Assembly: GCF_002902985.1 (NCBI RefSeq)
Contig: NZ_CP026167.1
Span: 558,001-622,000, forward strand
Reading direction: 5' to 3'
Length of the DNA stretch: 64,000 bases
DNA from: Leclercia sp. LSNIH1
Lineage (GTDB): Bacteria; Pseudomonadota; Gammaproteobacteria; Enterobacterales; Enterobacteriaceae
Positions 1 through 64,000 of this stretch are shown piece after piece. Positions within the stretch are counted from its first letter, which is position 1, and each line of letters starts with the position of its first letter. Under the pieces are notes generated by a model. That model was not told where the DNA came from. It ran no database searches and saw only the letters and a list, made by a program, of their open reading frames with translations. A program made the position numbers and the translations under genes.

Positions 1-1
1 G

Positions 2-694
2 CCAAAAGCGTTTGAGCAGTGCGCGGGCTTCCTGCGCATCAACCACGGCGATAACCCGCTGGACGCCTCCACCGTTCACCCGGAAGCCTACCCGGTGGTC
101 GAGCGCATTCTGGCCGCTACCCAGCAGGCGCTGAAGACGCTGATGGGCAACAGCAGCGAGCTGCGTAACCTGAAAGCCGTTGACTTCACCGACGAGAAAT
201 TCGGTGTGCCGACCGTGACCGACATCATCAAAGAGCTGGAAAAACCTGGCCGCGACCCGCGTCCGGAGTTCAAAACCGCGCAGTTTGCGGAAGGCGTCGA
301 GACGATGAACGACCTGCTGCCGGGTATGGTGCTGGAAGGCGCGGTCACTAACGTCACCAACTTTGGCGCGTTTGTGGATATCGGCGTGCATCAGGATGGC
401 CTGGTGCATATCTCCTCTCTGGCCGACAAGTTCGTGGAAGATCCACATACCGTGGTGAAAGCTGGCGACATCGTAAAAGTGAAAGTGCTGGAGGTGGATC
501 TGCAGCGCAAGCGTATCGCCCTCACCATGCGTCTGGACGAGCAGCCTGGCGAGACCAACGCCCGTCGTGGCGGCGGTAACAGCGAGGCACGTCAGCAGCG
601 TCCGGCGGCGAAACCGCGCGGGCGTGAAGCACAACCCGCCGGCAACAGCGCGATGATGGATGCGCTGGCGGCGGCGATGGGTAAGAAACGCTAG
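2..694 (+). CDS. tex: Tex/YhgF transcription accessory protein, 3' part only
   Basis: This is the C-terminal part of the RNA-binding protein Tex (YhgF); the frame is already open at the window edge, so the start lies upstream. The visible part begins in the helix-hairpin-helix region ([16 protein letters not shown]). It continues into one complete S1 RNA-binding domain, coded at about 310-530 ([23 protein letters not shown] ... [10 protein letters not shown]). It ends in a low-complexity Arg/Gly/Ala tail typical of Tex. The family is a cytoplasmic nucleic-acid-binding factor linked to transcription and toxin expression. A REP palindrome follows the stop, as after many genes here. Identity is secure; only the missing 5' part limits it. 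Confidence 0.95.
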
Positions 695-702
695 CTTACG
701 TA

Positions 703-737
703 ATGCCCGGTGGCGCTTCGCTTACCGGGCCTACGGT
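703..737. repeat. REP palindrome after tex
   Basis: A single REP-type element with arms TGCCCGGTGGCGC and GCTTACCGGGCC, followed by TACGG. The same core recurs at many intergenic sites in the window. Position just after the tex stop suggests the usual mRNA 3'-end stabilising or topoisomerase-binding role, which is family knowledge and not shown here. Confidence 0.8.
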
Positions 738-884
738 TTTGTCGCCCAACGCACGAATTACATTAAAATGTACTCACTCATTTCTTTATCAATATGTAAC
801 CTATTGCACATCCATATTTAAACCGATAATTATCACTCCGTTAACAATAAATCTTTTTATCTCTTCCCTTCAGCGCCGTAAATA

Positions 885-898
885 TTGAGCAAGGTCAA
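885..898. promoter_or_regulatory. Candidate FNR site upstream of feoA
   Basis: TTGAG-CAAG-GTCAA matches the FNR consensus TTGAT-N4-ATCAA at 8 of 10 positions. E. coli feo is activated by FNR when anaerobic, so the location about 120 bp before feoA is sensible. The match is imperfect and no -10/-35 was assigned. Confidence 0.35.
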
Positions 899-952
899 CC
901 AGGCTGCAAATTAATAGCGCCATGCACATTCCGTCACATATTTAATATTGAT

Positions 953-971
953 GATAGAAACCATTCTCATT
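953..971. promoter_or_regulatory. Candidate Fur box upstream of feoA
   Basis: The stretch GATAGAAACCATTCTCATT lies in an AT-rich region 46 bp before the feoA start. It resembles a degenerate Fur 19-mer (about 10 of 19 to GATAATGATAATCATTATC). Fur control of feo is established in E. coli; the exact box here is inferred. The rest of 742-1016 is AT-rich with no gene seen. Confidence 0.4.
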
Positions 972-1007
972 ACCATTGTGTCTGTTGATTATTTAACCTT
1001 CCGTTAA

Positions 1008-1244
<237 letters not shown>

Positions 1245-1274
1245 AACGCCAGCTCTCGTAGCGAGTCTGAAAAA

Positions 1275-3593
1275 ATGAAAAAATTAACCATTGGCTTAAT
1301 TGGCAACCCCAATTCCGGCAAGACAACGTTATTTAACCAGCTTACCGGCGCCCGTCAGCGCGTCGGTAACTGGGCGGGCGTCACGGTCGAGCGTAAAGAG
1401 GGCCAGTTTACGACCACCGACAATCAGGTCACCCTCGTCGATCTGCCCGGCACCTACTCGTTAACCACCATCTCCTCCCAGACCTCGCTCGATGAGCAGA
1501 TCGCCTGCCACTATATTCTGAGCGGCGACGCCGACCTGCTGATCAATGTGGTGGACGCCTCAAACCTTGAGCGAAACCTCTACCTCACGTTGCAGCTTCT
1601 GGAGCTGGGTATCCCCTGCGTGGTGGCGCTGAACATGCTCGATATTGCGGAAAAACAGCAGATCCGCATCGATGTCGACGCGCTTTCCGCCCGTCTCGGT
1701 TGCCCGGTGGTGCCGCTGGTCTCAACCCGCGCCCGCGGTATCGACGCCCTGAAGCTTGCCATTGACCGCCACAGCCGCAATGCTGAGGTGGAGCTGGTGC
1801 ACTATGCCCAGCCCCTGCTGAGTGAAGCCGGGATCCTCGCAAAGGCAATGGCGCACAGCATGCCGTTCAGACAGCGCCACTGGCTCGGCCTGCAAATGCT
1901 GGAAGGCGATATCTACAGTCGTGCCTATGCCGGTGATGCCGCCCACCAGCTGGATGCCTCCCTTGCGCGGCTGAATGACGAGCTGGACGACCCTGCCCTG
2001 CACATTGCCGATGCCCGCTATCAAAGCATCGCTGCCATTTGCGACGTGGTCAGCAATGCCCTTACCGCCGAGCCGAGCCGTTTTACCCAGGCGATGGACA
2101 CGGTCATCCTCAACCGTTTCCTCGGTCTGCCGGTCTTTCTGCTGGTGATGTACGTGATGTTCCTGCTGGCCATCAACATTGGCGGCGCGCTGCAGCCGCT
2201 GTTTGACGTCGGCTCTGTCGCCCTCTTTATTCACGGCATTCAGTGGCTGGGTTATACGCTGCATCTGCCGGAATGGCTGACTATCTTCCTCGCCCAGGGG
2301 CTGGGCGGCGGGATCAACACCGTCCTGCCGCTGGTGCCGCAGATCGGCATGATGTATCTGTTCCTCTCTTTCCTGGAGGACTCCGGCTACATGGCCCGCG
2401 CCGCCTTCGTGATGGATCGTCTGATGCAGGCCCTCGGCCTGCCGGGCAAATCGTTCGTGCCGCTGATTGTCGGCTTCGGCTGCAACGTGCCGTCGGTGAT
2501 GGGGGCGCGGACGCTGGATGCGCCCCGCGAGCGCCTGATGACCATCATGATGGCGCCGTTTATGTCCTGCGGCGCACGGCTGGCGATCTTCGCGGTGTTT
2601 GCCGCCGCCTTCTTTGGCCAGGAGGGGGCCCTGGCGGTCTTCTCGCTCTACGTGCTGGGGATCGTGATGGCGATCCTTACCGGTCTGATGCTCAAGCACA
2701 CCATCATGCGTGGTGAGGCGACCCCGTTTGTGATGGAGCTGCCGGTTTACCACGTTCCACACCTGAAAAGCCTGCTGATCCAGACCTGGCAGCGGCTTAA
2801 AGGCTTTGTGCTGCGGGCGGGTAAAGTGATTGTGGTGGTCAGCATCTTCCTCAGCGCGCTCAACAGCTTCTCCCTGAACGGCAAGGCGGTAGACAACATT
2901 GACGACTCCGCCCTGGCCTCCGTCAGCCGCGTTATCACCCCGCTGTTCAAACCCATTGGCGTGCATGAAGACAACTGGCAGGCTACCGTCGGGCTGTTCA
3001 CCGGCGCAATGGCGAAAGAGGTGGTGGTGGGTACGCTTAACACCCTCTATACCGCCGAGAATATTCAGGAAGCCGCGTTTAACCCGGCCGATTTCCACCT
3101 CGGCGACGAGCTGGTCAGCGCCGTGGATGAAACCTGGCAGAGCCTGAAAGCGACCTTCAGCCTGAGCGTTCTTGCAAACCCGATTGAAGCCAGCAAAGGC
3201 GACGGCGAGATGGCGACGGGCGCAATGGGCGTGATGAGCGAGAAGTTTGGCAGCGCCTCAGCGGCCTACAGCTACCTGATCTTCGTTCTGCTCTACATTC
3301 CCTGCATCTCGGTCATGGGAGCCATCGCCCGCGAATCGAGCCGCGGCTGGATGGGCTTTTCGGTGCTGTGGGGGCTGAACATCGCCTACTCGCTGGCGAC
3401 GGTCTACTACCAGACGGTCAATTTTACTCAGCATCCGCAGTACAGCCTGGTCTGCATCCTGGCAGTGGTACTGTTTAACGTGGTGGTGATCGGGCTGTTA
3501 CGCCGGGCCCGCAGCCGTGTGGACGTTAATCTGCTGGCGAAAGGCAGAACCGCGGCGGCCTGCTGTGAAAGTCCGGTAAGCGACTGTCATTAG
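1275..3593 (+). CDS. feoB: FeoB, Fe(II) transporter with N-terminal G domain
   Basis: A 772-residue ferrous iron permease, against 773 in E. coli. The N-terminal G domain has the P-loop GNPNSGKTT at about 10-18, switch/G3 DLPGTYSL at about 56-63, and G4 NMLD near 120. A helical guanine-dissociation-inhibitor region follows. The inner-membrane part contains two Gate-type segments, one with [15 protein letters not shown] and a later one with [14 protein letters not shown], each carrying a conserved cysteine. It imports Fe(II) from the periplasm with GTP hydrolysis. It lies between feoA and feoC on the same strand, and the feoC ribosome site AGGAGG starts just after its stop. Confidence 0.98.
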
Positions 3594-3601
3594 GAGGCGG
3601 C

Positions 3602-3838
3602 ATGGCATCGTTAATTGAAGTACGTGATTTACTGGCGCTACAGGGAAGAATGGAGGCCACCCAGCTTAGCCAGATGCTGCATACCCCGCAGGCGATGATC
3701 GAGGCCATGCTGCAACGTCTTGAGGCGATGGGCAAAGCGAAGCGGATTCAGGAAGATGCCGACGGCTGCTTAACCGGCAGCTGTAAAAGCTGCCCCGAAG
3801 GAAAAGCCTGCCTCAGGGAGTGGTGGGCGCTGCGTTAA
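3602..3838 (+). CDS. feoC: FeoC, [FeS]-dependent feo regulator / FeoB stabiliser
   Basis: A 78-residue winged-helix protein of normal FeoC length. The N-terminal half is a small helix-turn-helix ([23 protein letters not shown]). The C-terminal wing has four cysteines ([15 protein letters not shown]) that in Klebsiella FeoC hold an iron-sulfur cluster. FeoC protects FeoB from FtsH degradation in Salmonella and has been proposed as a transcription factor. It starts 8 bp after feoB with a strong AGGAGG site and is followed by a perfect-stem terminator. Confidence 0.95.
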
Positions 3839-3846
3839 GTGTGAAT

Positions 3847-3872
3847 AAAGCCGGGCAACTCTGCCCGGCTTT
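3847..3872. terminator. Bidirectional terminator, feoC / DUF1471 gene
   Basis: A perfect 11-bp stem (AAAGCCGGGCA, loop ACTC, TGCCCGGCTTT). It has T-richness on both strands and lies between two convergent genes. Confidence 0.85.
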
Positions 3873-3878
3873 GTGCAA

Positions 3879-4148
3879 TTATTTGTAGACTTCTGCGGTC
3901 GCGCGGATGTCTTTCGAATCTTTGTTGGCGCTGGTGACGACAAAGTACTTACCGCCCATCTCATCAGCTTTCTGTGAAAGCTCTTTTCGCGCATCCATTG
4001 GCGCGGTGGTGTCAGACGTAGAGATATGGCCAACTTTCGTCAAATTCATCTCTTTCACTTTGTCTTTCTGGATCTCTTCCGCCGCCATAACACCGAAAGA
4101 GAGTGATCCAATAACCAGAGAAGCAACAATACCTGTGACAAGTTTCAT
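3879..4148 (-). CDS. Small secreted DUF1471 (YdgH/BhsA/McbA-like) protein
   Basis: An 89-residue protein. It starts with a signal peptide (MKLVTGIVASLVIGSLSFGVMA, cleavage expected before or near AEE). A short mature domain follows with the DUF1471 pattern: EMNLTKVGHISTSDTTAPMDA, then helix KELSQKADEMGGKYFVVTSAN and the end strand IRATAEVYK. The family includes periplasmic stress and biofilm proteins (BhsA, McbA, YhcN). The ATG at 4148 is preceded by GGGAG at a good distance, which favours it over the upstream in-frame TTG. E. coli K-12 carries yhgA/rpnA at this spot instead, so it is a lineage-specific gene. Its precise function is unknown. Confidence 0.85.
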   Translation of the reverse strand: MKLVTGIVASLVIGSLSFGVMAAEEIQKDKVKEMNLTKVGHISTSDTTAPMDARKELSQKADEMGGKYFVVTSANKDSKDIRATAEVYK

Positions 4149-4261
4149 AGTCATGACTCCCAAAGATGATTGTAATTTTGATTATCGAACGCGGGATAAC
4201 CGCAACGATATATTGAGTATTGTTGCGGTACGTCACTTTTTCCAGCTGAAATGAAAAATAA

Positions 4262-5035
4262 TCAGTTTAAACGACGACTTAAGGCGATCAACGCCGCGCA
4301 AAATTCGTCGGAGTGAGAGATAAAGGGCGCATGCGCCGCTTTAGCGATGATCAGGGCTTCACTCTGCGGCCATTGCTCATCCAGCAGCGGCACGATTTTG
4401 CGCGGCACCAGCCCGTCGAGATAGCCATAAATTCGCAGATGCGGCAGCGAAAGCGTCGCCAGCGGCGCGCGGAGATCGACCGTTTTCAGGATCTCCAGCC
4501 CGCCATTCAGCACCGCCACCTCCGGCATCGGCAATGACAGCACCGTGGTTTTCAGCGTGCGGGCATCCTGGCGCGCCGTTTCTGTGCCCATGGTTTGCAG
4601 GGCGAGGAAGCGCTCCACCGTGCGCTGGAAGTCATTGCTCAGCTGCTGCTGGAAGCCGGCCAGCACCTCAGGTTTGATCCCCGGCCACTCCTCCTGGGCG
4701 CTAAAACAGGGGGAAGAGGCGACGGTCACCAGAGCATGCACCCGCTCAGGGTGCGTCAGGGCAATCTGGCTCGCCACCAGCCCGCCCAGGCTCCAGCCCA
4801 CCCAGATCGCCCGATCCGGAGCCTGAGCCAGCACCTGCTCCGCCATCTCCTCAAGCGTCATTGCGCCAAAATCCCGGCTGCGGCCAAAGCCCGGCAGATC
4901 CACCAGGTGCAGCGTAAAATGCGAGGCCAGTTCCTCACTGACGCAACGCCATACTTCGGCATTCAGCCCCCATCCGTGCAGCAGCACAAGATGACAATTT
5001 CCTGTCCCGACGGTCTGCCACCAAAGGTTGTTCAT
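4262..5035 (-). CDS. bioH: BioH, pimeloyl-ACP methyl ester carboxylesterase
   Basis: A 257-residue alpha/beta hydrolase. It removes the methyl group of pimeloyl-ACP methyl ester to end fatty-acid-type elongation and release pimeloyl-ACP for biotin synthesis. The oxyanion region LLHGWG is at 18-23. The nucleophile elbow GWSLGG places Ser82, and Asp207 (YLDG) and His235 (KAAHAPF) complete the triad at the E. coli positions. It is transcribed away from gntX across only 36 bp, so the two share a compact divergent promoter region. No bio operon genes are nearby, which is normal for bioH. Confidence 0.97.
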
Positions 5036-5071
5036 CGATTACTGTTCTCTTTTTTCACAAGGAGGTTGTCT

Positions 5072-5755
5072 ATGCTAACAGTGCCCGGCTTGTGCTGGCT
5101 ATGCCGGATGCCGCTGACCCTCGGCCATTGGGGAGTCTGTTCCGTATGTGAAAGGGGAATTGCCCCGCGGGGGAGCCGTTGTCCCCGGTGCGGCTTGCCG
5201 GCCATTCACCCTCACCTGCCCTGTGGGCGCTGCCTGCGTAAACCGCCGCCGTGGCAGGCACTGGTGGCGGTGTGCGGTTACAGGCCGCCGGTGAGCCTGC
5301 TTGTCCATCAGCTAAAATTTTCCCGCCGCAGCCAGCTGGCCCAGCCGCTGGCGAGGCTGTTACTGTTGGCGCTGTTGCGGGCCAGGCGCAGCCACGGTTT
5401 ACCGCGTGTCGATATGATGGTCAGCGTGCCGCTCTGGTCCCGGCGGCACTGGCGGCGCGGTTTTAACCAGAGTGACCTGCTCTGTCGCCCGCTGGCCCGC
5501 TGGCTAAACTGCCGCTATGTTCCCGACGCGCTTCGCCGCATCCGCGCGACCCCGGCCCAGCATCGGCTCAGCGCGCGGCTGCGTAAACGCAACCTGCGGC
5601 ACGCCTTTGCGCTTGAATTTCCGGTGGCAGGGCGCCATATCGCTCTGGTGGATGATGTCGTGACAACAGGTGCTACCGTTGCGGAGCTCTCCCGCCTGCT
5701 TTTGCGAAGCGGCGCGGCGTCGGTTCAGGTATGGTGTCTGTGTCGAACCTTGTAG
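5072..5755 (+). CDS. gntX: GntX/ComF-family phosphoribosyltransferase-like protein
   Basis: A 227-residue ComF-family protein, the same length as E. coli GntX. The N-terminal part carries cysteine pairs typical of a zinc ribbon (CWLCRMP, CSVC, CPRCGLP, CGRC). The C-terminal half is a type I phosphoribosyltransferase fold with the PRPP-binding loop ALVDDVVTTGATV. E. coli mutants suggested a link to gluconate uptake; homologous ComF proteins act in DNA uptake and use. The ATG at 5072 is preceded by AAGGAGG; the frame is open much further upstream but that part is antisense to bioH and has no better start. Confidence 0.93.
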   Translation: MLTVPGLCWLCRMPLTLGHWGVCSVCERGIAPRGSRCPRCGLPAIHPHLPCGRCLRKPPPWQALVAVCGYRPPVSLLVHQLKFSRRSQLAQPLARLLLLALLRARRSHGLPRVDMMVSVPLWSRRHWRRGFNQSDLLCRPLARWLNCRYVPDALRRIRATPAQHRLSARLRKRNLRHAFALEFPVAGRHIALVDDVVTTGATVAELSRLLLRSGAASVQVWCLCRTL

Positions 5756-5813
5756 CGCCCTCAGGTTGGGCGTATTATACCCAGGTAATTTAGTCAACTA
5801 TTAGGCCAATTCT

Positions 5814-6389
5814 ATGATCCGTATTTCCGATGCTGCACAAGCGCACTTTGCCAAACTGCTGGCAAATCAGGAAGAAGGGACCCAGATCCGCGTTTTCGTG
5901 ATCAACCCTGGCACCCCGAATGCAGAATGCGGCGTCTCTTATTGCCCACCGGATGCTGTGGAAGCAACTGACACCGCCCTGAAATTTGAGCAGCTCACTG
6001 CCTATGTCGATGAGCTGAGCGCCCCGTATCTGGAAGATGCGGAAATCGATTTTGTCACCGACCAGCTGGGCTCGCAGTTAACGCTGAAAGCGCCAAACGC
6101 CAAAATGCGTAAAGTAGGCGATGACGCTCCGCTGATGGAGCGCGTGGAGTATCTGCTGCAGTCCCAGATCAACCCGCAGCTGGCGGGCCACGGCGGTCGT
6201 GTTTCCCTGATGGAGATCACCGACGAAGGCTTCGCCATTCTGCAGTTTGGCGGCGGCTGTAACGGCTGTTCAATGGTCGACGTCACCCTGAAAGAGGGGA
6301 TCGAGAAGCAGCTGCTGAACGAGTTCCCGGAGCTGAAAGGCGTACGCGATCTTACCGAACACCAGCGCGGCGAACACTCTTACTACTGA
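5814..6389 (+). CDS. nfuA: NfuA, Fe-S cluster carrier
   Basis: A 191-residue protein identical in length to E. coli NfuA. Residues 1 to about 95 form a degenerate A-type scaffold domain. Residues from about 110 form the Nfu domain with the cluster-binding Cys149 and Cys152 ([12 protein letters not shown]). It carries a [4Fe-4S] cluster to target enzymes, mostly under oxidative stress or iron starvation. It follows gntX after 58 bp and is closed by a REP element. Confidence 0.98.
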
Positions 6390-6401
6390 TTGCCCGTTTG
6401 C

Positions 6402-6434
6402 TTGCCCGGTGGCGCTACGCTTACCGGGCCTACA
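6402..6434. repeat. REP palindrome after nfuA
   Basis: One REP unit (TTGCCCGGTGGCGCTACGC, TTACCGGGCCTAC) just downstream of nfuA. The following 6435-6698 is the gntT control region. Confidence 0.8.
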
Positions 6435-6522
6435 AACGCACATCCCCTCTTCCCTTGCCTCATAACATGACCTGCGTCTCAGAATTCACATTTTGACCGC
6501 GGGGGTCATTCTCAAGCCGCAC

Positions 6523-6538
6523 ATGTTACCCGTATCAT
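6523..6538. promoter_or_regulatory. GntR operator 1 of gntT
   Basis: ATGTTACCCGTATCAT fits the E. coli GntR palindrome (ATGTTACC-SGTAACAT type) with one mismatch. E. coli gntT is repressed by GntR through two operators, and the gntR gene itself is present at 35379-36374. Confidence 0.75.
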
Positions 6539-6663
6539 TCTCACGGGCACTAAAACAGCTTTACGCCGACCGACTAAACTAAAGATTTAGAAGGCAGCCT
6601 CTCTGTGTGCCATCAGTTAGCCGTTCCCAGTTGGGGCAACATTAGTATGTCGTTGAAATAATG

Positions 6664-6679
6664 ACGTTACCCATAACAA
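6664..6679. promoter_or_regulatory. GntR operator 2 of gntT
   Basis: ACGTTACCCATAACAA matches the GntR operator at about 13 of 16 bases and lies 20 bp before the gntT start, as expected for the downstream of two operators. It is weaker than operator 1. Confidence 0.6.
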
Positions 6680-6698
6680 TTTTTAAGGCCAGATAATC

Positions 6699-8015
6699 AT
6701 GCCATTAGTCATTGTCGCTATCGGTGTAATCCTGTTACTGCTCTTGATGATCCGTTTCAAAATGAACGGTTTTATCGCCCTTGTTCTGGTGGCACTTGCT
6801 GTCGGCCTGATGCAGGGTATGCCGCTGGTAAAAGTTATCAGCTCCATTAAAGCTGGCGTGGGCGGTACGCTCGGTAGCCTCGCGCTGATCATGGGCTTCG
6901 GTGCCATGCTCGGTAAAATGCTGGCTGACTGCGGTGGCGCACAGCGCATCGCAACCACGCTGATTGCTAAATTCGGCAAAAACAACATTCAGTGGGCGGT
7001 GGTTTTAACCGGCTTCACCGTTGGTTTCGCGCTGTTCTACGAAGTGGGCTTCGTGCTGATGCTGCCGCTGGTGTTCACCATCGCCGCTTCTGCCAGCATC
7101 CCGCTGCTCTATGTCGGTGTGCCGATGGCTGCTGCACTGTCAGTGACACACGGCTTCCTGCCGCCGCACCCGGGCCCGACCGCTATCGCCACCATCTTCC
7201 ATGCGGATATGGGTAAAACCCTGCTGTTCGGTACTATCCTTGCGATCCCGACCGTCATTCTGGCAGGCCCGGTGTTTGCGCGCTGCCTGAAAGGAATCGA
7301 CAAGCCGATCCCGGAAGGGTTGTATAACGCCAAAACCTTTACTGAAGCCGAAATGCCAAGCTTTGCCGTCAGCGTCTGGACCTCTCTGGTACCGGTTGTG
7401 CTGATGGCCCTGCGCGCCGTCTGTGAAATGGTGCTGCCGAAAGGCCATCCGGTTCTGGGCGTGGCGGAGTTCCTGGGCGACCCGGTAATGGCGACGCTGA
7501 TCGCGGTTCTGATTGCGCTCTTCACCTTTGGTCTGAACCGTGGCCGCTCCATGGATCAGATTAACGACACCCTGGGCTCCTCGATCAAAATCATCGCCAT
7601 GATGCTGCTGATCATCGGTGGTGGCGGTGCGTTCAAACAGGTTCTGGTGGATAGCGGCGTGGACAAGTACATCGCCTCCATGATGCATGAAACCAACATC
7701 TCTCCTATCCTGATGGCCTGGTCTATCGCGGCGGTTCTGCGTATCGCGCTGGGTTCTGCCACCGTGGCCGCTATCACTGCGGGCGGTATCGTGGCGCCAC
7801 TGATTGCGACGACGGGTGTCAGCCCTGAGCTGATGGTTATCGCGGTGGGTTCCGGTAGCGTGATCTTCTCTCACGTCAACGATCCGGGCTTCTGGCTGTT
7901 CAAGGAGTACTTCAACCTGACCATCGGTGAGACCATCAAGTCCTGGTCGATGCTGGAGACCATCATCTCCGTCTGCGGCCTGATTGGGTGTCTGCTGCTG
8001 GGTATGGTGGTGTGA
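6699..8015 (+). CDS. gntT: GntT, high-affinity gluconate:H+ symporter
   Basis: A 438-residue inner-membrane permease of the GntP family, identical in length to E. coli GntT. Many hydrophobic helices run from the N-terminus (LVIVAIGVILLLLLMI) to the end (ISVCGLIGCLLLGMVV). Family signatures include HGFLPPHPGPTAIA and SHVNDPGFWLFKEYF. It brings gluconate into the cell, where GntK (34725-35252) phosphorylates it. Two GntR operator sequences precede it, so gluconate induction is expected. A REP pair and a bidirectional terminator separate it from convergent malQ. Confidence 0.97.
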   Translation: MPLVIVAIGVILLLLLMIRFKMNGFIALVLVALAVGLMQGMPLVKVISSIKAGVGGTLGSLALIMGFGAMLGKMLADCGGAQRIATTLIAKFGKNNIQWAVVLTGFTVGFALFYEVGFVLMLPLVFTIAASASIPLLYVGVPMAAALSVTHGFLPPHPGPTAIATIFHADMGKTLLFGTILAIPTVILAGPVFARCLKGIDKPIPEGLYNAKTFTEAEMPSFAVSVWTSLVPVVLMALRAVCEMVLPKGHPVLGVAEFLGDPVMATLIAVLIALFTFGLNRGRSMDQINDTLGSSIKIIAMMLLIIGGGGAFKQVLVDSGVDKYIASMMHETNISPILMAWSIAAVLRIALGSATVAAITAGGIVAPLIATTGVSPELMVIAVGSGSVIFSHVNDPGFWLFKEYFNLTIGETIKSWSMLETIISVCGLIGCLLLGMVV

Positions 8016-8023
8016 TGTGATAG

Positions 8024-8109
8024 TGCCGGGTGGCGGCTGCGCCTTTCCCGGCCTACATAAACAGAACATGCACATTCCGTAGGCCCGGATCGCTACGCGT
8101 CACCGGGCA
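8024..8109. repeat. REP pair (BIME) between gntT and malQ
   Basis: Two REP units in opposite orientation, 8024-8056 (TGCCGGGTGGCGGCTGCGC...) and 8079-8109 (GTAGGCCCGGATCGC...), spaced by about 22 bp. Confidence 0.75.
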
Positions 8110-8112
8110 ATA

Positions 8113-8138
8113 AAAAACCCGCCATCCGGCGGGTTTTT
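8113..8138. terminator. Bidirectional terminator, gntT / malQ
   Basis: AAAAACCCGCC, loop ATCC, GGCGGGTTTTT: a perfect stem with U-tracts on both strands, between convergent gntT and malQ. Confidence 0.9.
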
Positions 8139-8141
8139 TTA

Positions 8142-10226
8142 TCACTTCTTCGCAGCCGCTTTTCGCCGCTTATCCAAATCCTTAATCAGCTTGTTCACGC
8201 CGTCATCGGCAAACATCGCCTCAAGGGAGGTGGAGAGCTTGCGACGCCAGTTCTTGTACTGGTAGCTGGTGCCCGGGATGTTAACCGGCTCCGCCATACC
8301 CAGCCAGTCTTCCGGCTGCAATCCCAGCAGCGCACTGTTGCTGTCGGCAATGTAGCGCTGCAAACCGCGGTTGAGCGTGGCGGTCATCGACATCAACGAC
8401 GCCTTATGCCCGGTGCGTTTTGGCAGGCAGCCGTGCTCATGCAACGCATCCAGCAGCCCCTGCTTCGACAGCTCACGATCCTGATAGAGCCCGTGGAGCA
8501 TCACTTCGTCAGGGTAGAGACCCAGCGTCTTGCCCAGGGTAAGGTCGCCGCTGTCCCACCAGCCACGAAGCGTAGGAAGGTCATGCGTCGTCGCGACTGC
8601 CATTGATTGTTCTGGATACGCCTCCGGCGCGCGGAAGTTCTTTTCAAGGTCGTTTTCAAAATAGAGCACCTTGTAGGAGTACACGCCGCTGTCACGCAGC
8701 TTGCTGACAATTTCTACCGGTACGGTACCGAGATCTTCGCCGATCACCATACAGTTATGGCGCTTACTCTCCAGCGCAAGGATAGAGAGCAGATCGTCCA
8801 CCGGATAGTGAACGTAGGCGCCGTGGTCGGCGGTTTCGCCGTAGGGGATCCACCACAGACGCAACACCGACATCACATGGTCGATACGCAGCGCACCGCA
8901 GTTCTGCATGTTGGCGCGCAATAGTTCGATAAAGGGCTCATAGGCGCGAGCCGCAATCACGTGCGGGTCCATCGGCGGCAGACCCCAGTTCTGACCGAGC
9001 GGGCCCAGAATATCCGGTGGCGCGCCGACCGAGGCTTTCAGGCAGTAGAGCTCGCGATCGCACCAGGTTTCCGCCCCGCCTTCAGCCACGCCAACCGCCA
9101 GGTCACGGTAGAGACCAATCGGCATGTCGTAACCCTGGCTCTCCTGCCAGCAGGCTGCGAACTGGCTGTAGGCGAGCCACTGCAGCCAGAGGTAAAAATC
9201 GACCTCGTCGGCATGTTCGTCGCAAAACGCTTTCACCGCCGGGGACTCGACGGACTGATACTGCTCAGGCCAGACCGGCCAGCCCCAGCGCATTTCATCC
9301 TCTTGCACCTGATGCGCATGCAGGGCGTCGAACGCCGCCTGCCAGTAGAGGCTCTCCCCTTCGCGGGCAACAAACGCCCGGAAGGCCGCCATCTGGTCGT
9401 CGTCACGCTGCGCAAAGCCTTTCCACGCCATACGCAGCGCGGCCATCTTCAGCGCGGTGACGGAGGCATAATCGACCCACTCGGCATCGCGGGCGCGTTG
9501 CAGCGTCTGCCGGGTAGTCTCCATCTTCCACCACGCCTGCGCCTCGTCGCTGTTGCGAAAATCCTCCACGGCGTTCACGTCGATATAAATCACGTTCAGC
9601 CAGCGACGGGACGACGGGCTGTACGGGCTGGCGCTCTCCGGGTTGGCCGGATAGAGCGCATGGATCGGGTTAAGGCCGATAAAGGCCCCGCCGCGCTTGC
9701 CAACGTCCGCCAGCATCTTTTTCAGATCGCCAAAATCGCCGATCCCCCAGTTAGCCTCCGAGCGCAGCGTGTAGAGCTGCACACAGGCGCCCCACAGCTT
9801 TTTGCCCTCTTTCAGCGCCTGCGGCTCGTAGCAGCGTTTTGGCGCCACAATCACCCGGCAGTGCCAGCGCTGGCCGTCCTGGGTGAGCGTCAGCGTGTGG
9901 TAGCCCTCCGGCAGTTTTGCCGGAAGGTTGAGGTTTTTGCCGCCCGTGGCGTGGCCCTTGTGCTGATGTCCCTCTTCGGTGGTCAGTAGCCAGCTAAAGT
10001 CGCCGCTGCCTTCGATCGTCAGCGGCATCTTTTTCCCGGCGGTGTAGACCATCACGTTCGGGACGGGGGTGACCGCCGCTTTCGCGACGGGTTTGGCTTT
10101 ATGCATGGCATCCAGCAAACGCCTCTTGGTTTCAGCACCAATAGACTGCGGTTTACCATGAGCATTGATGTAGCTGGGGCTGATGCCCGCCGCCAGTGCG
10201 GCATTATCGAGACGTTTACTTTCCAT
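8142..10226 (-). CDS. malQ: MalQ, 4-alpha-glucanotransferase (amylomaltase)
   Basis: A 694-residue GH77 enzyme, exactly the E. coli length. It disproportionates maltodextrins, moving glucan chains and releasing glucose, and feeds chains to MalP in the cytoplasm. Catalytic blocks are visible: ALRIDHVMS (nucleophile Asp, near 448), VIGEDLGTVP (acid/base Glu, near 496) and VATTHDLPTLRGWW (Asp, near 548). An N-terminal extension typical of enterobacterial MalQ precedes the barrel. The start is 9 bp after malP, giving a malPQ operon driven by MalT. Confidence 0.98.
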   Translation of the reverse strand: MESKRLDNAALAAGISPSYINAHGKPQSIGAETKRRLLDAMHKAKPVAKAAVTPVPNVMVYTAGKKMPLTIEGSGDFSWLLTTEEGHQHKGHATGGKNLNLPAKLPEGYHTLTLTQDGQRWHCRVIVAPKRCYEPQALKEGKKLWGACVQLYTLRSEANWGIGDFGDLKKMLADVGKRGGAFIGLNPIHALYPANPESASPYSPSSRRWLNVIYIDVNAVEDFRNSDEAQAWWKMETTRQTLQRARDAEWVDYASVTALKMAALRMAWKGFAQRDDDQMAAFRAFVAREGESLYWQAAFDALHAHQVQEDEMRWGWPVWPEQYQSVESPAVKAFCDEHADEVDFYLWLQWLAYSQFAACWQESQGYDMPIGLYRDLAVGVAEGGAETWCDRELYCLKASVGAPPDILGPLGQNWGLPPMDPHVIAARAYEPFIELLRANMQNCGALRIDHVMSVLRLWWIPYGETADHGAYVHYPVDDLLSILALESKRHNCMVIGEDLGTVPVEIVSKLRDSGVYSYKVLYFENDLEKNFRAPEAYPEQSMAVATTHDLPTLRGWWDSGDLTLGKTLGLYPDEVMLHGLYQDRELSKQGLLDALHEHGCLPKRTGHKASLMSMTATLNRGLQRYIADSNSALLGLQPEDWLGMAEPVNIPGTSYQYKNWRRKLSTSLEAMFADDGVNKLIKDLDKRRKAAAKK

Positions 10227-10235
10227 CGCGCTTCC

Positions 10236-12629
10236 TTAGCGTTTTGCCTGCCAGATGCGGGCCTGGTAGTCGCGGATTGAACGGTCAGAGCTGAACATGC
10301 CACAGCGCGCGGTGTTCAGAATGCACGCCCGGGTCCAGGCTTCCTGGTCGCGGTACAGAACATCGACCTGTTTCTGCGCCTCAACGTAGCCGGCAAAGTC
10401 CGCCATCAGCAGGTACGGGTCGCCGCCCTCTTTACCGATGCTGTGCAGCATCTGGTCGAACGCATGCTTGTCGCCATCGCTGTATTTGCCGCTCTCCAGC
10501 TCTTTCAGTACCGCATCCAGCAGTTTGTCTTTTTTACGCCATTTCACCGGGTCGTAACCTTTGGCTTTAATGGCTTTCACCTCTTCCACAGTATGGCCGA
10601 AGATAAAGATGTTCTCGTCGCCCACCTGCTCGGCAATCTCAACGTTCGCCCCGTCCAGAGTACCCACCGTCAGCGCGCCGTTCAGGGCCAGCTTCATGTT
10701 GCCGGTGCCGGAGGCCTCTTTACCGGCAGTAGAAATCTGCTCAGAAACGTCCGCTGCCGGGATTAACAGCTCGGCCGCCGAGACGCAGTAATCCGGCAGG
10801 AAGACCACTTTCAGCTTGTCGCCCACTTTCGGATCGTTGTTCACCGCGTCGGCCACTTTATTGATAGCGAAGATGATGTTTTTTGCCAGGTAGTAGCCCG
10901 GCGCCGCTTTCGCGCCAAACAGGAACACGCGCGGCACGCGATCGGCCTGCGGGTTCTCGCGGATCTCTTTGTACAGCGCCAGAATGTGCAGCAGGTTCAG
11001 GTGCTGACGCTTGTACTCGTGCAGACGTTTAATCTGAATATCAAACAGCGCGTTCGGGTTGATCTCAATCCCGGTACGGGCTTTGACGTACGCCGCCAGG
11101 CGCACTTTGTTGTCCTGCTTGATGGTGCGGTAAGACTCGCGGAATGCCGCATCGTCGGCATATTTCTCCAGGTTGATCAGCTGATCGAGATCGTTGGCCC
11201 ACTCTTTATCCAGCGAAGAATCCAGCAGCGCGGAGAGTGCCGGGTTGCACTGCTTGATCCAGCGACGCGGGGTGATGCCGTTGGTCACGTTGTGGAACTT
11301 GTTCGGCCACAGCTGGTGATATTCCGGGAACAGATCTTTCACCACCAGGTCGGAGTGCAGCGCAGCCACGCCGTTTACCGCAAAACCGCTCACCACGCAG
11401 AGGTTAGCCATGCGCACCTGTTTGTCGAACACCACTGCCAGCTTCGCCCATACCGCTTTATCGCCCGGCCAGGTTTTCTCGACCCGCTTTTTGAAGCGGT
11501 TGTTGATCTCGGTGATGATCTGCATATGGCGAGGCAGCAGGGTTTTAATCAGCTTCTCGTCCCAGCACTCCAGCGCCTCTGGCATCAGGGTGTGGTTGGT
11601 GTAGGCGAAGGTCTTGCTGGTGATCGCCCAGGCGTCATCCCAGCTCAGCTGATGCTCGTCGATCAGCACGCGCAGCAGTTCCGGAATGGCGATGGTTGGG
11701 TGGGTGTCGTTCAGCTGGATCACTTCGTAATCCGCCAGCTCCGCCAGTTTGCGGCCCGCCTGGTGGTGGCGACGGAGAATGTCGGCCACGGAGCAGGCGC
11801 ACTGGAAGTACTGCTGCATCAGGCGCAGCTTTTTGCCCGCCAGATGGTTGTCGTTCGGGTAGAGAACCTTGGTCAGCTTGTCGGCGTCGATCCCCTGCTG
11901 CTCGGCACGCAGGAAATCGCCGTCGTTGAATTTGGTCAGGTTGAACGGATGGGCATGGGTCGCCTGCCACAGACGCAGCGGCTGCGCCACGCCGTTACGG
12001 TAACCCAGCACCGGCAGATCCCAGGCCTGGCCGGTGATGGTGAAGCCCGGCTCCCACTGGCCCGCTTTGGTCACTTTACCGCCAATACCCACCTGTACAT
12101 CCAGCGCTTCGTTGTGGCGGAACCACGGGTAGCTGCCACGATGCCAGTCATCCGGGGCTTCCATCTGCTGGCCGTCGGCAAAGGACTGACGGAACAGGCC
12201 GTACTGATAGTTCAAACCATAGCCGATCGCCGACTGGCCTACCGTCGCCATGGAGTCCAGGAAGCAGGCCGCCAGACGCCCCAGGCCGCCGTTGCCGAGC
12301 GCCGGGTCGATCTCCTCTTCCAGCAGGTCGGTCAGGTTAACGTTGTGCGCGTTCAGCACATCGCTCACCTCCTGATACCAGCCCAGGTTAAGCAGATTGT
12401 TACCGGTCAGACGGCCAATCAGGAATTCCATTGAGATGTAGTTAACGTGGCGCTGATCTTTCGCCGGTTCTACTGCGGGTTGGGCGCTCAGTAACTCGGC
12501 GAGCGCTCCACTGACGGCCTGCCACCACTGGCGGGAGGTCATCTCTTCAGCGGCATGTAAACCAAAACGCTGCCACTGACGCGTCAGGGCAGCCTGGAAT
12601 TGAGCTTTGTTGAAAGTAGGCTGTGACAT
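10236..12629 (-). CDS. malP: MalP, maltodextrin phosphorylase
   Basis: A 797-residue GT35 phosphorylase, the E. coli length. It uses phosphate to cleave glucose 1-phosphate from maltodextrin ends. The PLP site is in [23 protein letters not shown], where the lysine of NMK forms the Schiff base. Other phosphorylase blocks are [17 protein letters not shown] and [14 protein letters not shown]. It is the first gene of malPQ and is divergent from malT; three MalT boxes lie about 80-115 bp upstream. GlgP at 19887-22334 is its glycogen-specific relative. Confidence 0.98.
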
Positions 12630-12710
12630 AGGGAATCTGCATCCTGTAGAGAGAAAATAAAACGTTGGCGCTAGTGTGCCTGGCTACTTATGGCTCTTCC
12701 TCCTCCTGCC

Positions 12711-12744
12711 GGGGATTAGGCGGGGAGGAGTAGCGGGGATGAGC
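12711..12744. promoter_or_regulatory. Three MalT boxes of the malPQ promoter
   Basis: Three same-orientation matches to the MalT box GGGGA(T/G)GAGG: GGGGATTAGG at 12711-12720, GGGGAGGAGT at 12722-12731 and GGGGATGAGC at 12735-12744. E. coli malPp also uses three MalT sites. A possible CRP half-site (TGTGATCGCGGCCACT) starts at 12752, between malPQ and malT. The remainder to 13212 is AT-rich with no gene recognised. Confidence 0.7.
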
Positions 12745-13116
12745 GATAAAGTGTGATCGCGGCCACTTTCCACAGCCAGAGTGTGGGGCATTGCAGACGA
12801 GATTACCGGGAAGAGTGTCAAAAAATGAAACAGGTTTTCAGAAGAAATATATGAGCGCAGTAATAATTACTTACCTGAAATAATAACTGTAGGATTTTAC
12901 TGTATCGCAGAGGGTTATTTTACCAGGGTAACCATCCCGAGACTTTATTAACTTTTCACAGCCTTTACGATTCTATATTCCTTTTTATGCTTAACCTTCC
13001 GCATGCTCGCCAAACCAGTATCCATGCGCTTTCGAGGCCCATCGGAAAAGTTCCCGCACCCCAGCATATATTTTTGTGACCGAGTGCAAATTAAGGGATA
13101 TAAAACCCGGACATAA

Positions 13117-15918
<2,802 letters not shown>

Positions 15919-15921
15919 GGC

Positions 15922-16045
15922 ATTGCCCGGCGGCGCTGCGCTTGCGCGGGTCTACGGTTTTGTTGCCATTTATTGCCCGGCGACGCTACGCTTGCACGGG
16001 CCTACGGTTTTGTAGGCCGGGTAAGGCGAAGCCGCCACCCGGCAC
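15922..16045. repeat. Three-REP cluster between malT and glpR
   Basis: Three REP units (about 15922-15955, 15971-16005 and 16013-16045). The first two are in one orientation and diverged in the arms; the third is inverted (GTAGGCCGGGTAAGGCG...). The cluster fills the convergent malT/glpR gap. Confidence 0.8.
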
Positions 16046-16049
16046 AAAC

Positions 16050-16808
16050 TCAGCACAGTTCTAACTGCAACTTATGATCGCGAATCACTTTTAACACCCC
16101 TTCCGGCGGCATCACATCCGTATAGACCGCATTCACCATACTTATGCTGCCCATATTCACCATCGCGTTACGGCCAAACTTGGAGTGATCCACCACCAGC
16201 ATGACATGGCGCGAGTTCTCAATGATCGCCCGTTTGGTGCGCACTTCGTGGTAGTCAAACTCCAGCAGCGAGCCGTCCGTATCGATACCGCTGATGCCGA
16301 GAATGCCAAAGTCGAGGCGGAACTGGGAGATGAAGTCGAGGGTCGCCTCGCCAATAATGCCGCCGTCACGGCTGCGCAGCTCGCCGCCCGCCAGAATGAT
16401 GCGAAAGTCCTCTTTCTGCATCAGGGTGGTGGCGACGTTGAGGTTGTTGGTCACGATACGCAGGTTTTCATGGCCGAGCAGGGCATGCGCCACCGCCTCC
16501 GGCGTGGTGCCGATGTCGATAAACAGCGTCGCGCCGTTGGGGATCTGACTGGCGACCTTACGGGCGATACGCTCCTTTTCCGAGGTCTGCGTCGCCTTGC
16601 GGTCATGCCAGGGGGTGTTGACCGAACTGGAGGGCAGCGCCGCGCCGCCGTGGTGGCGCAGGATACGGTTCTGATCGGCCAGGTCGTTGAGGTCGCGGCG
16701 GATGGTCTGCGGGCTGACGGCAAACTGCTCCACCAGCTCTTCGGTACTGACGTATCCCTGCTTTTTCACCAGGTCAATAATGGCATCATGACGTTGTGTT
16801 TGTTTCAT
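16050..16808 (-). CDS. glpR: GlpR, DeoR-family repressor of the glp regulon
   Basis: A 252-residue DeoR-family repressor with the E. coli length. The N-terminal winged helix is clear (HDAIIDLVKKQGYVSTEELVEQF followed by VSPQTIRRDLNDL). The effector domain has the sugar-isomerase-like blocks TLFIDIGTTPEAVA and DFGILGISGIDTDG. It represses glp genes and is released by glycerol 3-phosphate. Its likely target is the operator in front of glpD at 18187-18204. It is the last gene of glpEGR, 18 bp after glpG. E. coli K-12 MG1655 carries a known glpR frameshift; this copy is intact. Confidence 0.97.
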   Translation of the reverse strand: MKQTQRHDAIIDLVKKQGYVSTEELVEQFAVSPQTIRRDLNDLADQNRILRHHGGAALPSSSVNTPWHDRKATQTSEKERIARKVASQIPNGATLFIDIGTTPEAVAHALLGHENLRIVTNNLNVATTLMQKEDFRIILAGGELRSRDGGIIGEATLDFISQFRLDFGILGISGIDTDGSLLEFDYHEVRTKRAIIENSRHVMLVVDHSKFGRNAMVNMGSISMVNAVYTDVMPPEGVLKVIRDHKLQLELC

Positions 16809-16826
16809 CGGAGTTCCCTGCCAGAT

Positions 16827-17657
16827 TTATGTTCGTTTTCGCGCATTGAGCGTATCGGCAAACGCCATCGCCAGCCCGACCGCCAGCCCGGCAACGTGAG
16901 CACCGTTGGCAATCGCCATACCAAACAGATCAAACCATCCGGCAATAATCCAGATTAACGCGAAAGTCATTAACCCGCGCTGCAGGTAGATACCGCTCTC
17001 TGGATCGCGCTCGCCGCGCAGCCAGACATAGCCCATCAGCGCGTAGACCACGCCAGAAAGCCCGCCAAACCACGGGCCGCTGAATTTATGCTGAATAAAG
17101 CCGCTAAGCAGCGCGCTGATGAGGGTGAGCACGATGAGCTTGCCGCTGCCGAGCCGTTTCTCCACCGCCCCGCCGAGATACCACCACCACAGCAGGTTAA
17201 AGAGGATATGCAGGAACGAGAAGTGCATCAGCGCGTGGGTGAAGTAGCGCCAGAATTCGAACTCTAACGAGGCGTCATAGGGCCAAGCCAGCAGCAGCAT
17301 GATCTGCTGATCGCCCACCACGCTCATCATAATGAAGACCAGAATGCAGGCCGCCATTAACCCCAGGGTAAACGGCCCCGCGCGTTCGCGCACGGTCGCA
17401 AGGAAAGGAAAGCGCTGATAACGCAGGCCGCTACCGGTATGGCCGGACTGCCAGCTCGCCGCCAGATAGCGCGCATCGCCGGGATTTTCCAGAAAACGCG
17501 CCAGCTCTGCCTCAACCCGGGCAGCCTGGCTCTCATCCGCCAGCCAGACGTCGGTTTGCGTATGTTGTTGAATGGTAAGAATGACACCCTGCGTCGCCAT
17601 GTAGTCGACAAACGCCTGGGCGACGCGCGGGTTGTTAAAAGAGGTGATCAGTAGCAT
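16827..17657 (-). CDS. glpG: GlpG, rhomboid intramembrane serine protease
   Basis: A 276-residue rhomboid protease, matching E. coli in length when started at the ATG at 17657 ([14 protein letters not shown]). A GTG eight codons upstream is an alternative. The first 90 residues are the cytoplasmic domain. The membrane core shows the helix-2 [10 protein letters not shown] motif, the catalytic serine in [13 protein letters not shown] (Ser201) and the catalytic histidine in [11 protein letters not shown] (His254). It cuts transmembrane substrates within the inner membrane. It lies between glpE and glpR; no functional tie to glycerol use is established. Confidence 0.97.
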
Positions 17658-17701
17658 CGGCGGCAGTCGCTTATTCCACACAAAAGGGGACAGTATATAC
17701 C

Positions 17702-18031
17702 CTAAATGCCCGCGTGCTCGACTTCTGCCGGGAAATGACGGTGCCAGGCATCGAAGCCGCCGTCCACGCTGTAAACCGAGTCATAGCCCTGTTGCAGCAG
17801 ATATTGCGCCGCCCCCTTACTGCTGTTGCCGTGATAGCACATCACCATCACCGGGGTGTCGAAATCGTTGTCACGCATAAACTCGGCGAGCGAGGCATTG
17901 GTCAGATGGAATGCGCCCGGGGTGTGGCCCATCGCAAAACTTTGCGGATCGCGAATATCCACCAGCACTGCGGTGCCCTGGTGCATCTTCTGATGGGCTT
18001 CTTCTACGTTAATACATTCAAATTGTTCCAT
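17702..18031 (-). CDS. glpE: GlpE, single-domain rhodanese (thiosulfate sulfurtransferase)
   Basis: A 109-residue single-domain rhodanese, one residue longer than E. coli GlpE. The active-site cysteine is Cys65 in the loop MCYHGNSS, and the typical [19 protein letters not shown] block is at 25-43. It transfers sulfur from thiosulfate to cyanide or thioredoxin in vitro; its role in the cell is unclear. It is the first gene of glpEGR and is divergent from glpD. Confidence 0.97.
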
Positions 18032-18186
18032 GGTGCTCTCTGTTGTCTGTTCACGTGCCGTGCGGCCTGGGACCGCACTATTTTAACGGTTAGTGTACGT
18101 CGTGGCGGCGGGTAAACGCCATTATGTTAGCTCTATCACTCAAAAATGTTTTTTTGATGTTACTAAAATCCATTTCCTTTGCTAAT

Positions 18187-18204
18187 ATGAGCGATATCGA
18201 ACAT
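18187..18204. promoter_or_regulatory. GlpR operator candidate before glpD
   Basis: ATGAGCGAT-ATCGAACAT is an 18-bp imperfect palindrome (two mismatches per arm) matching GlpR operators, whose conserved half is ATCGAACAT. It sits 33 bp before the glpD start and can serve glpD and the divergent glpE. Confidence 0.65.
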
Positions 18205-18236
18205 TTTTGAGCTTTAACGAAAGTGCTGAGGGTACA

Positions 18237-19745
18237 ATGGAAACTAAAGATCTGATTGTAATAGGTGGCGGTATCAACGGTGCAGGCATTGCGGCTGATG
18301 CGGCCGGGCGCGGGTTATCTGTCCTGATGCTGGAAGCGCAGGATCTCGCCTGTGCCACCTCCTCCGCCAGCTCCAAACTGATCCACGGTGGCCTGCGTTA
18401 CCTGGAACACTACGAGTTCCGCCTGGTGAGTGAAGCCCTGGCGGAACGTGAAGTGCTGCTGAAAATGGCTCCCCATATCGCCACGCCGATGCGTTTTCGT
18501 CTGCCGCACCGCCCGCATCTGCGCCCGGCATGGATGATCCGCATTGGTCTGTTTATGTACGATCACCTGGGCAAACGCACCAGCCTGCCCGCCTCTGCCG
18601 GTGTGCGTTTTGGCGCAGACTCGGTGCTGAAGCCTGAGATTGTGCGCGGATTCGAATATTCCGACTGCTGGGTGGACGATGCCCGCCTGGTACTGGCCAA
18701 CGCGCAAATGGTTGAACGTAAAGGCGGCGAGGTGAAAACCCGCACCCGCGCGGTCTCGGCGCGCCGGGAAAAAGGGCTGTGGATCGTCGAAGCGGAAGAT
18801 ATCGATACCGGCGAGCGCTTCAGCTGGCAGGCACGCGGGCTGGTGAACGCAACCGGCCCCTGGGTGAAGCAGTTCTTTGACCAGGGGATGCAGCTGCCGT
18901 CGCCGTATGGCATCCGCCTGATCAAAGGCAGTCACATTGTAGTGCCGCGCGTCCATACCCAGAAGCAGGCCTATATTCTGCAAAACGAAGACAAGCGCAT
19001 CGTGTTTGTCATCCCGTGGATGGATGAGTTCTCCATCATCGGCACCACCGACGTGGAGTACAAAGGCGATCCGAAGAACGTTGAGATCGACGAGAGCGAA
19101 GTCAGCTATCTGCTGGAGGTCTATAACGCGCACTTTAAAAAGACGCTGGCGCGCGAGGATGTGGTCTGGAGTTACTCTGGCGTACGTCCGCTGTGCGACG
19201 ACGAATCCGATTCACCGCAGGCTATTACTCGCGACTACACGCTCGATATTCACGACGATCACGGCAAAGCGCCGCTGCTGTCGGTGTTTGGCGGCAAGCT
19301 CACCACCTACCGTAAGCTGGCGGAACATGCGATGGAAAAACTGGCCCCCTTCTACCAGGGTATCGGCCCGGCATGGACCAAAGGCGCGGTGCTGCCCGGC
19401 GGTGATATCGGCGGCAACCGCGATGACTATGCGGCAAAACTGCGCCGTCGCTATCCGTTTATCAGCGAATCCATGGCCCGCCACTTTGCCCGCACCTACG
19501 GCAGCAATAGCGAGCTGATCCTGAACGGGGCGAAGGATCTGACCGATCTGGGCGAACATTTTGGCCATGAGTTTTACGAGGCGGAACTGCGCTACTTAGC
19601 CGACCACGAGTGGGTACGCCGCGCGGACGATGCGCTCTGGCGTCGCACCAAAGAGGGGATGTGGCTTAATGCGGAACAACAGTCGCGCGTGGCGCTGTGG
19701 CTGGCGCAGCGTATGGGAAAGCGTGAGCTGTCGTTAGCATCATAA
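18237..19745 (+). CDS. glpD: GlpD, aerobic glycerol-3-phosphate dehydrogenase
   Basis: A 502-residue FAD enzyme, one residue longer than E. coli GlpD. It oxidises glycerol 3-phosphate to dihydroxyacetone phosphate at the inner membrane and passes electrons to ubiquinone. The FAD-binding fingerprint DLIVIGGGINGAGIA opens the protein, followed by TSSASSKLIHGGLRYLE and, later, VFGGKLTTYRKLAEHA. The ATG at 18237 follows GAGGG at good spacing and matches E. coli METKDL; the frame is open ten codons further upstream without a better start. A GlpR operator precedes it and three REPs follow. Confidence 0.98.
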   Translation: METKDLIVIGGGINGAGIAADAAGRGLSVLMLEAQDLACATSSASSKLIHGGLRYLEHYEFRLVSEALAEREVLLKMAPHIATPMRFRLPHRPHLRPAWMIRIGLFMYDHLGKRTSLPASAGVRFGADSVLKPEIVRGFEYSDCWVDDARLVLANAQMVERKGGEVKTRTRAVSARREKGLWIVEAEDIDTGERFSWQARGLVNATGPWVKQFFDQGMQLPSPYGIRLIKGSHIVVPRVHTQKQAYILQNEDKRIVFVIPWMDEFSIIGTTDVEYKGDPKNVEIDESEVSYLLEVYNAHFKKTLAREDVVWSYSGVRPLCDDESDSPQAITRDYTLDIHDDHGKAPLLSVFGGKLTTYRKLAEHAMEKLAPFYQGIGPAWTKGAVLPGGDIGGNRDDYAAKLRRRYPFISESMARHFARTYGSNSELILNGAKDLTDLGEHFGHEFYEAELRYLADHEWVRRADDALWRRTKEGMWLNAEQQSRVALWLAQRMGKRELSLAS

Positions 19746-19748
19746 AAA

Positions 19749-19888
19749 ATGCCCGGTGGCGCTAACGCTTACCGGGCCTACAGGTTTCATGCGGGCTTCG
19801 TGCCCGGTGGCGCTGGCGCTTACCGGGCCTACAAAAGACAAATGAACGTAGGCCGGGTAAGGCGCAGCCGCCACCCGGCGTTTTTTTT
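19749..19888. repeat. Three-REP cluster between glpD and glgP
   Basis: Units at about 19750-19782, 19801-19833 and 19851-19880. The first two are alike and the third is inverted. The third (GTAGGCCGGGTAAGGCG...CGCCACCCGGCG) runs straight into eight T residues, so on the + strand it can act as the glpD terminator. Confidence 0.8.
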
Positions 19889-22334
19889 ACAACCGCACCG
19901 GTTTGATATGCCAGATGTTCTCGGCATACTCCTGAATGGTGCGATCCGACGAGAAGTAGCCCATATTGGCGATGTTGTGCATCGCTTTGGTGGCCCACTC
20001 TTCCGGCTTACGGTACAGCTCGTCCACCCGGTCCTGACAATCCACATAGCTGCGGTAGTCCGCCAGCACCTGGTAGTGGTCACCGAAGTTAATCAGCGAA
20101 TCCACCAGGTCGCGATAGCGGCCAGGCTCATCCGGGTTAAATACCCCGGTGCCGATCTGGGTCAGCACCTGACGCAGCTCTTCATCCTGCTCGTAATAAT
20201 CACGCGGTGAGTAGCCCTTAGCACGCAGCGCCTCCACCTCTTCTGTGGTGTTACCGAAGATAAAGATGTTCTCTTCACCCACGTGCTCCAGCATCTCAAC
20301 ATTGGCGCCATCCAGCGTGCCGATGGTCAGCGCGCCATTGAGGGCAAACTTCATGTTACTGGTGCCCGACGCCTCGGTGCCTGCGGTGGAGATCTGCTCC
20401 GAGAGATCGGCGGCCGGAATGATCAGCTGGGCCAGACTCACGCTGTAGTTCGGGATGAAGACGACCTTCAGCTTGTCGCCAATCTGCGGATCGTTATTGA
20501 TCACCTTCGCCACATCGTTGATCAGATGAATAATGTGCTTCGCCATGTAGTAGGCCGACGCCGCTTTCCCGGCGAAAATGTTCACGCGTGGCACCCAGTC
20601 CGCATCAGGGTCGGCCTTGATGCGGTTGTAGCGGGTGATCACGTGCAGCACGTTCATCAGCTGACGCTTGTACTCGTGGATACGTTTGATCTGGACGTCG
20701 AACAGCGCTTTCGGGTTAGCGACTACGTTCAGATGCAGCGCCATCCACACCGCCAGCCGCTTTTTATTGAGCAGCTTGGCATCACGCACCGCTTTATTCA
20801 CCGTCGGGAAGTCAGCATGCTGCTCAAGCTCGCTCAGCTGGCTTAAATCGGTCCGCCAGGTGCGACCGATGTTCTCGTCGAGCACATCGGAGAGCGGCTG
20901 GTTCGCCAGCGCCAGCCAGCGGCGCGGCGTTACCCCGTTGGTGACGTTGCAGAAACGCATCGGGAAAATTTTCGCAAAGTCTGCGAACAGCGACTGCACC
21001 ATCAGGTTCGAGTGCAGCTCAGACACGCCATTGACCTTGTGGCTGATCACCACCGCCAGCCACGCCATGCGCACCCGGCGGCCATTGGATTCATCAATGA
21101 TCGAGGTGCGGCTCAGCAGGCCGGTGTCGTGCGGATACTGCTCCTGCAACGTTCTCAGGAAGAAGTCGTTAATCTCAAAGATAATCTGCAGGTGGCGCGG
21201 CAGGATTTTGCCCAGCATATCCACCGGCCAGGTTTCCAGCGCTTCGCTCATCAACGTGTGGTTGGTGTAGGAGAAGACCTGGCAGGTCACCTCAAACGCC
21301 TCGTCCCAGCTGAACTTATGCTCGTCAATCAGCAGGCGCATCAGCTCAGGGATCGACAACACCGGGTGGGTATCATTCAGGTGAATCGCGATCTTATCCG
21401 CCAGATTGGCGTAGGTTTTGTGCAGCTGGTAGTGACGGCTCAGGATATCCTGAATGGTCGCGGAGACCAGGAAGTACTCCTGACGCAGGCGCAGCTCGCG
21501 CCCGGAGTAGGTGGAATCATCCGGATAGAGCACCCGGGAGACGTTCTCGGAGTGGTTTTTATCTTCCACCGCCGCGAAGTAGTCGCCCTGGTTGAACTTA
21601 CCGAGGTTAATCTCGCTACTGGCCTGGGCGTTCCACAGGCGCAGCGTGTTGGTGGCGTCAGTGTCGTAGCCGGGAATGATCTGATCGTAAGCCACGGCCA
21701 GGATCTCTTCGGTCTCGACCCAGCGGCTCTTCTTGCCTTCCTGCTGAATACGGCCACCGAAGCGGACTTTATAACGGGTATTGTGGCGCTTGAACTCCCA
21801 CGGGTTGCCGTACTCCAGCCAGTAGTCCGGAGACTCTTTCTGTCGGCCATCGACAATGTTCTGTTTGAACATGCCGTAATCGTAGCGGATACCGTAGCCA
21901 CGCCCTGGCAGGGCGAGGGTCGCCAGCGAATCGAGGAAGCAGGCTGCCAGACGACCCAGACCACCGTTGCCGAGGCCAGGGTCGTTCTCTTCGTCAATCA
22001 GCTCTTCTAAATCTAACCCCATCTCTTCCAGCGCGGTTTTGACGTCGTCATAGATACCCAGCGACAGCAGCGCGTTGGAAAGGGTGCGGCCAATCAAAAA
22101 CTCCATCGACAGATAGTAAACCTGGCGAGTCTCCTGTGAGAGCTGAGCGCGGTTGGAGCGCAGCCAGCGCTCAACCAGCCGGTCACGCACCGCAAACAGG
22201 GTGGCGTTGAGCCATTCATGTTTGTTGGCGATGACCGGGTCTTTGCCAATGGTGAACATCAGCTTGTAAGCAATGGAGTGCTTTAACGCCTCAATGCTTA
22301 CCGTGGGAGACGCATAGGAAAAGGGTGCATTCAT
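19887..22334 (-). CDS. glgP: GlgP, glycogen phosphorylase
   Basis: An 815-residue GT35 phosphorylase of normal E. coli length. It releases glucose 1-phosphate from the outer chains of glycogen. The PLP-binding block [23 protein letters not shown] is near the C-terminal third, and [17 protein letters not shown] is near residue 130. It is the last gene of the glgBXCAP operon, 19 bp after glgA. Compared with MalP in the same window it is longer at the N-terminus and shares the core motifs. Confidence 0.98.
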
Positions 22335-22353
22335 ATCTCTGATTCCAGCATTG

Positions 22354-23787
22354 TTACATCAAGCGTTGATAAAGATCGCGGTAGGACTGCGCCGCAACTT
22401 GCCAGCTAAAATCCATGGCCATCGCCTGACGTTGAACAAAACGCCATAAAGAAGGACGTGACCACAACACGAAAGCACGACGAATCGCGCGTAACAGCGA
22501 CCAGGCATTACTGTCTTCAAAGACAAATCCGGTGGCGATCCCATCCGCCAGATTCTCCAGCGAGGTGTCGGATACGGTATCCGCCAGCCCGCCAGTACGC
22601 CGCACCAGTGGCAGTGTGCCGTACTTCAGACCATACAGCTGGGTTAAGCCGCAGGGCTCAAAACGGCTCGGCACCAGAATAACGTCTGCGCCCGCCATGA
22701 TGCGGTGCGAAAACGCTTCGTGATAGCCAATCTGCACACCCACCTGTCCCGGATGTTCGGCGGCGGCGGCGAGGAAGCCCTCCTGCAGTACCGGATCGCC
22801 CGCCCCTAGCAGCGCCAGTTGCCCGCCCTGCTCCAGCAGACCCGGCAGCGCCTCGAGCACCAGATCGAGTCCTTTCTGGCTGGTCAGACGGCTTACCACC
22901 GCAAACAGCGGCACCTTGTCGTTGACCTTCAGTCCCATGGCAACCTGCAGCTGACGTTTGTTCTCGGCCTTATCTTCCACGGAGTCGCGGTTATAGCGCG
23001 CGCCCAGCAGCAGATCGGTTTCCGGACTCCAGATTTTTTCATCCACGCCGTTGAGAATGCCCGACAGTCGGCCTTCGCGATGACGCTGACTGAGCAGCCC
23101 CTCCATCCCATAGCCAAACTGCGCTTCGGTGATCTCCCGCGCGTAGGTTGGACTGACGGCGGTAATGTGATCGGCGTAGTAAAGCCCGGCCTTGAGGAAG
23201 GAGATCTGCCCCTTAAACTCCAGCCCGTGCATATTAAAGAATGACCATGGCAAATCGATGTCATCCATATGTTTGGCGAAATACATGCCCTGGTATGCCA
23301 GGTTATGCACGGTAAAGACCGACTTCGCCGGATGGCCGCGTGCCGCCAGATAGGCTGGCGCTAACCCGGCGTGCCAGTCGTGGGCATGCACCACGTCCGG
23401 ACGCCAGAACGGATCCAGCCCACAGGCCATCTCCGCCCCTACCCAGCCGAGCAGCGCGAAACGCAGCACGTTATCGGTATAGGCAAACAGGTTAGTGTCG
23501 TGGTACGGGCTCCCTGGGCGGTCATAAAGATGCGGCGCGTCAATCAGGTAGATGCCCACGCCGTTGTAATGGCCAAACAGTAATGTGATGCGCCCGGCAA
23601 AGGTCTCGCGGCGGCTGACGATCTGCGCGTCAGGCACGCCGCGACGAATATCTGGAAAAGCGGGTAACAGCACGCGGGTATCAACCCCACCTGCAATTTG
23701 CGCCGCCGGTAACGCCCCTATCACATCCGCCAACCCGCCGGTTTTGAGCAACGGGAACATTTCAGAACAAACGTGTAAAACCTGCAT
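22354..23787 (-). CDS. glgA: GlgA, glycogen synthase (ADP-glucose)
   Basis: A 477-residue GT5 glycogen synthase. It adds glucose from ADP-glucose to growing alpha-1,4 chains. The N-terminal KTGGLADV (Lys15) binds the nucleotide sugar; [11 protein letters not shown] and the C-terminal [21 protein letters not shown] are family blocks. Two adjacent ATG codons overlap the glgC stop; the second (start at 23787, MQVLHV) matches E. coli and overlaps the TGA by one base, so translation is probably coupled to glgC. Confidence 0.97.
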
Positions 23788-25082
23788 CATCGCTCCTGTT
23801 TGATCTGCAGTTTACGCAGCATTTCACGCGTAACCAGCACGATACCTTCTTCTGAGCGGTAGAAACGGCGCGCGTCCTCTTCCGCATTTTCTCCAATTAC
23901 CATGCCTTCCGGAATCACGCAGGCACGGTCGATAACGCAACGACGCAGGCGGCACGAGCGGCCCACCCAGACGTCGGGTAACAGCACTGATGAATCAATA
24001 TTGCAGAAGGAGTTCACCCGCACGCGCGGGAACAACACCGACTGCACCACCACCGAGCCGGAGATAATGCACCCGCCGGAAACCAGCGAGTTCAGGGTCA
24101 TGCCGTGGCTGCCCGAACGGTCCTGGACAAATTTTGCCGGCGGCAGAGACTCCATATGAGTACGAATCGGCCAGTTATGGTCGTACATATCCAGTTCCGG
24201 CGTGACAGAGGCCAGATCGAGGTTAGCCTTCCAGTACGCCTCCAGGGTTCCTACATCGCGCCAGTACGGTTCTGAATTCGGATCGGACTGCACGCAGGAG
24301 AGCGGGAAAGGATGTGCATAGGCCATGCCAGATTTGGTGATTTTCGGGATGATGTCTTTGCCGAAGTCGTGGCTGGATTTTTCATCCTTGTCGTCCTCTT
24401 CCAGCAGCTGGTAAAGGTAATCTGCATCAAAGACATAGATACCCATGCTGGCAAGCGCTTTAGTGTCATCGCCCGGCATTGAAGGTGGGTTTGCCGGTTT
24501 TTCTACGAAATCGATCACCTTGTCGTTTTCGTCCACCGCCATGACGCCAAACGCCGTCGCCTCGGCAACGGGCACCGGCAAACAGGCTACGGTGCAGCGC
24601 GCCCCTTTTTCGACATGGTCGATAAGCATGCGCGAGTAGTCCTGCTTGTAGATATGGTCCCCGGCAAGGATCACCACATACTCGGCATTATAACGGCGGA
24701 TGATATCGAGGTTCTGCGTGACCGCATCGGCGGTGCCGCGGTACCAGTTTTCGCCATGTACGCGCTGTTGGGCAGGCAACAGATCGACAAACTCGTTCAT
24801 CTCCTCACTGAAGAACGACCAGCCGCGCTGAATGTGCTGCACCAGAGTGTGTGACTGATACTGGGTAATGACGCCAATACGGCGAATGCCTGAGTTGAGG
24901 CAATTGGACAGAGCAAAATCGATAATACGGAATTTACCGCCGAAGTGGACGGCGGGTTTGGCGCGCTTGATCGTTAAATCTTTTAATCGGGTACCGCGGC
25001 CGCCAGCAAGAATCAGGGCAACAGACTTCAATGGCAGCTGACGCGCCAACATTAGAGGGTCGTTCTTATCTAACCTAACCAT
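23787..25082 (-). CDS. glgC: GlgC, glucose-1-phosphate adenylyltransferase
   Basis: A 431-residue ADP-glucose pyrophosphorylase, the rate-controlling step of glycogen synthesis. The substrate loop [15 protein letters not shown] lies near 24-38, followed by [29 protein letters not shown] carries the conserved lysine that binds glucose 1-phosphate (near 195). A C-terminal left-handed helix domain follows. The ATG at 25082 has AAGGAG seven bases upstream and fits E. coli, better than a TTG two codons earlier. CsrA is known to repress glgC translation in E. coli; I did not map sites. Confidence 0.97.
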
Positions 25083-25100
25083 GATCAACTCCTTTTATTA

Positions 25101-27074
25101 TCATCTCTGGAATACACATACACCGTGCGCAGGCCCATGCCAGACAGTCATAACGACCGGATTATCCTCTCCGGCAAATGGGGGGATAGCCCGCCACTCC
25201 CCTTCAGGTAAAATAATTTCTGCGACCTCATCTGTGGCATTGAGGGTGATGAGCCAGCAATCCGAAAGCAGGATTTGCAGGCGCGGCACACCGTTCTGCC
25301 ACTCGTGCGCACCTAACGGTTGCGCCATTTTATTTAACCAGCGAACGTTGCCGTCGCCCTCTTCCCACCACCGATCCTCGGTGAGCGCCGGGATCTGCTT
25401 ACGCAGATGGACCAACGCGGCAGTAAAGGCGACGAGTCCCTCGTTTGCCTGCTGCCAGTCAAGCCAGGTTAACGCGTTATCCTGGCAATAAGCATTGTTG
25501 TTGCCGTGCTGACTGTGGCCATGTTCATCGCCCGCCAGCAGCATCGGCGTACCCTGTGACAGTAAAAGCGTCGTCAGCAGCGCATGCACGCTGGCGCGGC
25601 GCCGCTCGATCACATCCAGATTGCCACTTAACCCTTCAACGCCATGGTTAAAACTGTGGTTACTGGAGGTGCCGTCACGGTTCTCTTCACCGTTTGCTTC
25701 ATTGTGTTTCTGATTGAAACAAACGCAGTCGCGCAAGGTGAAACCGTCGTGCGCCGTCAACAGGTTGATCGACGCGGAAGGCAAGCGCCCGTTGCGTTTA
25801 AACAGATCGCTGGAAGCGGCGAAACGTCCGGCAAATGTTCCCAAAGAGAGATCGCGCGCCAACCAGAAGCGGCGCGCCGCATCACGATAGTGATCGTTCC
25901 ACTCCGCAAACGGCGGCGGGAAATTTCCCACCTGGTAGCCGCCCGGGCCGATATCCCAGGGTTCTGCAATCAGCTTCACACCTGAGAGCAGCGGGCAGTT
26001 TTTTATCGCCTCAAACAGCGGCGACTGCTGGCTGAATTCCGGCGTGCGTCCCATCACCGACGCAAGATCAAAACGAAAACCGTCGACATGGAAGGTTTCA
26101 ACCCAGTACTTCAGGCAGGCATACGCATAGTCTGTCACTGCCGGATGGCTGAGATTGAGAGTGTTACCGCAACCGGTCCAGTTGTGATAATCACCATCCT
26201 CTCTTAACCAATAATAGCTAGGGTTATCAATTCCGCGCAGGGAGAACGTCGGCCCCTCAAGATCCAGCTCGGCGCTGTGATTGAGGACGATATCCAGAAT
26301 GACCTCGATACCCGCTTCGTGCAGCGCCTTCACCGCGTCACGAAACTCATCTCTTGCCCGGTCGGGATGCGAGGCATAGCGCGGTTCAAGGGCGAACATC
26401 GCCATTGGGTTATAGCCCCAGTAGTTACTGAGACCGAGGCGTTGCAGGCGCGGCTCGCTGGCGAAATGGGCCACCGGCAATAATTCCAGCGCAGTGATGC
26501 CGAGGTGCTTAAAATAAGCAATCATCACCGGGTGGCTGAGCGCTTTGTAGGTGCCGCGGATATCTTCGGGGAGGTCAGGGTGCAGCCAGGTCAGCCCTTT
26601 GACATGGGCTTCATAGATAACCGTTTTGCCCCACGGTATGTTGGGCGGGGCGTCCTCTTCCCAGTCGTAGTGATCGCTGACCACGACGCTTTTTGGCGCA
26701 ACGGCCGCACTGTCACGGTGATCCGGGGTATCTTTGCCGCTGTGCAGCAGGGGATCATCATTCAGCGTGCCTTCGACCTGATACGCGCGCGGGTCAAGCA
26801 GCAGTTTTGCCGGGTTAAAGCGCAGCCCCTTTGCCGGATCCCACGGGCCATAAACCCGAAAGCCATAGCGCATGCCGGGGCGGGCATGTTCCAGATAGCC
26901 ATGCCAGATATCGCCGCTGCGCGCCACCATATCGTACCGATGTTCAATGCCTTTGCCGTCAAACACGCAGAGTTCAACCCGATCAGCGTGGGCGGAAAAG
27001 AGAGTGAAATTCACTCCTTTTCCGTCATAGCATGCGCCAAGCGGAGCGGGTTTACCTGCGGCGAGTTGCGTCAT
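25101..27074 (-). CDS. glgX: GlgX, glycogen debranching enzyme (isoamylase type)
   Basis: A 657-residue GH13 enzyme of E. coli length. It cleaves alpha-1,6 branches of phosphorylase-limited glycogen, yielding maltotetraose that goes to the maltose system. An N-terminal carbohydrate-binding beta-sandwich is followed by the barrel. The catalytic blocks are [14 protein letters not shown] (nucleophile), [14 protein letters not shown] (acid/base) and [14 protein letters not shown]. Its ATG overlaps the glgB stop in an ATGA, so the two are translationally coupled. Confidence 0.97.
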
Positions 27075-29257
27075 TCCCCCTCCCGGACCAGCCAGATAGT
27101 GGCTAACGGCGGCAACGTAATGCTCAGGGATTGTGGACGACCGTGGCTCTCCTGCTCATCGCTCTGTACCAGCCCCCCGTTACCCGCGTTGCTGCCGTGA
27201 TAGTGCATGGAGTCGGTATTCAGCACTTCACGCCATTTGCCTGGCTGATTGATGCCGAAACGGTAGTGATGGCGCGTCACCGGGGTGAAGTTACTGGCGA
27301 CGATAATTTCGTTACCCGCCTTGTCGCGACGGACAAAGATCAGCACCGAGCGCTCGTGGTCATCCACCACCAGCCACTCAAAGCCGTAATCATCAAAGTC
27401 GAGTTCGTGCAGGGCTTTGTGGTGACGGTAGGTATGGTTGAGGTCGCGCACCAGGCGCTGAACGCCGTGGTGCCAGTTGTCGCCCCCTTCCAGCAGATGC
27501 CAGTCGAGGCTCGCATCGTGGTTCCACTCGCGGCCCTGGGCGAACTCGTTGCCCATAAACAGCAGCTTTTTCCCCGGGAAGGCGAACATCCAGCCGTAGT
27601 AAGCGCGCAGATTGGCAAATTTCTGCCACGCGTCTCCTGGCATACGGTCGAGAATCGATTTTTTGCCGTGCACCACTTCATCGTGGGAGAGCGGCAGGAC
27701 AAAGTTCTCGGTGCCGTTATAGAGCATGCCGAAGGTCAGTTTGTCGTGATGATACTGACGATGCACCGGATCCAGCTTCATGTAATCCAGGGTGTCATGC
27801 ATCCAGCCCAGGTTCCACTTGTACCAGAAGCCCAGCCCGCCCATTGACGGCGGACGGGAGACGCCCGGGAAGTCGGTGGACTCTTCAGCCATCGTGACCG
27901 CCCCTGGCGCCTGTTCGCCAAGAATGCGGTTGGTGCTGCGCAGAAACTCAATCGCTTCCAGGTTTTCACGGCCCCCGAACTCGTTCGGGATCCACTCGCC
28001 CTCTTTGCGGCTGTAGTCGCGGTAGATCATCGAGGCGACGGCGTCCACGCGCAGGGCATCAATGCCGAAACGCTCGATCCAGTAGAGGGCGTTGCCCACC
28101 AGGTAGTTGGTCACTTCCCGACGGCCATAGTTATAGATCAGGGTATTCCAGTCCTGGTGATAGCCTTCCCGCGGGTCGCTGTGCTCATACAGGCTGGTGC
28201 CGTCAAATTGCGCGAGGCCAAAATCATCGGACGGGAAGTGGCCTGGCACCCAGTCGAGGATCACGTTCAGCCCGGCGGCGTGCGCGGCGTTGATAAAATA
28301 GCGGAAGTCGTCGCGGGTGCCGAAACGGCGGGTCGGGGCATACATCCCGGTTGGCTGGTAGCCCCAGCTGCCGTCAAACGGATGCTCGTTAATGGGCAGC
28401 AGTTCCAGATGGGTAAAGCCCATCCACTTCACATAGGGGATCAGTTGGTCGGCCAGCTCCCGGTAGCTGAGCCAGAAGTTGTTGTCGGTATGACGACGCC
28501 AGGAGCCAAGATGGACTTCATAAATAGAGATCGGCATATCGAACTGGTTCGCCCGAATACGCTCTTCGCTCTGGGCGACTTTCTCCGGCAGGCCGCAAAT
28601 GAGTGACGCCGTTTCCGGGCGCATCTGCGCTTCGAAGGCATACGGATCAGCCTTGATGCGCAGCTTGCCCTGCGCATCGATCAGCTCATATTTGTAGAGC
28701 TGGCCGTTCAGGGCTCCGGGGATAAATAGCTCCCAGATGCCGGTTTCACGCCGCAGACGCATCGGATGGCGACGGCCATCCCAGTAGTTGAACTGCCCCA
28801 CCACGGAGACGCGCTGGGCATTCGGCGCCCAGACGGTAAAACGGGTGCCGGTGACGCCATCCATGGTGTCGGCATGGGCGCCAAGCGTTTCATAAGGACG
28901 CAGGTGCGTACCTTCAGACAGTAGCCAGGCATCCATCTCCTGCAACAGTGGACCAAAGCGATAGGGATCGTCGATCAGATTCTGTTGTCCATGCCAGATC
29001 ACAGCGAGCTGGTAGCGGAAGAAATTTTTACGGCGGGCCATCACGCCAGCGAAAAAGCCGCGTGAATCGAGACATTCGAGTTTCCCGACCTTGCGGCCGG
29101 TTTTAGGTTCAATCACCCACACTTCCGTTGCGTCAGGTAACAGTGCCCGGACTTCCAGGCCGGCATCAGTGCGGTGCATGCCAAGTACAGAAAACGGATC
29201 CGCAAAGTGACCCGTAATAAGCGCATTAATCACGTCTCTATCAATACGAACGGACAT
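27071..29257 (-). CDS. glgB: GlgB, 1,4-alpha-glucan branching enzyme
   Basis: A 728-residue GH13 branching enzyme, the E. coli length, when started at the second ATG (29257, MSVRIDRD). A three-codon-longer start at 29266 is possible, but AGGA is placed better for the second. Two N-terminal beta-sandwich modules lead into the barrel with [18 protein letters not shown] (nucleophile), [12 protein letters not shown] (acid/base) and [14 protein letters not shown]. It forms alpha-1,6 branches in glycogen. It is the first gene of glgBXCAP. Confidence 0.97.
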
Positions 29258-29321
29258 GGTATTCATCCTGTTTTTTTAGTTGCCGCCCCTTTCGCGCGCC
29301 GGGTACGACCTTGATGTGACC

Positions 29322-29362
29322 TGAACGGAACCGCACATTGTGCATCCTCTCTGTTCCGTTCA
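29322..29362. repeat. 10-bp perfect inverted repeat upstream of glgB
   Basis: TGAACGGAAC and GTTCCGTTCA are separated by 21 bases, 65-105 bp before the glgB start. The same AGTGAACGGAACC core also occurs in the 395-bp repeats at 32.9 and 33.3 kb. It may be an operator or a leader hairpin; nothing in the sequence decides. The rest of 29267-29465 holds no recognisable gene. Confidence 0.5.
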
Positions 29363-29465
29363 ACCTCCAGGCGGAATATGTGACATCCCGCATAAAGCAT
29401 AGCCAACGCTTTATATGACTCCTGAAAAATTATGGACCATTTGGCGTTTACTCCATGTAGTACGC

Positions 29466-29492
29466 AAAAAAAGGGGTGATAAATCACCCCTT
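29466..29492 (-). terminator. Rho-independent terminator of asd
   Basis: On the - strand AAGGGGTGAT-TTATCACCCCTT is followed by T residues, 16 bp after the asd stop. Confidence 0.88.
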
Positions 29493-29507
29493 AGTATTAA
29501 GTATTTA

Positions 29508-30611
29508 TTACGCGAGCTGGCGCAGCATTCTGCGCAGCGGTTCGGCAGCACCCCACAACAGCTGGTCGCCGACGGTAAAGGCGGAGAGGTACTCCGGCCC
29601 CATATTTAGTTTACGCAGACGGCCTACCGGGGTAGATAATGTGCCGGTGACGGCCGCAGGGGTCAGTTCGCGCATGGTGATGTCGCGGTCGTTTGGCACC
29701 ACTTTCGCCCACGCATTGTGTGATGCGAGCAGTTCTTCCACGGTTGGGATAGACACATCTTTTTTCAGTTTAATGGTGAATGCCTGGCTGTGGCAGCGCA
29801 GTGCACCGATGCGCACGCACAGGCCATCAACTGGGATCGCGGAAGCGGTACGCAGGATTTTGTTGGTCTCAGCCTGGCCTTTCCACTCTTCGCGGGTCTG
29901 GCCATTATCCAACTGTTTGTCGATCCACGGGATCAGGCCACCGGCCAGCGGTACGCCGAAGTTATCCACCGGCAGCTCGCCGCTGCGGGTCAGCTGAGTC
30001 ACTCTGCGTTCGATATCGAGGATAGCGGACGCCGGGTTTGCCAGCTCATCAGCAACACTGTGGTGCAGTTGGCCCATCTGGGTCAGCAGTTCGCGCATAT
30101 GGCGCGCGCCGCCGCCGGAGGCCGCCTGGTAGGTCGCCACAGAGACCCACTCCACCAGATCCTGAGCAAACAGGCCACCCAGCGACATCAGCATCAGGCT
30201 GACGGTGCAGTTGCCGCCCACGAAGGTCTTCACGCCCTTGTTCAGGCCGTCGGTAATGACATCCTGGTTAACCGGGTCAAGAATAATGATGGCGTCGTCT
30301 TTCATGCGCAGCGAAGAGGCCGCGTCAATCCAGTAGCCCTGCCAGCCGCTTTCACGAAGCTTTGGATAAATTTCGTTGGTATAATCGCCGCCCTGGCAGG
30401 TGACAATAATATCCAGCGCCTTCAACGCTTCCAGATCGTAAGCATCCTGCAATGTGCCTGTGGTACCTCCAAAGGACGGTGCAGCCTGGCCGAGCTGGGA
30501 AGTGGAGAAGAAGACCGGACGGATAGCGTCGAAATCGCGCTCTTCAACCATGCGTTGCATGAGTACAGAGCCGACCATACCGCGCCAGCCGATAAAACCA
30601 ACGTTTTTCAT
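29508..30611 (-). CDS. asd: Asd, aspartate-semialdehyde dehydrogenase
   Basis: A 367-residue NADPH enzyme of the E. coli length. It reduces aspartyl phosphate to aspartate semialdehyde, the branch point to lysine, diaminopimelate, methionine and threonine. The NADP fold begins [21 protein letters not shown]; the active-site Cys135 is in [14 protein letters not shown], and HHSVADE and ERRVTQ are family blocks. It has its own promoter region, divergent from yhgN, and its own terminator. Confidence 0.98.
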
Positions 30612-30788
30612 AGCATTTTTTTCCTGCAGAGGGTGTGTGCTGTTTGTGCAAGCCAGTATTGAACTGGGATATGCTTCACATTACAAAATGCTGCCAAAGT
30701 CGCAAGCGAAATTAATCGATGATTGCCCGGCTATCAGAAAAAGAGCTAATCATCGGGGAAACCATACAAGTATCAGGGATAATTTACG

Positions 30789-31382
30789 ATGAGTGAAATC
30801 ATTTCCGCAGCTGTTTTATTGATCCTAATTATGGATCCACTCGGAAACTTGCCTATTTTCATGTCGGTGTTGAAGCACACCGAGCCGAAGCGCCGTCGGG
30901 CCATCATGATCCGCGAGCTGCTCATCGCTCTGCTGGTGATGTTTATCTTCCTGTTTGCCGGCGAGAAAATTCTCGCATTCCTGAACTTACGCGCTGAAAC
31001 GGTCTCCATTTCCGGCGGGATCATTCTGTTCCTGATTGCCATCAAAATGATTTTCCCGAGCACCGAAGGCAACAGCAGCGGCCTGCCTGCGGGTGAAGAG
31101 CCGTTTATTGTGCCGCTGGCGATCCCGCTGGTCGCCGGGCCGACCATCCTGGCGACGCTGATGCTGCTGTCGCATCAGTATCCGAACCAGATGAGCCATC
31201 TGGTGATTGCCCTGCTGATTGCCTGGGGCGGAACGTTCATCATTCTGCTGCAGTCGTCGCTGTTTTTGCGCCTGCTGGGGGAGAAAGGGGTAAATGCGCT
31301 GGAGCGGCTGATGGGGCTGATTCTGGTGATGATGGCGACACAGATGTTCCTGGATGGGATTCGGGCGTGGATGAAGGGGTGA
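30789..31382 (+). CDS. yhgN: YhgN, MarC-family inner membrane protein
   Basis: A 197-residue MarC/UPF0056 integral membrane protein of the same length as E. coli YhgN. It has about six hydrophobic segments (AAVLLILIMDPLGNLPIFM, LLIALLVMFIFLFAG, GGIILFLIAIKMIF, then the later VPLAIPLVAGPTILATLML, LVIALLIAWGGTFIILL and LMGLILVMMATQMFL). The DPLGN and GPTILAT motifs are typical. Its function is not established. In E. coli gntU follows directly; here about 2 kb of accessory DNA intervenes. Confidence 0.93.
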   Translation: MSEIISAAVLLILIMDPLGNLPIFMSVLKHTEPKRRRAIMIRELLIALLVMFIFLFAGEKILAFLNLRAETVSISGGIILFLIAIKMIFPSTEGNSSGLPAGEEPFIVPLAIPLVAGPTILATLMLLSHQYPNQMSHLVIALLIAWGGTFIILLQSSLFLRLLGEKGVNALERLMGLILVMMATQMFLDGIRAWMKG

Positions 31383-31399
31383 GGGTTTATGGGGTGATG

Positions 31400-31770
31400 G
31401 GGTGAGAATATGCGGCGGGGGTGGTAGTTCCGTTCACTTTACTGCCAGTACTTCTCTGTTACACCCGCGCCGGTGAACGTGCCAGGGTGGCTCAGTCGCC
31501 ACCACCCTGGCAACCCGGGCTACCGGCAAGAAAATCGCCGCTTCGCGGATTGTTCGCCCCATCTCTGGGGCTCACCCCTTCGGGGCCAGCGCAAGCGCTG
31601 TCCAAAATTGCTCCCGGCAATTTTGTCTTCGTCTTTTTCCCTCCGGCTATCGGGTCGGGCACCAGCCTGCATCCATGCAGGCTATGCCCTCTCGGCGCGT
31701 CCATGCGCCTCGCCCCGGCCTGCGGGAAACGACTCAGCGATTTTCAGCCGGACCTGGGTGCCGCTGTAGC
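31400..31770 (+). repeat. Diverged inverted copy of the 395-bp repeat
   Basis: This stretch shares ordered blocks with the reverse complement of the 32.6-33.4 kb repeats: GTTCCGTTCACTTTAC, GAAAATCGCCGCTTCGCGG, TCCGGCTATCGGGTCGGG, CTCTCGGCGCGTCC, TGCGCCTCGCCCCGGCCT and GATTTTCAGCCGGACC. It contains an extra middle segment of roughly 75-80 bp and is much less similar overall. Open frames through it (for example 31421-31915) are not convincing genes, although short peptide blocks such as ENRRFA and ASPRP are kept in frame among the copies. Its end is at the REP at 31811. Confidence 0.7.
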
Positions 31771-31810
31771 TTTTTTACTTTCCTGTAATTTGGCCATCGC
31801 GTTAAGAAAT

Positions 31811-31843
31811 GTAGGCCGGGTAAGCACAAGCGCCACCCGGCGT
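31811..31843. repeat. REP palindrome downstream of the 148-residue gene
   Basis: GTAGGCCGGGTAAGCAC-AAGCGCCACCCGGCG, one REP unit directly after the stop of the minus-strand gene at 31845. Confidence 0.75.
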
Positions 31844-31844
31844 T

Positions 31845-32291
31845 TTACAGCAGCACGACACCTTCATCTGTGCGCAGCCAGCGCGGTGCTTTTAGCGTAT
31901 CGCTATAAAAACTGACCAGTTCCTGGAGTAAATCTCCTGCCACTCTTTCATCACTTTTTGACAGGGATTGACTGAGAAGTAGCTGTGTTAATAGCTGGCA
32001 GTAACGCCCAAGCTGATCTGCTTCCGGCTCAAAGACCGGCACGTCCAGCGGCAAGTCATCCACCGTCAGGCTCGCTTTTAAATGCTCGGGTACAGGTTCA
32101 AGCAGGGTTGGCTGAAGCAGAGCAAGACAAGCTGAAAGCCGCCCGCACAGCGCCATCTTTTGCGCCGGATCGTCGCACTCGGCCAGTACATCAACAAAGC
32201 GCGCACAGTTATCCGCCAGCGCAGTGAAATCCGTGTTGTGATCGAAGGGTGTGGTGAATAAAGAGTGAGAAAAGCTAAGGGTAGTAGTCAT
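31845..32291 (-). CDS. 148-residue orphan protein of a phage-satellite-like islet
   Basis: A soluble 148-residue protein without signal peptide or membrane segment. It is helix-rich and acidic, with repeated Leu/Asp/Glu (LADNCARFVDVLAECDD, LCGRLSACLALLQPTLLEPVPEHL, QLLTQLLLSQSLSKSDERV). I do not recognise a named family. Its general look recalls small early-operon proteins of P4-like prophages, but this is an impression from memory. Its ATG overlaps the stop of an Ash-like frame (ATGA) and it lies directly downstream of a C4/CI-like antisense RNA region. This supports a satellite-phage early-operon origin. A homolog of this gene is not at this site in E. coli K-12. Confidence 0.75.
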   Translation of the reverse strand: MTTTLSFSHSLFTTPFDHNTDFTALADNCARFVDVLAECDDPAQKMALCGRLSACLALLQPTLLEPVPEHLKASLTVDDLPLDVPVFEPEADQLGRYCQLLTQLLLSQSLSKSDERVAGDLLQELVSFYSDTLKAPRWLRTDEGVVLL

Positions 32292-32575
32292 AAGACAGCC
32301 TCTGATGAGTTAATTTGACCACCACAGAAGGGACCAACCTTACTGGTGATGGACTGAACGGAGTTGGTCCTACCGGCCTCATCAGCTACCGGCGCACCTT
32401 GCGGTGCCACCGTCCAGCCCACCATTGAGGTGTAACGGGCTGCGCGATAAAAACGAGCTTTATCACGGATGAGAATAACAGGGGACCAACCCTGACGCCC
32501 GATTTTGCAGGCGTGGCGAGAAGATACCGCTTTGCTGAGGGTGTATCAAGCGAGGCTCTGGAAGGCTGCTCGCAT
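32288..32575 (-). pseudogene. Ash-like phage protein, broken by an in-frame TGA
   Basis: Read on the - strand from the ATG at 32575 the frame gives MRAAFQSLA, then TGA at 32546-32548. It then stays open for 85 more codons (YTLSKAVSSRHACKIGRQGW ... ARYTSMVGWTVAPQGAPVAD ... GGQINSSEAVL) to a stop at 32288. The MVGW-APQGAP block and the N-terminal RHACKIGR block are what I recall of the Ash family of P4-like phages. The frame overlaps the next gene in an ATGA. No alternative start lies between the TGA and the conserved region except an ATG deep inside (TSMVGW). Another open frame over the same DNA ends WWAGRWHRKVRR, so the true product, if any, is uncertain. Confidence 0.55.
32331..32500 (-). 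ncRNA. C4/CI-type antisense RNA immunity region (seqA-seqB-seqC layout)
   Basis: On the - strand, GGTTGGTCCC occurs at about 32492-32501 and again at about 32330-32339. Between them GGACCAAC (32363-32370) is complementary to the shared 8-base core of both. A GCACC-TTGC-GGTGC hairpin (32394-32407) and a CCGG-bounded stem (32373-32392) lie next to the central block. This order matches the P4 CI RNA and the related P1/P7 C4 RNA. There, seqB of a short RNA pairs with seqA and seqC of the leader to stop the operon early. The RNA ends and promoter cannot be fixed by eye. Confidence 0.6.
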
Positions 32576-32965
32576 AACCCGAAATTAAATCTCCAGCGGC
32601 AAAAGTAGTCAGATAAGCACAACACCCGCAGCGGCTCCCTGTTCCGGCTGAAAATCGCCGAAGCGTTGACGGGAGGCCGGGGCGAGGCGCAGGGATGCGC
32701 CGAGAGGGGGCGACCTACAGGGATGTAGGATCGCCCCCGACCCGATAGCCGGAAGGAATAAGCTGAGGGCACCGCGAAGCGGCGATTTTCCTGGCCGGGA
32801 GCCGGGGTGGTCAGGGGGGCGGCGGCGAGCCCCCCTGACACGTTCACGGGTTCTGGCGCCCCAGAGAAGCATTGAACGTAAAGTGAACGGAACCGCCAAC
32901 AGAGCCGCATGTTCTCCTGCACGCACAAAAAAGCCGGGTGGCGGCTACGCCTTACCCGGCCTACG
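32571..32965. repeat. 395-bp hairpin-rich repeat, copy 1
   Basis: First of two direct copies with a 401-bp period; by eye about 13 of 395 bases differ. Internal structure includes GGGGGCGA...TCGCCCCC (about 32707-32739), GTCAGGGGGGC...GCCCCCCTGAC (about 32810-32839), an 11-bp arm GAAAATCGCCG (32650-32660) matched by CGGCGATTTTC (32780-32790), and a terminal REP (32932-32965). Its left edge supplies the ATG of the Ash-like frame. Open frames run through it on the - strand, but their coding status is doubtful. Confidence 0.9.
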
Positions 32966-32971
32966 TCCCTC

Positions 32972-33366
32972 CGCATAACCCGAAATTAAATCTCCAGCAG
33001 CGAAAAGGGCCAGGTAAGCACAACACCCGCAGCGGCTCCCTGGTCCGGCTGAAAATCGCCGAAGCGTTGACGGGAGGCCGGGGCGAGGCGCAGGGACGCG
33101 CCGAGAGGGGGCGACCTACAGGGATGTAGGATCGCCCCCGACCCGATAGCCGGAAGGAATAAGCTGAGGGCACCGCGAAGCGGCGATTTTCCTGGCCGGG
33201 AGCCGGGGTGGTCAGGGGGGCGGCGGCGAGCCCCCCTGACACGTTCACGGGTTCTGGCGCCCCAGAGAAGCATTGAACGTAAAGTGAACGGAACCGCCAA
33301 CGGAGCCGCATGTTCCCCTGTACACACAAAAAAGCCGGGTGGCGGCTACGCCTTACCCGGCCTACG
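32972..33366. repeat. 395-bp hairpin-rich repeat, copy 2
   Basis: Tandem partner of the 32571-32965 copy, beginning CGCATAACCCGAAATTAAAT and ending in the same REP just before gntU. All internal hairpins are kept. Most differences cluster in the first 60 bases and near the REP. Confidence 0.9.
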
Positions 33367-33380
33367 GTTTACGGTAGCCG

Positions 33381-34721
33381 CTAGCTCAACAACGTAAACG
33401 CAATCATCCCGACAATCGCCCCGGTCGTCCCGAGGATAGTTTCCATCATCGTCCAGGTCTTCAGCGTCTGCGCTTCCGTCGCCCCGGTAAATTTACCGAA
33501 CAACCAGAATCCCGCGTCGTTCACATGAGAGACCACAATAGATCCCCCCGCGATACAGATAGAGAGCGCCGCCATCTGCGCGCCGGAGTAGTTCAGCTGT
33601 TCAATCACCGGCATCACCAGCCCGACGGCGGTCAAACAGGCCACGGTAGCGGAGCCCTGAATGATACGCACCGCCGCAGCCAGCACGAAGCAGGTCACCG
33701 CAATCGGCAGACCCATACCGGTAAGCGCCCCACCTAACGCCGGGCCAACGCCGGAATCCACCAGCACCTGCTTGAACACGCCGCCCGCACCGATCACCAG
33801 CAGAATAATACCCGCCGGCTGCAGCGCTGCACCGCAGATCTCCATCACGCGGTCTTTTGCCATGCCCTGGCGCATTGCCAGACCATAAATCGCCACCAGA
33901 CAGGCCACCAGGATCGCCGTGAACGGGTGACCGATAAACTCAAACCATTCGTAGGCGGTAGAGCCTTCCGGCACAAAGCGCGCGGCGATGGTTTTGAGCC
34001 CGACCAGCACCAGCGGCAGCAGGATCAGGGCAAGGCTAAAGCCGAAGGAGGGCATTTTGTTTTCGCCCAGATGCGGCTCGGTGATCTCGTCAGGAATGTG
34101 CAACTCAACGTAACGGCTGATAAAGTTACCCCACAGCGGACCGGCAATGAGCATGCCCGGGATTGCCGCGCACAGGCCGATGAGGATCATCCAGCCAAAA
34201 TCAGCGTGCATCTGCGAGGCCAGCAGCATCGGCGCGGGGCCAGGCAGCAGGAACGCGGCGGCGGCGGCGACACCGGCAAACAGCGGAATAACAAGCTTCA
34301 CAAGGTTGGTGCCGGTGTGGCGCGCCATCGAAAACGCCACGCTAATCAGCAGCACTACCGCCACTTCAAAAAACAGCGGCAGGGCGCAAATCAGACCGGC
34401 CAGACCGATGGCGTAATGCGCCCGGCTGTGACCGAAAGATTTCAGCATCTTGACGGCGATCTGATCGACCGCGCCGGTTTCATGCAGGATTTTGCCAAAC
34501 ATCGCGCCAAGCGCGACCACAATCGCCAGGAAGCCCAGCGTGCCTCCCATCCCTTTTTCCATGGTCGCAGCGATTTTGTCGAGCGGCATGCCGGAAAAGA
34601 GACCTGCACCAATAGAGACCACCATCAAAGCCACGAAGGCGTGCATACGGGCCTTCATGACCAAAAACAGCAGTAGCAGCACGGAGCCTACTGCTGTTAA
34701 AACAAGCGTTAACGTACTCAA
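33381..34721 (-). CDS. gntU: GntU, low-affinity gluconate transporter
   Basis: A 446-residue GntP-family permease with the E. coli GntU length. It is a multi-helix inner-membrane protein with LPGPAPMLLASQ in place of the GntT PPHPGPTA block, and SHVNDAGFWLFGKFTG near the end. It imports gluconate at high concentration. Three bases separate it from gntK, so gntKU is an operon. In E. coli yhgN follows directly; here two 395-bp repeats lie downstream. Confidence 0.97.
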   Translation of the reverse strand: MSTLTLVLTAVGSVLLLLFLVMKARMHAFVALMVVSIGAGLFSGMPLDKIAATMEKGMGGTLGFLAIVVALGAMFGKILHETGAVDQIAVKMLKSFGHSRAHYAIGLAGLICALPLFFEVAVVLLISVAFSMARHTGTNLVKLVIPLFAGVAAAAAFLLPGPAPMLLASQMHADFGWMILIGLCAAIPGMLIAGPLWGNFISRYVELHIPDEITEPHLGENKMPSFGFSLALILLPLVLVGLKTIAARFVPEGSTAYEWFEFIGHPFTAILVACLVAIYGLAMRQGMAKDRVMEICGAALQPAGIILLVIGAGGVFKQVLVDSGVGPALGGALTGMGLPIAVTCFVLAAAVRIIQGSATVACLTAVGLVMPVIEQLNYSGAQMAALSICIAGGSIVVSHVNDAGFWLFGKFTGATEAQTLKTWTMMETILGTTGAIVGMIAFTLLS

Positions 34722-34724
34722 AAC

Positions 34725-35252
34725 TTACTGCCTTTTGTTGATGACCTCAATGGTGCTTGCCACAACACCGTCTAACGGTTGATCGATATCGACCACCAGC
34801 ACATCGCTTTCATCTGCGCCCGGCTCTTGCAGGGTTTCAAACTGCGTCACCAGCATCTGGGTCTTAAAGAAGTGCCCTTTGCGCGCTTTCAGACGGCTTT
34901 CGATCACCTCAAAGTCGCCCTTCAGGTAGATGAAAGAGAGGTTGGCGTTACCTTCGCGAAGCTGGTCGCGGTAGGCTTTTTTCAACGCAGAGCAGACGAT
35001 CAGCGAGACTTTGTTGGTGCGCTGCATGGCAAACGCCGCATCGTTCAGGGCCTGCAGCCATGGTTTACGATCGTCGTCGTTCAGCGGCTCACCTGAGGCC
35101 ATTTTGTTGATGTTGCTGCGCGGATGGAGAAAATCACCATCAAGAAACGCAGCATGGATTTGATGTGCCACTTCGCTGGCAACGGCGGACTTACCGCTAC
35201 CGGAAACGCCCATCAGGACATAAACGTGGTGATCTGGATTTGTGGTGCTCAA
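34725..35252 (-). CDS. gntK: GntK, gluconokinase
   Basis: A 175-residue P-loop kinase, thermoresistant gluconokinase of E. coli length. It forms 6-phosphogluconate from gluconate for the Entner-Doudoroff and pentose phosphate routes. The P-loop is VLMGVSGSGKSAVA near 12-25; FLDGDFLHPRSNINKMASG is the substrate region and CSALKKAYRDQLR a later family block. It is the first gene of gntKU, with two overlapping GntR operators 19-47 bp upstream and a candidate CRP site further up. Confidence 0.97.
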   Translation of the reverse strand: MSTTNPDHHVYVLMGVSGSGKSAVASEVAHQIHAAFLDGDFLHPRSNINKMASGEPLNDDDRKPWLQALNDAAFAMQRTNKVSLIVCSALKKAYRDQLREGNANLSFIYLKGDFEVIESRLKARKGHFFKTQMLVTQFETLQEPGADESDVLVVDIDQPLDGVVASTIEVINKRQ

Positions 35253-35270
35253 AGTATGTCCCTCAGTCGA

Positions 35271-35299
35271 TTGTTACGGGTAACAGTTATCGGTAACAT
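35271..35299. promoter_or_regulatory. Two overlapping GntR operators of gntKU
   Basis: TTGTTACGGGTAACAG (35271-35286) and CAGTTATCGGTAACAT (35284-35299) each match the GntR palindrome at about 13 of 16 bases and share three bases. Confidence 0.7.
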
Positions 35300-35353
35300 T
35301 GTCCTGCCGGGGCTGAAGAGAAGCAATATCCAAACGTGCGCGAAGTGAATAAG

Positions 35354-35369
35354 TGTGAGCTAGTTCAAA
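35354..35369. promoter_or_regulatory. Candidate CRP site upstream of gntK
   Basis: TGTGA-GCTAGT-TCAAA matches the CRP consensus TGTGA-N6-TCACA at 9 of 10 core bases, about 100 bp before gntK, where cAMP-CRP activation is expected. It lies just beyond the gntR stop. Confidence 0.55.
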
Positions 35370-35378
35370 CTTGTCACG

Positions 35379-36374
35379 CTAAATAGATCCGCCTGGTGAC
35401 AGGGTGAAACCTAAATCTAACATTTTAGGCGACACCGCTTCACCACGAATGCGCGCCAGCAGGCGTTCCGCACCGATACGGCCCATGCGTTCACGCGGCG
35501 TCAGGACGCTCGCCAGACGCGGCTCCATGACCTGGCCGATGTCGTGACCGTGGAAACCGGCAATCGCCATATCCTGCGGGATTTTCAGGCCCAGACGCTG
35601 GCATTCAAAAGCGGCGCCCACCGCGAGGTCATCGTTAGTACAGAAGATGCCATCAAGCTGCGGATATTCACGACGCGCCTGACGCATCAGCTCAATGCCG
35701 GAGGTGTAGGAAGAGGACTGCTCTACCATCACACTGTAGGGCGTTAAGTTCGCGTCGAGCATCGCCTGCTCGTACCCCTTCTGTTTGATGATAGTACGTT
35801 CGTCCAGACGTGCGCCAAGATAGGCGACATGGCGATGGCCGCGGGCGATGATCGCCGCCGTCATCTGCCGGGCCGCTTCAAAGTTATCGAACCCGACCGC
35901 GATATCCAGGCACGGCGACTGGCTGTCCATCAGCTCCACCACCGGAATACCCGCCACTTCGATCATCTTCAGCGTGCGTGGGGTGTGGGTGCGTTCGGTC
36001 AGGATCAGGCCGTCAATGTTCCAGGAAAGCATAGATTCGAGACGCTCCTCTTCCAGCTCCGGCTTGTAGCCGTAGTGGGCGAGCATGGTCTGATAGCCAA
36101 AGGCGTCGGTGACGCTTTCGATGCCGCGAAGCACCTCGGCGAAAACCTGGTTGGTTAAGGAGGGAAGCAGGACGCCCACCGCACGGCTGGTCGCATTCGA
36201 GAGAATGTCGGGTGCACGGTTGGGGATATAACCCAGTTCATCGAGAGCAGCAGCAATCTTGCCACGTAAGGCCACGGAAACCTGTTCCGGGTTACGTAAA
36301 AAACGGCTGACCGTCATTTTGGTCACACCGACGCGATCGGCGACATCCTGAAGTACGGGGCGTTTCTTTTTCAT
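35379..36374 (-). CDS. gntR: GntR, LacI-family repressor of gluconate genes
   Basis: A 331-residue LacI/GalR-family repressor with the E. coli length. The DNA-binding headpiece is RPVLQDVADRVGVTKMTVSRFLRNPEQVS with hinge AAALDELGYIPNRA. The periplasmic-binding-like effector domain (AVGVLLPSLTNQVFAEVLRGIE ... IFCTNDDLAVGAAFECQRLGLKIP) senses gluconate. Targets in this window are the operators before gntT and gntK. It is upstream of gntKU with its own promoter. Confidence 0.97.
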   Translation of the reverse strand: MKKKRPVLQDVADRVGVTKMTVSRFLRNPEQVSVALRGKIAAALDELGYIPNRAPDILSNATSRAVGVLLPSLTNQVFAEVLRGIESVTDAFGYQTMLAHYGYKPELEEERLESMLSWNIDGLILTERTHTPRTLKMIEVAGIPVVELMDSQSPCLDIAVGFDNFEAARQMTAAIIARGHRHVAYLGARLDERTIIKQKGYEQAMLDANLTPYSVMVEQSSSYTSGIELMRQARREYPQLDGIFCTNDDLAVGAAFECQRLGLKIPQDMAIAGFHGHDIGQVMEPRLASVLTPRERMGRIGAERLLARIRGEAVSPKMLDLGFTLSPGGSI

Positions 36375-36425
36375 CGTCCTGAGAAATCATGAGTGAGAGA
36401 TTTTCTCAGTTTATCACGGACAAAG

Positions 36426-36457
36426 CGCAACCTTCCCCGTTTAAAGGGAAGGTTGCG
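36426..36457 (-). terminator. Hairpin terminator after yhhW
   Basis: Perfect 12-bp stem CGCAACCTTCCC / GGGAAGGTTGCG with an 8-base loop, 7 bases after the yhhW stop. The T-tract on the - strand is short (CTTTG), so efficiency is uncertain. Confidence 0.6.
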
Positions 36458-36464
36458 TAATTAT

Positions 36465-37160
36465 TTAGACCGGCGGCAGGTCGAACAGCAGGATTTCAGC
36501 GGCGCTGTCAGCATGGACAGAGATCGCCTGCTCATCCCAGATGGCCAGACCGTCGCTGGTGGTCGCTTTAGTGCCGTTGATGGTCACGTCGCCTTTCACC
36601 ACCTGGATCCACACTTTACGGTTGGCGGCAATCTGGTGCACAGACTGCTCATCTTTCGCCAGCGCCCAACGGTACAGCTCCATATCCTGATGCACTTTCA
36701 GCGAACCTTCACGCGCATCCGGTGACAGGACCAGCTGTTTACCCTGCTGCGCGTCAAAGCGGCGTTGCTCGTAGCGCGGGGTGATGCCTTTCGCTTCTGG
36801 AATGATCCAGATTTGATAGAGGTGCAGTTTTTCCGTTTTGCTCGGGTTGTATTCAGAGTGACGCACTCCGGTACCCGCACTCATAATCTGGAACTCACCC
36901 GCTGGCACCTGCTCTTTATTACCCATGCTGTCCTGGTGCTCCACCGCCCCTTCCAGCACGTAAGTCAGGATTTCCATATCTTTGTGCGGGTGGGTACCGA
37001 AGCCCTGGCCTGCGTCAATCACGTCATCGTTGATCACGCGCAGTGCCGAGAAGCCCATAAAATTCGGGTCGTAATAATCGGCGAACGAGAAGCTGTGCCA
37101 TGAGTCCAGCCAGCCATGATTTGCGTGTCCACGGTCGTTTGCTTTGCGTAAGAAGATCAT
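36465..37160 (-). CDS. yhhW: YhhW, pirin-family quercetin 2,3-dioxygenase
   Basis: A 231-residue bicupin of the pirin family, the E. coli YhhW length, when started at the ATG at 37160 (MIFLRKANDRGHANHGWLDS) preceded by GAGGG. The metal site is in the N-terminal cupin: GTHPHKDMEILTYVLEG and the later AGTGVRHSEYNPS. E. coli YhhW degrades quercetin in vitro; its natural substrate is unknown. It lies 123 bp after yhhX on the same strand. Confidence 0.94.
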   Translation of the reverse strand: MIFLRKANDRGHANHGWLDSWHSFSFADYYDPNFMGFSALRVINDDVIDAGQGFGTHPHKDMEILTYVLEGAVEHQDSMGNKEQVPAGEFQIMSAGTGVRHSEYNPSKTEKLHLYQIWIIPEAKGITPRYEQRRFDAQQGKQLVLSPDAREGSLKVHQDMELYRWALAKDEQSVHQIAANRKVWIQVVKGDVTINGTKATTSDGLAIWDEQAISVHADSAAEILLFDLPPV

Positions 37161-37283
37161 TGTTTTTACCCTCAGTTCGTTTCGATGGAGTAAGTGTGGA
37201 CGCAATCGACCTGGGATCATAGAGGGTGAAAATTGACTCCTCTGTTCAAAATATCTGAACAAGCACAGAGGAGTCATTCAGGC

Positions 37284-38321
37284 TTATCGGGCAAGGGTTA
37301 TCGTGGCAGGTGATGCCTGTTCGAAGGCGCGTTCAAGGATTTCCAGGTTGGTCATCACTTCAATTTCCTTGACGTAATTTGGCGCGCCGCAGGTGAGGGT
37401 CTGGTACAGCGCATCGTAGACCTGGCCATAGTCGCCGGTGCCCGGTTTGATCTCCTCTTTCACCGTCACACCCGCGTCGTTAACGTACTCCAGCACGCCC
37501 ACGGAATCGTCCGCCGCAAACCCTGGTTCACCCGGCATGATATTAGCCTTCAGGCTGGTCTCCTGCTGGTCGATACCGTATTTGATAAACGAGCCTTTGG
37601 TGCCGTGAACGATAAATTTCGGGTAATCGGTCTTTACCAGATGGCTGGTTTTGACAATCGCTTTCAGGTCGCCGTAGAAGAGCTGTGCTTCAAAGGTATC
37701 GTCCGGGTTGACTTTATTACGCAGGCTGCGGATGTCATAGGCCACGTGATCCGGGCGGCCAAACAGGCTGATTATCTGGTCCATGGTATGGACGCCAAGG
37801 CCATAGAAGGAGCCATCCTGCGGCAGGCCGGGTTTGGTCTCCGCCACCGGGCGGTAGTAATCGAAGTGGCTTTCGATTTCGACAATCTCGCCCAGCTTGC
37901 CGCTCTCAATCGCCTGCTTCGCGGTAAGGAAGCAGGTGTCAAAGCGACGGTTCTGATAGGGCGTGACGGTCAGCCCTTTGCTGGGCGCCAGCTCGAACAG
38001 CGTTTTCGCCTCGGCCATCGTCGGGGTAAATGGCTTCTCCACCAGCACGTTTTTACCCGCTTCCAGCGCGCGTTTCGCATACTCAAAATGGCTGTCGGCA
38101 TGGGTACAGACGATCACCAGCTTCACCTCGGGATCGTTCAATACCTCGTCGAGATCGCTGGTGAAGTGAATATGGGAGTACTGCGGAGACTGCTCTTCCG
38201 GTTTCGGGTGGCGGCGGAAGATATGCGCCACATGCCAGCTGGCTTTACGGGTAAGTACATAGGGAAGGTGATAGCGGGTGGTGCTTTTGCCAAATCCAAT
38301 AAATGCGCAGTGTAGTGTCAT
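37284..38321 (-). CDS. yhhX: YhhX, Gfo/Idh/MocA-family oxidoreductase
   Basis: A 345-residue NAD(P)-dependent dehydrogenase-like protein of E. coli YhhX length. The Rossmann start is CAFIGFGKSTTRYHLPYVL, EKPFTPTMAEA carries the conserved EKP lysine, and YGLGVHTMDQIISLFGRP holds the catalytic-type histidine. Its substrate is unknown. The ATG at 38321 with AGGA fits the family better than a start 11 codons earlier. A clear paralog with shared blocks lies at 54719-55753 in the PTS islet. Confidence 0.93.
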   Translation of the reverse strand: MTLHCAFIGFGKSTTRYHLPYVLTRKASWHVAHIFRRHPKPEEQSPQYSHIHFTSDLDEVLNDPEVKLVIVCTHADSHFEYAKRALEAGKNVLVEKPFTPTMAEAKTLFELAPSKGLTVTPYQNRRFDTCFLTAKQAIESGKLGEIVEIESHFDYYRPVAETKPGLPQDGSFYGLGVHTMDQIISLFGRPDHVAYDIRSLRNKVNPDDTFEAQLFYGDLKAIVKTSHLVKTDYPKFIVHGTKGSFIKYGIDQQETSLKANIMPGEPGFAADDSVGVLEYVNDAGVTVKEEIKPGTGDYGQVYDALYQTLTCGAPNYVKEIEVMTNLEILERAFEQASPATITLAR

Positions 38322-38546
38322 GATGTTGTTCCTGGCTAAGGTCTCTGCCTTCAACCATAGCGCAACCTGCTGGCGAATTTAACCCCATCAATCTTTTAGG
38401 CTTATTCCGGGGGGAAAACCGCGCGGTGAATATATTGCTATATCGAATCCGAAAATAAGGGGCATAACCTTGACCCTGCTGCTGAATCCCAGGATAAGAA
38501 GGCAGTCAAATTAACATGCTCGCGAAAGGAGTCGCGCTCATTTTCT

Positions 38547-39194
38547 ATGGACAGAAAATACCTCGCGTTAAATAGCGCACTTCTCTTCTGGCTGCTCGCC
38601 CTGGTCGCCTGGGGCTTCAACGCCCGCTCCCTGACGTGGCTGTTCGCGGCATTAACCCTAATGGCTTTTAGTCTCCCTCTCCTATCTAATCAGGTTAACC
38701 TCATGTTTAAAAAACAAAAAAAGATCGAAACTGACAAGCAAGAAATCCTCCCTCAGGCACCGGTCATTGAAAAAGAACCTACTGCGGTGGAGAAGTACGG
38801 CACCACCGTCATAGCCAGCGATGTGCAATTTGAAGGCAATATCGTTTCCGGCGGGCACGTCTATGTTCACGGCACACTGAACGGCAATATCGACTCTAAA
38901 GAGAGCCTGATAAAAATTATGCGTGGCGGCCAGGTGGAGGGAAACATCACCTGCCGGGAGCTGATCGTGGACGGTAAGGTCATCGGTCAGTGCAGCAGCG
39001 ATACTATTGAAATCTGCGAAAATGGTCAGATTACCGGCACCCTGCTCTACCGGACCCTGGCGATCAAAAAAGGCGGCGTCTTTTCCGGGCAGGCGGAGGT
39101 CTTACCGACTGTGACGGAGAAGAACAACGTGGTGGGTATGATAAAAGAGAACCTGTCTGATATGCCGGATCGCCTGCATTCACAAAAGCTTTAA
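38547..39194 (+). CDS. Membrane-anchored bactofilin (CcmA-like polymer-forming protein)
   Basis: A 215-residue protein with two N-terminal membrane helices (about 8-25 and 29-46). A short charged linker (KKQKKIETDKQEI) leads into a bactofilin beta-helix domain at about 80-185 (TTVIASDVQFEGNIVSGGHVYVHGTLNGNI ... GGQVEGNITCRELIVDGKVIGQC). Bactofilins polymerise without nucleotide and shape cells; the Proteus relative CcmA affects cell curvature. AAGGAG is 15 bases before the ATG, further than ideal, but no better start exists. It is convergent with ryhB, whose terminator begins 2 bases after its stop. I do not recall it at this site in K-12. Confidence 0.88.
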   Translation: MDRKYLALNSALLFWLLALVAWGFNARSLTWLFAALTLMAFSLPLLSNQVNLMFKKQKKIETDKQEILPQAPVIEKEPTAVEKYGTTVIASDVQFEGNIVSGGHVYVHGTLNGNIDSKESLIKIMRGGQVEGNITCRELIVDGKVIGQCSSDTIEICENGQITGTLLYRTLAIKKGGVFSGQAEVLPTVTEKNNVVGMIKENLSDMPDRLHSQKL

Positions 39195-39196
39195 AC

Positions 39197-39290
39197 AAAA
39201 AAAAGCCAGCGAGACGCTGGCTAAAATAATACTGGAAGCAATGTGAGCAATGTCGTGCTTTCAGGTTTCCGTCGTGGACTCCCTGAACGC
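39197..39290 (-). ncRNA. ryhB: RyhB small regulatory RNA
   Basis: On the - strand the 94-nt segment starts GCGTTCAGGGAGTCC and carries the highly conserved core ACCTGAAAGCACGACATTGC followed by TCACATTGCTTCCAGTATTA. It ends in a terminator stem AGCCAGCGTCTCGCTGGCT with eight T residues. This is the RyhB sRNA, which with Hfq down-regulates iron-using protein mRNAs when iron is scarce. It sits between yhhX and yhhY as in E. coli, here with a bactofilin gene on one side. A Fur box overlaps its promoter. Confidence 0.95.
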
Positions 39291-39296
39291 AAGACA

Positions 39297-39315
39297 ATAA
39301 TAATCATTCTCATTC
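39297..39315 (-). promoter_or_regulatory. Fur box of the ryhB promoter
   Basis: GAATGAGAATGATTATTAT on the - strand, 7-25 bases upstream of the inferred RyhB start, resembles the E. coli ryhB Fur box and allows iron-dependent repression. Confidence 0.8.
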
Positions 39316-39411
39316 GCACTTGTCCAATACTTTTTTGCAAAAAATGGCGGTTGACGCACATTTCAAACTCATGGATGTTGGAAAGGAACCTAACTGACTG
39401 AGGAAGAAGGA

Positions 39412-39900
39412 ATGAATGAGATAGTGATACGCCACGTTGAAGCCGCCGATGCCGAAGCTTTACGCCTGCTTAATACCCATCCGGGGGTGTATCACCAGAC
39501 ACTACAGCTTCCTCATCCGTCGATGGAGATGTGGCAGGAACGGGTAATGAAAAAGCCGGGCAGACGCCATCTGGTGGCCTGCCTGGACGATAAGGTTGTC
39601 GGTCATCTGGCGCTGGACGTGATGGAAAACCCCCGACGCAGCCACGTGGCGACCTTTGGCATCAGTGTCTCTGCCGAGGTGCAGGGGCGCGGGGCGGGCA
39701 GCGCATTGATGCGGGAGATGATCAACCTGTGCGATAACTGGCTGCGCATCGAGCGCATTGAATTGACGGTGTTTGCCGACAACGCGCCTGCCATTGCCTT
39801 GTACCGCAAGTATGGATTTGAGGTGGAAGGCACCGGGAAGAGATTCGCCCTGCGTGACGGCGAATTTGTGGATGCGCTCTATATGGCGCGGGTTAAGTGA
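39412..39900 (+). CDS. yhhY: YhhY/AaaT, GNAT-family L-amino acid N-acetyltransferase
   Basis: A 162-residue GNAT acetyltransferase of E. coli YhhY length. The acetyl-CoA site is VSAEVQGRGAGSALMREMINLCD, followed by LTVFADNAPAIALYRKYGFEVEGTGKR. E. coli YhhY (AaaT) acetylates some amino acids such as phenylalanine and methionine; the main role in the cell is uncertain. It has its own promoter region after ryhB and is followed by a REP pair. Confidence 0.95.
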   Translation: MNEIVIRHVEAADAEALRLLNTHPGVYHQTLQLPHPSMEMWQERVMKKPGRRHLVACLDDKVVGHLALDVMENPRRSHVATFGISVSAEVQGRGAGSALMREMINLCDNWLRIERIELTVFADNAPAIALYRKYGFEVEGTGKRFALRDGEFVDALYMARVK

Positions 39901-39904
39901 GTAT

Positions 39905-39976
39905 TGCCCGGTGACGCGTAGCGATCCGGGCCTACGAAACCTTGTAGGCCGGGTAAGGCGGAGCCGCCACCCGGCA
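39905..39976. repeat. REP pair (BIME) between yhhY and ggt
   Basis: Units at 39905-39936 (TGCCCGGTGACGCGTAGC...) and 39944-39976 (GTAGGCCGGGTAAGGCGG...), in opposite orientation, in a convergent gene gap. Confidence 0.78.
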
Positions 39977-39982
39977 AACCGT

Positions 39983-41728
39983 TTAATACCCCGCCGTCAA
40001 ATCCCCTGGCGAGCGCGGATCCGATGCCCCATACAGCGCGCCATCGGGCCCGACCATAATGCTTTGGGTGCTGCCCATCGCCTCTTTCACCGCCACTTTT
40101 TGTCCGCGCTGCTCCAGCAGCTTCAGCGTATCCGGGCTAAAGCCCTTCTCCACCCGCAATTCATCCGGCAGCCACTGGTGATGGAAGCGCGGGGCGTTGG
40201 TCGCCTCGGCCACGTTCATCCCGAAATCGATGCTGTTTACCACCATCTGCAGTACGGTGGTGATAATCCGGCTGCCGCCCGGGCTGCCGGTCACCAGCCA
40301 GGTTTTGCCATCTTTCACCACAATCGTCGGCGACATTGACGACAGCGGACGCTTCTTCGGCCCCACGGCGTTGGCATCCCCGCCCACCAGCCCGTAGACG
40401 TTCGGCACGCCCGGCTTGGCAGAGAAGTCATCCATCTCGTTGTTGAGCAGAATGCCGCTGTTGCCCGCCACGATCCCGGTCCCAAAGGTGGTATTGAGGG
40501 TATAGGTCACCGCCACCGCGTTACCATCTTTATCCACCACCGAGAAGTGGGTGGTCTGGTTGCTCTCATACGGCGCCAGCTTGCCGGGGCGGATCTCGCT
40601 CGACGGTCTGGCCTTGTTGATATCAATCTGATCGGCCAGGGTTTTGGCGTAGGCTTTATTGGTCAACGCCTGCCACGGCACCTTAACGAAGTCCGGGTCG
40701 CCCAGATACTCCGAGCGGTCGGCATAGGCATATTTCTCCGCCTCGGCCATCACCTGCAATGTGTCGGCACTGCCGAAGCCAAACTTATGCAGATCAAAGT
40801 TTTCGAGGATGTTGAGGATCTGCACGATGTGGATCCCGCCGGATGACGGTGGCGGCATGGAGTAGACCTGATACCCGCGGTAGTCGCCGCTAATCGGCGT
40901 GCGCTCCACCGCCTTGTACTCCGCCAGATCCGCTTTGGTGATCAGCCCGCCGTTCTTACTCATCTCTTCGGCAATCTGGTCGGCAATCGCCCCTTTATAG
41001 AAGGCGTCCGGGCCGTTCTCCGCGATCATCTCCAGGCTTTTGGCGAGGTTCTTCTGCACCAGCTTATCGCCCTTCTTCAGCGGCTCGCCCTCCTTCCAGA
41101 AGATCGCTTTGCTGTTCTCATGGCTGGGGATCACTTCGCTGCCGTAGGTTTTCAGGTCGTCGGCCAGCGCGTCGTTGACCTCAAAGCCGTCCCGCGCCAG
41201 TTTGATGGCGGGCTGCACCACCTTGTTCAGCGGCAGGGTGCCATATTTATCCAGCGCCAGCGAGAAGCCCGCTACGGTGCCCGGCGTACCGGTCGCCAGA
41301 TGGGAGGTAAGCGATTTTTTACTGTCGGCATTGCCCTGGTCATCGAGGAACATGTCCCGCGTGGCCTGGTTCGGCGCCATTTCGCGGAAGTCGATCGCCG
41401 TGGTGGTGCCATCTTTGGTACGCAGCATCATAAAGCCGCCACCGCCGAGGTTGCCCGCCTGCGGGTGGGTCACCGCCAGCGCATAGCCCACCGCCACCGC
41501 CGCATCCACCGCATTACCGCCCTGTTTGAGGATATCCACCCCCACCTGAGTAGCGAGGGCGTCTACTGAGGAGACCATCCCCTTCTGCGCCCGCACGGGA
41601 TGGAACACATCCTCTTCCACACCATAGGAGACCGGCGGTGCCGCCGGCGGATTCGCTGCCACGCAAAACGTACCGCCTGCCGTCAGGGCAGCAATCGCCA
41701 CCCAGCGTAAAAACGTTGGTTTCATCAT
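39983..41728 (-). CDS. ggt: Ggt, periplasmic gamma-glutamyltranspeptidase
   Basis: A 581-residue Ntn-hydrolase precursor. A signal peptide (about 1-25) is followed by the large subunit. Autocleavage exposes a new N-terminal threonine at Thr392 in ESNQTTHFSVVDKDG (Thr391 in E. coli). The substrate pocket GNLGGGGFM and oxyanion region SSMSPTIVV are intact. It hydrolyses glutathione and other gamma-glutamyl compounds or transfers the glutamyl group. GGAG lies 7 bases before the chosen ATG, which is one codon before a second ATG. Confidence 0.97.
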   Translation of the reverse strand: MMKPTFLRWVAIAALTAGGTFCVAANPPAAPPVSYGVEEDVFHPVRAQKGMVSSVDALATQVGVDILKQGGNAVDAAVAVGYALAVTHPQAGNLGGGGFMMLRTKDGTTTAIDFREMAPNQATRDMFLDDQGNADSKKSLTSHLATGTPGTVAGFSLALDKYGTLPLNKVVQPAIKLARDGFEVNDALADDLKTYGSEVIPSHENSKAIFWKEGEPLKKGDKLVQKNLAKSLEMIAENGPDAFYKGAIADQIAEEMSKNGGLITKADLAEYKAVERTPISGDYRGYQVYSMPPPSSGGIHIVQILNILENFDLHKFGFGSADTLQVMAEAEKYAYADRSEYLGDPDFVKVPWQALTNKAYAKTLADQIDINKARPSSEIRPGKLAPYESNQTTHFSVVDKDGNAVAVTYTLNTTFGTGIVAGNSGILLNNEMDDFSAKPGVPNVYGLVGGDANAVGPKKRPLSSMSPTIVVKDGKTWLVTGSPGGSRIITTVLQMVVNSIDFGMNVAEATNAPRFHHQWLPDELRVEKGFSPDTLKLLEQRGQKVAVKEAMGSTQSIMVGPDGALYGASDPRSPGDLTAGY

Positions 41729-41850
41729 TGTTATTCTCCAGGTACAGGGACTCATGCTCCCGCTTAAGCCTGGTTCATAACTCTTAAAAAATCATCGTAA
41801 TGGCGGATTCGAGATAAACTTACAGAAGGCTTCAGATGGAGGGAATGACC

Positions 41851-42231
41851 ATGAAACGTCTCATTCTTGTGGCGGCATTACTGCCGTTTGCCGTATTCGC
41901 GCAGCCTATCAACACCCTGAATAACCCCAATCAGCCGGGCTATCAGAACCCCAGCCAGCAGCGAATGCAAAATCAGATGATGATGCAGCAGCAACAGCAA
42001 ACAGGGATGCTAAACCAGCAGCTGCAAACGCAAACCCGCGTTCAGCAGCAGCACCTGCAAACGCAGATGGATAACAACACCCAGCGGATTCAGCAGAGCC
42101 AGCCGGGGGGGCAGGTACTGCCTAATACCAGCGGCGGGATGCTCAGCGGCGGCAGTGTCGACTCTGGCGGCGTGCAGCAGCAACATATGCTGCCGCAGCG
42201 GCAGAATGGCGACATGCTCAATAACCCTTAG
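41851..42231 (+). CDS. yhhA: YhhA, small Gln/Asn-rich exported protein (DUF2756)
   Basis: A 126-residue secreted protein. The signal peptide [19 protein letters not shown] is clear. The mature part is dominated by Gln, Asn and Met ([35 protein letters not shown]). From memory it is about 20 residues shorter at the C-terminus than E. coli YhhA (146). Its function is unknown. The ATG at 41851 is preceded by GGAGGG. Its stop overlaps the stop of convergent ugpQ. Confidence 0.88.
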
Positions 42232-42968
42232 GGCTGAAAGTCCGGGCCGATAAGGGCAATCGCATCGGTACAGATACAATCGACGCCCCAGCGCAGCAGT
42301 TCCGCTGCTCGCTGGGGCTGATTGACGGTGTAAACCAGGATATGTAATCCGGCGTTTTTCAGTGTGCTTACCCGCGCTTCATCCAGCAGGCGATGGTTCA
42401 GGTGAATGGATACGCACGCCAGTCGAGTGGTCAGCTCGCGCCAGTCATCACGCCAGGCATCCAGCAGTAACCCACGCGGCAATTCAGGCGCAGCAGCCTG
42501 CGCGGCTTCCAGCGCGTCAATCTCAAACGACGACAGCAGCGGTGGAGTCATTCCTGCCCATAGCTCACGCGCCGCCAGCGCAATCACCTTGCCGGTTAAC
42601 GGCCCCGTACCGGTGGTCGGTTTAATTTCGATGTTGGCCATCATCCCGTGTTGACGACAGCGGTCGGCCACCTCAGTCAGCAGCGGCAGCGGCTCGCCTT
42701 TAAACTCGCCGCTAAACCAGCTTCCGGCGTCCACCTTCAGCAGATCGCACCACGGCAGGTGACCCGCCACGCCCCAGCCGTTGCTGGTGCGCTCAAGATT
42801 GTCGTCATGCAGGAGGAAAATCTCCCCGTCTTTCGACAGCTTGGCATCGAACTCAATCATGGTATGACCGTAACGCGCGCCAACGTCGATGGCCGCCAGG
42901 GTATTTTCCGGTGCCAGTTTACCGCCGCCCCGGTGGGCGACGATGCGGGGATAAGGCCAGTTACTCAT
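42228..42968 (-). CDS. ugpQ: UgpQ, glycerophosphodiester phosphodiesterase (cytoplasmic)
   Basis: A 246-residue GDPD enzyme, one residue shorter than E. coli. It cuts imported glycerophosphodiesters to glycerol 3-phosphate and an alcohol. Active-site blocks are [20 protein letters not shown] and [20 protein letters not shown]. Its ATG overlaps the ugpC stop (ATGA), so it is the last, coupled gene of ugpBAECQ. Confidence 0.97.
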
Positions 42969-44035
42969 ATGCGTTGTCCTGTTTCACCATCAAATAAGTG
43001 CAGATGATTTTCCGGCAGATGCAGCCATAGCGTGCTGCCCGCTTTCGGGCGCTCCTCGTGCGACATACGCACCACCAGCTTCTGTTCGCCCCAGCGTCCG
43101 TGCGCCAGGTTATCGGCCCCCAGCATCTCCAGGGTGTCCATCACCAGCGGTACGCCGCCTTCCGCCTGCGAGCTTAGCGCAATATGTTCCGGGCGGATAC
43201 CCAGGGTCATCTTACGCCCGGCGTAGCCGCGATAGTACCAGTTGATCGGCAGCGCCATGCCGCTCTCCAGTTCGAAATGGGTGCCCGCAGTGCTGATGCG
43301 CCCTTCCAGCAGGTTCATCGCCGGGCTGCCGATAAAGCTCGCCACAAAGCGGCTGGCGGGCTTTTCATACACCTCCACCGGGGTGCCAATCTGCTCGGCC
43401 ACCCCTTTGTTCATCACCATCACCCGCTGGGCGAGGGTCATCGCCTCCACCTGATCGTGGGTAACGTACAGAGAGGTGGTGTTCAGTCGTCGGTGCAGCT
43501 GCTGTAACTCAAGGCGCATCTGCACGCGCAGCTTGGCATCGAGGTTGGAGAGCGGTTCATCGAACAGGAATACCGCCGGGTCACGCACGATAGCGCGGCC
43601 CATCGCCACGCGCTGGCGCTGGCCGCCGGAGAGCTCGCGCGGGCGGCGCTTCAGCAGGCCATCCAGCTCCAGAATGCGCGCCGCCTCTTTGACGCGCTCG
43701 TCGATGTGGCTTTTACCCATCCCACGAATTTTCAGCCCCCAGGCCATGTTCTCTTCCACGCTCATGTGCGGATAGAGGGCATAGTTCTGAAACACCATCG
43801 CGATGCCGCGATCTTTGGGTTCCATCTCGGTCACGCGCTGGCGGTCAATCCAGATATCGCCCGAGGTGACGCGCTCGAGCCCCGCCACCATGCGCAGCAG
43901 GGTGGATTTGCCGCAGCCCGACGGGCCAACCATCACAATAAATTCGCCGTCCGCCACGTCGAGGGTCAGCGGCTGAATCACCTGGGTCTTGCCATCCCAG
44001 CTTTTGGTTACTGCCTGTAATTTAAGTCCTGCCAT
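42965..44035 (-). CDS. ugpC: UgpC, ATPase of the sn-glycerol-3-phosphate ABC importer
   Basis: A 356-residue ABC ATPase of the MalK type, the E. coli length when started at [15 protein letters not shown]. Walker [14 protein letters not shown], signature [14 protein letters not shown] and Walker [14 protein letters not shown] are complete. The C-terminal regulatory domain ([11 protein letters not shown]) is present. It powers uptake through UgpAE; it starts one base after the ugpE stop. Confidence 0.97.
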
Positions 44036-44036
44036 C

Positions 44037-44882
44037 TTATTTCTCGCTATCGACCAGGCCGCGGATAAAGGCACGCTGCATGGCTAAAACAATGACTACG
44101 GGTGGGATAAGGGTGAGCAGCATCGCCGCCATCACCTGGTTCCAGAGGGTGGTGCCTTCGCCGGTTGAAATCATGCCCTTGATGCCCGCCACGGCGGTGC
44201 CGAGGTTGACGTCCTGGATAATCAGCAGCGGCCACAGGTACTGGTTCCAGCCGTAGATAAAGGTGATGACAAAGAGCGCCGCGAGGTTGGTTCTCGACAG
44301 CGGCAGCACGATGTCGCGGAAAAAGCGCATCGGCGAGGCGCCGTCGATCCGCGCGGCCTCAATCAGCTCGTCCGGCAGGGTCATAAAGAACTGGCGGAAC
44401 AGGAAGGTGGCGGTGGCCGAGGCCATCAGCGGCAGGGTTAAGCCCGCATAGCTGTCGAGCATGCCGAGATTGGCGATCACCTCCACCGTCGGGAAGATAC
44501 GCACTTCCACCGGCAGCATCAGGGTGATGAAGATCATCCAGAAGAAGAGGTTACGCAGCGGAAAGCGGAACCAGACGATGGCGAAGGCCGAGAGCATCGA
44601 CACCGTAATTTTGCCCACTGTAATACCGAACGCCATGATGAAGCTGTTGAGCATCATCAGCCAGAACGGGGCACTGTTAACCCCCACACCCTGGGTCCAG
44701 ATGGTCGCCATGTTTTCGAAGAGATGCGAACCCGGCACCAGGGTCATTGGGGTTTCAAAGATGGCGTTTCTGTCCTGCGTGGCGGCGACAAAGGCGACGT
44801 ACAGCGGGAACAGGATAACGACGATCCCCAGGATCAGCATGGTATGGCTGAAAATCGTCAGCCCGCGACGGTTCTCAATCAT
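44037..44882 (-). CDS. ugpE: UgpE, permease of the glycerol-3-phosphate ABC importer
   Basis: A 281-residue inner-membrane permease of the MalG type, the E. coli length. Six membrane segments are visible. The coupling EAA loop reads [27 protein letters not shown]. It pairs with UgpA. It overlaps ugpA by four bases at its start. Confidence 0.96.
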
Positions 44883-45766
44883 TGGTAGCGCACCTTACTT
44901 TCAACATAGCGGAACTGCACCACCGTGAGGATGATGACGAGGAACATCAGCACCACCGACTGGGCGGCAGAGGCCGAGAGATCCAGACCGGCAAAGCCTT
45001 CGCGGTAGATCTTATAGATCAGCGTGGTGGTGGCCTGCACCGGGCCGCCTGCGGTGGCGGCGTCGATCACCGGGAAGGTGTCGAAGAAGGCGTAGACCAG
45101 GTTGACCACCAGCAGGAAAAAACTCACCGGGGCGATCAGCGGCAGCGACAGCCGGAAGAAGCGGCGGATCGGGCCTGCGCCGTCAATCGCCGCAGCTTCT
45201 ACCAGCGAACGCGGAATGGACTGTAGCGCGGCAAAGAAGAAGAGGAAGTTGTAGCTGATCTGCTTCCACACCGAGGCGAAAACCACCAGGAACATCGCCT
45301 GGCCGCTGTGCTGGGCGTGGTTCCAGTCATAGCCCAGCTCGGCCAGGAAGTGGGTAATCAACCCGCGCCCGGGGTTAAAGAGGAAGATCCACAGCACCGC
45401 GGCGACGGCGGGGGCCACGGCATAAGGCAGCAGCATCAGGGTCTGGTAAAGACGGCTGCCGCGCACCACGTAATCCACCAGCGCGGCAAAGAAGAGCGAG
45501 GCGAGAAGACCGCTCACCGTCACCAGGGTGCTGAATTTGATCGTCGTCCAGAAGGCGTCGATGTAGTAGCTGTCGTGCCACAGGGCAGCGAAGTTATCCA
45601 GGCCAACAAACTGGCTGGAGAGCCCGAACGGATCGACGCTTTGCACCGAGTACCACAGCGCTTCGCCCGCAGGCCAGATAAAGAAGATAACGGTGATGAC
45701 CAGTTGCGGCGCGACCAGCAGGTACGGCAGCCAACGGGAGCGAAACACCGGACGGGATGAGGACAT
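44879..45766 (-). CDS. ugpA: UgpA, permease of the glycerol-3-phosphate ABC importer
   Basis: A 295-residue inner-membrane permease of the MalF type, the E. coli length. The EAA loop [24 protein letters not shown] is intact. It forms the channel with UgpE. It is separated from ugpB by 98 bp containing a REP pair, which may set the ratio of binding protein to membrane parts. Confidence 0.96.
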
Positions 45767-45787
45767 GAGGGTTGTGTTCCTGAACAG

Positions 45788-45859
45788 CGCCGGGTGGCGG
45801 CTACGCCTTACCCGGCCTACGGTCTTCCAGGCCCGGATCGCTACGCGTCACCGGGCATT
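45788..45859. repeat. REP pair (BIME) inside the ugp operon
   Basis: Two opposite REP units (about 45801-45833 and 45829-45859) fill the ugpB-ugpA gap. An intra-operon REP after the binding protein gene is a known device for stabilising the upstream message (as in malE-malF). Confidence 0.75.
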
Positions 45860-45864
45860 TCACA

Positions 45865-47181
45865 TTACGATTTGGTCGACTGCTCAAAGCGGCGCAGCAG
45901 CTGGTTTCCGCGCTCGACTGCCGCATCCAGCGCCTGCTGAGGGGTTTTCTTGCCGGTCCAGACGCTTTCCAGCTCTTCATCCACGACGGTACGGATCTGC
46001 GGCATGTTGCCCAGACGCAGCCCTTTGGTGTACGGCAACGGTGGTTTGTTCAGCATCTGACGCGTGGCGATGTCTGCCCCCGGGTTCTTGTCATAGAAGC
46101 CCTGTTCGCGGGTCAGGTCATAAGCGGCTTTGGTGATCGGCAGGTAGCCAGTCTTCTGGTGCCATTCGGCGGCGTTTTCCGGCTTCGCCAGGAAGTCGAG
46201 GAACTCCGCCACGCCCTTGTAAGTGTCCTTGTCTTTACCCTGCATTACCCACAGGCTGGCCCCGCCGATGATGGCGTTCTGCGGCGCGCCTTTTGAGTCG
46301 GCGTCGTATGGCATCATCCCCACGCCGTAGTTAAATTTGGCGTAGTGACGGATATCCGCCAGCGAGCCGGACGAGGCGGTGGTGATGGCGCAGTCGCCGC
46401 TGTAGAACTTCTCGGTGGATTCGTCTTTACGTCCGAAGTAGCTGAAATCGCCCTTCTTGTTCAGATCGGCCAGCAGGGCAATGTGCTTCACCTGCTCCGG
46501 CTTGTTGAACTCCAGGACCGCGTTGGTGCCGTTGAAACCGTTGTTCTCGGTGGCTACCGGCTGGCCGTGCCAGGCGCTGAAGTTTTCGATCTGGATCCAG
46601 CCCTGCCAGCCGCTGGCGTAGCCGCACTTCATGCCGGCCGCTTTTAGTTTGGCGGTGTACTCCGCCAGATCCTGCCAGGTTTTCGGCGGCTGCTCCGGAT
46701 CTAAACCGGCTTTCTTAAAGGCGTCTTTGTTGTAGTACAGCACCGGGGTGGAGCTGTTAAACGGCTGGGAGAGCAGATGGCCGGATTTGGAATCGGTGTA
46801 ATAGCCTGCGACGGTTGGCACGAACTGCGATTCGTCGAAGTTAATGCCCGCCTCGTTAAACACCTCATAGACCGGCTTGATGGCTTTGGAGGCCATCATG
46901 GTGGCCGTACCCACTTCATAGACCTGCAACAGCGCCGGGGCGTTACCGGTACGGAACGCGGCAATGCCCGCGCTCAGGCTCTGCTCGTAGTTGCCTTTGT
47001 ACACCGGCACAATTTTATAATCCGGGTGGCTGTCGTTGAAACGCTGCGCCAGGGAGTCAACCTCTTTACCCAACTCCCCTTCCATGGAATGCCAGAACGG
47101 AATAGTGGTGACGGCCATTGCGTTAGCCGCAAAAGCCAGACCCATTGCCAGACCCAAAGCTGTGTGTCGTAACGATGTCAT
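45865..47181 (-). CDS. ugpB: UgpB, periplasmic glycerol-3-phosphate-binding protein
   Basis: A 438-residue periplasmic binding protein of E. coli length. The signal peptide is [23 protein letters not shown], followed by [21 protein letters not shown]. It binds glycerol 3-phosphate and its diesters and hands them to UgpAEC. The chosen ATG at 47181 is two codons after another ATG and has AGAG at good spacing. It is the first gene of ugpBAECQ, preceded by a PHO box array. Confidence 0.97.
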
Positions 47182-47250
47182 TGTCATCTCTCTTATTGTG
47201 CCGGATGCGCGATATCACGCGTTTTGTGCTCGCGAGGTAACATGACATGC

Positions 47251-47294
47251 TCGAATGACAGAAAAATAACCGTTTGTTTACAGAGATATGACAA
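47251..47294 (-). promoter_or_regulatory. PHO box array upstream of ugpB
   Basis: On the - strand four consecutive 11-bp units start TTGTCAT, CTGTAAA, CGGTTAT and CTGTCAT, matching the PhoB half-site CTGTCAT at 6, 5, 5 and 7 of 7 bases in strict register. PhoB activation of ugp under phosphate starvation is known. Confidence 0.7.
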
Positions 47295-47342
47295 CAGGGC
47301 GTCAGGGGGATGATGGTTGTGTGAAGGGGTTTATGTGAAAAA

Positions 47343-47415
47343 GCCGGGTGGCGGCTTCGCCTTACCCGGCCTGGGCGATCCCGTAGGCCCGGTAAGCGTA
47401 AGCGCCACCGGGCAA
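47343..47415. repeat. REP pair (BIME) downstream of livF
   Basis: Units at about 47343-47372 (CCGGGTGGCGGCTTCGCC...) and 47384-47415 (GTAGGCCCGGTAAGCGT...), in opposite orientation, after the liv operon and before the ugp promoter. Confidence 0.75.
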
Positions 47416-47425
47416 TAGAGACGGC

Positions 47426-48139
47426 TCAGCCGCCTAAATACGCGCTCCGCACCGCCTCGTTCGCCAGCAGCGCGTCGCCGGTGTCTTCCAGCACCACCCG
47501 ACCATTCTCCAGCACGTAGCCGCGATCCGCGAGCTTCAGCGCCTGGTTGGCGTTCTGCTCCACGAGGAAGATGGTCATCCCCTCGCTGCGCAACTGCTCG
47601 ATGGTGTCGAAGATCTGCTGAATGATGATCGGTGCCAGCCCGAGCGAGGGTTCGTCGAGCAGCAGCAGGCGCGGCTGGCTCATCAGCGCACGGCCAATCG
47701 CCAGCATCTGCTGTTCCCCGCCGGACATGGTGCCCGCCCGCTGAATACGGCGTTCAAACAGGCGCGGGAAGAGGTCATACACGCGCTTGATGCGGGTCTG
47801 GAACTGTTCGCGCTCGGCAAAGAAGCCGCCCATCGCCAGGTTCTCTTCTACCGTCATGCGGGAGAAGACGCGCCGTCCTTCCGGGACAATCGCCACCGCT
47901 TCACGCATGATTTTTGCGGTCTGCCAGTCGGTGATGTCTTTACCGTCAAAGACGATACGCCCGCTGGTGGCGCGCGGGTCGCCGCACAGGGTGCCGAGCA
48001 GGGTGGTTTTCCCCGCGCCGTTGGCGCCAATCAGGGTGACGATTTCGCCCTGATTGATGTGCAGACTGACGTCGTGCAGGGCCTGGATCTTGCCGTAGTG
48101 GGCATTAACCTTGTCAAAAGATAACATCGCTTTTTCCAT
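47426..48139 (-). CDS. livF: LivF, ATPase of the branched-chain amino acid ABC importer
   Basis: A 237-residue ABC ATPase, the E. coli length when started at MEKAMLSFDKVNAHYG (48139). Walker A LIGANGAGKTTLL, signature TMSGGEQQMLAIGRAL and Walker B LLLLDEPSLGLAP are intact. It forms the LivFG ATPase pair for leucine, isoleucine and valine uptake. It starts one base after livG and is the last gene of livKHMGF. Confidence 0.97.
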   Translation of the reverse strand: MEKAMLSFDKVNAHYGKIQALHDVSLHINQGEIVTLIGANGAGKTTLLGTLCGDPRATSGRIVFDGKDITDWQTAKIMREAVAIVPEGRRVFSRMTVEENLAMGGFFAEREQFQTRIKRVYDLFPRLFERRIQRAGTMSGGEQQMLAIGRALMSQPRLLLLDEPSLGLAPIIIQQIFDTIEQLRSEGMTIFLVEQNANQALKLADRGYVLENGRVVLEDTGDALLANEAVRSAYLGG

Positions 48140-48140
48140 C

Positions 48141-48908
48141 TTATGCCTCACCCAGGTAAGCGCGGATCACGTCCGGATTGTTGCGGATCTCTTCCGGCGT
48201 GCCGTTCGCCAGCGGCGTCCCCTGGTTCACCACGTAAATACGATCCGAAATGCCCATCACCAGCTTCATATCGTGCTCAATCAGCAGGATGGTGGTGTCG
48301 TGATGGTTACGCAGCTCGACAATCAGTTCGTCCAGCTCTTTGGTCTCTTTCGGGTTAAGCCCTGCCGCCGGTTCGTCGAGCATCAGGATCTCCGGCTGGG
48401 TCACCATGCAGCGGATAATCTCCAGACGACGCTGATCGCCGTAAGCGAGGTTGCTCGCCTGGCGGTTGGCATGCTGAAGCAGGCCGATACGATCGAGCCA
48501 GGTGGCGGCGCGATCTAATGCTTCGTCCTGGGCACGGCGAAACGCCGGGGTTTTCAGCAGGCCGGAGAAGAGCCCGGTTTTCAGCTGCTGATGCTGGGCT
48601 ACCAGCAGGTTTTCAATTACCGTCATCTCGCGGAACAGACGCACGTGCTGGAAGGTACGCACCACGCCCATGCGGGCAATCTGCTGGCCCGGCAGCCCTT
48701 CCAGGTGCTGGTCGCGCAGCATGATAGTGCCACCCGTCGGCTTGTAGAAACCGGTCAGGCAGTTAAAGACCGTGGTCTTACCGGCACCGTTCGGGCCGAT
48801 CAGCGACACAATCTCTTTTTGATGCAGATCCAAAGAGACATTGTTGACCGCCAGCAGGCCGCCAAAACGCATCATCAGGCCGTTAGCGGATAATAATGGC
48901 TGACTCAT
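48141..48908 (-). CDS. livG: LivG, ATPase of the branched-chain amino acid ABC importer
   Basis: A 255-residue ABC ATPase of E. coli length. Walker [19 protein letters not shown], the divergent signature [16 protein letters not shown] and Walker [15 protein letters not shown] are present. It works with LivF. It overlaps livM by four bases. Confidence 0.97.
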
Positions 48909-50182
48909 GCCTGCTCTCCTTTTGTCTGCCCGTTCTTCAGCTTCAGCTGCGGACGGGTCATCGGCAGCAGACCCTGCGGACGCCAGATCATCATCAGCAC
49001 CATCAAACCACCCAGCATCAGCATGCTGTATTCGTTAAAGTCGCGCATCAATTCACGGGAGACCACCAGCAGGATCGCCGCAAGAATAACCGCGAACTGC
49101 GAGCCCATCCCACCCAGCACCACAATCGCCAGCACGAAGGCGGATTCCGCAAAGGTGAACGACTCCGGGCTGACGAAGCCCTGACGCGCGGCAAACAGCG
49201 TTCCGGCAAAACCGGCAAACGCGGCGCTGATGGTAAAGGCAGTCAGCTTGATGCGGGTCGGGTTCAGGCCCAGGGAGCGGCAGGCGATCTCATCTTCACG
49301 CAGCGCTTCCCATGCACGCCCCAGCGGCATACGCAGCAGGCGGTTAATCACGAACAGGGTGAGAACCACCAGCAGCAGCGCCACCAGATAGAGCCAGATC
49401 ACGCGGTCGGACGGGTCGTACTTCACGCCGAAGAAGTTGCTGAAGGTGTCCCAGCCGCCTTCACGGGCGGAACGGCTGAACTCCAGGCCGAAGAAGGTCG
49501 GTTTCGGGATCTGGCTAATGCCGTTCGGGCCGCCGGTCACTTCGGTATTGTTGAGCAGCAGGATACGGACGATTTCGCCGAAGCCTAAGGTCACAATCGC
49601 CAGATAGTCACCGCGCAGGCGTAGCACCGGGAAGCCGAGCAGGAAACCGGCGGCAGCAGAGACCAGCCCCGCCAGCGGCAGACAGGTCCAGAAGCCAAGA
49701 CCGTAATAGTGGTTCAGCAGGGCGAAGGTGTAGGCGCCGATGGCATAGAAACCGCCGTAGCCCAATACCAGCAGGCCAGAGAGCCCCACCACTACGTTCA
49801 GGCCGAGGCCGAGGATCACGTAAATCATGGTCAGGGTGGCGATATCCACCGTCCCACGCGAAACCACGAAGGGCCACGCCACGGCCGCCACCAGCAGCGC
49901 CACGAGGAACAGCTTCTGTTTAACGGTTGAGCCGTCGATAGCCGGCAGAACGAACTTCGGCCCGGAGACGCTTTTCAACGTCTTCTGGAAAACCGGACGC
50001 AGCAGCTGGAAGAAGAAGACCACTGCGGTGCCAACAAAGACCCACTGCCAGCGGATATCCGACGCGGAATCCACCACCAGCTTAGTGCCGCTCAGCTCCA
50101 GCTGAACGCCCATAAAGACCGCCGCCAGCACGAAGAACATCGCCGCAGAGAGCAGTGCCATAGCAAAATGCATCGGTTTCAT
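48905..50182 (-). CDS. livM: LivM, permease of the branched-chain amino acid ABC importer
   Basis: A 425-residue inner-membrane permease of E. coli length. It has a long N-terminal region with two early helices and a core with the family blocks [21 protein letters not shown] and [20 protein letters not shown]. It forms the channel with LivH. Four-base overlaps join it to livH and livG. Confidence 0.96.
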
Positions 50183-51105
50183 ACTTTCTCTACCTCCGGA
50201 CGACCCAGAATACCGGTAGGCATGACCAGCAGAACCAGAATCAGCAGGGCAAACGACACCACATCTTTATATTCGGTACTCAGATAGGCCGAGGAGAGCG
50301 CTTCGGCCACGCCCAGAATCAGGCCGCCGATCATCGCGCCCGGAATACTGCCGATACCGCCCAGTACCGCCGCGGTGAAGGCTTTCATCCCGGCCATAAA
50401 GCCGATGTACGGGTTAATCACGCCGTAGAACTGACCGAGCAGAACACCGGCAACCGCCGCCATCGCCGCACCAATCACGAAGGTCAGGGCAATCACGCGG
50501 TCGGTGTTGATACCGAGCAGGCTCGCCATTTTCAGATCTTCTGCACAGGCGCGGCAGGCGCGACCCATGCGGGAGTAGCGGATAAACAGCGTCAGGGCCA
50601 GCATCGCAATAAAGGTCACAACCCAAATCACCAGCTGCATGGTGGTGATGGAGGCGGAGAAGTTCTCGCTGGCACCGACAATCCACTGGCCGTTAAACAG
50701 GCTTGGCAGCGCCACGTCGCGCGACCCTTCGGTGAGGCTGACGTAGTTTTGCAGGAAGATGGACATACCAATCGCGGAGATCAGCGCAATCAGACGCTTG
50801 GAGCTACGCACCGGGCGGTAGGCCACCCGTTCGATACTCCAGCCGTAGGCGCTGGCAATGACAATCGCCCCGACAAATCCGGCGGCCACCAGCAGCCAGC
50901 TACTGTCGATGCCCATCATCATCAGCGCGGCGATAATCATAAAGGAGACATAGCTGCCGATCATATAGACCTCGCCGTGGGCGAAGTTGATCATGCCGAT
51001 AATGCCGTACACCATCGTGTAACCGATGGCGATCAGTGCATAGGTGCTTCCCAGCGTGACGCCGTTAAACATCTGCTGCAGAAAATAGAGAAACTGCTCG
51101 GACAT
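50179..51105 (-). CDS. livH: LivH, permease of the branched-chain amino acid ABC importer
   Basis: A 308-residue inner-membrane permease of E. coli length. Family blocks [23 protein letters not shown] and [22 protein letters not shown] (coupling loop) are intact. It pairs with LivM. It lies 47 bp after livK. Confidence 0.97.
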
Positions 51106-51152
51106 AAGGTAACCTTTCTATTCCCGCCCGGTCCTGCCGGGCGGTGGGATAA

Positions 51153-52262
51153 TTATTTGGCGGCCGAGGATGAACCGTCGGCGTGCCACTTAAAGACACC
51201 AAACTCAAATCCCTTCAGATCGCCTTTCTCATCCCAGTTCAGCGGCCCAATCACGGTGTTAGCCCCGTGTGCTTTTAAATCTTTAATCAGATCCTGCGGC
51301 GCTTTGCTGCCGGTACGATCCATGGCGGTAGCCAGAGACTGTACGGCGGCATAGGTGATCCAGACGTACGGACCACTCGCATCTTTCTTCTCGGCTTTCA
51401 GGGCGTTAACGATAGCGCTGTTCGCCGGATCCTGGTCATAGCGTTTTGGCATCGTCACCAGCATGCCTTCGCCCGCATCGCCTGCAATGTTCGACAGGGA
51501 GGCGTTACCTACCCCTTCCGGCCCCATAAACTGGGTTTTCAGGCCGATAGCGCGCGCCTGGCGCAGCATCTGCCCCATTTCCGGGTAGTAGCCGCCGTAG
51601 TAGACGAAATCGATGTTCTCTTTTTGCAGACGCGCCAGCAGTGCGGAGAAGTCTTTTTCGCCTGCAGTGATGCCGTCGAAGAAGACCACATTGGCGCCGC
51701 CTTTTTTCAGGCCATCCTGTACAGAGCGGGCCAGCCCTTCGCCGTACTGCTGCTTATCATGAATGATGGCAATACGCTGCGGCTTCACGCTCTCGAGAAT
51801 GTACTTCGCCGCAGTCGGCCCCTGTGAAGAGTCGAGCCCTGCGGTACGCATGATGTACTGATAGCCGCGCTGGGTCAGCTCAGGGTTAGTGGCGCCCGGC
51901 GTGATCATCAGAATGCCTTCATCCTCGTAGATATCGGAGGCAGGCTGGGTGGAGGAAGAGCAGAGATGGCCAATCACATACTGAATGCCATCGTTCACAA
52001 TTTTGTTGGCAACGGCCACGGCCTGTTTCGGGTCGCAGGCATCGTCATATTCCACACCGACCAGTTTGTCGCCTTTTATGCCGCCTTTGGCGTTGATGTC
52101 TTTAATTGCCTGGCGCGCGCCGTTGAACTCCATATCACCCCACTGGGCAACCGGACCGGACAACGCACCTACCACAGCAACTTTAATATCCTCCGCCATG
52201 GCCGCCTGCGAAACTGCCAGTGCAACCATTCCCGCGATCAATGTCTTCGCGTTCCTTTTCAT
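51153..52262 (-). CDS. livK: LivK, periplasmic leucine-specific binding protein
   Basis: A 369-residue periplasmic binding protein, the E. coli LivK length. The start [23 protein letters not shown] is a signal peptide with GGGGA upstream. The mature protein starts [25 protein letters not shown]; the WGDMEFNG form marks LivK, whereas LivJ at 58132-59229 has YGDQEFTG. It delivers leucine to LivHMGF. Lrp and leucine control the operon in E. coli. Upstream 52263-52640 is AT-rich promoter DNA without a gene. Confidence 0.96.
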
Positions 52263-52645
52263 TGGTGAATCCCCATTCGTGACGTGATGTATATATTTTG
52301 TTTTATTATGGTTAAAAAGCATTCTGTACTTTTATTAAACAACGCAACTTTTGCTATTGCCTTTAATGGTTTAGCACAGTTTTTTCACAAAAATCAGAGT
52401 AAAATCTCTATATTTCAGGTGATTAAGCAAAGATAATATTCTGAAATCAGGCAGAGATAAACAACTAAAAGTACAAATTGCAGCATAAAATAACGGTACA
52501 AAGAGCGGAATAAAACGCTGCCTTTTAGGTTAATATTCTGCTTATTTTTCGATCCCTGCGTTTTCTGGCTGCACATTTGGCTGCTAAAAAAGTAATCACC
52601 TGGAGAATGGATTGAAAAAGGAGAAGCCGCCAGCAGGATAAATTG

Positions 52646-52668
52646 AGTACACTGCCTGTACTTTTTTT
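52646..52668 (+). terminator. Short hairpin and T-run in the panM leader
   Basis: AGTACA-CTGCC-TGTACT is followed by TTTTTTT, ending 17 bases before the panM start. The stem is only 6 bp, so it may be a weak attenuator or chance. Confidence 0.3.
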
Positions 52669-52685
52669 ACGTGGATAAGCTGCTA

Positions 52686-53078
52686 ATGAAACTGACTATC
52701 GTTCGTCTGGTGACCTTTAGCGACCAGGATCTTATCGATCTTGGCAAAATCTGGCCGGAATACTCCCCCGCCTCCCTCACCGTTGATGATACCCATCGAA
52801 TTTATGCTGCGCGCTTTAACGAGCGGCTGTTAGGCGCGGTGCGCGTCACGCTGAGCGGGACGGAAGGCGCGCTGGACTCCCTGCGCGTGCGTGAAGTCAC
52901 GCGTCGTCGCGGCGTAGGGCAATATCTGGTTGAAGAGGTGGTGCGCGATAACCCGAGCGTAGCCTCGTGGTGGATGGCGGACGTGGGCGTCGAAGACCGC
53001 GGCGTGATGGCGGCCTTTATGCAGGCGCTGGGGTTCGTGGCGCAGCAGGATGGATGGGTCCATCACGGGCAGGAATAA
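52686..53078 (+). CDS. panM: PanM (PanZ), PanD maturation factor
   Basis: A 130-residue GNAT-fold protein, about three residues longer than E. coli PanM. It promotes self-cleavage of the PanD pro-enzyme, so controls beta-alanine and coenzyme A synthesis, and needs acetyl-CoA. Family blocks are WPEYSPASLTVDDTHRIYAARFNERLLGAVRV and VREVTRRRGVGQYLVEEVV (acetyl-CoA loop). The ATG at 52686 is preferred to a GTG five codons upstream by comparison with E. coli MKLTII. In E. coli livJ lies next; here the PTS islet intervenes. Confidence 0.95.
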   Translation: MKLTIVRLVTFSDQDLIDLGKIWPEYSPASLTVDDTHRIYAARFNERLLGAVRVTLSGTEGALDSLRVREVTRRRGVGQYLVEEVVRDNPSVASWWMADVGVEDRGVMAAFMQALGFVAQQDGWVHHGQE

Positions 53079-53086
53079 ACCCGGCC

Positions 53087-53797
53087 TTAATTGTATTTAA
53101 TAAACTCGGTGGCGAATTTAAACCGGTTATAGCGGTGAGTGGCGACCGAGTATTCAAACAGCTTACCGTTATCTAAATAGGCGGTCTGCTCAACGTGAAT
53201 AACCACCTCCGGCTCTGCCAGCTGCAATAGCTGGCTTTGCTGCTCATCAGCTATGGAGGCGGTGATCATCATATGGCTGCTGTGGATCTGATAACCCAGC
53301 GCGTCGGTAATATAGCTATATATGGAGTCCGCCACGTTGGCATAGTTGAGGCCTGGAATAACGTTCACCGGCATAAAGGTTTTTTCGATAATGGCCGGCA
53401 CGTCGTTAATAACCCTGACGCGAAGGATCGAATAGACCATCTCATCGCCGCCAAGCTGGAGCTTTTCCTGCACGTCGGCCGGGGCGGGAATGGCGGAAAA
53501 AGCAATTACTCGCGTTGTTATTGTCTCGCCTGATTCATCACAGCGCGCTTTCGTGCCCTTCAGATGGCTATTAATTGACGAGGTATTAAACGGTAATTTA
53601 ACAAAAGAGCCGAGACCTCTTTTTCTGACGACCAGCCCCTCTTTAACCAGAATATCCAGCGCCTTGGTAATAGTCAGTTCGCTGCAATCAAAAAGCAGTG
53701 CGAATTTCTTTCCTTCCGGCAGCTGGCTATTCTGTGCGTAATAGCCAGAAAGTATTCTTTTTTTAATCTCTTTATATATTGCAAGATACTTCGGCAT
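53087..53797 (-). CDS. GntR-family regulator with UTRA effector domain
   Basis: A 236-residue HutC-subfamily regulator. The N-terminal winged helix (YLAIYKEIKKRILSGYYAQ, then LPEGKKFALLFDCSELTITKALDILVKEGLVVRKRGLGSFV) is followed by a UTRA ligand domain (VYSILRVRVINDVPAIIEKTFMPVNVIPGL ... EYSVATHRYNRFKF). It probably senses a sugar phosphate from the neighbouring PTS operon; that is inference. Start choice is uncertain (ATG at 53797 or GTG at 53806). An inverted repeat 14-35 bases upstream could be its operator. Confidence 0.87.
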   Translation of the reverse strand: MPKYLAIYKEIKKRILSGYYAQNSQLPEGKKFALLFDCSELTITKALDILVKEGLVVRKRGLGSFVKLPFNTSSINSHLKGTKARCDESGETITTRVIAFSAIPAPADVQEKLQLGGDEMVYSILRVRVINDVPAIIEKTFMPVNVIPGLNYANVADSIYSYITDALGYQIHSSHMMITASIADEQQSQLLQLAEPEVVIHVEQTAYLDNGKLFEYSVATHRYNRFKFATEFIKYN

Positions 53798-53810
53798 TCT
53801 GACCACAATA

Positions 53811-53832
53811 CAGACCTATAAACATAGGCCTG
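53811..53832. promoter_or_regulatory. Candidate operator of the islet GntR regulator
   Basis: CAGACCTAT-AAAC-ATAGGCCTG pairs 8 of 9 bases between arms and lies just upstream of the regulator gene. A second looser repeat (CCTGTTAT...AATACAGG, 53829-53850) overlaps its edge. Confidence 0.45.
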
Positions 53833-53862
53833 TTATACTATAAATACAGGTAGATAGAAATC

Positions 53863-54714
53863 TCAACGCCTTATAGATGAGGCCATTCGAACCCAGGTGT
53901 GCCTCTTTCCTCTTACGGCAATCGACAGGCGGTAAATCGCTTCCGGGTCGGCTATTCCCGCGCAGCCAGCATCCCCAAAGCTATGGATGTCGCTGCCGCA
54001 GCGCTTGCTGGCAAGACCAATCTGGCTCACCGTTGCGCCGTCTGCCCCCTCCTGACTGGTACTGATGGTGGTGATAGCCAGCGCACCCGCCAGGTGTACG
54101 GCATCAACGATCGCGCTCACCTCCCCCTCACGGCTCCCCTGACAGGTTCCTGGTGCGGGGATCACTACCGCGTGGGCGCCCGCCGCCGCGTACTCCGCAT
54201 ATTCCGCCGCCGCCATCAGCCCCCGGGCGCTGAACTTTGCCACCATGATAAAGCCAGGGAAGTGCGCCTTCGCAAGGCTTATCGCCTGAAGCATGCTGTG
54301 CCGATCCACCCCCGGCTTGTCGTAGCCGGTCAGGCAGAGGAAATCCGCACCCTGCACCTGTTCAAGCGCGTGCCGCGACAGGCTGCGCGGGTTATCGGCG
54401 TCGTTTTCGGGCGTCACCTCAAGGCTGACGCCCACCAGCCTGCCGGTAAGGGCTTTGACCTGCTCAATTCCCCCCGCCACGGGCGCTCCGGCGACCACAT
54501 GGGTGGCGGTATTGTATCCCTTGAGCAGAACCATATCGGCACCAAACGCCGCCACCAGCTCGGCATTGGTGACGTCCGGGTAGAGTGGCGGGGTTTCCGC
54601 CGCCACTTCGGCGAGCACGACCCGCCCCTCAGAGGCGCGAATAGCCGCCACTAACTCTTCTGCTTCAGACTGACGCTGAAAATCGGATGCCCGACAATTT
54701 AATATCCGTTTCAT
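53863..54714 (-). CDS. Predicted TIM-barrel protein of unknown function (DUF7916-like)
   Basis: A 283-residue cytoplasmic protein without membrane segments. Alternating beta/alpha blocks suggest a TIM barrel: RVVLAEVAAETPPLYPDVTNAELVAAFGADMVLLKGY, VGVSLEVTPEN, ADFLCLTGYDKPG, GFIMVAKFSARGLMAAAEYAEYAAAGAHAVVIPAPGTCQG and the C-terminal GDAGCAGIADPEAIYRLSIAVRG. I recall relatives labelled DUF7916 or PEP-phosphonomutase-like next to PTS genes, but cannot confirm. The KGY and AKF lysines could support an aldolase, which is speculation. It starts 4 bases after the oxidoreductase, so the two are co-transcribed. Confidence 0.75.
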   Translation of the reverse strand: MKRILNCRASDFQRQSEAEELVAAIRASEGRVVLAEVAAETPPLYPDVTNAELVAAFGADMVLLKGYNTATHVVAGAPVAGGIEQVKALTGRLVGVSLEVTPENDADNPRSLSRHALEQVQGADFLCLTGYDKPGVDRHSMLQAISLAKAHFPGFIMVAKFSARGLMAAAEYAEYAAAGAHAVVIPAPGTCQGSREGEVSAIVDAVHLAGALAITTISTSQEGADGATVSQIGLASKRCGSDIHSFGDAGCAGIADPEAIYRLSIAVRGKRHTWVRMASSIRR

Positions 54715-54718
54715 AGTA

Positions 54719-55753
54719 TTAATCCAAATCGATAACGAAAGGCGTGGCGCGACTAAAACCGCCCTCAAGTATTTCCAGGTTGGTCAACATATCCTGCTCG
54801 CTGACGTAATTGGCGGCACCGTTCATTATGGTGTCGTAGAGCGCGTCATACACCCGGCCATAATCGCCGCGCACCGCAGGCACCTCGCGCTTAACCGTCT
54901 GCTGCTCCTCATTCAGATATTCAATAATGCCCGGCTGGTTATTGGCACAAAATGTCGGGTGGTCCGGCATGATATTCTCTTTCAGGTAACTCTCCTGCTG
55001 GTCGATCTGCATCTGAATAAAGGAGCCGCGGGTGCCGTGAACGATAAATCGCGGATAGGGCGTCATCACCAGATGGCTGGTTTTAATGATCGCCTTCAGG
55101 TCGTCGTAATAGAGCTGGGCTTCAAAGGTATCGTCGGGATTTTGCTTCAGCCGCAGGCTACGGATGTCATAGGCTACCTGGCGCGGCCGGCCAAACAGCG
55201 CCAGCATCTGGTCAAGGGTGTGGATCCCAAGGCCATAAAATGCGCCGTTGAAGGGGTGGTTAACCTGCGGCTGCGCCTCGGGGCGGAAATAGTCGAAGTG
55301 GCTCTCAATTTCCACGATATCCCCGAGCAGGCCGCTCTTAATTACCTGCTGCACGGTCAGGAAACAGGAGTCGAAGCGGCGGTTCTGAAACGGCGTGACG
55401 GTGACGCCGTGCTGCTTCGCCAGCGCCAGCAGCGTCTTCGCCTCGTCCAGCGTGGTGGTGAACGGCTTCTCGACCATGACGTTTTTGCCGTGCTCGATAC
55501 AGGCCTTTGCCCAGGAATAGTGGCTGTCCGGGTGGGTGCAGATAACCACCAGGCGGATGGTGTCATCCGTAAGGATCTCGTTAACGTCACGGGTAAAAGT
55601 AATTCCGCGGTATTGCGGCCGGGACTCAATCTCCGGCTTAGCGACAATATCGTAAATCGTTTTCACACGATATTTATCGTTGCGGATCAGGACGTAGGGC
55701 AAATGGTAGCGGGTAGCACTTTTACCAAAGCCAATAAATGCGCAATTAATCAT
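54719..55753 (-). CDS. YhhX-like Gfo/Idh/MocA oxidoreductase of the PTS islet
   Basis: A 344-residue NAD(P)-dependent dehydrogenase-like protein. It closely parallels YhhX (37284-38321): CAFIGFGKSATRYHLPYVL, VEKPFTTTLDEAKTLLALA, TPFQNRRFDSCFLT, EIESHFDYFRPEA and YGLGIHTLDQMLALFGRP all align without long gaps. The EKP lysine and the GIHTLDQ histidine are intact. It likely acts on a sugar or sugar acid derivative brought in by the adjacent PTS; the substrate is not known. It lies 9 bp after the EIICB gene. Confidence 0.88.
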   Translation of the reverse strand: MINCAFIGFGKSATRYHLPYVLIRNDKYRVKTIYDIVAKPEIESRPQYRGITFTRDVNEILTDDTIRLVVICTHPDSHYSWAKACIEHGKNVMVEKPFTTTLDEAKTLLALAKQHGVTVTPFQNRRFDSCFLTVQQVIKSGLLGDIVEIESHFDYFRPEAQPQVNHPFNGAFYGLGIHTLDQMLALFGRPRQVAYDIRSLRLKQNPDDTFEAQLYYDDLKAIIKTSHLVMTPYPRFIVHGTRGSFIQMQIDQQESYLKENIMPDHPTFCANNQPGIIEYLNEEQQTVKREVPAVRGDYGRVYDALYDTIMNGAANYVSEQDMLTNLEILEGGFSRATPFVIDLD

Positions 55754-55762
55754 ATAACTTCC

Positions 55763-57463
55763 TTATTTTAACAACGTGACGGCATGCTCAATGAGCGCCT
55801 GACCATCCATATTTGAAAAATGCTGCGGGTTAACCCGCGCCACGAGGCAGCGATCTCCTGCCGTTTCCCGAACGTTGCTTTCCATATAGGTAAGCTGCGG
55901 CGAGAGGAGTATCAGGTCAGCTTTTTGCACGGTTTCTTCGAGGTTGCCGATATGGGTGGCGCTAATCGACGCGGTACAGTGGATGCTCTCTGCATATTGC
56001 CGCATCTTTTTTGCCACCAGCGAGGTGGACATGCCCTCGTTACACACCAGCACGATGGTTTTATTGTCCAGCGGGTGGGCCTCGCCCTCGCGCAGCGGCT
56101 GCGCGATTGCCGGTTCTGGCTGAGGATCTGCTGGCGGCGTCGTGGCGATGGTCTCGATGACCTGCTGCGCTTTTTTCGCGCTGATTGAGCGCTCATAGGC
56201 CAGCAGGAAGGGAAGGTAAATCACGACCCCAACCCCAATCAGGATAATTTGCAGCACCACGTTGCGCAGATCGCCCCCCGATCCCAGCCAGCCGGAAAGC
56301 AAAGGCGGTACCGACCAGGGCACGTAGGCGACAATATGCGATACCCAGCCCCAGGCGGTGGCGTAATAGGCGATGATAAAGTTTATCTGCGGGTAGAAAA
56401 TAAACGGGATCATCATCAGCGGGTTGAGGATCACCGGTAGGCCAAAAATCACCGGCTCGTTGATATTAAACACCCCAGGGGCAATCACCGTTCTGGCGAA
56501 CTTTTTATGGCTGCTCATGCGGCTGCGCAGCAGGATCGCCAGCAACAGCGCCAGCGTTGAACCCGTTCCGCCCATGTGACCATACAGGTCGCGAAACGGC
56601 AGCACGATAATGTGCGGCGGCGGCAGGCCAGCGGCGAAGGCGGCCATGTTCTCCTGCATGGCGACCAGCAGCGGCGGCTCCAGTACCGGGTTGATAATAC
56701 CTGAGGGATGAATACCCAGCGAAAACAGCAAGTTCGTCAGGGTGGTTAAGGTAATAAAGCCCGGCAGGCTGGTGGTCAGATGGACCAGCGGCTTTTGCAC
56801 CAGGGTCTGGATCAGCGCAAACAGCTCGGTATGCGTCAGGCTGGTAATGGCAAAGGTGGCGACGGAGAAGAAAGCCACGGTGATCATGATGGCAGACAGG
56901 GCGTTAAACGACTGCTGCACCATAGGAGGCACCTCCTCTCCCAGCGAGATCCGCAGCGCCGGGGAGCCGGAGATCTTCAGAAAAATGCTGGTAGAGAGAA
57001 AGGCGCACAGAATCGCCAGAAATACCCCACCCGCGTTGGTCTGCGCGTAGGGCACCACGCCCGTCACACTCACCGTCTCGCCGGTGGCAGCGGTAACGGA
57101 GGCGGTGACCGGCATCAGCACAAAAAAGCAGGCCAGCGAAACCATCGCGGCAATGATCGGGCTTTCGAACTTACGCTTGCTGGCCAGCGAATAGGCCACC
57201 AGCACCGCCAGCATAATGGACAAAATGTTCATGGTGCCGTTCAGCGCCCGCTCGCCGATCCCCCGCCACTGCACCATGGTGTCGGCAGAGAGCACGTGAC
57301 GCATAAAGCCGTTGGTATCAAGAAAGACGTAGTTGACCATAATAAAAAGCCCGGCCAACACTAAAAACGGGATAGCGATAATAAAGCTGTCGCGCAGGCT
57401 GCGCAGATGCACCTGGCCAGCCAGTTTTTGCGAAAAACCGGCTATCGTATCTAAAACCGTCAT
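55763..57463 (-). CDS. Lac-family PTS permease, fused EIIC-EIIB
   Basis: A 566-residue permease in the EIIC-EIIB order of lactose-type LacE. The EIIC part (about 1-425) has ten or so membrane segments and the blocks LGIHPSGIINPVLEPPLL, GGTGSTLALLLAILL and FNINEPVIFGLPVILNP. A Pro/Ala-rich linker (about 435-460) leads to EIIB with the phosphocysteine Cys474 in IVLVCNEGMSTSLVAKKM. It should import and phosphorylate a disaccharide or glycoside; specificity cannot be read from sequence. Its ATG overlaps the stop of a shortened EIIA gene. Confidence 0.9.
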   Translation of the reverse strand: MTVLDTIAGFSQKLAGQVHLRSLRDSFIIAIPFLVLAGLFIMVNYVFLDTNGFMRHVLSADTMVQWRGIGERALNGTMNILSIMLAVLVAYSLASKRKFESPIIAAMVSLACFFVLMPVTASVTAATGETVSVTGVVPYAQTNAGGVFLAILCAFLSTSIFLKISGSPALRISLGEEVPPMVQQSFNALSAIMITVAFFSVATFAITSLTHTELFALIQTLVQKPLVHLTTSLPGFITLTTLTNLLFSLGIHPSGIINPVLEPPLLVAMQENMAAFAAGLPPPHIIVLPFRDLYGHMGGTGSTLALLLAILLRSRMSSHKKFARTVIAPGVFNINEPVIFGLPVILNPLMMIPFIFYPQINFIIAYYATAWGWVSHIVAYVPWSVPPLLSGWLGSGGDLRNVVLQIILIGVGVVIYLPFLLAYERSISAKKAQQVIETIATTPPADPQPEPAIAQPLREGEAHPLDNKTIVLVCNEGMSTSLVAKKMRQYAESIHCTASISATHIGNLEETVQKADLILLSPQLTYMESNVRETAGDRCLVARVNPQHFSNMDGQALIEHAVTLLK

Positions 57464-57633
57464 GATCTGCCTTCCGCTCTGTTCTGGTGGACCTTTTTCG
57501 CCCCGGCTAACAGACGCTGCACCTGATCATGATCCTGTCGTTTCGCCCCCTGAAGCGCAGCGAAAGCCAGGCTGTTGCAGCTGCCGGCATGGGTAATCAG
57601 CCCCGTAATCATTCCTTCGTAATTTTCTGGCAT
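57460..57633 (-). CDS. Shortened Lac/Cel-type PTS EIIA, lacking its active histidine
   Basis: A 57-residue protein (start MPENYEGMITG, GGGAG upstream). It matches the first two helices of ChbA/LacF-type EIIA: GLITHAGSCNSLAFAALQGAKRQDHDQVQRLLAGAKK resembles ChbA GLIINSGQARSLAYAALKQAKQGDF. Normal EIIA has about 105-115 residues and a third helix with the phosphorylated histidine (VHAQDHLM); here the frame stops before it. The stop overlaps the EIICB ATG (ATGA). It could be a decayed EIIA or an adapter; a donor EIIA from elsewhere would be needed. Confidence 0.7.
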   Translation of the reverse strand: MPENYEGMITGLITHAGSCNSLAFAALQGAKRQDHDQVQRLLAGAKKVHQNRAEGRS

Positions 57634-58094
57634 AGGTATTCTCCCTTTATGCAAAACCCCTGTTTTTGTGCAGAGCGGCAATAAGTTATTCGCGGATAAA
57701 TGCCATTTGGGCGCAGGCGGGCCAAACGCTATCGGCAAAGCGATATTGTCTATTATCCTCAGCAATTATTTATTGTCGTAATAAGCGGCAAATATAAGAC
57801 TTTAACAGAAAAATATTTAAAGCGCAGTTGCACGCCGTAGCGGTCGTCGGAATCATTGCCGTCGCGCTGCAAGTTATATACATCCGATTGTATTAACGAG
57901 CTGTATATATCAAAATAAATTTTTAAAGTTATCCATATATAAAACGTTATCCATCAGCCTGCAATAGCGACATATTAAAACTATATAGTTTTAAAAAATA
58001 AGGTATATGATCACATTTTATGAGATTAGAAAGAGGGAATAGCAGCGAGCACTAAGCGGCGGGGATGATGCCAGAGGAGAGAATTCGAGAAGAT
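57634..58094. promoter_or_regulatory. AT-rich control region of the PTS islet
   Basis: About 460 bp without a convincing gene, far more AT-rich than its surroundings. It contains a perfect 20-bp palindrome TTAAAACTATATAGTTTTAA at 57975-57994 and several ATATA runs. It should hold the promoter of the EIIA-EIICB-oxidoreductase operon. No specific regulator site was recognised. Confidence 0.5.
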
Positions 58095-58126
58095 AAGAAA
58101 AGGGCGAGCGTTTCATCGCTCGCCCT
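58095..58126 (-). terminator. Rho-independent terminator of livJ
   Basis: On the - strand AGGGCGAGCG-ATGAAA-CGCTCGCCCT is followed by TTTCTTATCTT, 5 bp after the livJ stop. Confidence 0.9.
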
Positions 58127-58131
58127 GAGGA

Positions 58132-59229
58132 TTATTTGGCGTCGGTCGCCGTACCGTTGGCATGCCAGTCAAACACGCCGAATTCAAAGCCTTTCAGGTC
58201 GCCTTTCTCATCCCAGGAGAGCGGCCCCATTACGGTTTCAACGGAGTTCGCTTTCAGCCAGGTAGCGATGTCAGCCGGTTCAGCGGACTGATTCAGGCCC
58301 GCCTGCAGGGTTTGCAGCGCCGCGTAGGTGGTCCAGACGAAGGCACCGCTTGGATCCTGTTTCTTCGCCTTGATGGCGTCTACGATCGGTTTGTTGGCAG
58401 GAACCTGGTCGTAGTTCTTCGGCTTGGTCACCAGCAGGCCTTCAGCAGATTCACCGGCGATGTTAGACAGGGAGACGTTCGCCACCCCTTCCGGACCCAT
58501 GAACTGCGTTTTCAGACCGGCAGCGCGAGACTGACGCAGGATCTGGCCCATCTCCGGGTGATAACCCCCGTAGTAAACGAAATCGATGTTCTCTTTCTTC
58601 AGGCGCGCCACCAGAGTAGAGAAATCTTTCTCACCGGCAGTGATACCGTCGAAGAAGACCACGTTAGCGTTCGCTTTTTTCAGGTTGTCCTGCACGGAAC
58701 GCGCCAGGCCTTCACCGTACTGCTGCTTGTCATGGACAATGGCGATACGCTTCGGCTTCACTTTCTCAACGATATATTTCGCTGCGGTTGGGCCCTGGTC
58801 AGAGTCCAGCCCGGTGGTACGCATGACCATCTTATAGCCACGGGAGGTCAGCTCCGGCGCGGTAGCCGCTGGGGTGATCATCAGAATGCCTTCGTCTTCG
58901 TAGATGTCAGACGCGGGCTGCGTGGAAGAGGAGCAGAGGTGGCCGATAACGTATTTGATGCCGTCATTCACCACTTTGTTGGCAATCGCAACCGCTTGTT
59001 TCGGGTCGCAGGCATCATCATATTTTACGATCTGCAGTTTTTCGCCTTTGATGCCGCCCTTGGCATTAATGTCGGCAACTGCCTGCTCTGCACCAGTGAA
59101 TTCCTGGTCGCCGTACTGGGCTACCGGACCGGACATTGCGCCGACAACGGCCACTTTGATATCAGCCTGAGCGGTGCCGAAAGCCAACGCGATACATCCT
59201 GCCAGTAAGGCTTTACCCTTCATATTCAT
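58132..59229 (-). CDS. livJ: LivJ, periplasmic Leu/Ile/Val-binding protein
   Basis: A 365-residue periplasmic binding protein, two residues shorter than E. coli LivJ through the signal peptide ([22 protein letters not shown]). The mature part begins [29 protein letters not shown]. It binds leucine, isoleucine and valine (and some others) for LivHMGF. GGGGA lies 8 bases before the ATG at 59229; a second ATG two codons later is possible. It stands alone with its own terminator and promoter region, next to rpoH as in E. coli. Confidence 0.97.
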
Positions 59230-59470
59230 CCTGAGAATCCCCATTGTGATGGTTATTGTGTTTGTTGTGATGTTGTTTTTTGGCGCTTTATTTCAATTAT
59301 GCGTCTGCCGTGCGCGCCTTTTCAGCATACTCTGCTAAAACATACCCCATTTTTATCGAATTGGAATAGCTATTTTGTAATGTATATAAGGTAAGCGAGG
59401 CTTTAACGAGTCAGCACACGGCATCAGGTAACTGTTTGCCAGGAGGGGAGTATTTGCCAGTACGGGCGCT

Positions 59471-59506
59471 AAAAAAACAAAACCCCCGAATTTGCATTCG
59501 AGGGTT
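59471..59506 (-). terminator. Rho-independent terminator of rpoH
   Basis: On the - strand AACCCTCGAA-TGCAAA-TTCGGGGGTT followed by TTGTTTTTTT, 20 bp after rpoH. One mismatch lies in the stem. The rest of 59230-59470 is the livJ promoter region. Confidence 0.88.
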
Positions 59507-59526
59507 ATCGGGTAACTTCGCGAGGA

Positions 59527-60384
59527 TTACGCTTCGATAGCGGCGCGAAGTTTTTTCATGGCGTTCTTTTCCAGCTGACGCACACGTTCAGCGGAGACAC
59601 CATAGCGGTCGGCCAGCTCCTGCAGGGTGGACTTGTTGTCTTCGTCCAGCCAGCGGGCACGGATGATATCCTGGCTACGCTCGTCAAGGCCTTCCATTGC
59701 ATAGGTCAGCTTGTTGGCGGCCTGCTCCTCCCAGTTATCATCTTCAATGCCGTCGGCAAAGTTAGATGACTTATCCTGCAGATAGAGGACCGGGGCCATC
59801 GGCTGGCTGTCGGAGGCATCGTCGTCAGAGGACATATCAAAGGTCATGTCCTGCGCGGCCATCCGCGATTCCATCTCACGCACGTCTTTGCTGGAGACGC
59901 CCAGCTCGCGGGCAACCATTTCCACTTCGTCCTGGTTGAACCAGCCCAGACGCTGCTTGGTTTTACGCAGGTTAAAGAACAGTTTACGCTGTGCTTTGGT
60001 GGTGGCGACCTTCACGATACGCCAGTTACGCAGCACGTATTCGTGGATTTCCGCTTTGATCCAGTGCACAGCAAAGGAGACCAGACGCACACCCACTTCC
60101 GGGTTGAAGCGACGCACCGCCTTCATCAGGCCAATGTTACCTTCCTGGATCAGGTCTGCCTGCGGCAGGCCGTAGCCCGCGTAATTACGAGCAACGTGAA
60201 CAACAAAGCGCAGGTGAGACAGGATCAGCGTCTTAGCTGCTTCCAGATCGCCCTGGTAATGCAGCTTTTCAGCAAGCTCCTTTTCTTCCTCGGCCGTCAA
60301 CATCGGCCAGGTGTTAGCGGCCCGGATGTAAGATTCCAGGTTACCAACAGGGGCTAAAGCTAAAGTTTGCATTTCTTTGGTCAT
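59527..60384 (-). CDS. rpoH: RpoH, heat-shock sigma factor sigma-32
   Basis: A 285-residue sigma-32, one residue longer than E. coli through an extra residue in the [12 protein letters not shown] acidic loop. Region 2 is [39 protein letters not shown] followed by [37 protein letters not shown] (RpoH box). Region 4 ends [25 protein letters not shown]. It directs RNA polymerase to heat-shock promoters and is controlled by mRNA structure, DnaK/GroEL and FtsH in E. coli; the 5' mRNA thermosensor was not modelled here. Confidence 0.98.
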
Positions 60385-60585
60385 TCATTCCTCTCAATCA
60401 ATTTTTCTGGCGGCGGTTAGTCCCCATCAGGCAACGAACATGCCAGAATTAATGAGCAACGAGAATATCACTCACTCTTTTATCAGACAGTGATTTTATC
60501 CACAAGTTCCGAGTGAAACTGTGAATAAATTACGCACAAAATGTGACGTGAAGATGATGATGCGGGTCAGAGTCAACGAAAGGCT

Positions 60586-60620
60586 CTTTCCCTGCACGGT
60601 GATTCTCAATGCAGGGAAAG
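60586..60620. repeat. 11-bp perfect inverted repeat in the ftsX-rpoH gap
   Basis: CTTTCCCTGCA and TGCAGGGAAAG with a 13-base loop, 18 bp downstream of the ftsX stop on the - strand. No T-tract follows on the - strand, so it may be a processing or partial termination hairpin. The gap 60385-60637 otherwise should hold the rpoH promoters, which I did not map. Confidence 0.55.
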
Positions 60621-60637
60621 ATTATACCAGAGATTTT

Positions 60638-61696
60638 TTAGTCAGGGGTAAAGTGACGTAAATGTTGCACGGTTGCTAACCAGGCCGCTATCCAGCCGAT
60701 CATCGAGCAAACCAGCAGCAATAAGAGGCACTCGTCAAAGGATAAACCGCTGATATTAAACTTAGTTCCAAAAACCTGCGCCACTTCGGTTACCGCGGCG
60801 GAAAGTCGCATCACCAAAATTTCTGACAAAATCAGTGAAAGAAATGCACCGGCAAAACCGAGCAGTGCGCCGCCATACAGGAACGGACGCAGGATGAAGC
60901 CATCGGTGGCGCCGATCAGCTTCTGTACGTTAATGGTGTCGCGACGGGCAAAGATGCTCAGGCGCACGCTGTTGCCGATAACGAGGAACACCGCCGCTAC
61001 CATCAGCACGCCGATCATCGCCGCAACGCGCCCCACAAGGCCCGTCAGCGCCGTCAGACGGGCGAACCAGCTGTCGTCCATCCGCACCTCATCAATGCCG
61101 TGAATACGGGAGACGCGATCGCGCAGGGTGTTTAGCGACTCGGTGCCCTGGAAATCGAGTTTTGGGATCACCACCGCCACCGCAGGCAGAGGGTTCTCTT
61201 CCAGCATATCCAGCGCGCCGCCAAACCCGGACCAGTTACGGAACTCGCCCAGCGCGTCTTCCCGCGACAGGTAGTTCACCTTCTCAACCCCCTGCTCGGC
61301 CTGTAGCTGACCCACAACCTGGGCAGCGGCGTTATCGTCGAGGGATTTATCGAGATAAACGGTGATCTGCGGAGAAGGATAGTACTGCGACGCCGCCTGA
61401 TTAACGTTTTTATAGACCATGTAGCAGACGCTGGGCAGGGTCAGGGAGATGGCGATCACCATGACCGTCAGGAAGGTGGCGAACGGTTTGCTTTTCAGAT
61501 CCTGCAGTGCGCCCTGGAAGGCGTAACGCACCTGCTCGTTAAACACGTTGGTTTTGCGCGAGTTGGGTCTTGGCGCGGATTTGCTGCGCTTCGGCGCATT
61601 GCGGTTGCCCTCTCCCGGGCCGCCTGCCGATTTACGAAAACGGTCAAGTTTGCTGCCAAACTGCCGCATCTGGTTCATTGCGTCACGCTTATTCAC
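60638..61696 (-). CDS. ftsX: FtsX, cell-division ABC-transporter-like membrane protein
   Basis: A 352-residue protein of E. coli length. A basic cytoplasmic N-terminal tail (about 1-70) leads to the first membrane helix ([24 protein letters not shown]), then a large periplasmic loop (about 100-220) that binds EnvC, then three further helices. With FtsE it activates peptidoglycan amidases at the septum. It overlaps ftsE by 8 bases in the ftsYEX operon. Confidence 0.98.
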
Positions 61697-62354
61697 CGAG
61701 GCCTCCGTGCAAATGACCGTCGCTGAGCGTCAGCATGCGGTACGAACGACGAGCAATCAGCCCCATGTCGTGCGTCGCCATCAGTACTGTCACCCCCACG
61801 CGGTTAAACTCCTCAAACAGACGCAGGATCCCTTCGGAAAGGGCGTCGTCCAGGTTACCGGTCGGTTCATCCGCCAGCAGCACCGCCGGTTTGTTCACCA
61901 CCGCGCGGGCAATGCCCACGCGCTGCTGTTCACCGCCGGAAAGCTGGATAGGGAAGTTCTTCGCTTTGTCCAGCAGCCCGACCTTATCCAGCGCCGCCGA
62001 TACGCGACGACGAATATCATCCCCGCTGGCGCCCGCGATAATCAGCGGGATCGCCACGTTGTCGAAGACCGTGCGGTCCATCAGCAGATGGTGATCCTGG
62101 AAAATCATACCGATCTGCCGACGCAGAAACGGCACTTCGCGGTTTTTCAGGCGGCTGATGTCGTGGCCACTGAACCAGATTTTCCCGGCGCTTGGCCGTT
62201 CGATCCCACAGATAAGCTTGAGCAGGGTACTTTTCCCCGCGCCGGAGTGGCCGGTCAGAAATGCCATCTCGCCCGGCTGCAGGTGGAATGTCACTCCCTG
62301 CAGCGCTTGTCTCCCACCGAGATAGGCCTTGCTGACGTGTTCAAAGCGAATCAT
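61689..62354 (-). CDS. ftsE: FtsE, cell-division ATPase
   Basis: A 221-residue ABC ATPase, one residue shorter than E. coli. Walker [17 protein letters not shown], signature [15 protein letters not shown] and Walker [15 protein letters not shown] are intact. It powers FtsX signalling to EnvC at the division site. It starts 2 bp after ftsY. Confidence 0.98.
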
Positions 62355-62356
62355 TG

Positions 62357-63835
62357 TTAATCCTCTCGGGCAAAAAGTGCCTCAATAAAGTCGCCCGATT
62401 TAAACGGACGTAAATCTTCGATACGTTCGCCAACACCAATGTAGCGGATAGGAATACCAAACTGATCCGCTACCGAGAAGATCACCCCGCCTTTCGCGGT
62501 GCCATCCAGCTTGGTCAGCGTGATCCCGGTCAGCCCTACCGCTTCATGGAACAGCTTCGCCTGGCTGATGGCGTTCTGTCCGGTGCTGGCATCAATAGTC
62601 AGCATAATTTCATGCGGTGCATCTTCGTCCAGCTTTTTCATCACGCGGACGATCTTCTTCAGCTCTTCCATCAGGTGCGATTTATTCTGCAGACGCCCTG
62701 CGGTATCGGCAATCAGGACATCAACATTGCGCGCTTTCGCCGCCTGAATCGCATCGAAAATTACCGATGCGGAGTCTGCGCCGGTGTGCTGGGCAATCAC
62801 CGGAATATTGTTGCGCTGGCCCCACACCTGCAGCTGCTCAACGGCGGCGGCACGGAAGGTATCCCCCGCGGCCAGCATCACCGATTTACCTTGCTGTTCA
62901 AACTGACGCGCCAGCTTGCCGATAGTGGTGGTTTTACCCACGCCGTTAACGCCCACCATCAGAATAACAAAAGGCATTTTGCCTTCAATATTAAGCGGTT
63001 CGTCAACTTTTGCGAGGATTTCACCCATCTCTTCTTTCAGCAGGCCGTAGAGCGCTTCGGCATCGCGCAGCTGTTTACGGCTGGCGCTCTCCGTCAGGCT
63101 GCTGATGATTTTGCGGGTGGTTTCCACGCCAACATCGGCAATCAGGAGCTGTTCTTCCAGCTCTTCAAAGAGATCATCATCGATTTTCTTGCCGCGGAAC
63201 AGACTGATAAATCCGGAACCGAGGTTCTCTTTGGTTTTGATCAGGCTGCGTTTCAGGCGCGCAAAGAAACCTTCTTTGGTCGGCTTTTCCTGCTCCTGAA
63301 CAATCTCTTCAACCGGCTCGTTCTCGTCGGCGACCGGGACAACCATCACCGCCTCTTCTGCCGCCTCAGCCGCCAGCGCCTGCGCTTCAAGCTCTTCGTC
63401 GCTGATCGTCTCTTCTTCGGTTTCTGGCAAATACTCTTCCGGGATCGCCTCTTTACTCTCTTCAGCGATCTCTTCCGGCAGCGGTAATTCTTCATGCTCG
63501 ACAGCCTGCGGCGGGACCGCCTCCGCGACCGGCTCGACAATCTCCTCGACCGCGACAGGTTCTGGCTCAACGGCGACAGGCTCCGGTTCAACCGGCTGCG
63601 GTTTTTCACGCTCCTGAACCTGCTCTGTGACCTCAACCACCTCTTCAGCAAAGGCTTCAGTCTCTTGCGGGCTGTGGGTGCGCGCTTCTGCTTCTACGTC
63701 AGCGACGGTTTCAACAGGGGTTTCAGGCTGCGGCTGTTCTGCGCTCTGTTGTTCTTCGTTCTGCTGCTCGGTTTCCTGCTCTTTTTGACCAAATCCCAGC
63801 CAGGAAAAGAAGCCACGTTTTTTCTCTTTTGCCAT
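62357..63835 (-). CDS. ftsY: FtsY, signal recognition particle receptor
   Basis: A 492-residue SRP receptor, about five residues shorter than E. coli. The N-terminal A domain (about 1-195) is very acidic and Glu/Pro/Val-rich, with short repeats (VEPEPVAVEPEPVAVEEIVEPVAE). The NG GTPase domain follows: GVNGVGKTTTIGKLARQF (G1), DTFRAAAVEQLQVW, ADTAGRLQNKSHLMEEL (G3) and TKLDGTAKGG (G4). It receives ribosome-SRP complexes at the inner membrane. The length difference is probably in the A domain repeats. Confidence 0.98.
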   Translation of the reverse strand: MAKEKKRGFFSWLGFGQKEQETEQQNEEQQSAEQPQPETPVETVADVEAEARTHSPQETEAFAEEVVEVTEQVQEREKPQPVEPEPVAVEPEPVAVEEIVEPVAEAVPPQAVEHEELPLPEEIAEESKEAIPEEYLPETEEETISDEELEAQALAAEAAEEAVMVVPVADENEPVEEIVQEQEKPTKEGFFARLKRSLIKTKENLGSGFISLFRGKKIDDDLFEELEEQLLIADVGVETTRKIISSLTESASRKQLRDAEALYGLLKEEMGEILAKVDEPLNIEGKMPFVILMVGVNGVGKTTTIGKLARQFEQQGKSVMLAAGDTFRAAAVEQLQVWGQRNNIPVIAQHTGADSASVIFDAIQAAKARNVDVLIADTAGRLQNKSHLMEELKKIVRVMKKLDEDAPHEIMLTIDASTGQNAISQAKLFHEAVGLTGITLTKLDGTAKGGVIFSVADQFGIPIRYIGVGERIEDLRPFKSGDFIEALFARED

Positions 63836-63972
63836 CTGCGACTACACCCCTCGCGGTTAATTACTGGCGCTATATACATGGAAGCTAAAAAAATGATGAA
63901 ATAGTTTATCACTTAACTTAACGCACATCACCGCCTGCAAACGCAGGCCGTACGAGTGACCTGAGCAACAAT

Positions 63973-64000
63973 ATGAAGAAACCCAACCGTGCTGCCGCGG
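63973..64000 (+). CDS. rsmD: RsmD, 16S rRNA m2G966 methyltransferase, first codons only
   Basis: The frame starts MKKPNRAAA at the window end and is divergent from ftsY, exactly where E. coli has rsmD (MKKPNHSGSG). Only nine full codons are visible, so the call rests on position and these residues. Confidence 0.8.

Follow-up and report, generated by a model that had tools for sequence, protein, structure and literature searches.

Between yhgN and gntU, in the 64-kb stretch of DNA analysed here (the window, meaning the whole of that stretch), the minus strand carries a compact unit in which a promoter-like site is followed by a structured leader, a C4 antisense RNA and an intact 148-codon gene that starts 51 nt after the C4. 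C4 RNAs are immunity devices of phages and their satellites, and the preliminary description of this locus had read it as the antisense immunity region of a P4-like element, left stranded in the chromosome.

The C4 RNA, its boxes and the gene behind it

The central element is matched end to end by the Rfam C4 covariance model (RF01695) at 32429-32342 on the minus strand, with 68.7 bits against a gathering cut-off of 45 (E = 2.9e-11 when the whole window is searched with all Rfam families, 9.7e-13 for 2.1 kb), and the assignment to the C4 family made in the preliminary description is borne out by this search. Over 29 distinct C4s, 98.8% of the cells in the helices are paired and 18 of the 28 pairs have changed on both sides, as compared with 28-47% paired in slid controls; the alignment was made with MAFFT without structure, and the structure counted was derived from the same sequences. 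Direct reading agrees with the earlier account of the boxes: two copies of GGTTGGTCCC, at 32491-32482 (box A, or seqA) and at 32339-32330 (box C, or seqC, 5′ of the ribosome-binding site), flank one GGACCAAC at 32370-32363 (loop B, or seqB), so that the order along the minus strand is GGTTGGTCCC, GGACCAAC, GGTTGGTCCC. The C4 loop has an exact 8-nt complement in both boxes of the same predicted transcript, and a search of the 64 kb for the B-to-C pattern GGACCAACN{18,34}GTTGGTCC gave a single match, with 0 of 100 shuffles containing it. Folding recovers the small hairpins reported near the central block and places the cores of boxes A and C each in a hairpin loop. The box A hairpin (32479-32494, minus strand) was also matched in a scan for terminator-like structures, that of box C is unremarkable when taken alone (z -1.56; 15 of 200 shuffles fold equally well), and the whole leader folds better than its own shuffles (z -3.67), with box A pairing loop B in cis in the predicted structure. 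Judged from the letters and the covariance model, a C4-family RNA at 32342-32429 (minus strand) whose loop B would be able to pair with boxes A and C is well supported.

Upstream of the C4, the unit begins with a sigma-70-type promoter-like site, TTGATA-17-TATCTT (32521-32549, minus strand; 9 of 12 matches in a consensus scan), which was absent from the preliminary description. The scan found one such site against a mean of 0.5 in shuffles, and in 39 of the 54 rows with loop types of the close subfamily the best-scoring site is a TTGNNN-17-TANNNT-like one, at -118 to -141 from the C4. It is followed by an isrK-like leader RNA segment (32449-32514, minus strand), with two hairpins in 32476-32514 (z -2.75), whose match to RF01394 reaches 44.5 bits, below the cut-off of 50; a c4-a1b1 match, likewise 5′ of the C4, is weak and also below its cut-off (23.9 vs 46.7 bits). 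The interval from box A to the C4 holds an A/U-rich hairpin (32443-32467, minus strand; fold z -3.59) that is missing from the C4-less alleles described below.

A 45-codon Ash-like frame (32288-32425, minus strand) starts inside the C4 and ends in an ATGA over the start of the 148-codon gene; the frame end and the gene that the preliminary description had pointed out are both in the list of open reading frames. The first ~40 residues of this frame match phage regulator PHROGs (phrog_4908, E 4.9e-8). The overlap is that of an Ash/Icd-type coupled leader frame, yet it lacks conservation in relatives, where 3 of 85 rows have an ATGA overlap with the family gene (the count being limited to frames that begin with ATGG close to the 5′ end of the C4), and translational coupling via the Ash-like frame was therefore rejected as a general feature.

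The 148-codon gene itself (31845-32291, minus strand) is preceded by a ribosome-binding site, AGAGG (32299-32303, minus strand), and in most rows listed a GGAGG-like sequence is found 5′ of the start. With few exceptions, the family rows place the start codon 47-56 nt beyond the C4; in the orthologue of G009, no standard start codon occurs up to 130 nt from the C4. The product is a 148-aa acidic protein with a pI of 4.37 and without marked hydrophobicity (GRAVY 0.08), for which Pfam, PHROG, NCBIfam and PADLOC gave no match. Weak scattered matches of its aligned relatives in Pfam, PHROG and NCBIfam, one weak PADLOC match from the four relatives tried, and profile matches of the family in the PDB were all judged spurious. 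Relatives are nonetheless numerous, 288 by a first protein search and 868 by a profile search, and the best 120 of each set are named "hypothetical" or "uncharacterized" protein. The acidity is uniform, with a pI of 4.2-4.85 in 63 of 63 family proteins, a set from which four non-family rows and proteins of 130 aa or less had been dropped. Downstream of the gene stands a REP-like hairpin (31815-31841, minus strand; fold of 31808-31846, -18.7 kcal/mol, z -2.82), a possible terminator with no U-run after it, which the terminator-like scan did not list.

C4-gene units across the genus and their addresses

A census collected 122 C4s in 34 of 36 genus genomes, 121 through a filtered search, whose filters can lose weak ones, and one, in G008, as a weak match to our own C4 model R1; one of the 121, in G022, falls below Rfam's cut-off. 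Since the window's C4 and 30 from the filtered search were the 31 sequences behind R1, later R1 matches are not independent of Rfam. Most of these RNAs, 95 of the 122, precede a member of the 148-aa protein family (profile search of the next 1000 nt), with 73 of the proteins scoring above 60 bits and 22, some of them partial, between 34 and 50 bits. The remainder comprises 16 P4-like C4s and 11 others, three of which have a P4 CI/Kil match. Seen from the side of the protein, 51 of the 74 family matches in G000-G023 lie within 800 bp of a C4, as compared with 0.11 expected under uniform placement.

These C4s recur in three settings, namely P4-like satellites, islands with HTH and integrase genes, and pairs without a match to the queries used, the last being the commonest and including the window's own. 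The integrase check relied on a few queries that miss other integrase types, and an integrase of another type, seen with Pfam, does adjoin one unit of the query-negative group (L087). In the island setting an HTH gene and integrases come after the family gene, and the E. coli islands adjoin tRNA-Asn or tRNA-Thr; HTH, integrase-domain and integrase matches were found at L078, L081, L086, L178, L179 and L214. Four records, from islands or plasmids, show a 4-nt overlap between the stop of the family gene and the start of an HTH gene, and the one overlapping HTH gene tested is PF13693 (HTH_35). The best characterised mobile relatives seen are these tRNA-borne islands with an HTH_35 gene and integrases, and not P4. 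Plasmid records also carry relatives, one of them among phage tail genes. The window has neither an overlapping HTH gene nor an integrase match. Across the taxonomic family, the protein family occurs in 76 of the 295 genomes sampled and in 42 of 154 genera (E 1e-15), just 1 of 50,697 phage records has it, and a narrow pattern located it on one viral contig. Within the genus it occupies many chromosomal sites, with up to 8 gene matches per genus genome, and 12 in G235.

Several units deserve a separate mention. G000 has a tandem pair of C4-gene units (L091 5992-8146), 1.5 kb apart and of different loop types. A divergent subfamily with the loop ACGCCAA, which is also the loop of most of the 22 weak-scoring census units, is represented at L092 9856-10405, between genes that we take to be clpS/clpA-like and aat-like. 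Other copies in the window's genome adjoin orphan type VI Hcp genes (L090 11110, L093 8184-9031, L094 11340, L089 8247), one of them together with a gene for a Tlde1-domain protein. Across G000-G023, at least 7 of the 74 family matches, four of them in G000, have an Hcp gene no more than 5 kb away, where uniform placement would give 0.93. We did not use this link, because the count is a lower bound from the Hcp genes listed and the window's copy is not one of the seven.

What varies most visibly among the units is the loop, and with it the boxes. In the rows compared, a cognate box A stands 5′ of the C4 in 85 of 85 and an exact 7-nt cognate box C directly 3′ in 80 of 85 (two loci, L067/L175 and L073/L182, were fetched twice and are counted as such), while non-cognate types match in 14 (box A) and 9 (box C) of 935 tests, some of them owing to overlapping loop types; as the loop types had been picked from earlier box matches, the test is not blind. 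When no types were fixed beforehand, 113 of the 122 genus C4s proved to have a triple of at least 6 nt; the loop types number at least 12. Coordinated changes are also seen among the orthologues between yhgN and gntU, where the loop is GGACCAA in G000, G009, G016, G018, G025 and G028, with matching boxes A and C, and AGGCTAA in G004, G011, G023 and G026, with both boxes changed in kind. Unless pairing is under selection, or recombination has exchanged the leader as a whole, triple changes of this sort are difficult to account for. The GGACCAAC type is probably the older at this site, since it is also the type of the C4s at the same place in two genomes of other genera (G226 and G319).

Addresses can be shared within a genome: three distant-family units of G000 have TTCCTAC. 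Pairs with the same address within a genome are fewer than in permutations when all C4s with a triple are taken (20 of 214 vs 32.6, P 0.006), and in the close subfamily they number 1 of 20 vs 3.8 (P 0.076). We treat avoidance of equal addresses as suggestive only and set it aside, for orthology confounds the comparison and the sharing in the distant subfamily contradicts it. None of the 16 census C4s classed as P4-like has the window's loop type. A viral contig (L276 1671-1754) does have a C4 with GGACCAAC and matching boxes, the sole positive of 80 stretches tested with the C4 model out of at least 120 matched in the loop-type scan. The preliminary description had suggested that the RNA may still act in trans on infecting satellites; any such action on an infecting element would need the same loop type, and on this basis trans immunity is possible.

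Orthologues, selection and an inversion between yhgN and gntU

An open 148-family gene occupies the yhgN-gntU site in 11 of the 36 genus genomes, window included, and a broken one in 4 more. The other 35 genomes thus divide into 10 with an open copy, 4 with a broken copy, 14 with both flanks and no detected copy, and 7 in which gntU lies outside the fetched stretch, further stretches of these holding no C4. The arrangement is not confined to the genus: G226 and G319, from other genera, repeat the order yhgN, C4, gene, gntU, their C4s having the window's loop and their genes 70 and 64% identity. The 11 open copies, a set picked for open frames, have a median dN/dS of 0.134 (range 0.054-0.242), as compared with 0.016 for gntU and 0.011 for yhgN. 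The dS of the gene (median 0.72) is close to that of gntU (0.53) and correlated with it (rho 0.58, over 55 non-independent pairs), which fits the prediction of vertical descent. Read from these sequences, the gene bears the marks of vertical inheritance and of purifying selection on its open copies.

In the window the conserved unit (31811-32587, minus strand) is inverted relative to its orthologues, a feature likewise absent from the preliminary description. Comparison of window positions 31383-33380 with 11 orthologous loci by blastn gave the closest simple unit matches at 31811-32585 (G018) and 31811-32587 (G026), the other loci differing at the ends. In every one of the 11 loci compared, among them the broken G025 and the C4-less G005, G020 and G029, the gene points the same way as yhgN; in the window it is reversed. 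The unit is flanked by opposed GC-rich repeats: an arm at 31404-31785 is inverted with respect to copies at 32571-32916 and 32972-33315 (75-79% identical), of which ~300 bp, at 32571-32870, recur directly at 32972-33271 with 97% identity. These repeats are a candidate substrate and could have mediated the inversion.

The best matches of the region in the plasmid collection fall in the GC-rich repeats and come mostly from E. coli and Klebsiella records. A sub-threshold Rfam match to AaHKsRNA22 (31542-31634; 31.3 vs 39.8 bits) lies in the inverted repeat arm, and the window also holds an ordinary RyhB RNA at 39197-39262 (82.7 bits). In G023, yhgN and the C4 unit are separated, on the promoter side of the unit, by an element that encodes an arm-type integrase and a DUF3987 protein (L099 431-8469). 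In G007 the yhgN-gntU gap holds two genes that may form a defence pair, one for a DEAD helicase that includes a phosphoribosyltransferase domain and one that is DprA-like (L141 2700-5977). In G005 the gap holds an IS481-like transposase gene, identified with Pfam, and a similar frame occurs in G031 (L102 6548-7699 and L156 1569-2723).

Three orthologues (G005, G020 and G029) lack the C4, box C and the native start, while the gene is still open from a new start; they retain the promoter-like site, the isrK-like hairpin and box A. The same C4-less state is found in a distant-family copy of G034, another such copy, in G013, is also without box A, and in G012 and G017 a family match was found with no C4 in the search. 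More widely, 23 of the 74 family matches in G000-G023 have no C4 within 800 bp, several of them being fragments. That the gene is kept open without the C4 indicates that the C4 is replaceable and speaks against a strong toxin. The alleles with box A only may point to a second leader role that is independent of the C4.

A proposed leader switch and its alternatives

The arrangement has known counterparts in phages and satellites. In P1, the C4 is followed by icd and ant. The window resembles the P4 CI RNA, with its seqA-seqB-seqC order, and the C4 RNA of P1/P7 in having a C4 fold whose loop is complementary to boxes on the 5′ and 3′ sides; P4 continues with cI/kil, epsilon and alpha genes, and P4 genes have no match in the window. 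We use the P1/P7 and P4 arrangement as a precedent, in part as presented in two papers (PMC5320573, PMC4825925). One of these describes the isrK-orf45-anrP operon of Gifsy-1 in Salmonella, an antirepressor operon with a seqA-like leader (PMC4825925). Like the window, that operon has an isrK/seqA-like leader hairpin, a stable RNA 3′ of it, and a short frame that ends on the following start codon in an AUGA overlap (PMC4825925). Gifsy-1 is an inducible prophage and its gene a prophage antirepressor, whereas the window's gene stands between core genes, without relatives of known function, and its short frame is not conserved among orthologues. In Acinetobacter baumannii, Group 1 comprises many C4-like sRNAs per genome that are processed and vary in loop sequence, and the accessible part of that paper mentions no linked protein family, unlike the situation in the window (PMC5320573). 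The tRNA-Asn/Thr islands of E. coli (L081, L086, L083) share with the window the C4 followed by the 148-family gene at the same spacing, and add an HTH gene that overlaps the family gene, integrases (in L083 a fragment) and nearby cargo of the defence or Rhs kind, none of which is present at the window's yhgN-gntU site. Among the matches listed from the open-access literature, no paper dealt with stand-alone C4-controlled genes of Enterobacteriaceae.

We favour, as fairly probable, the reading that the locus is an intact stand-alone C4-controlled gene, in which a leader RNA switch governs an acidic regulator that is kept as a host gene. That several related species keep the pair at the same place makes it look like a maintained gene and not a stranded scrap of phage. 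In this proposal, a single promoter (32549-32521, minus strand) would drive a transcript whose leader holds box A, C4 and box C ahead of the coding sequence for the 148-aa acidic protein. By analogy with its phage counterparts, the C4 RNA would be cut from the leader and pair, via GGACCAAC, with boxes A and C of later transcripts, and this pairing would end most transcription early and mask the start region, blocking translation. With early stop and hidden start combined, the protein would be made mainly when the C4 is scarce. The 7-8-nt loop would serve as an address that can change. For the protein, the probable role is that of a small, acidic, antirepressor-like regulator; the uniform acidity and the 4-nt overlap with an HTH gene point to a regulator that may bind a repressor-like partner, which is the weakest step of the proposal. 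The unit would have entered the chromosome before the genus split and would now be retained as a host gene.

The origin proposed in the preliminary description, a stranded remnant of a P4-like satellite whose immunity region is decaying, with or without some leftover trans immunity, is one to which we give a low probability. The C4 family is common to P4-like satellites, as the 16 P4-like C4s and the three others with a P4 CI/Kil match attest, 4 of the 15 copies between yhgN and gntU are broken, and action on an incoming element with the same loop is chemically plausible. However, tblastn with the P4 integrase, alpha, epsilon, CI/Kil, ORF88, ORF106 and ORF151 (thresholds, E 1e-6 and 40% of the query) gave no match in the whole window, nor in the fetched orthologous loci with a C4 except for G023, where the integrase-bearing insertion is separate and lies 5′. 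The preliminary description had noted no integrase, replication gene or tRNA attachment site, and no tRNA lies anywhere in the 64 kb. Further findings speak against the P4 origin: the site is orthologous in several species and two other genera, the open genes are under purifying selection, the box switches are coordinated, and the window's loop is absent from the 16 P4-like C4s of the census. Because of the orthology, the purifying selection and the missing P4 genes, we rejected a P4 remnant as the main reading.

Conservation of the pair could alternatively reflect addiction or abortive defence, with the C4 as a labile RNA antitoxin and the 148-aa protein as a Kil- or Icd-like inhibitor, an explanation that we regard as unlikely. 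It draws on the Kil of P4 and the Icd of P1, both encoded just 3′ of C4-type RNAs, on the multi-copy state, patchy presence and loss that are typical of such pairs, and on the deficit of same-address pairs. That deficit, however, was obtained from permutations that leave orthologous sites with fixed loop types uncorrected, and units of the distant family share an address. Three orthologues and a distant copy keep an open gene without the C4, which is hard to accept for a toxin, and the proteins, at ~148 aa, acidic and without marked hydrophobicity, differ from the small hydrophobic toxins of type I systems (148 aa, pI 4.37 and GRAVY 0.08 for the window's protein). Least probable of the explanations considered is a selfish dispersed unit, a C4-gene pair of ~775 bp that spreads by itself or hitchhikes with islands and whose conservation between yhgN and gntU would be incidental. 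The many sites in the genus, the high copy numbers (8 per genus genome at most, 12 in G235), the tandem pair in G000 and the carriage by islands would all fit it, but most copies have no match to the integrase queries nearby, the one adjoining L087 being of another type, and a long stay at one site with a dN/dS of 0.134 also speaks against it.

Beyond the single locus, a leader switch kept as a host gene invites a broader and more tentative idea, which we consider possible though on balance doubtful: a phage immunity RNA may have become a standing host regulatory family, in which dozens of C4-gene pairs with exchangeable 7-nt addresses form parallel switches for one acidic protein family, some alleles doing without the C4. 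Of the 122 C4s in the genus, 95 are followed by a member of the one unnamed protein family, and several species retain the copy between yhgN and gntU. Should the predicted action of the RNA hold, this would be a host-adopted antisense switch, whose natural sets of matched address changes would lend themselves to the study of shifts in specificity, and, if true, many "hypothetical proteins" of Enterobacteriaceae would gain a regulatory setting.
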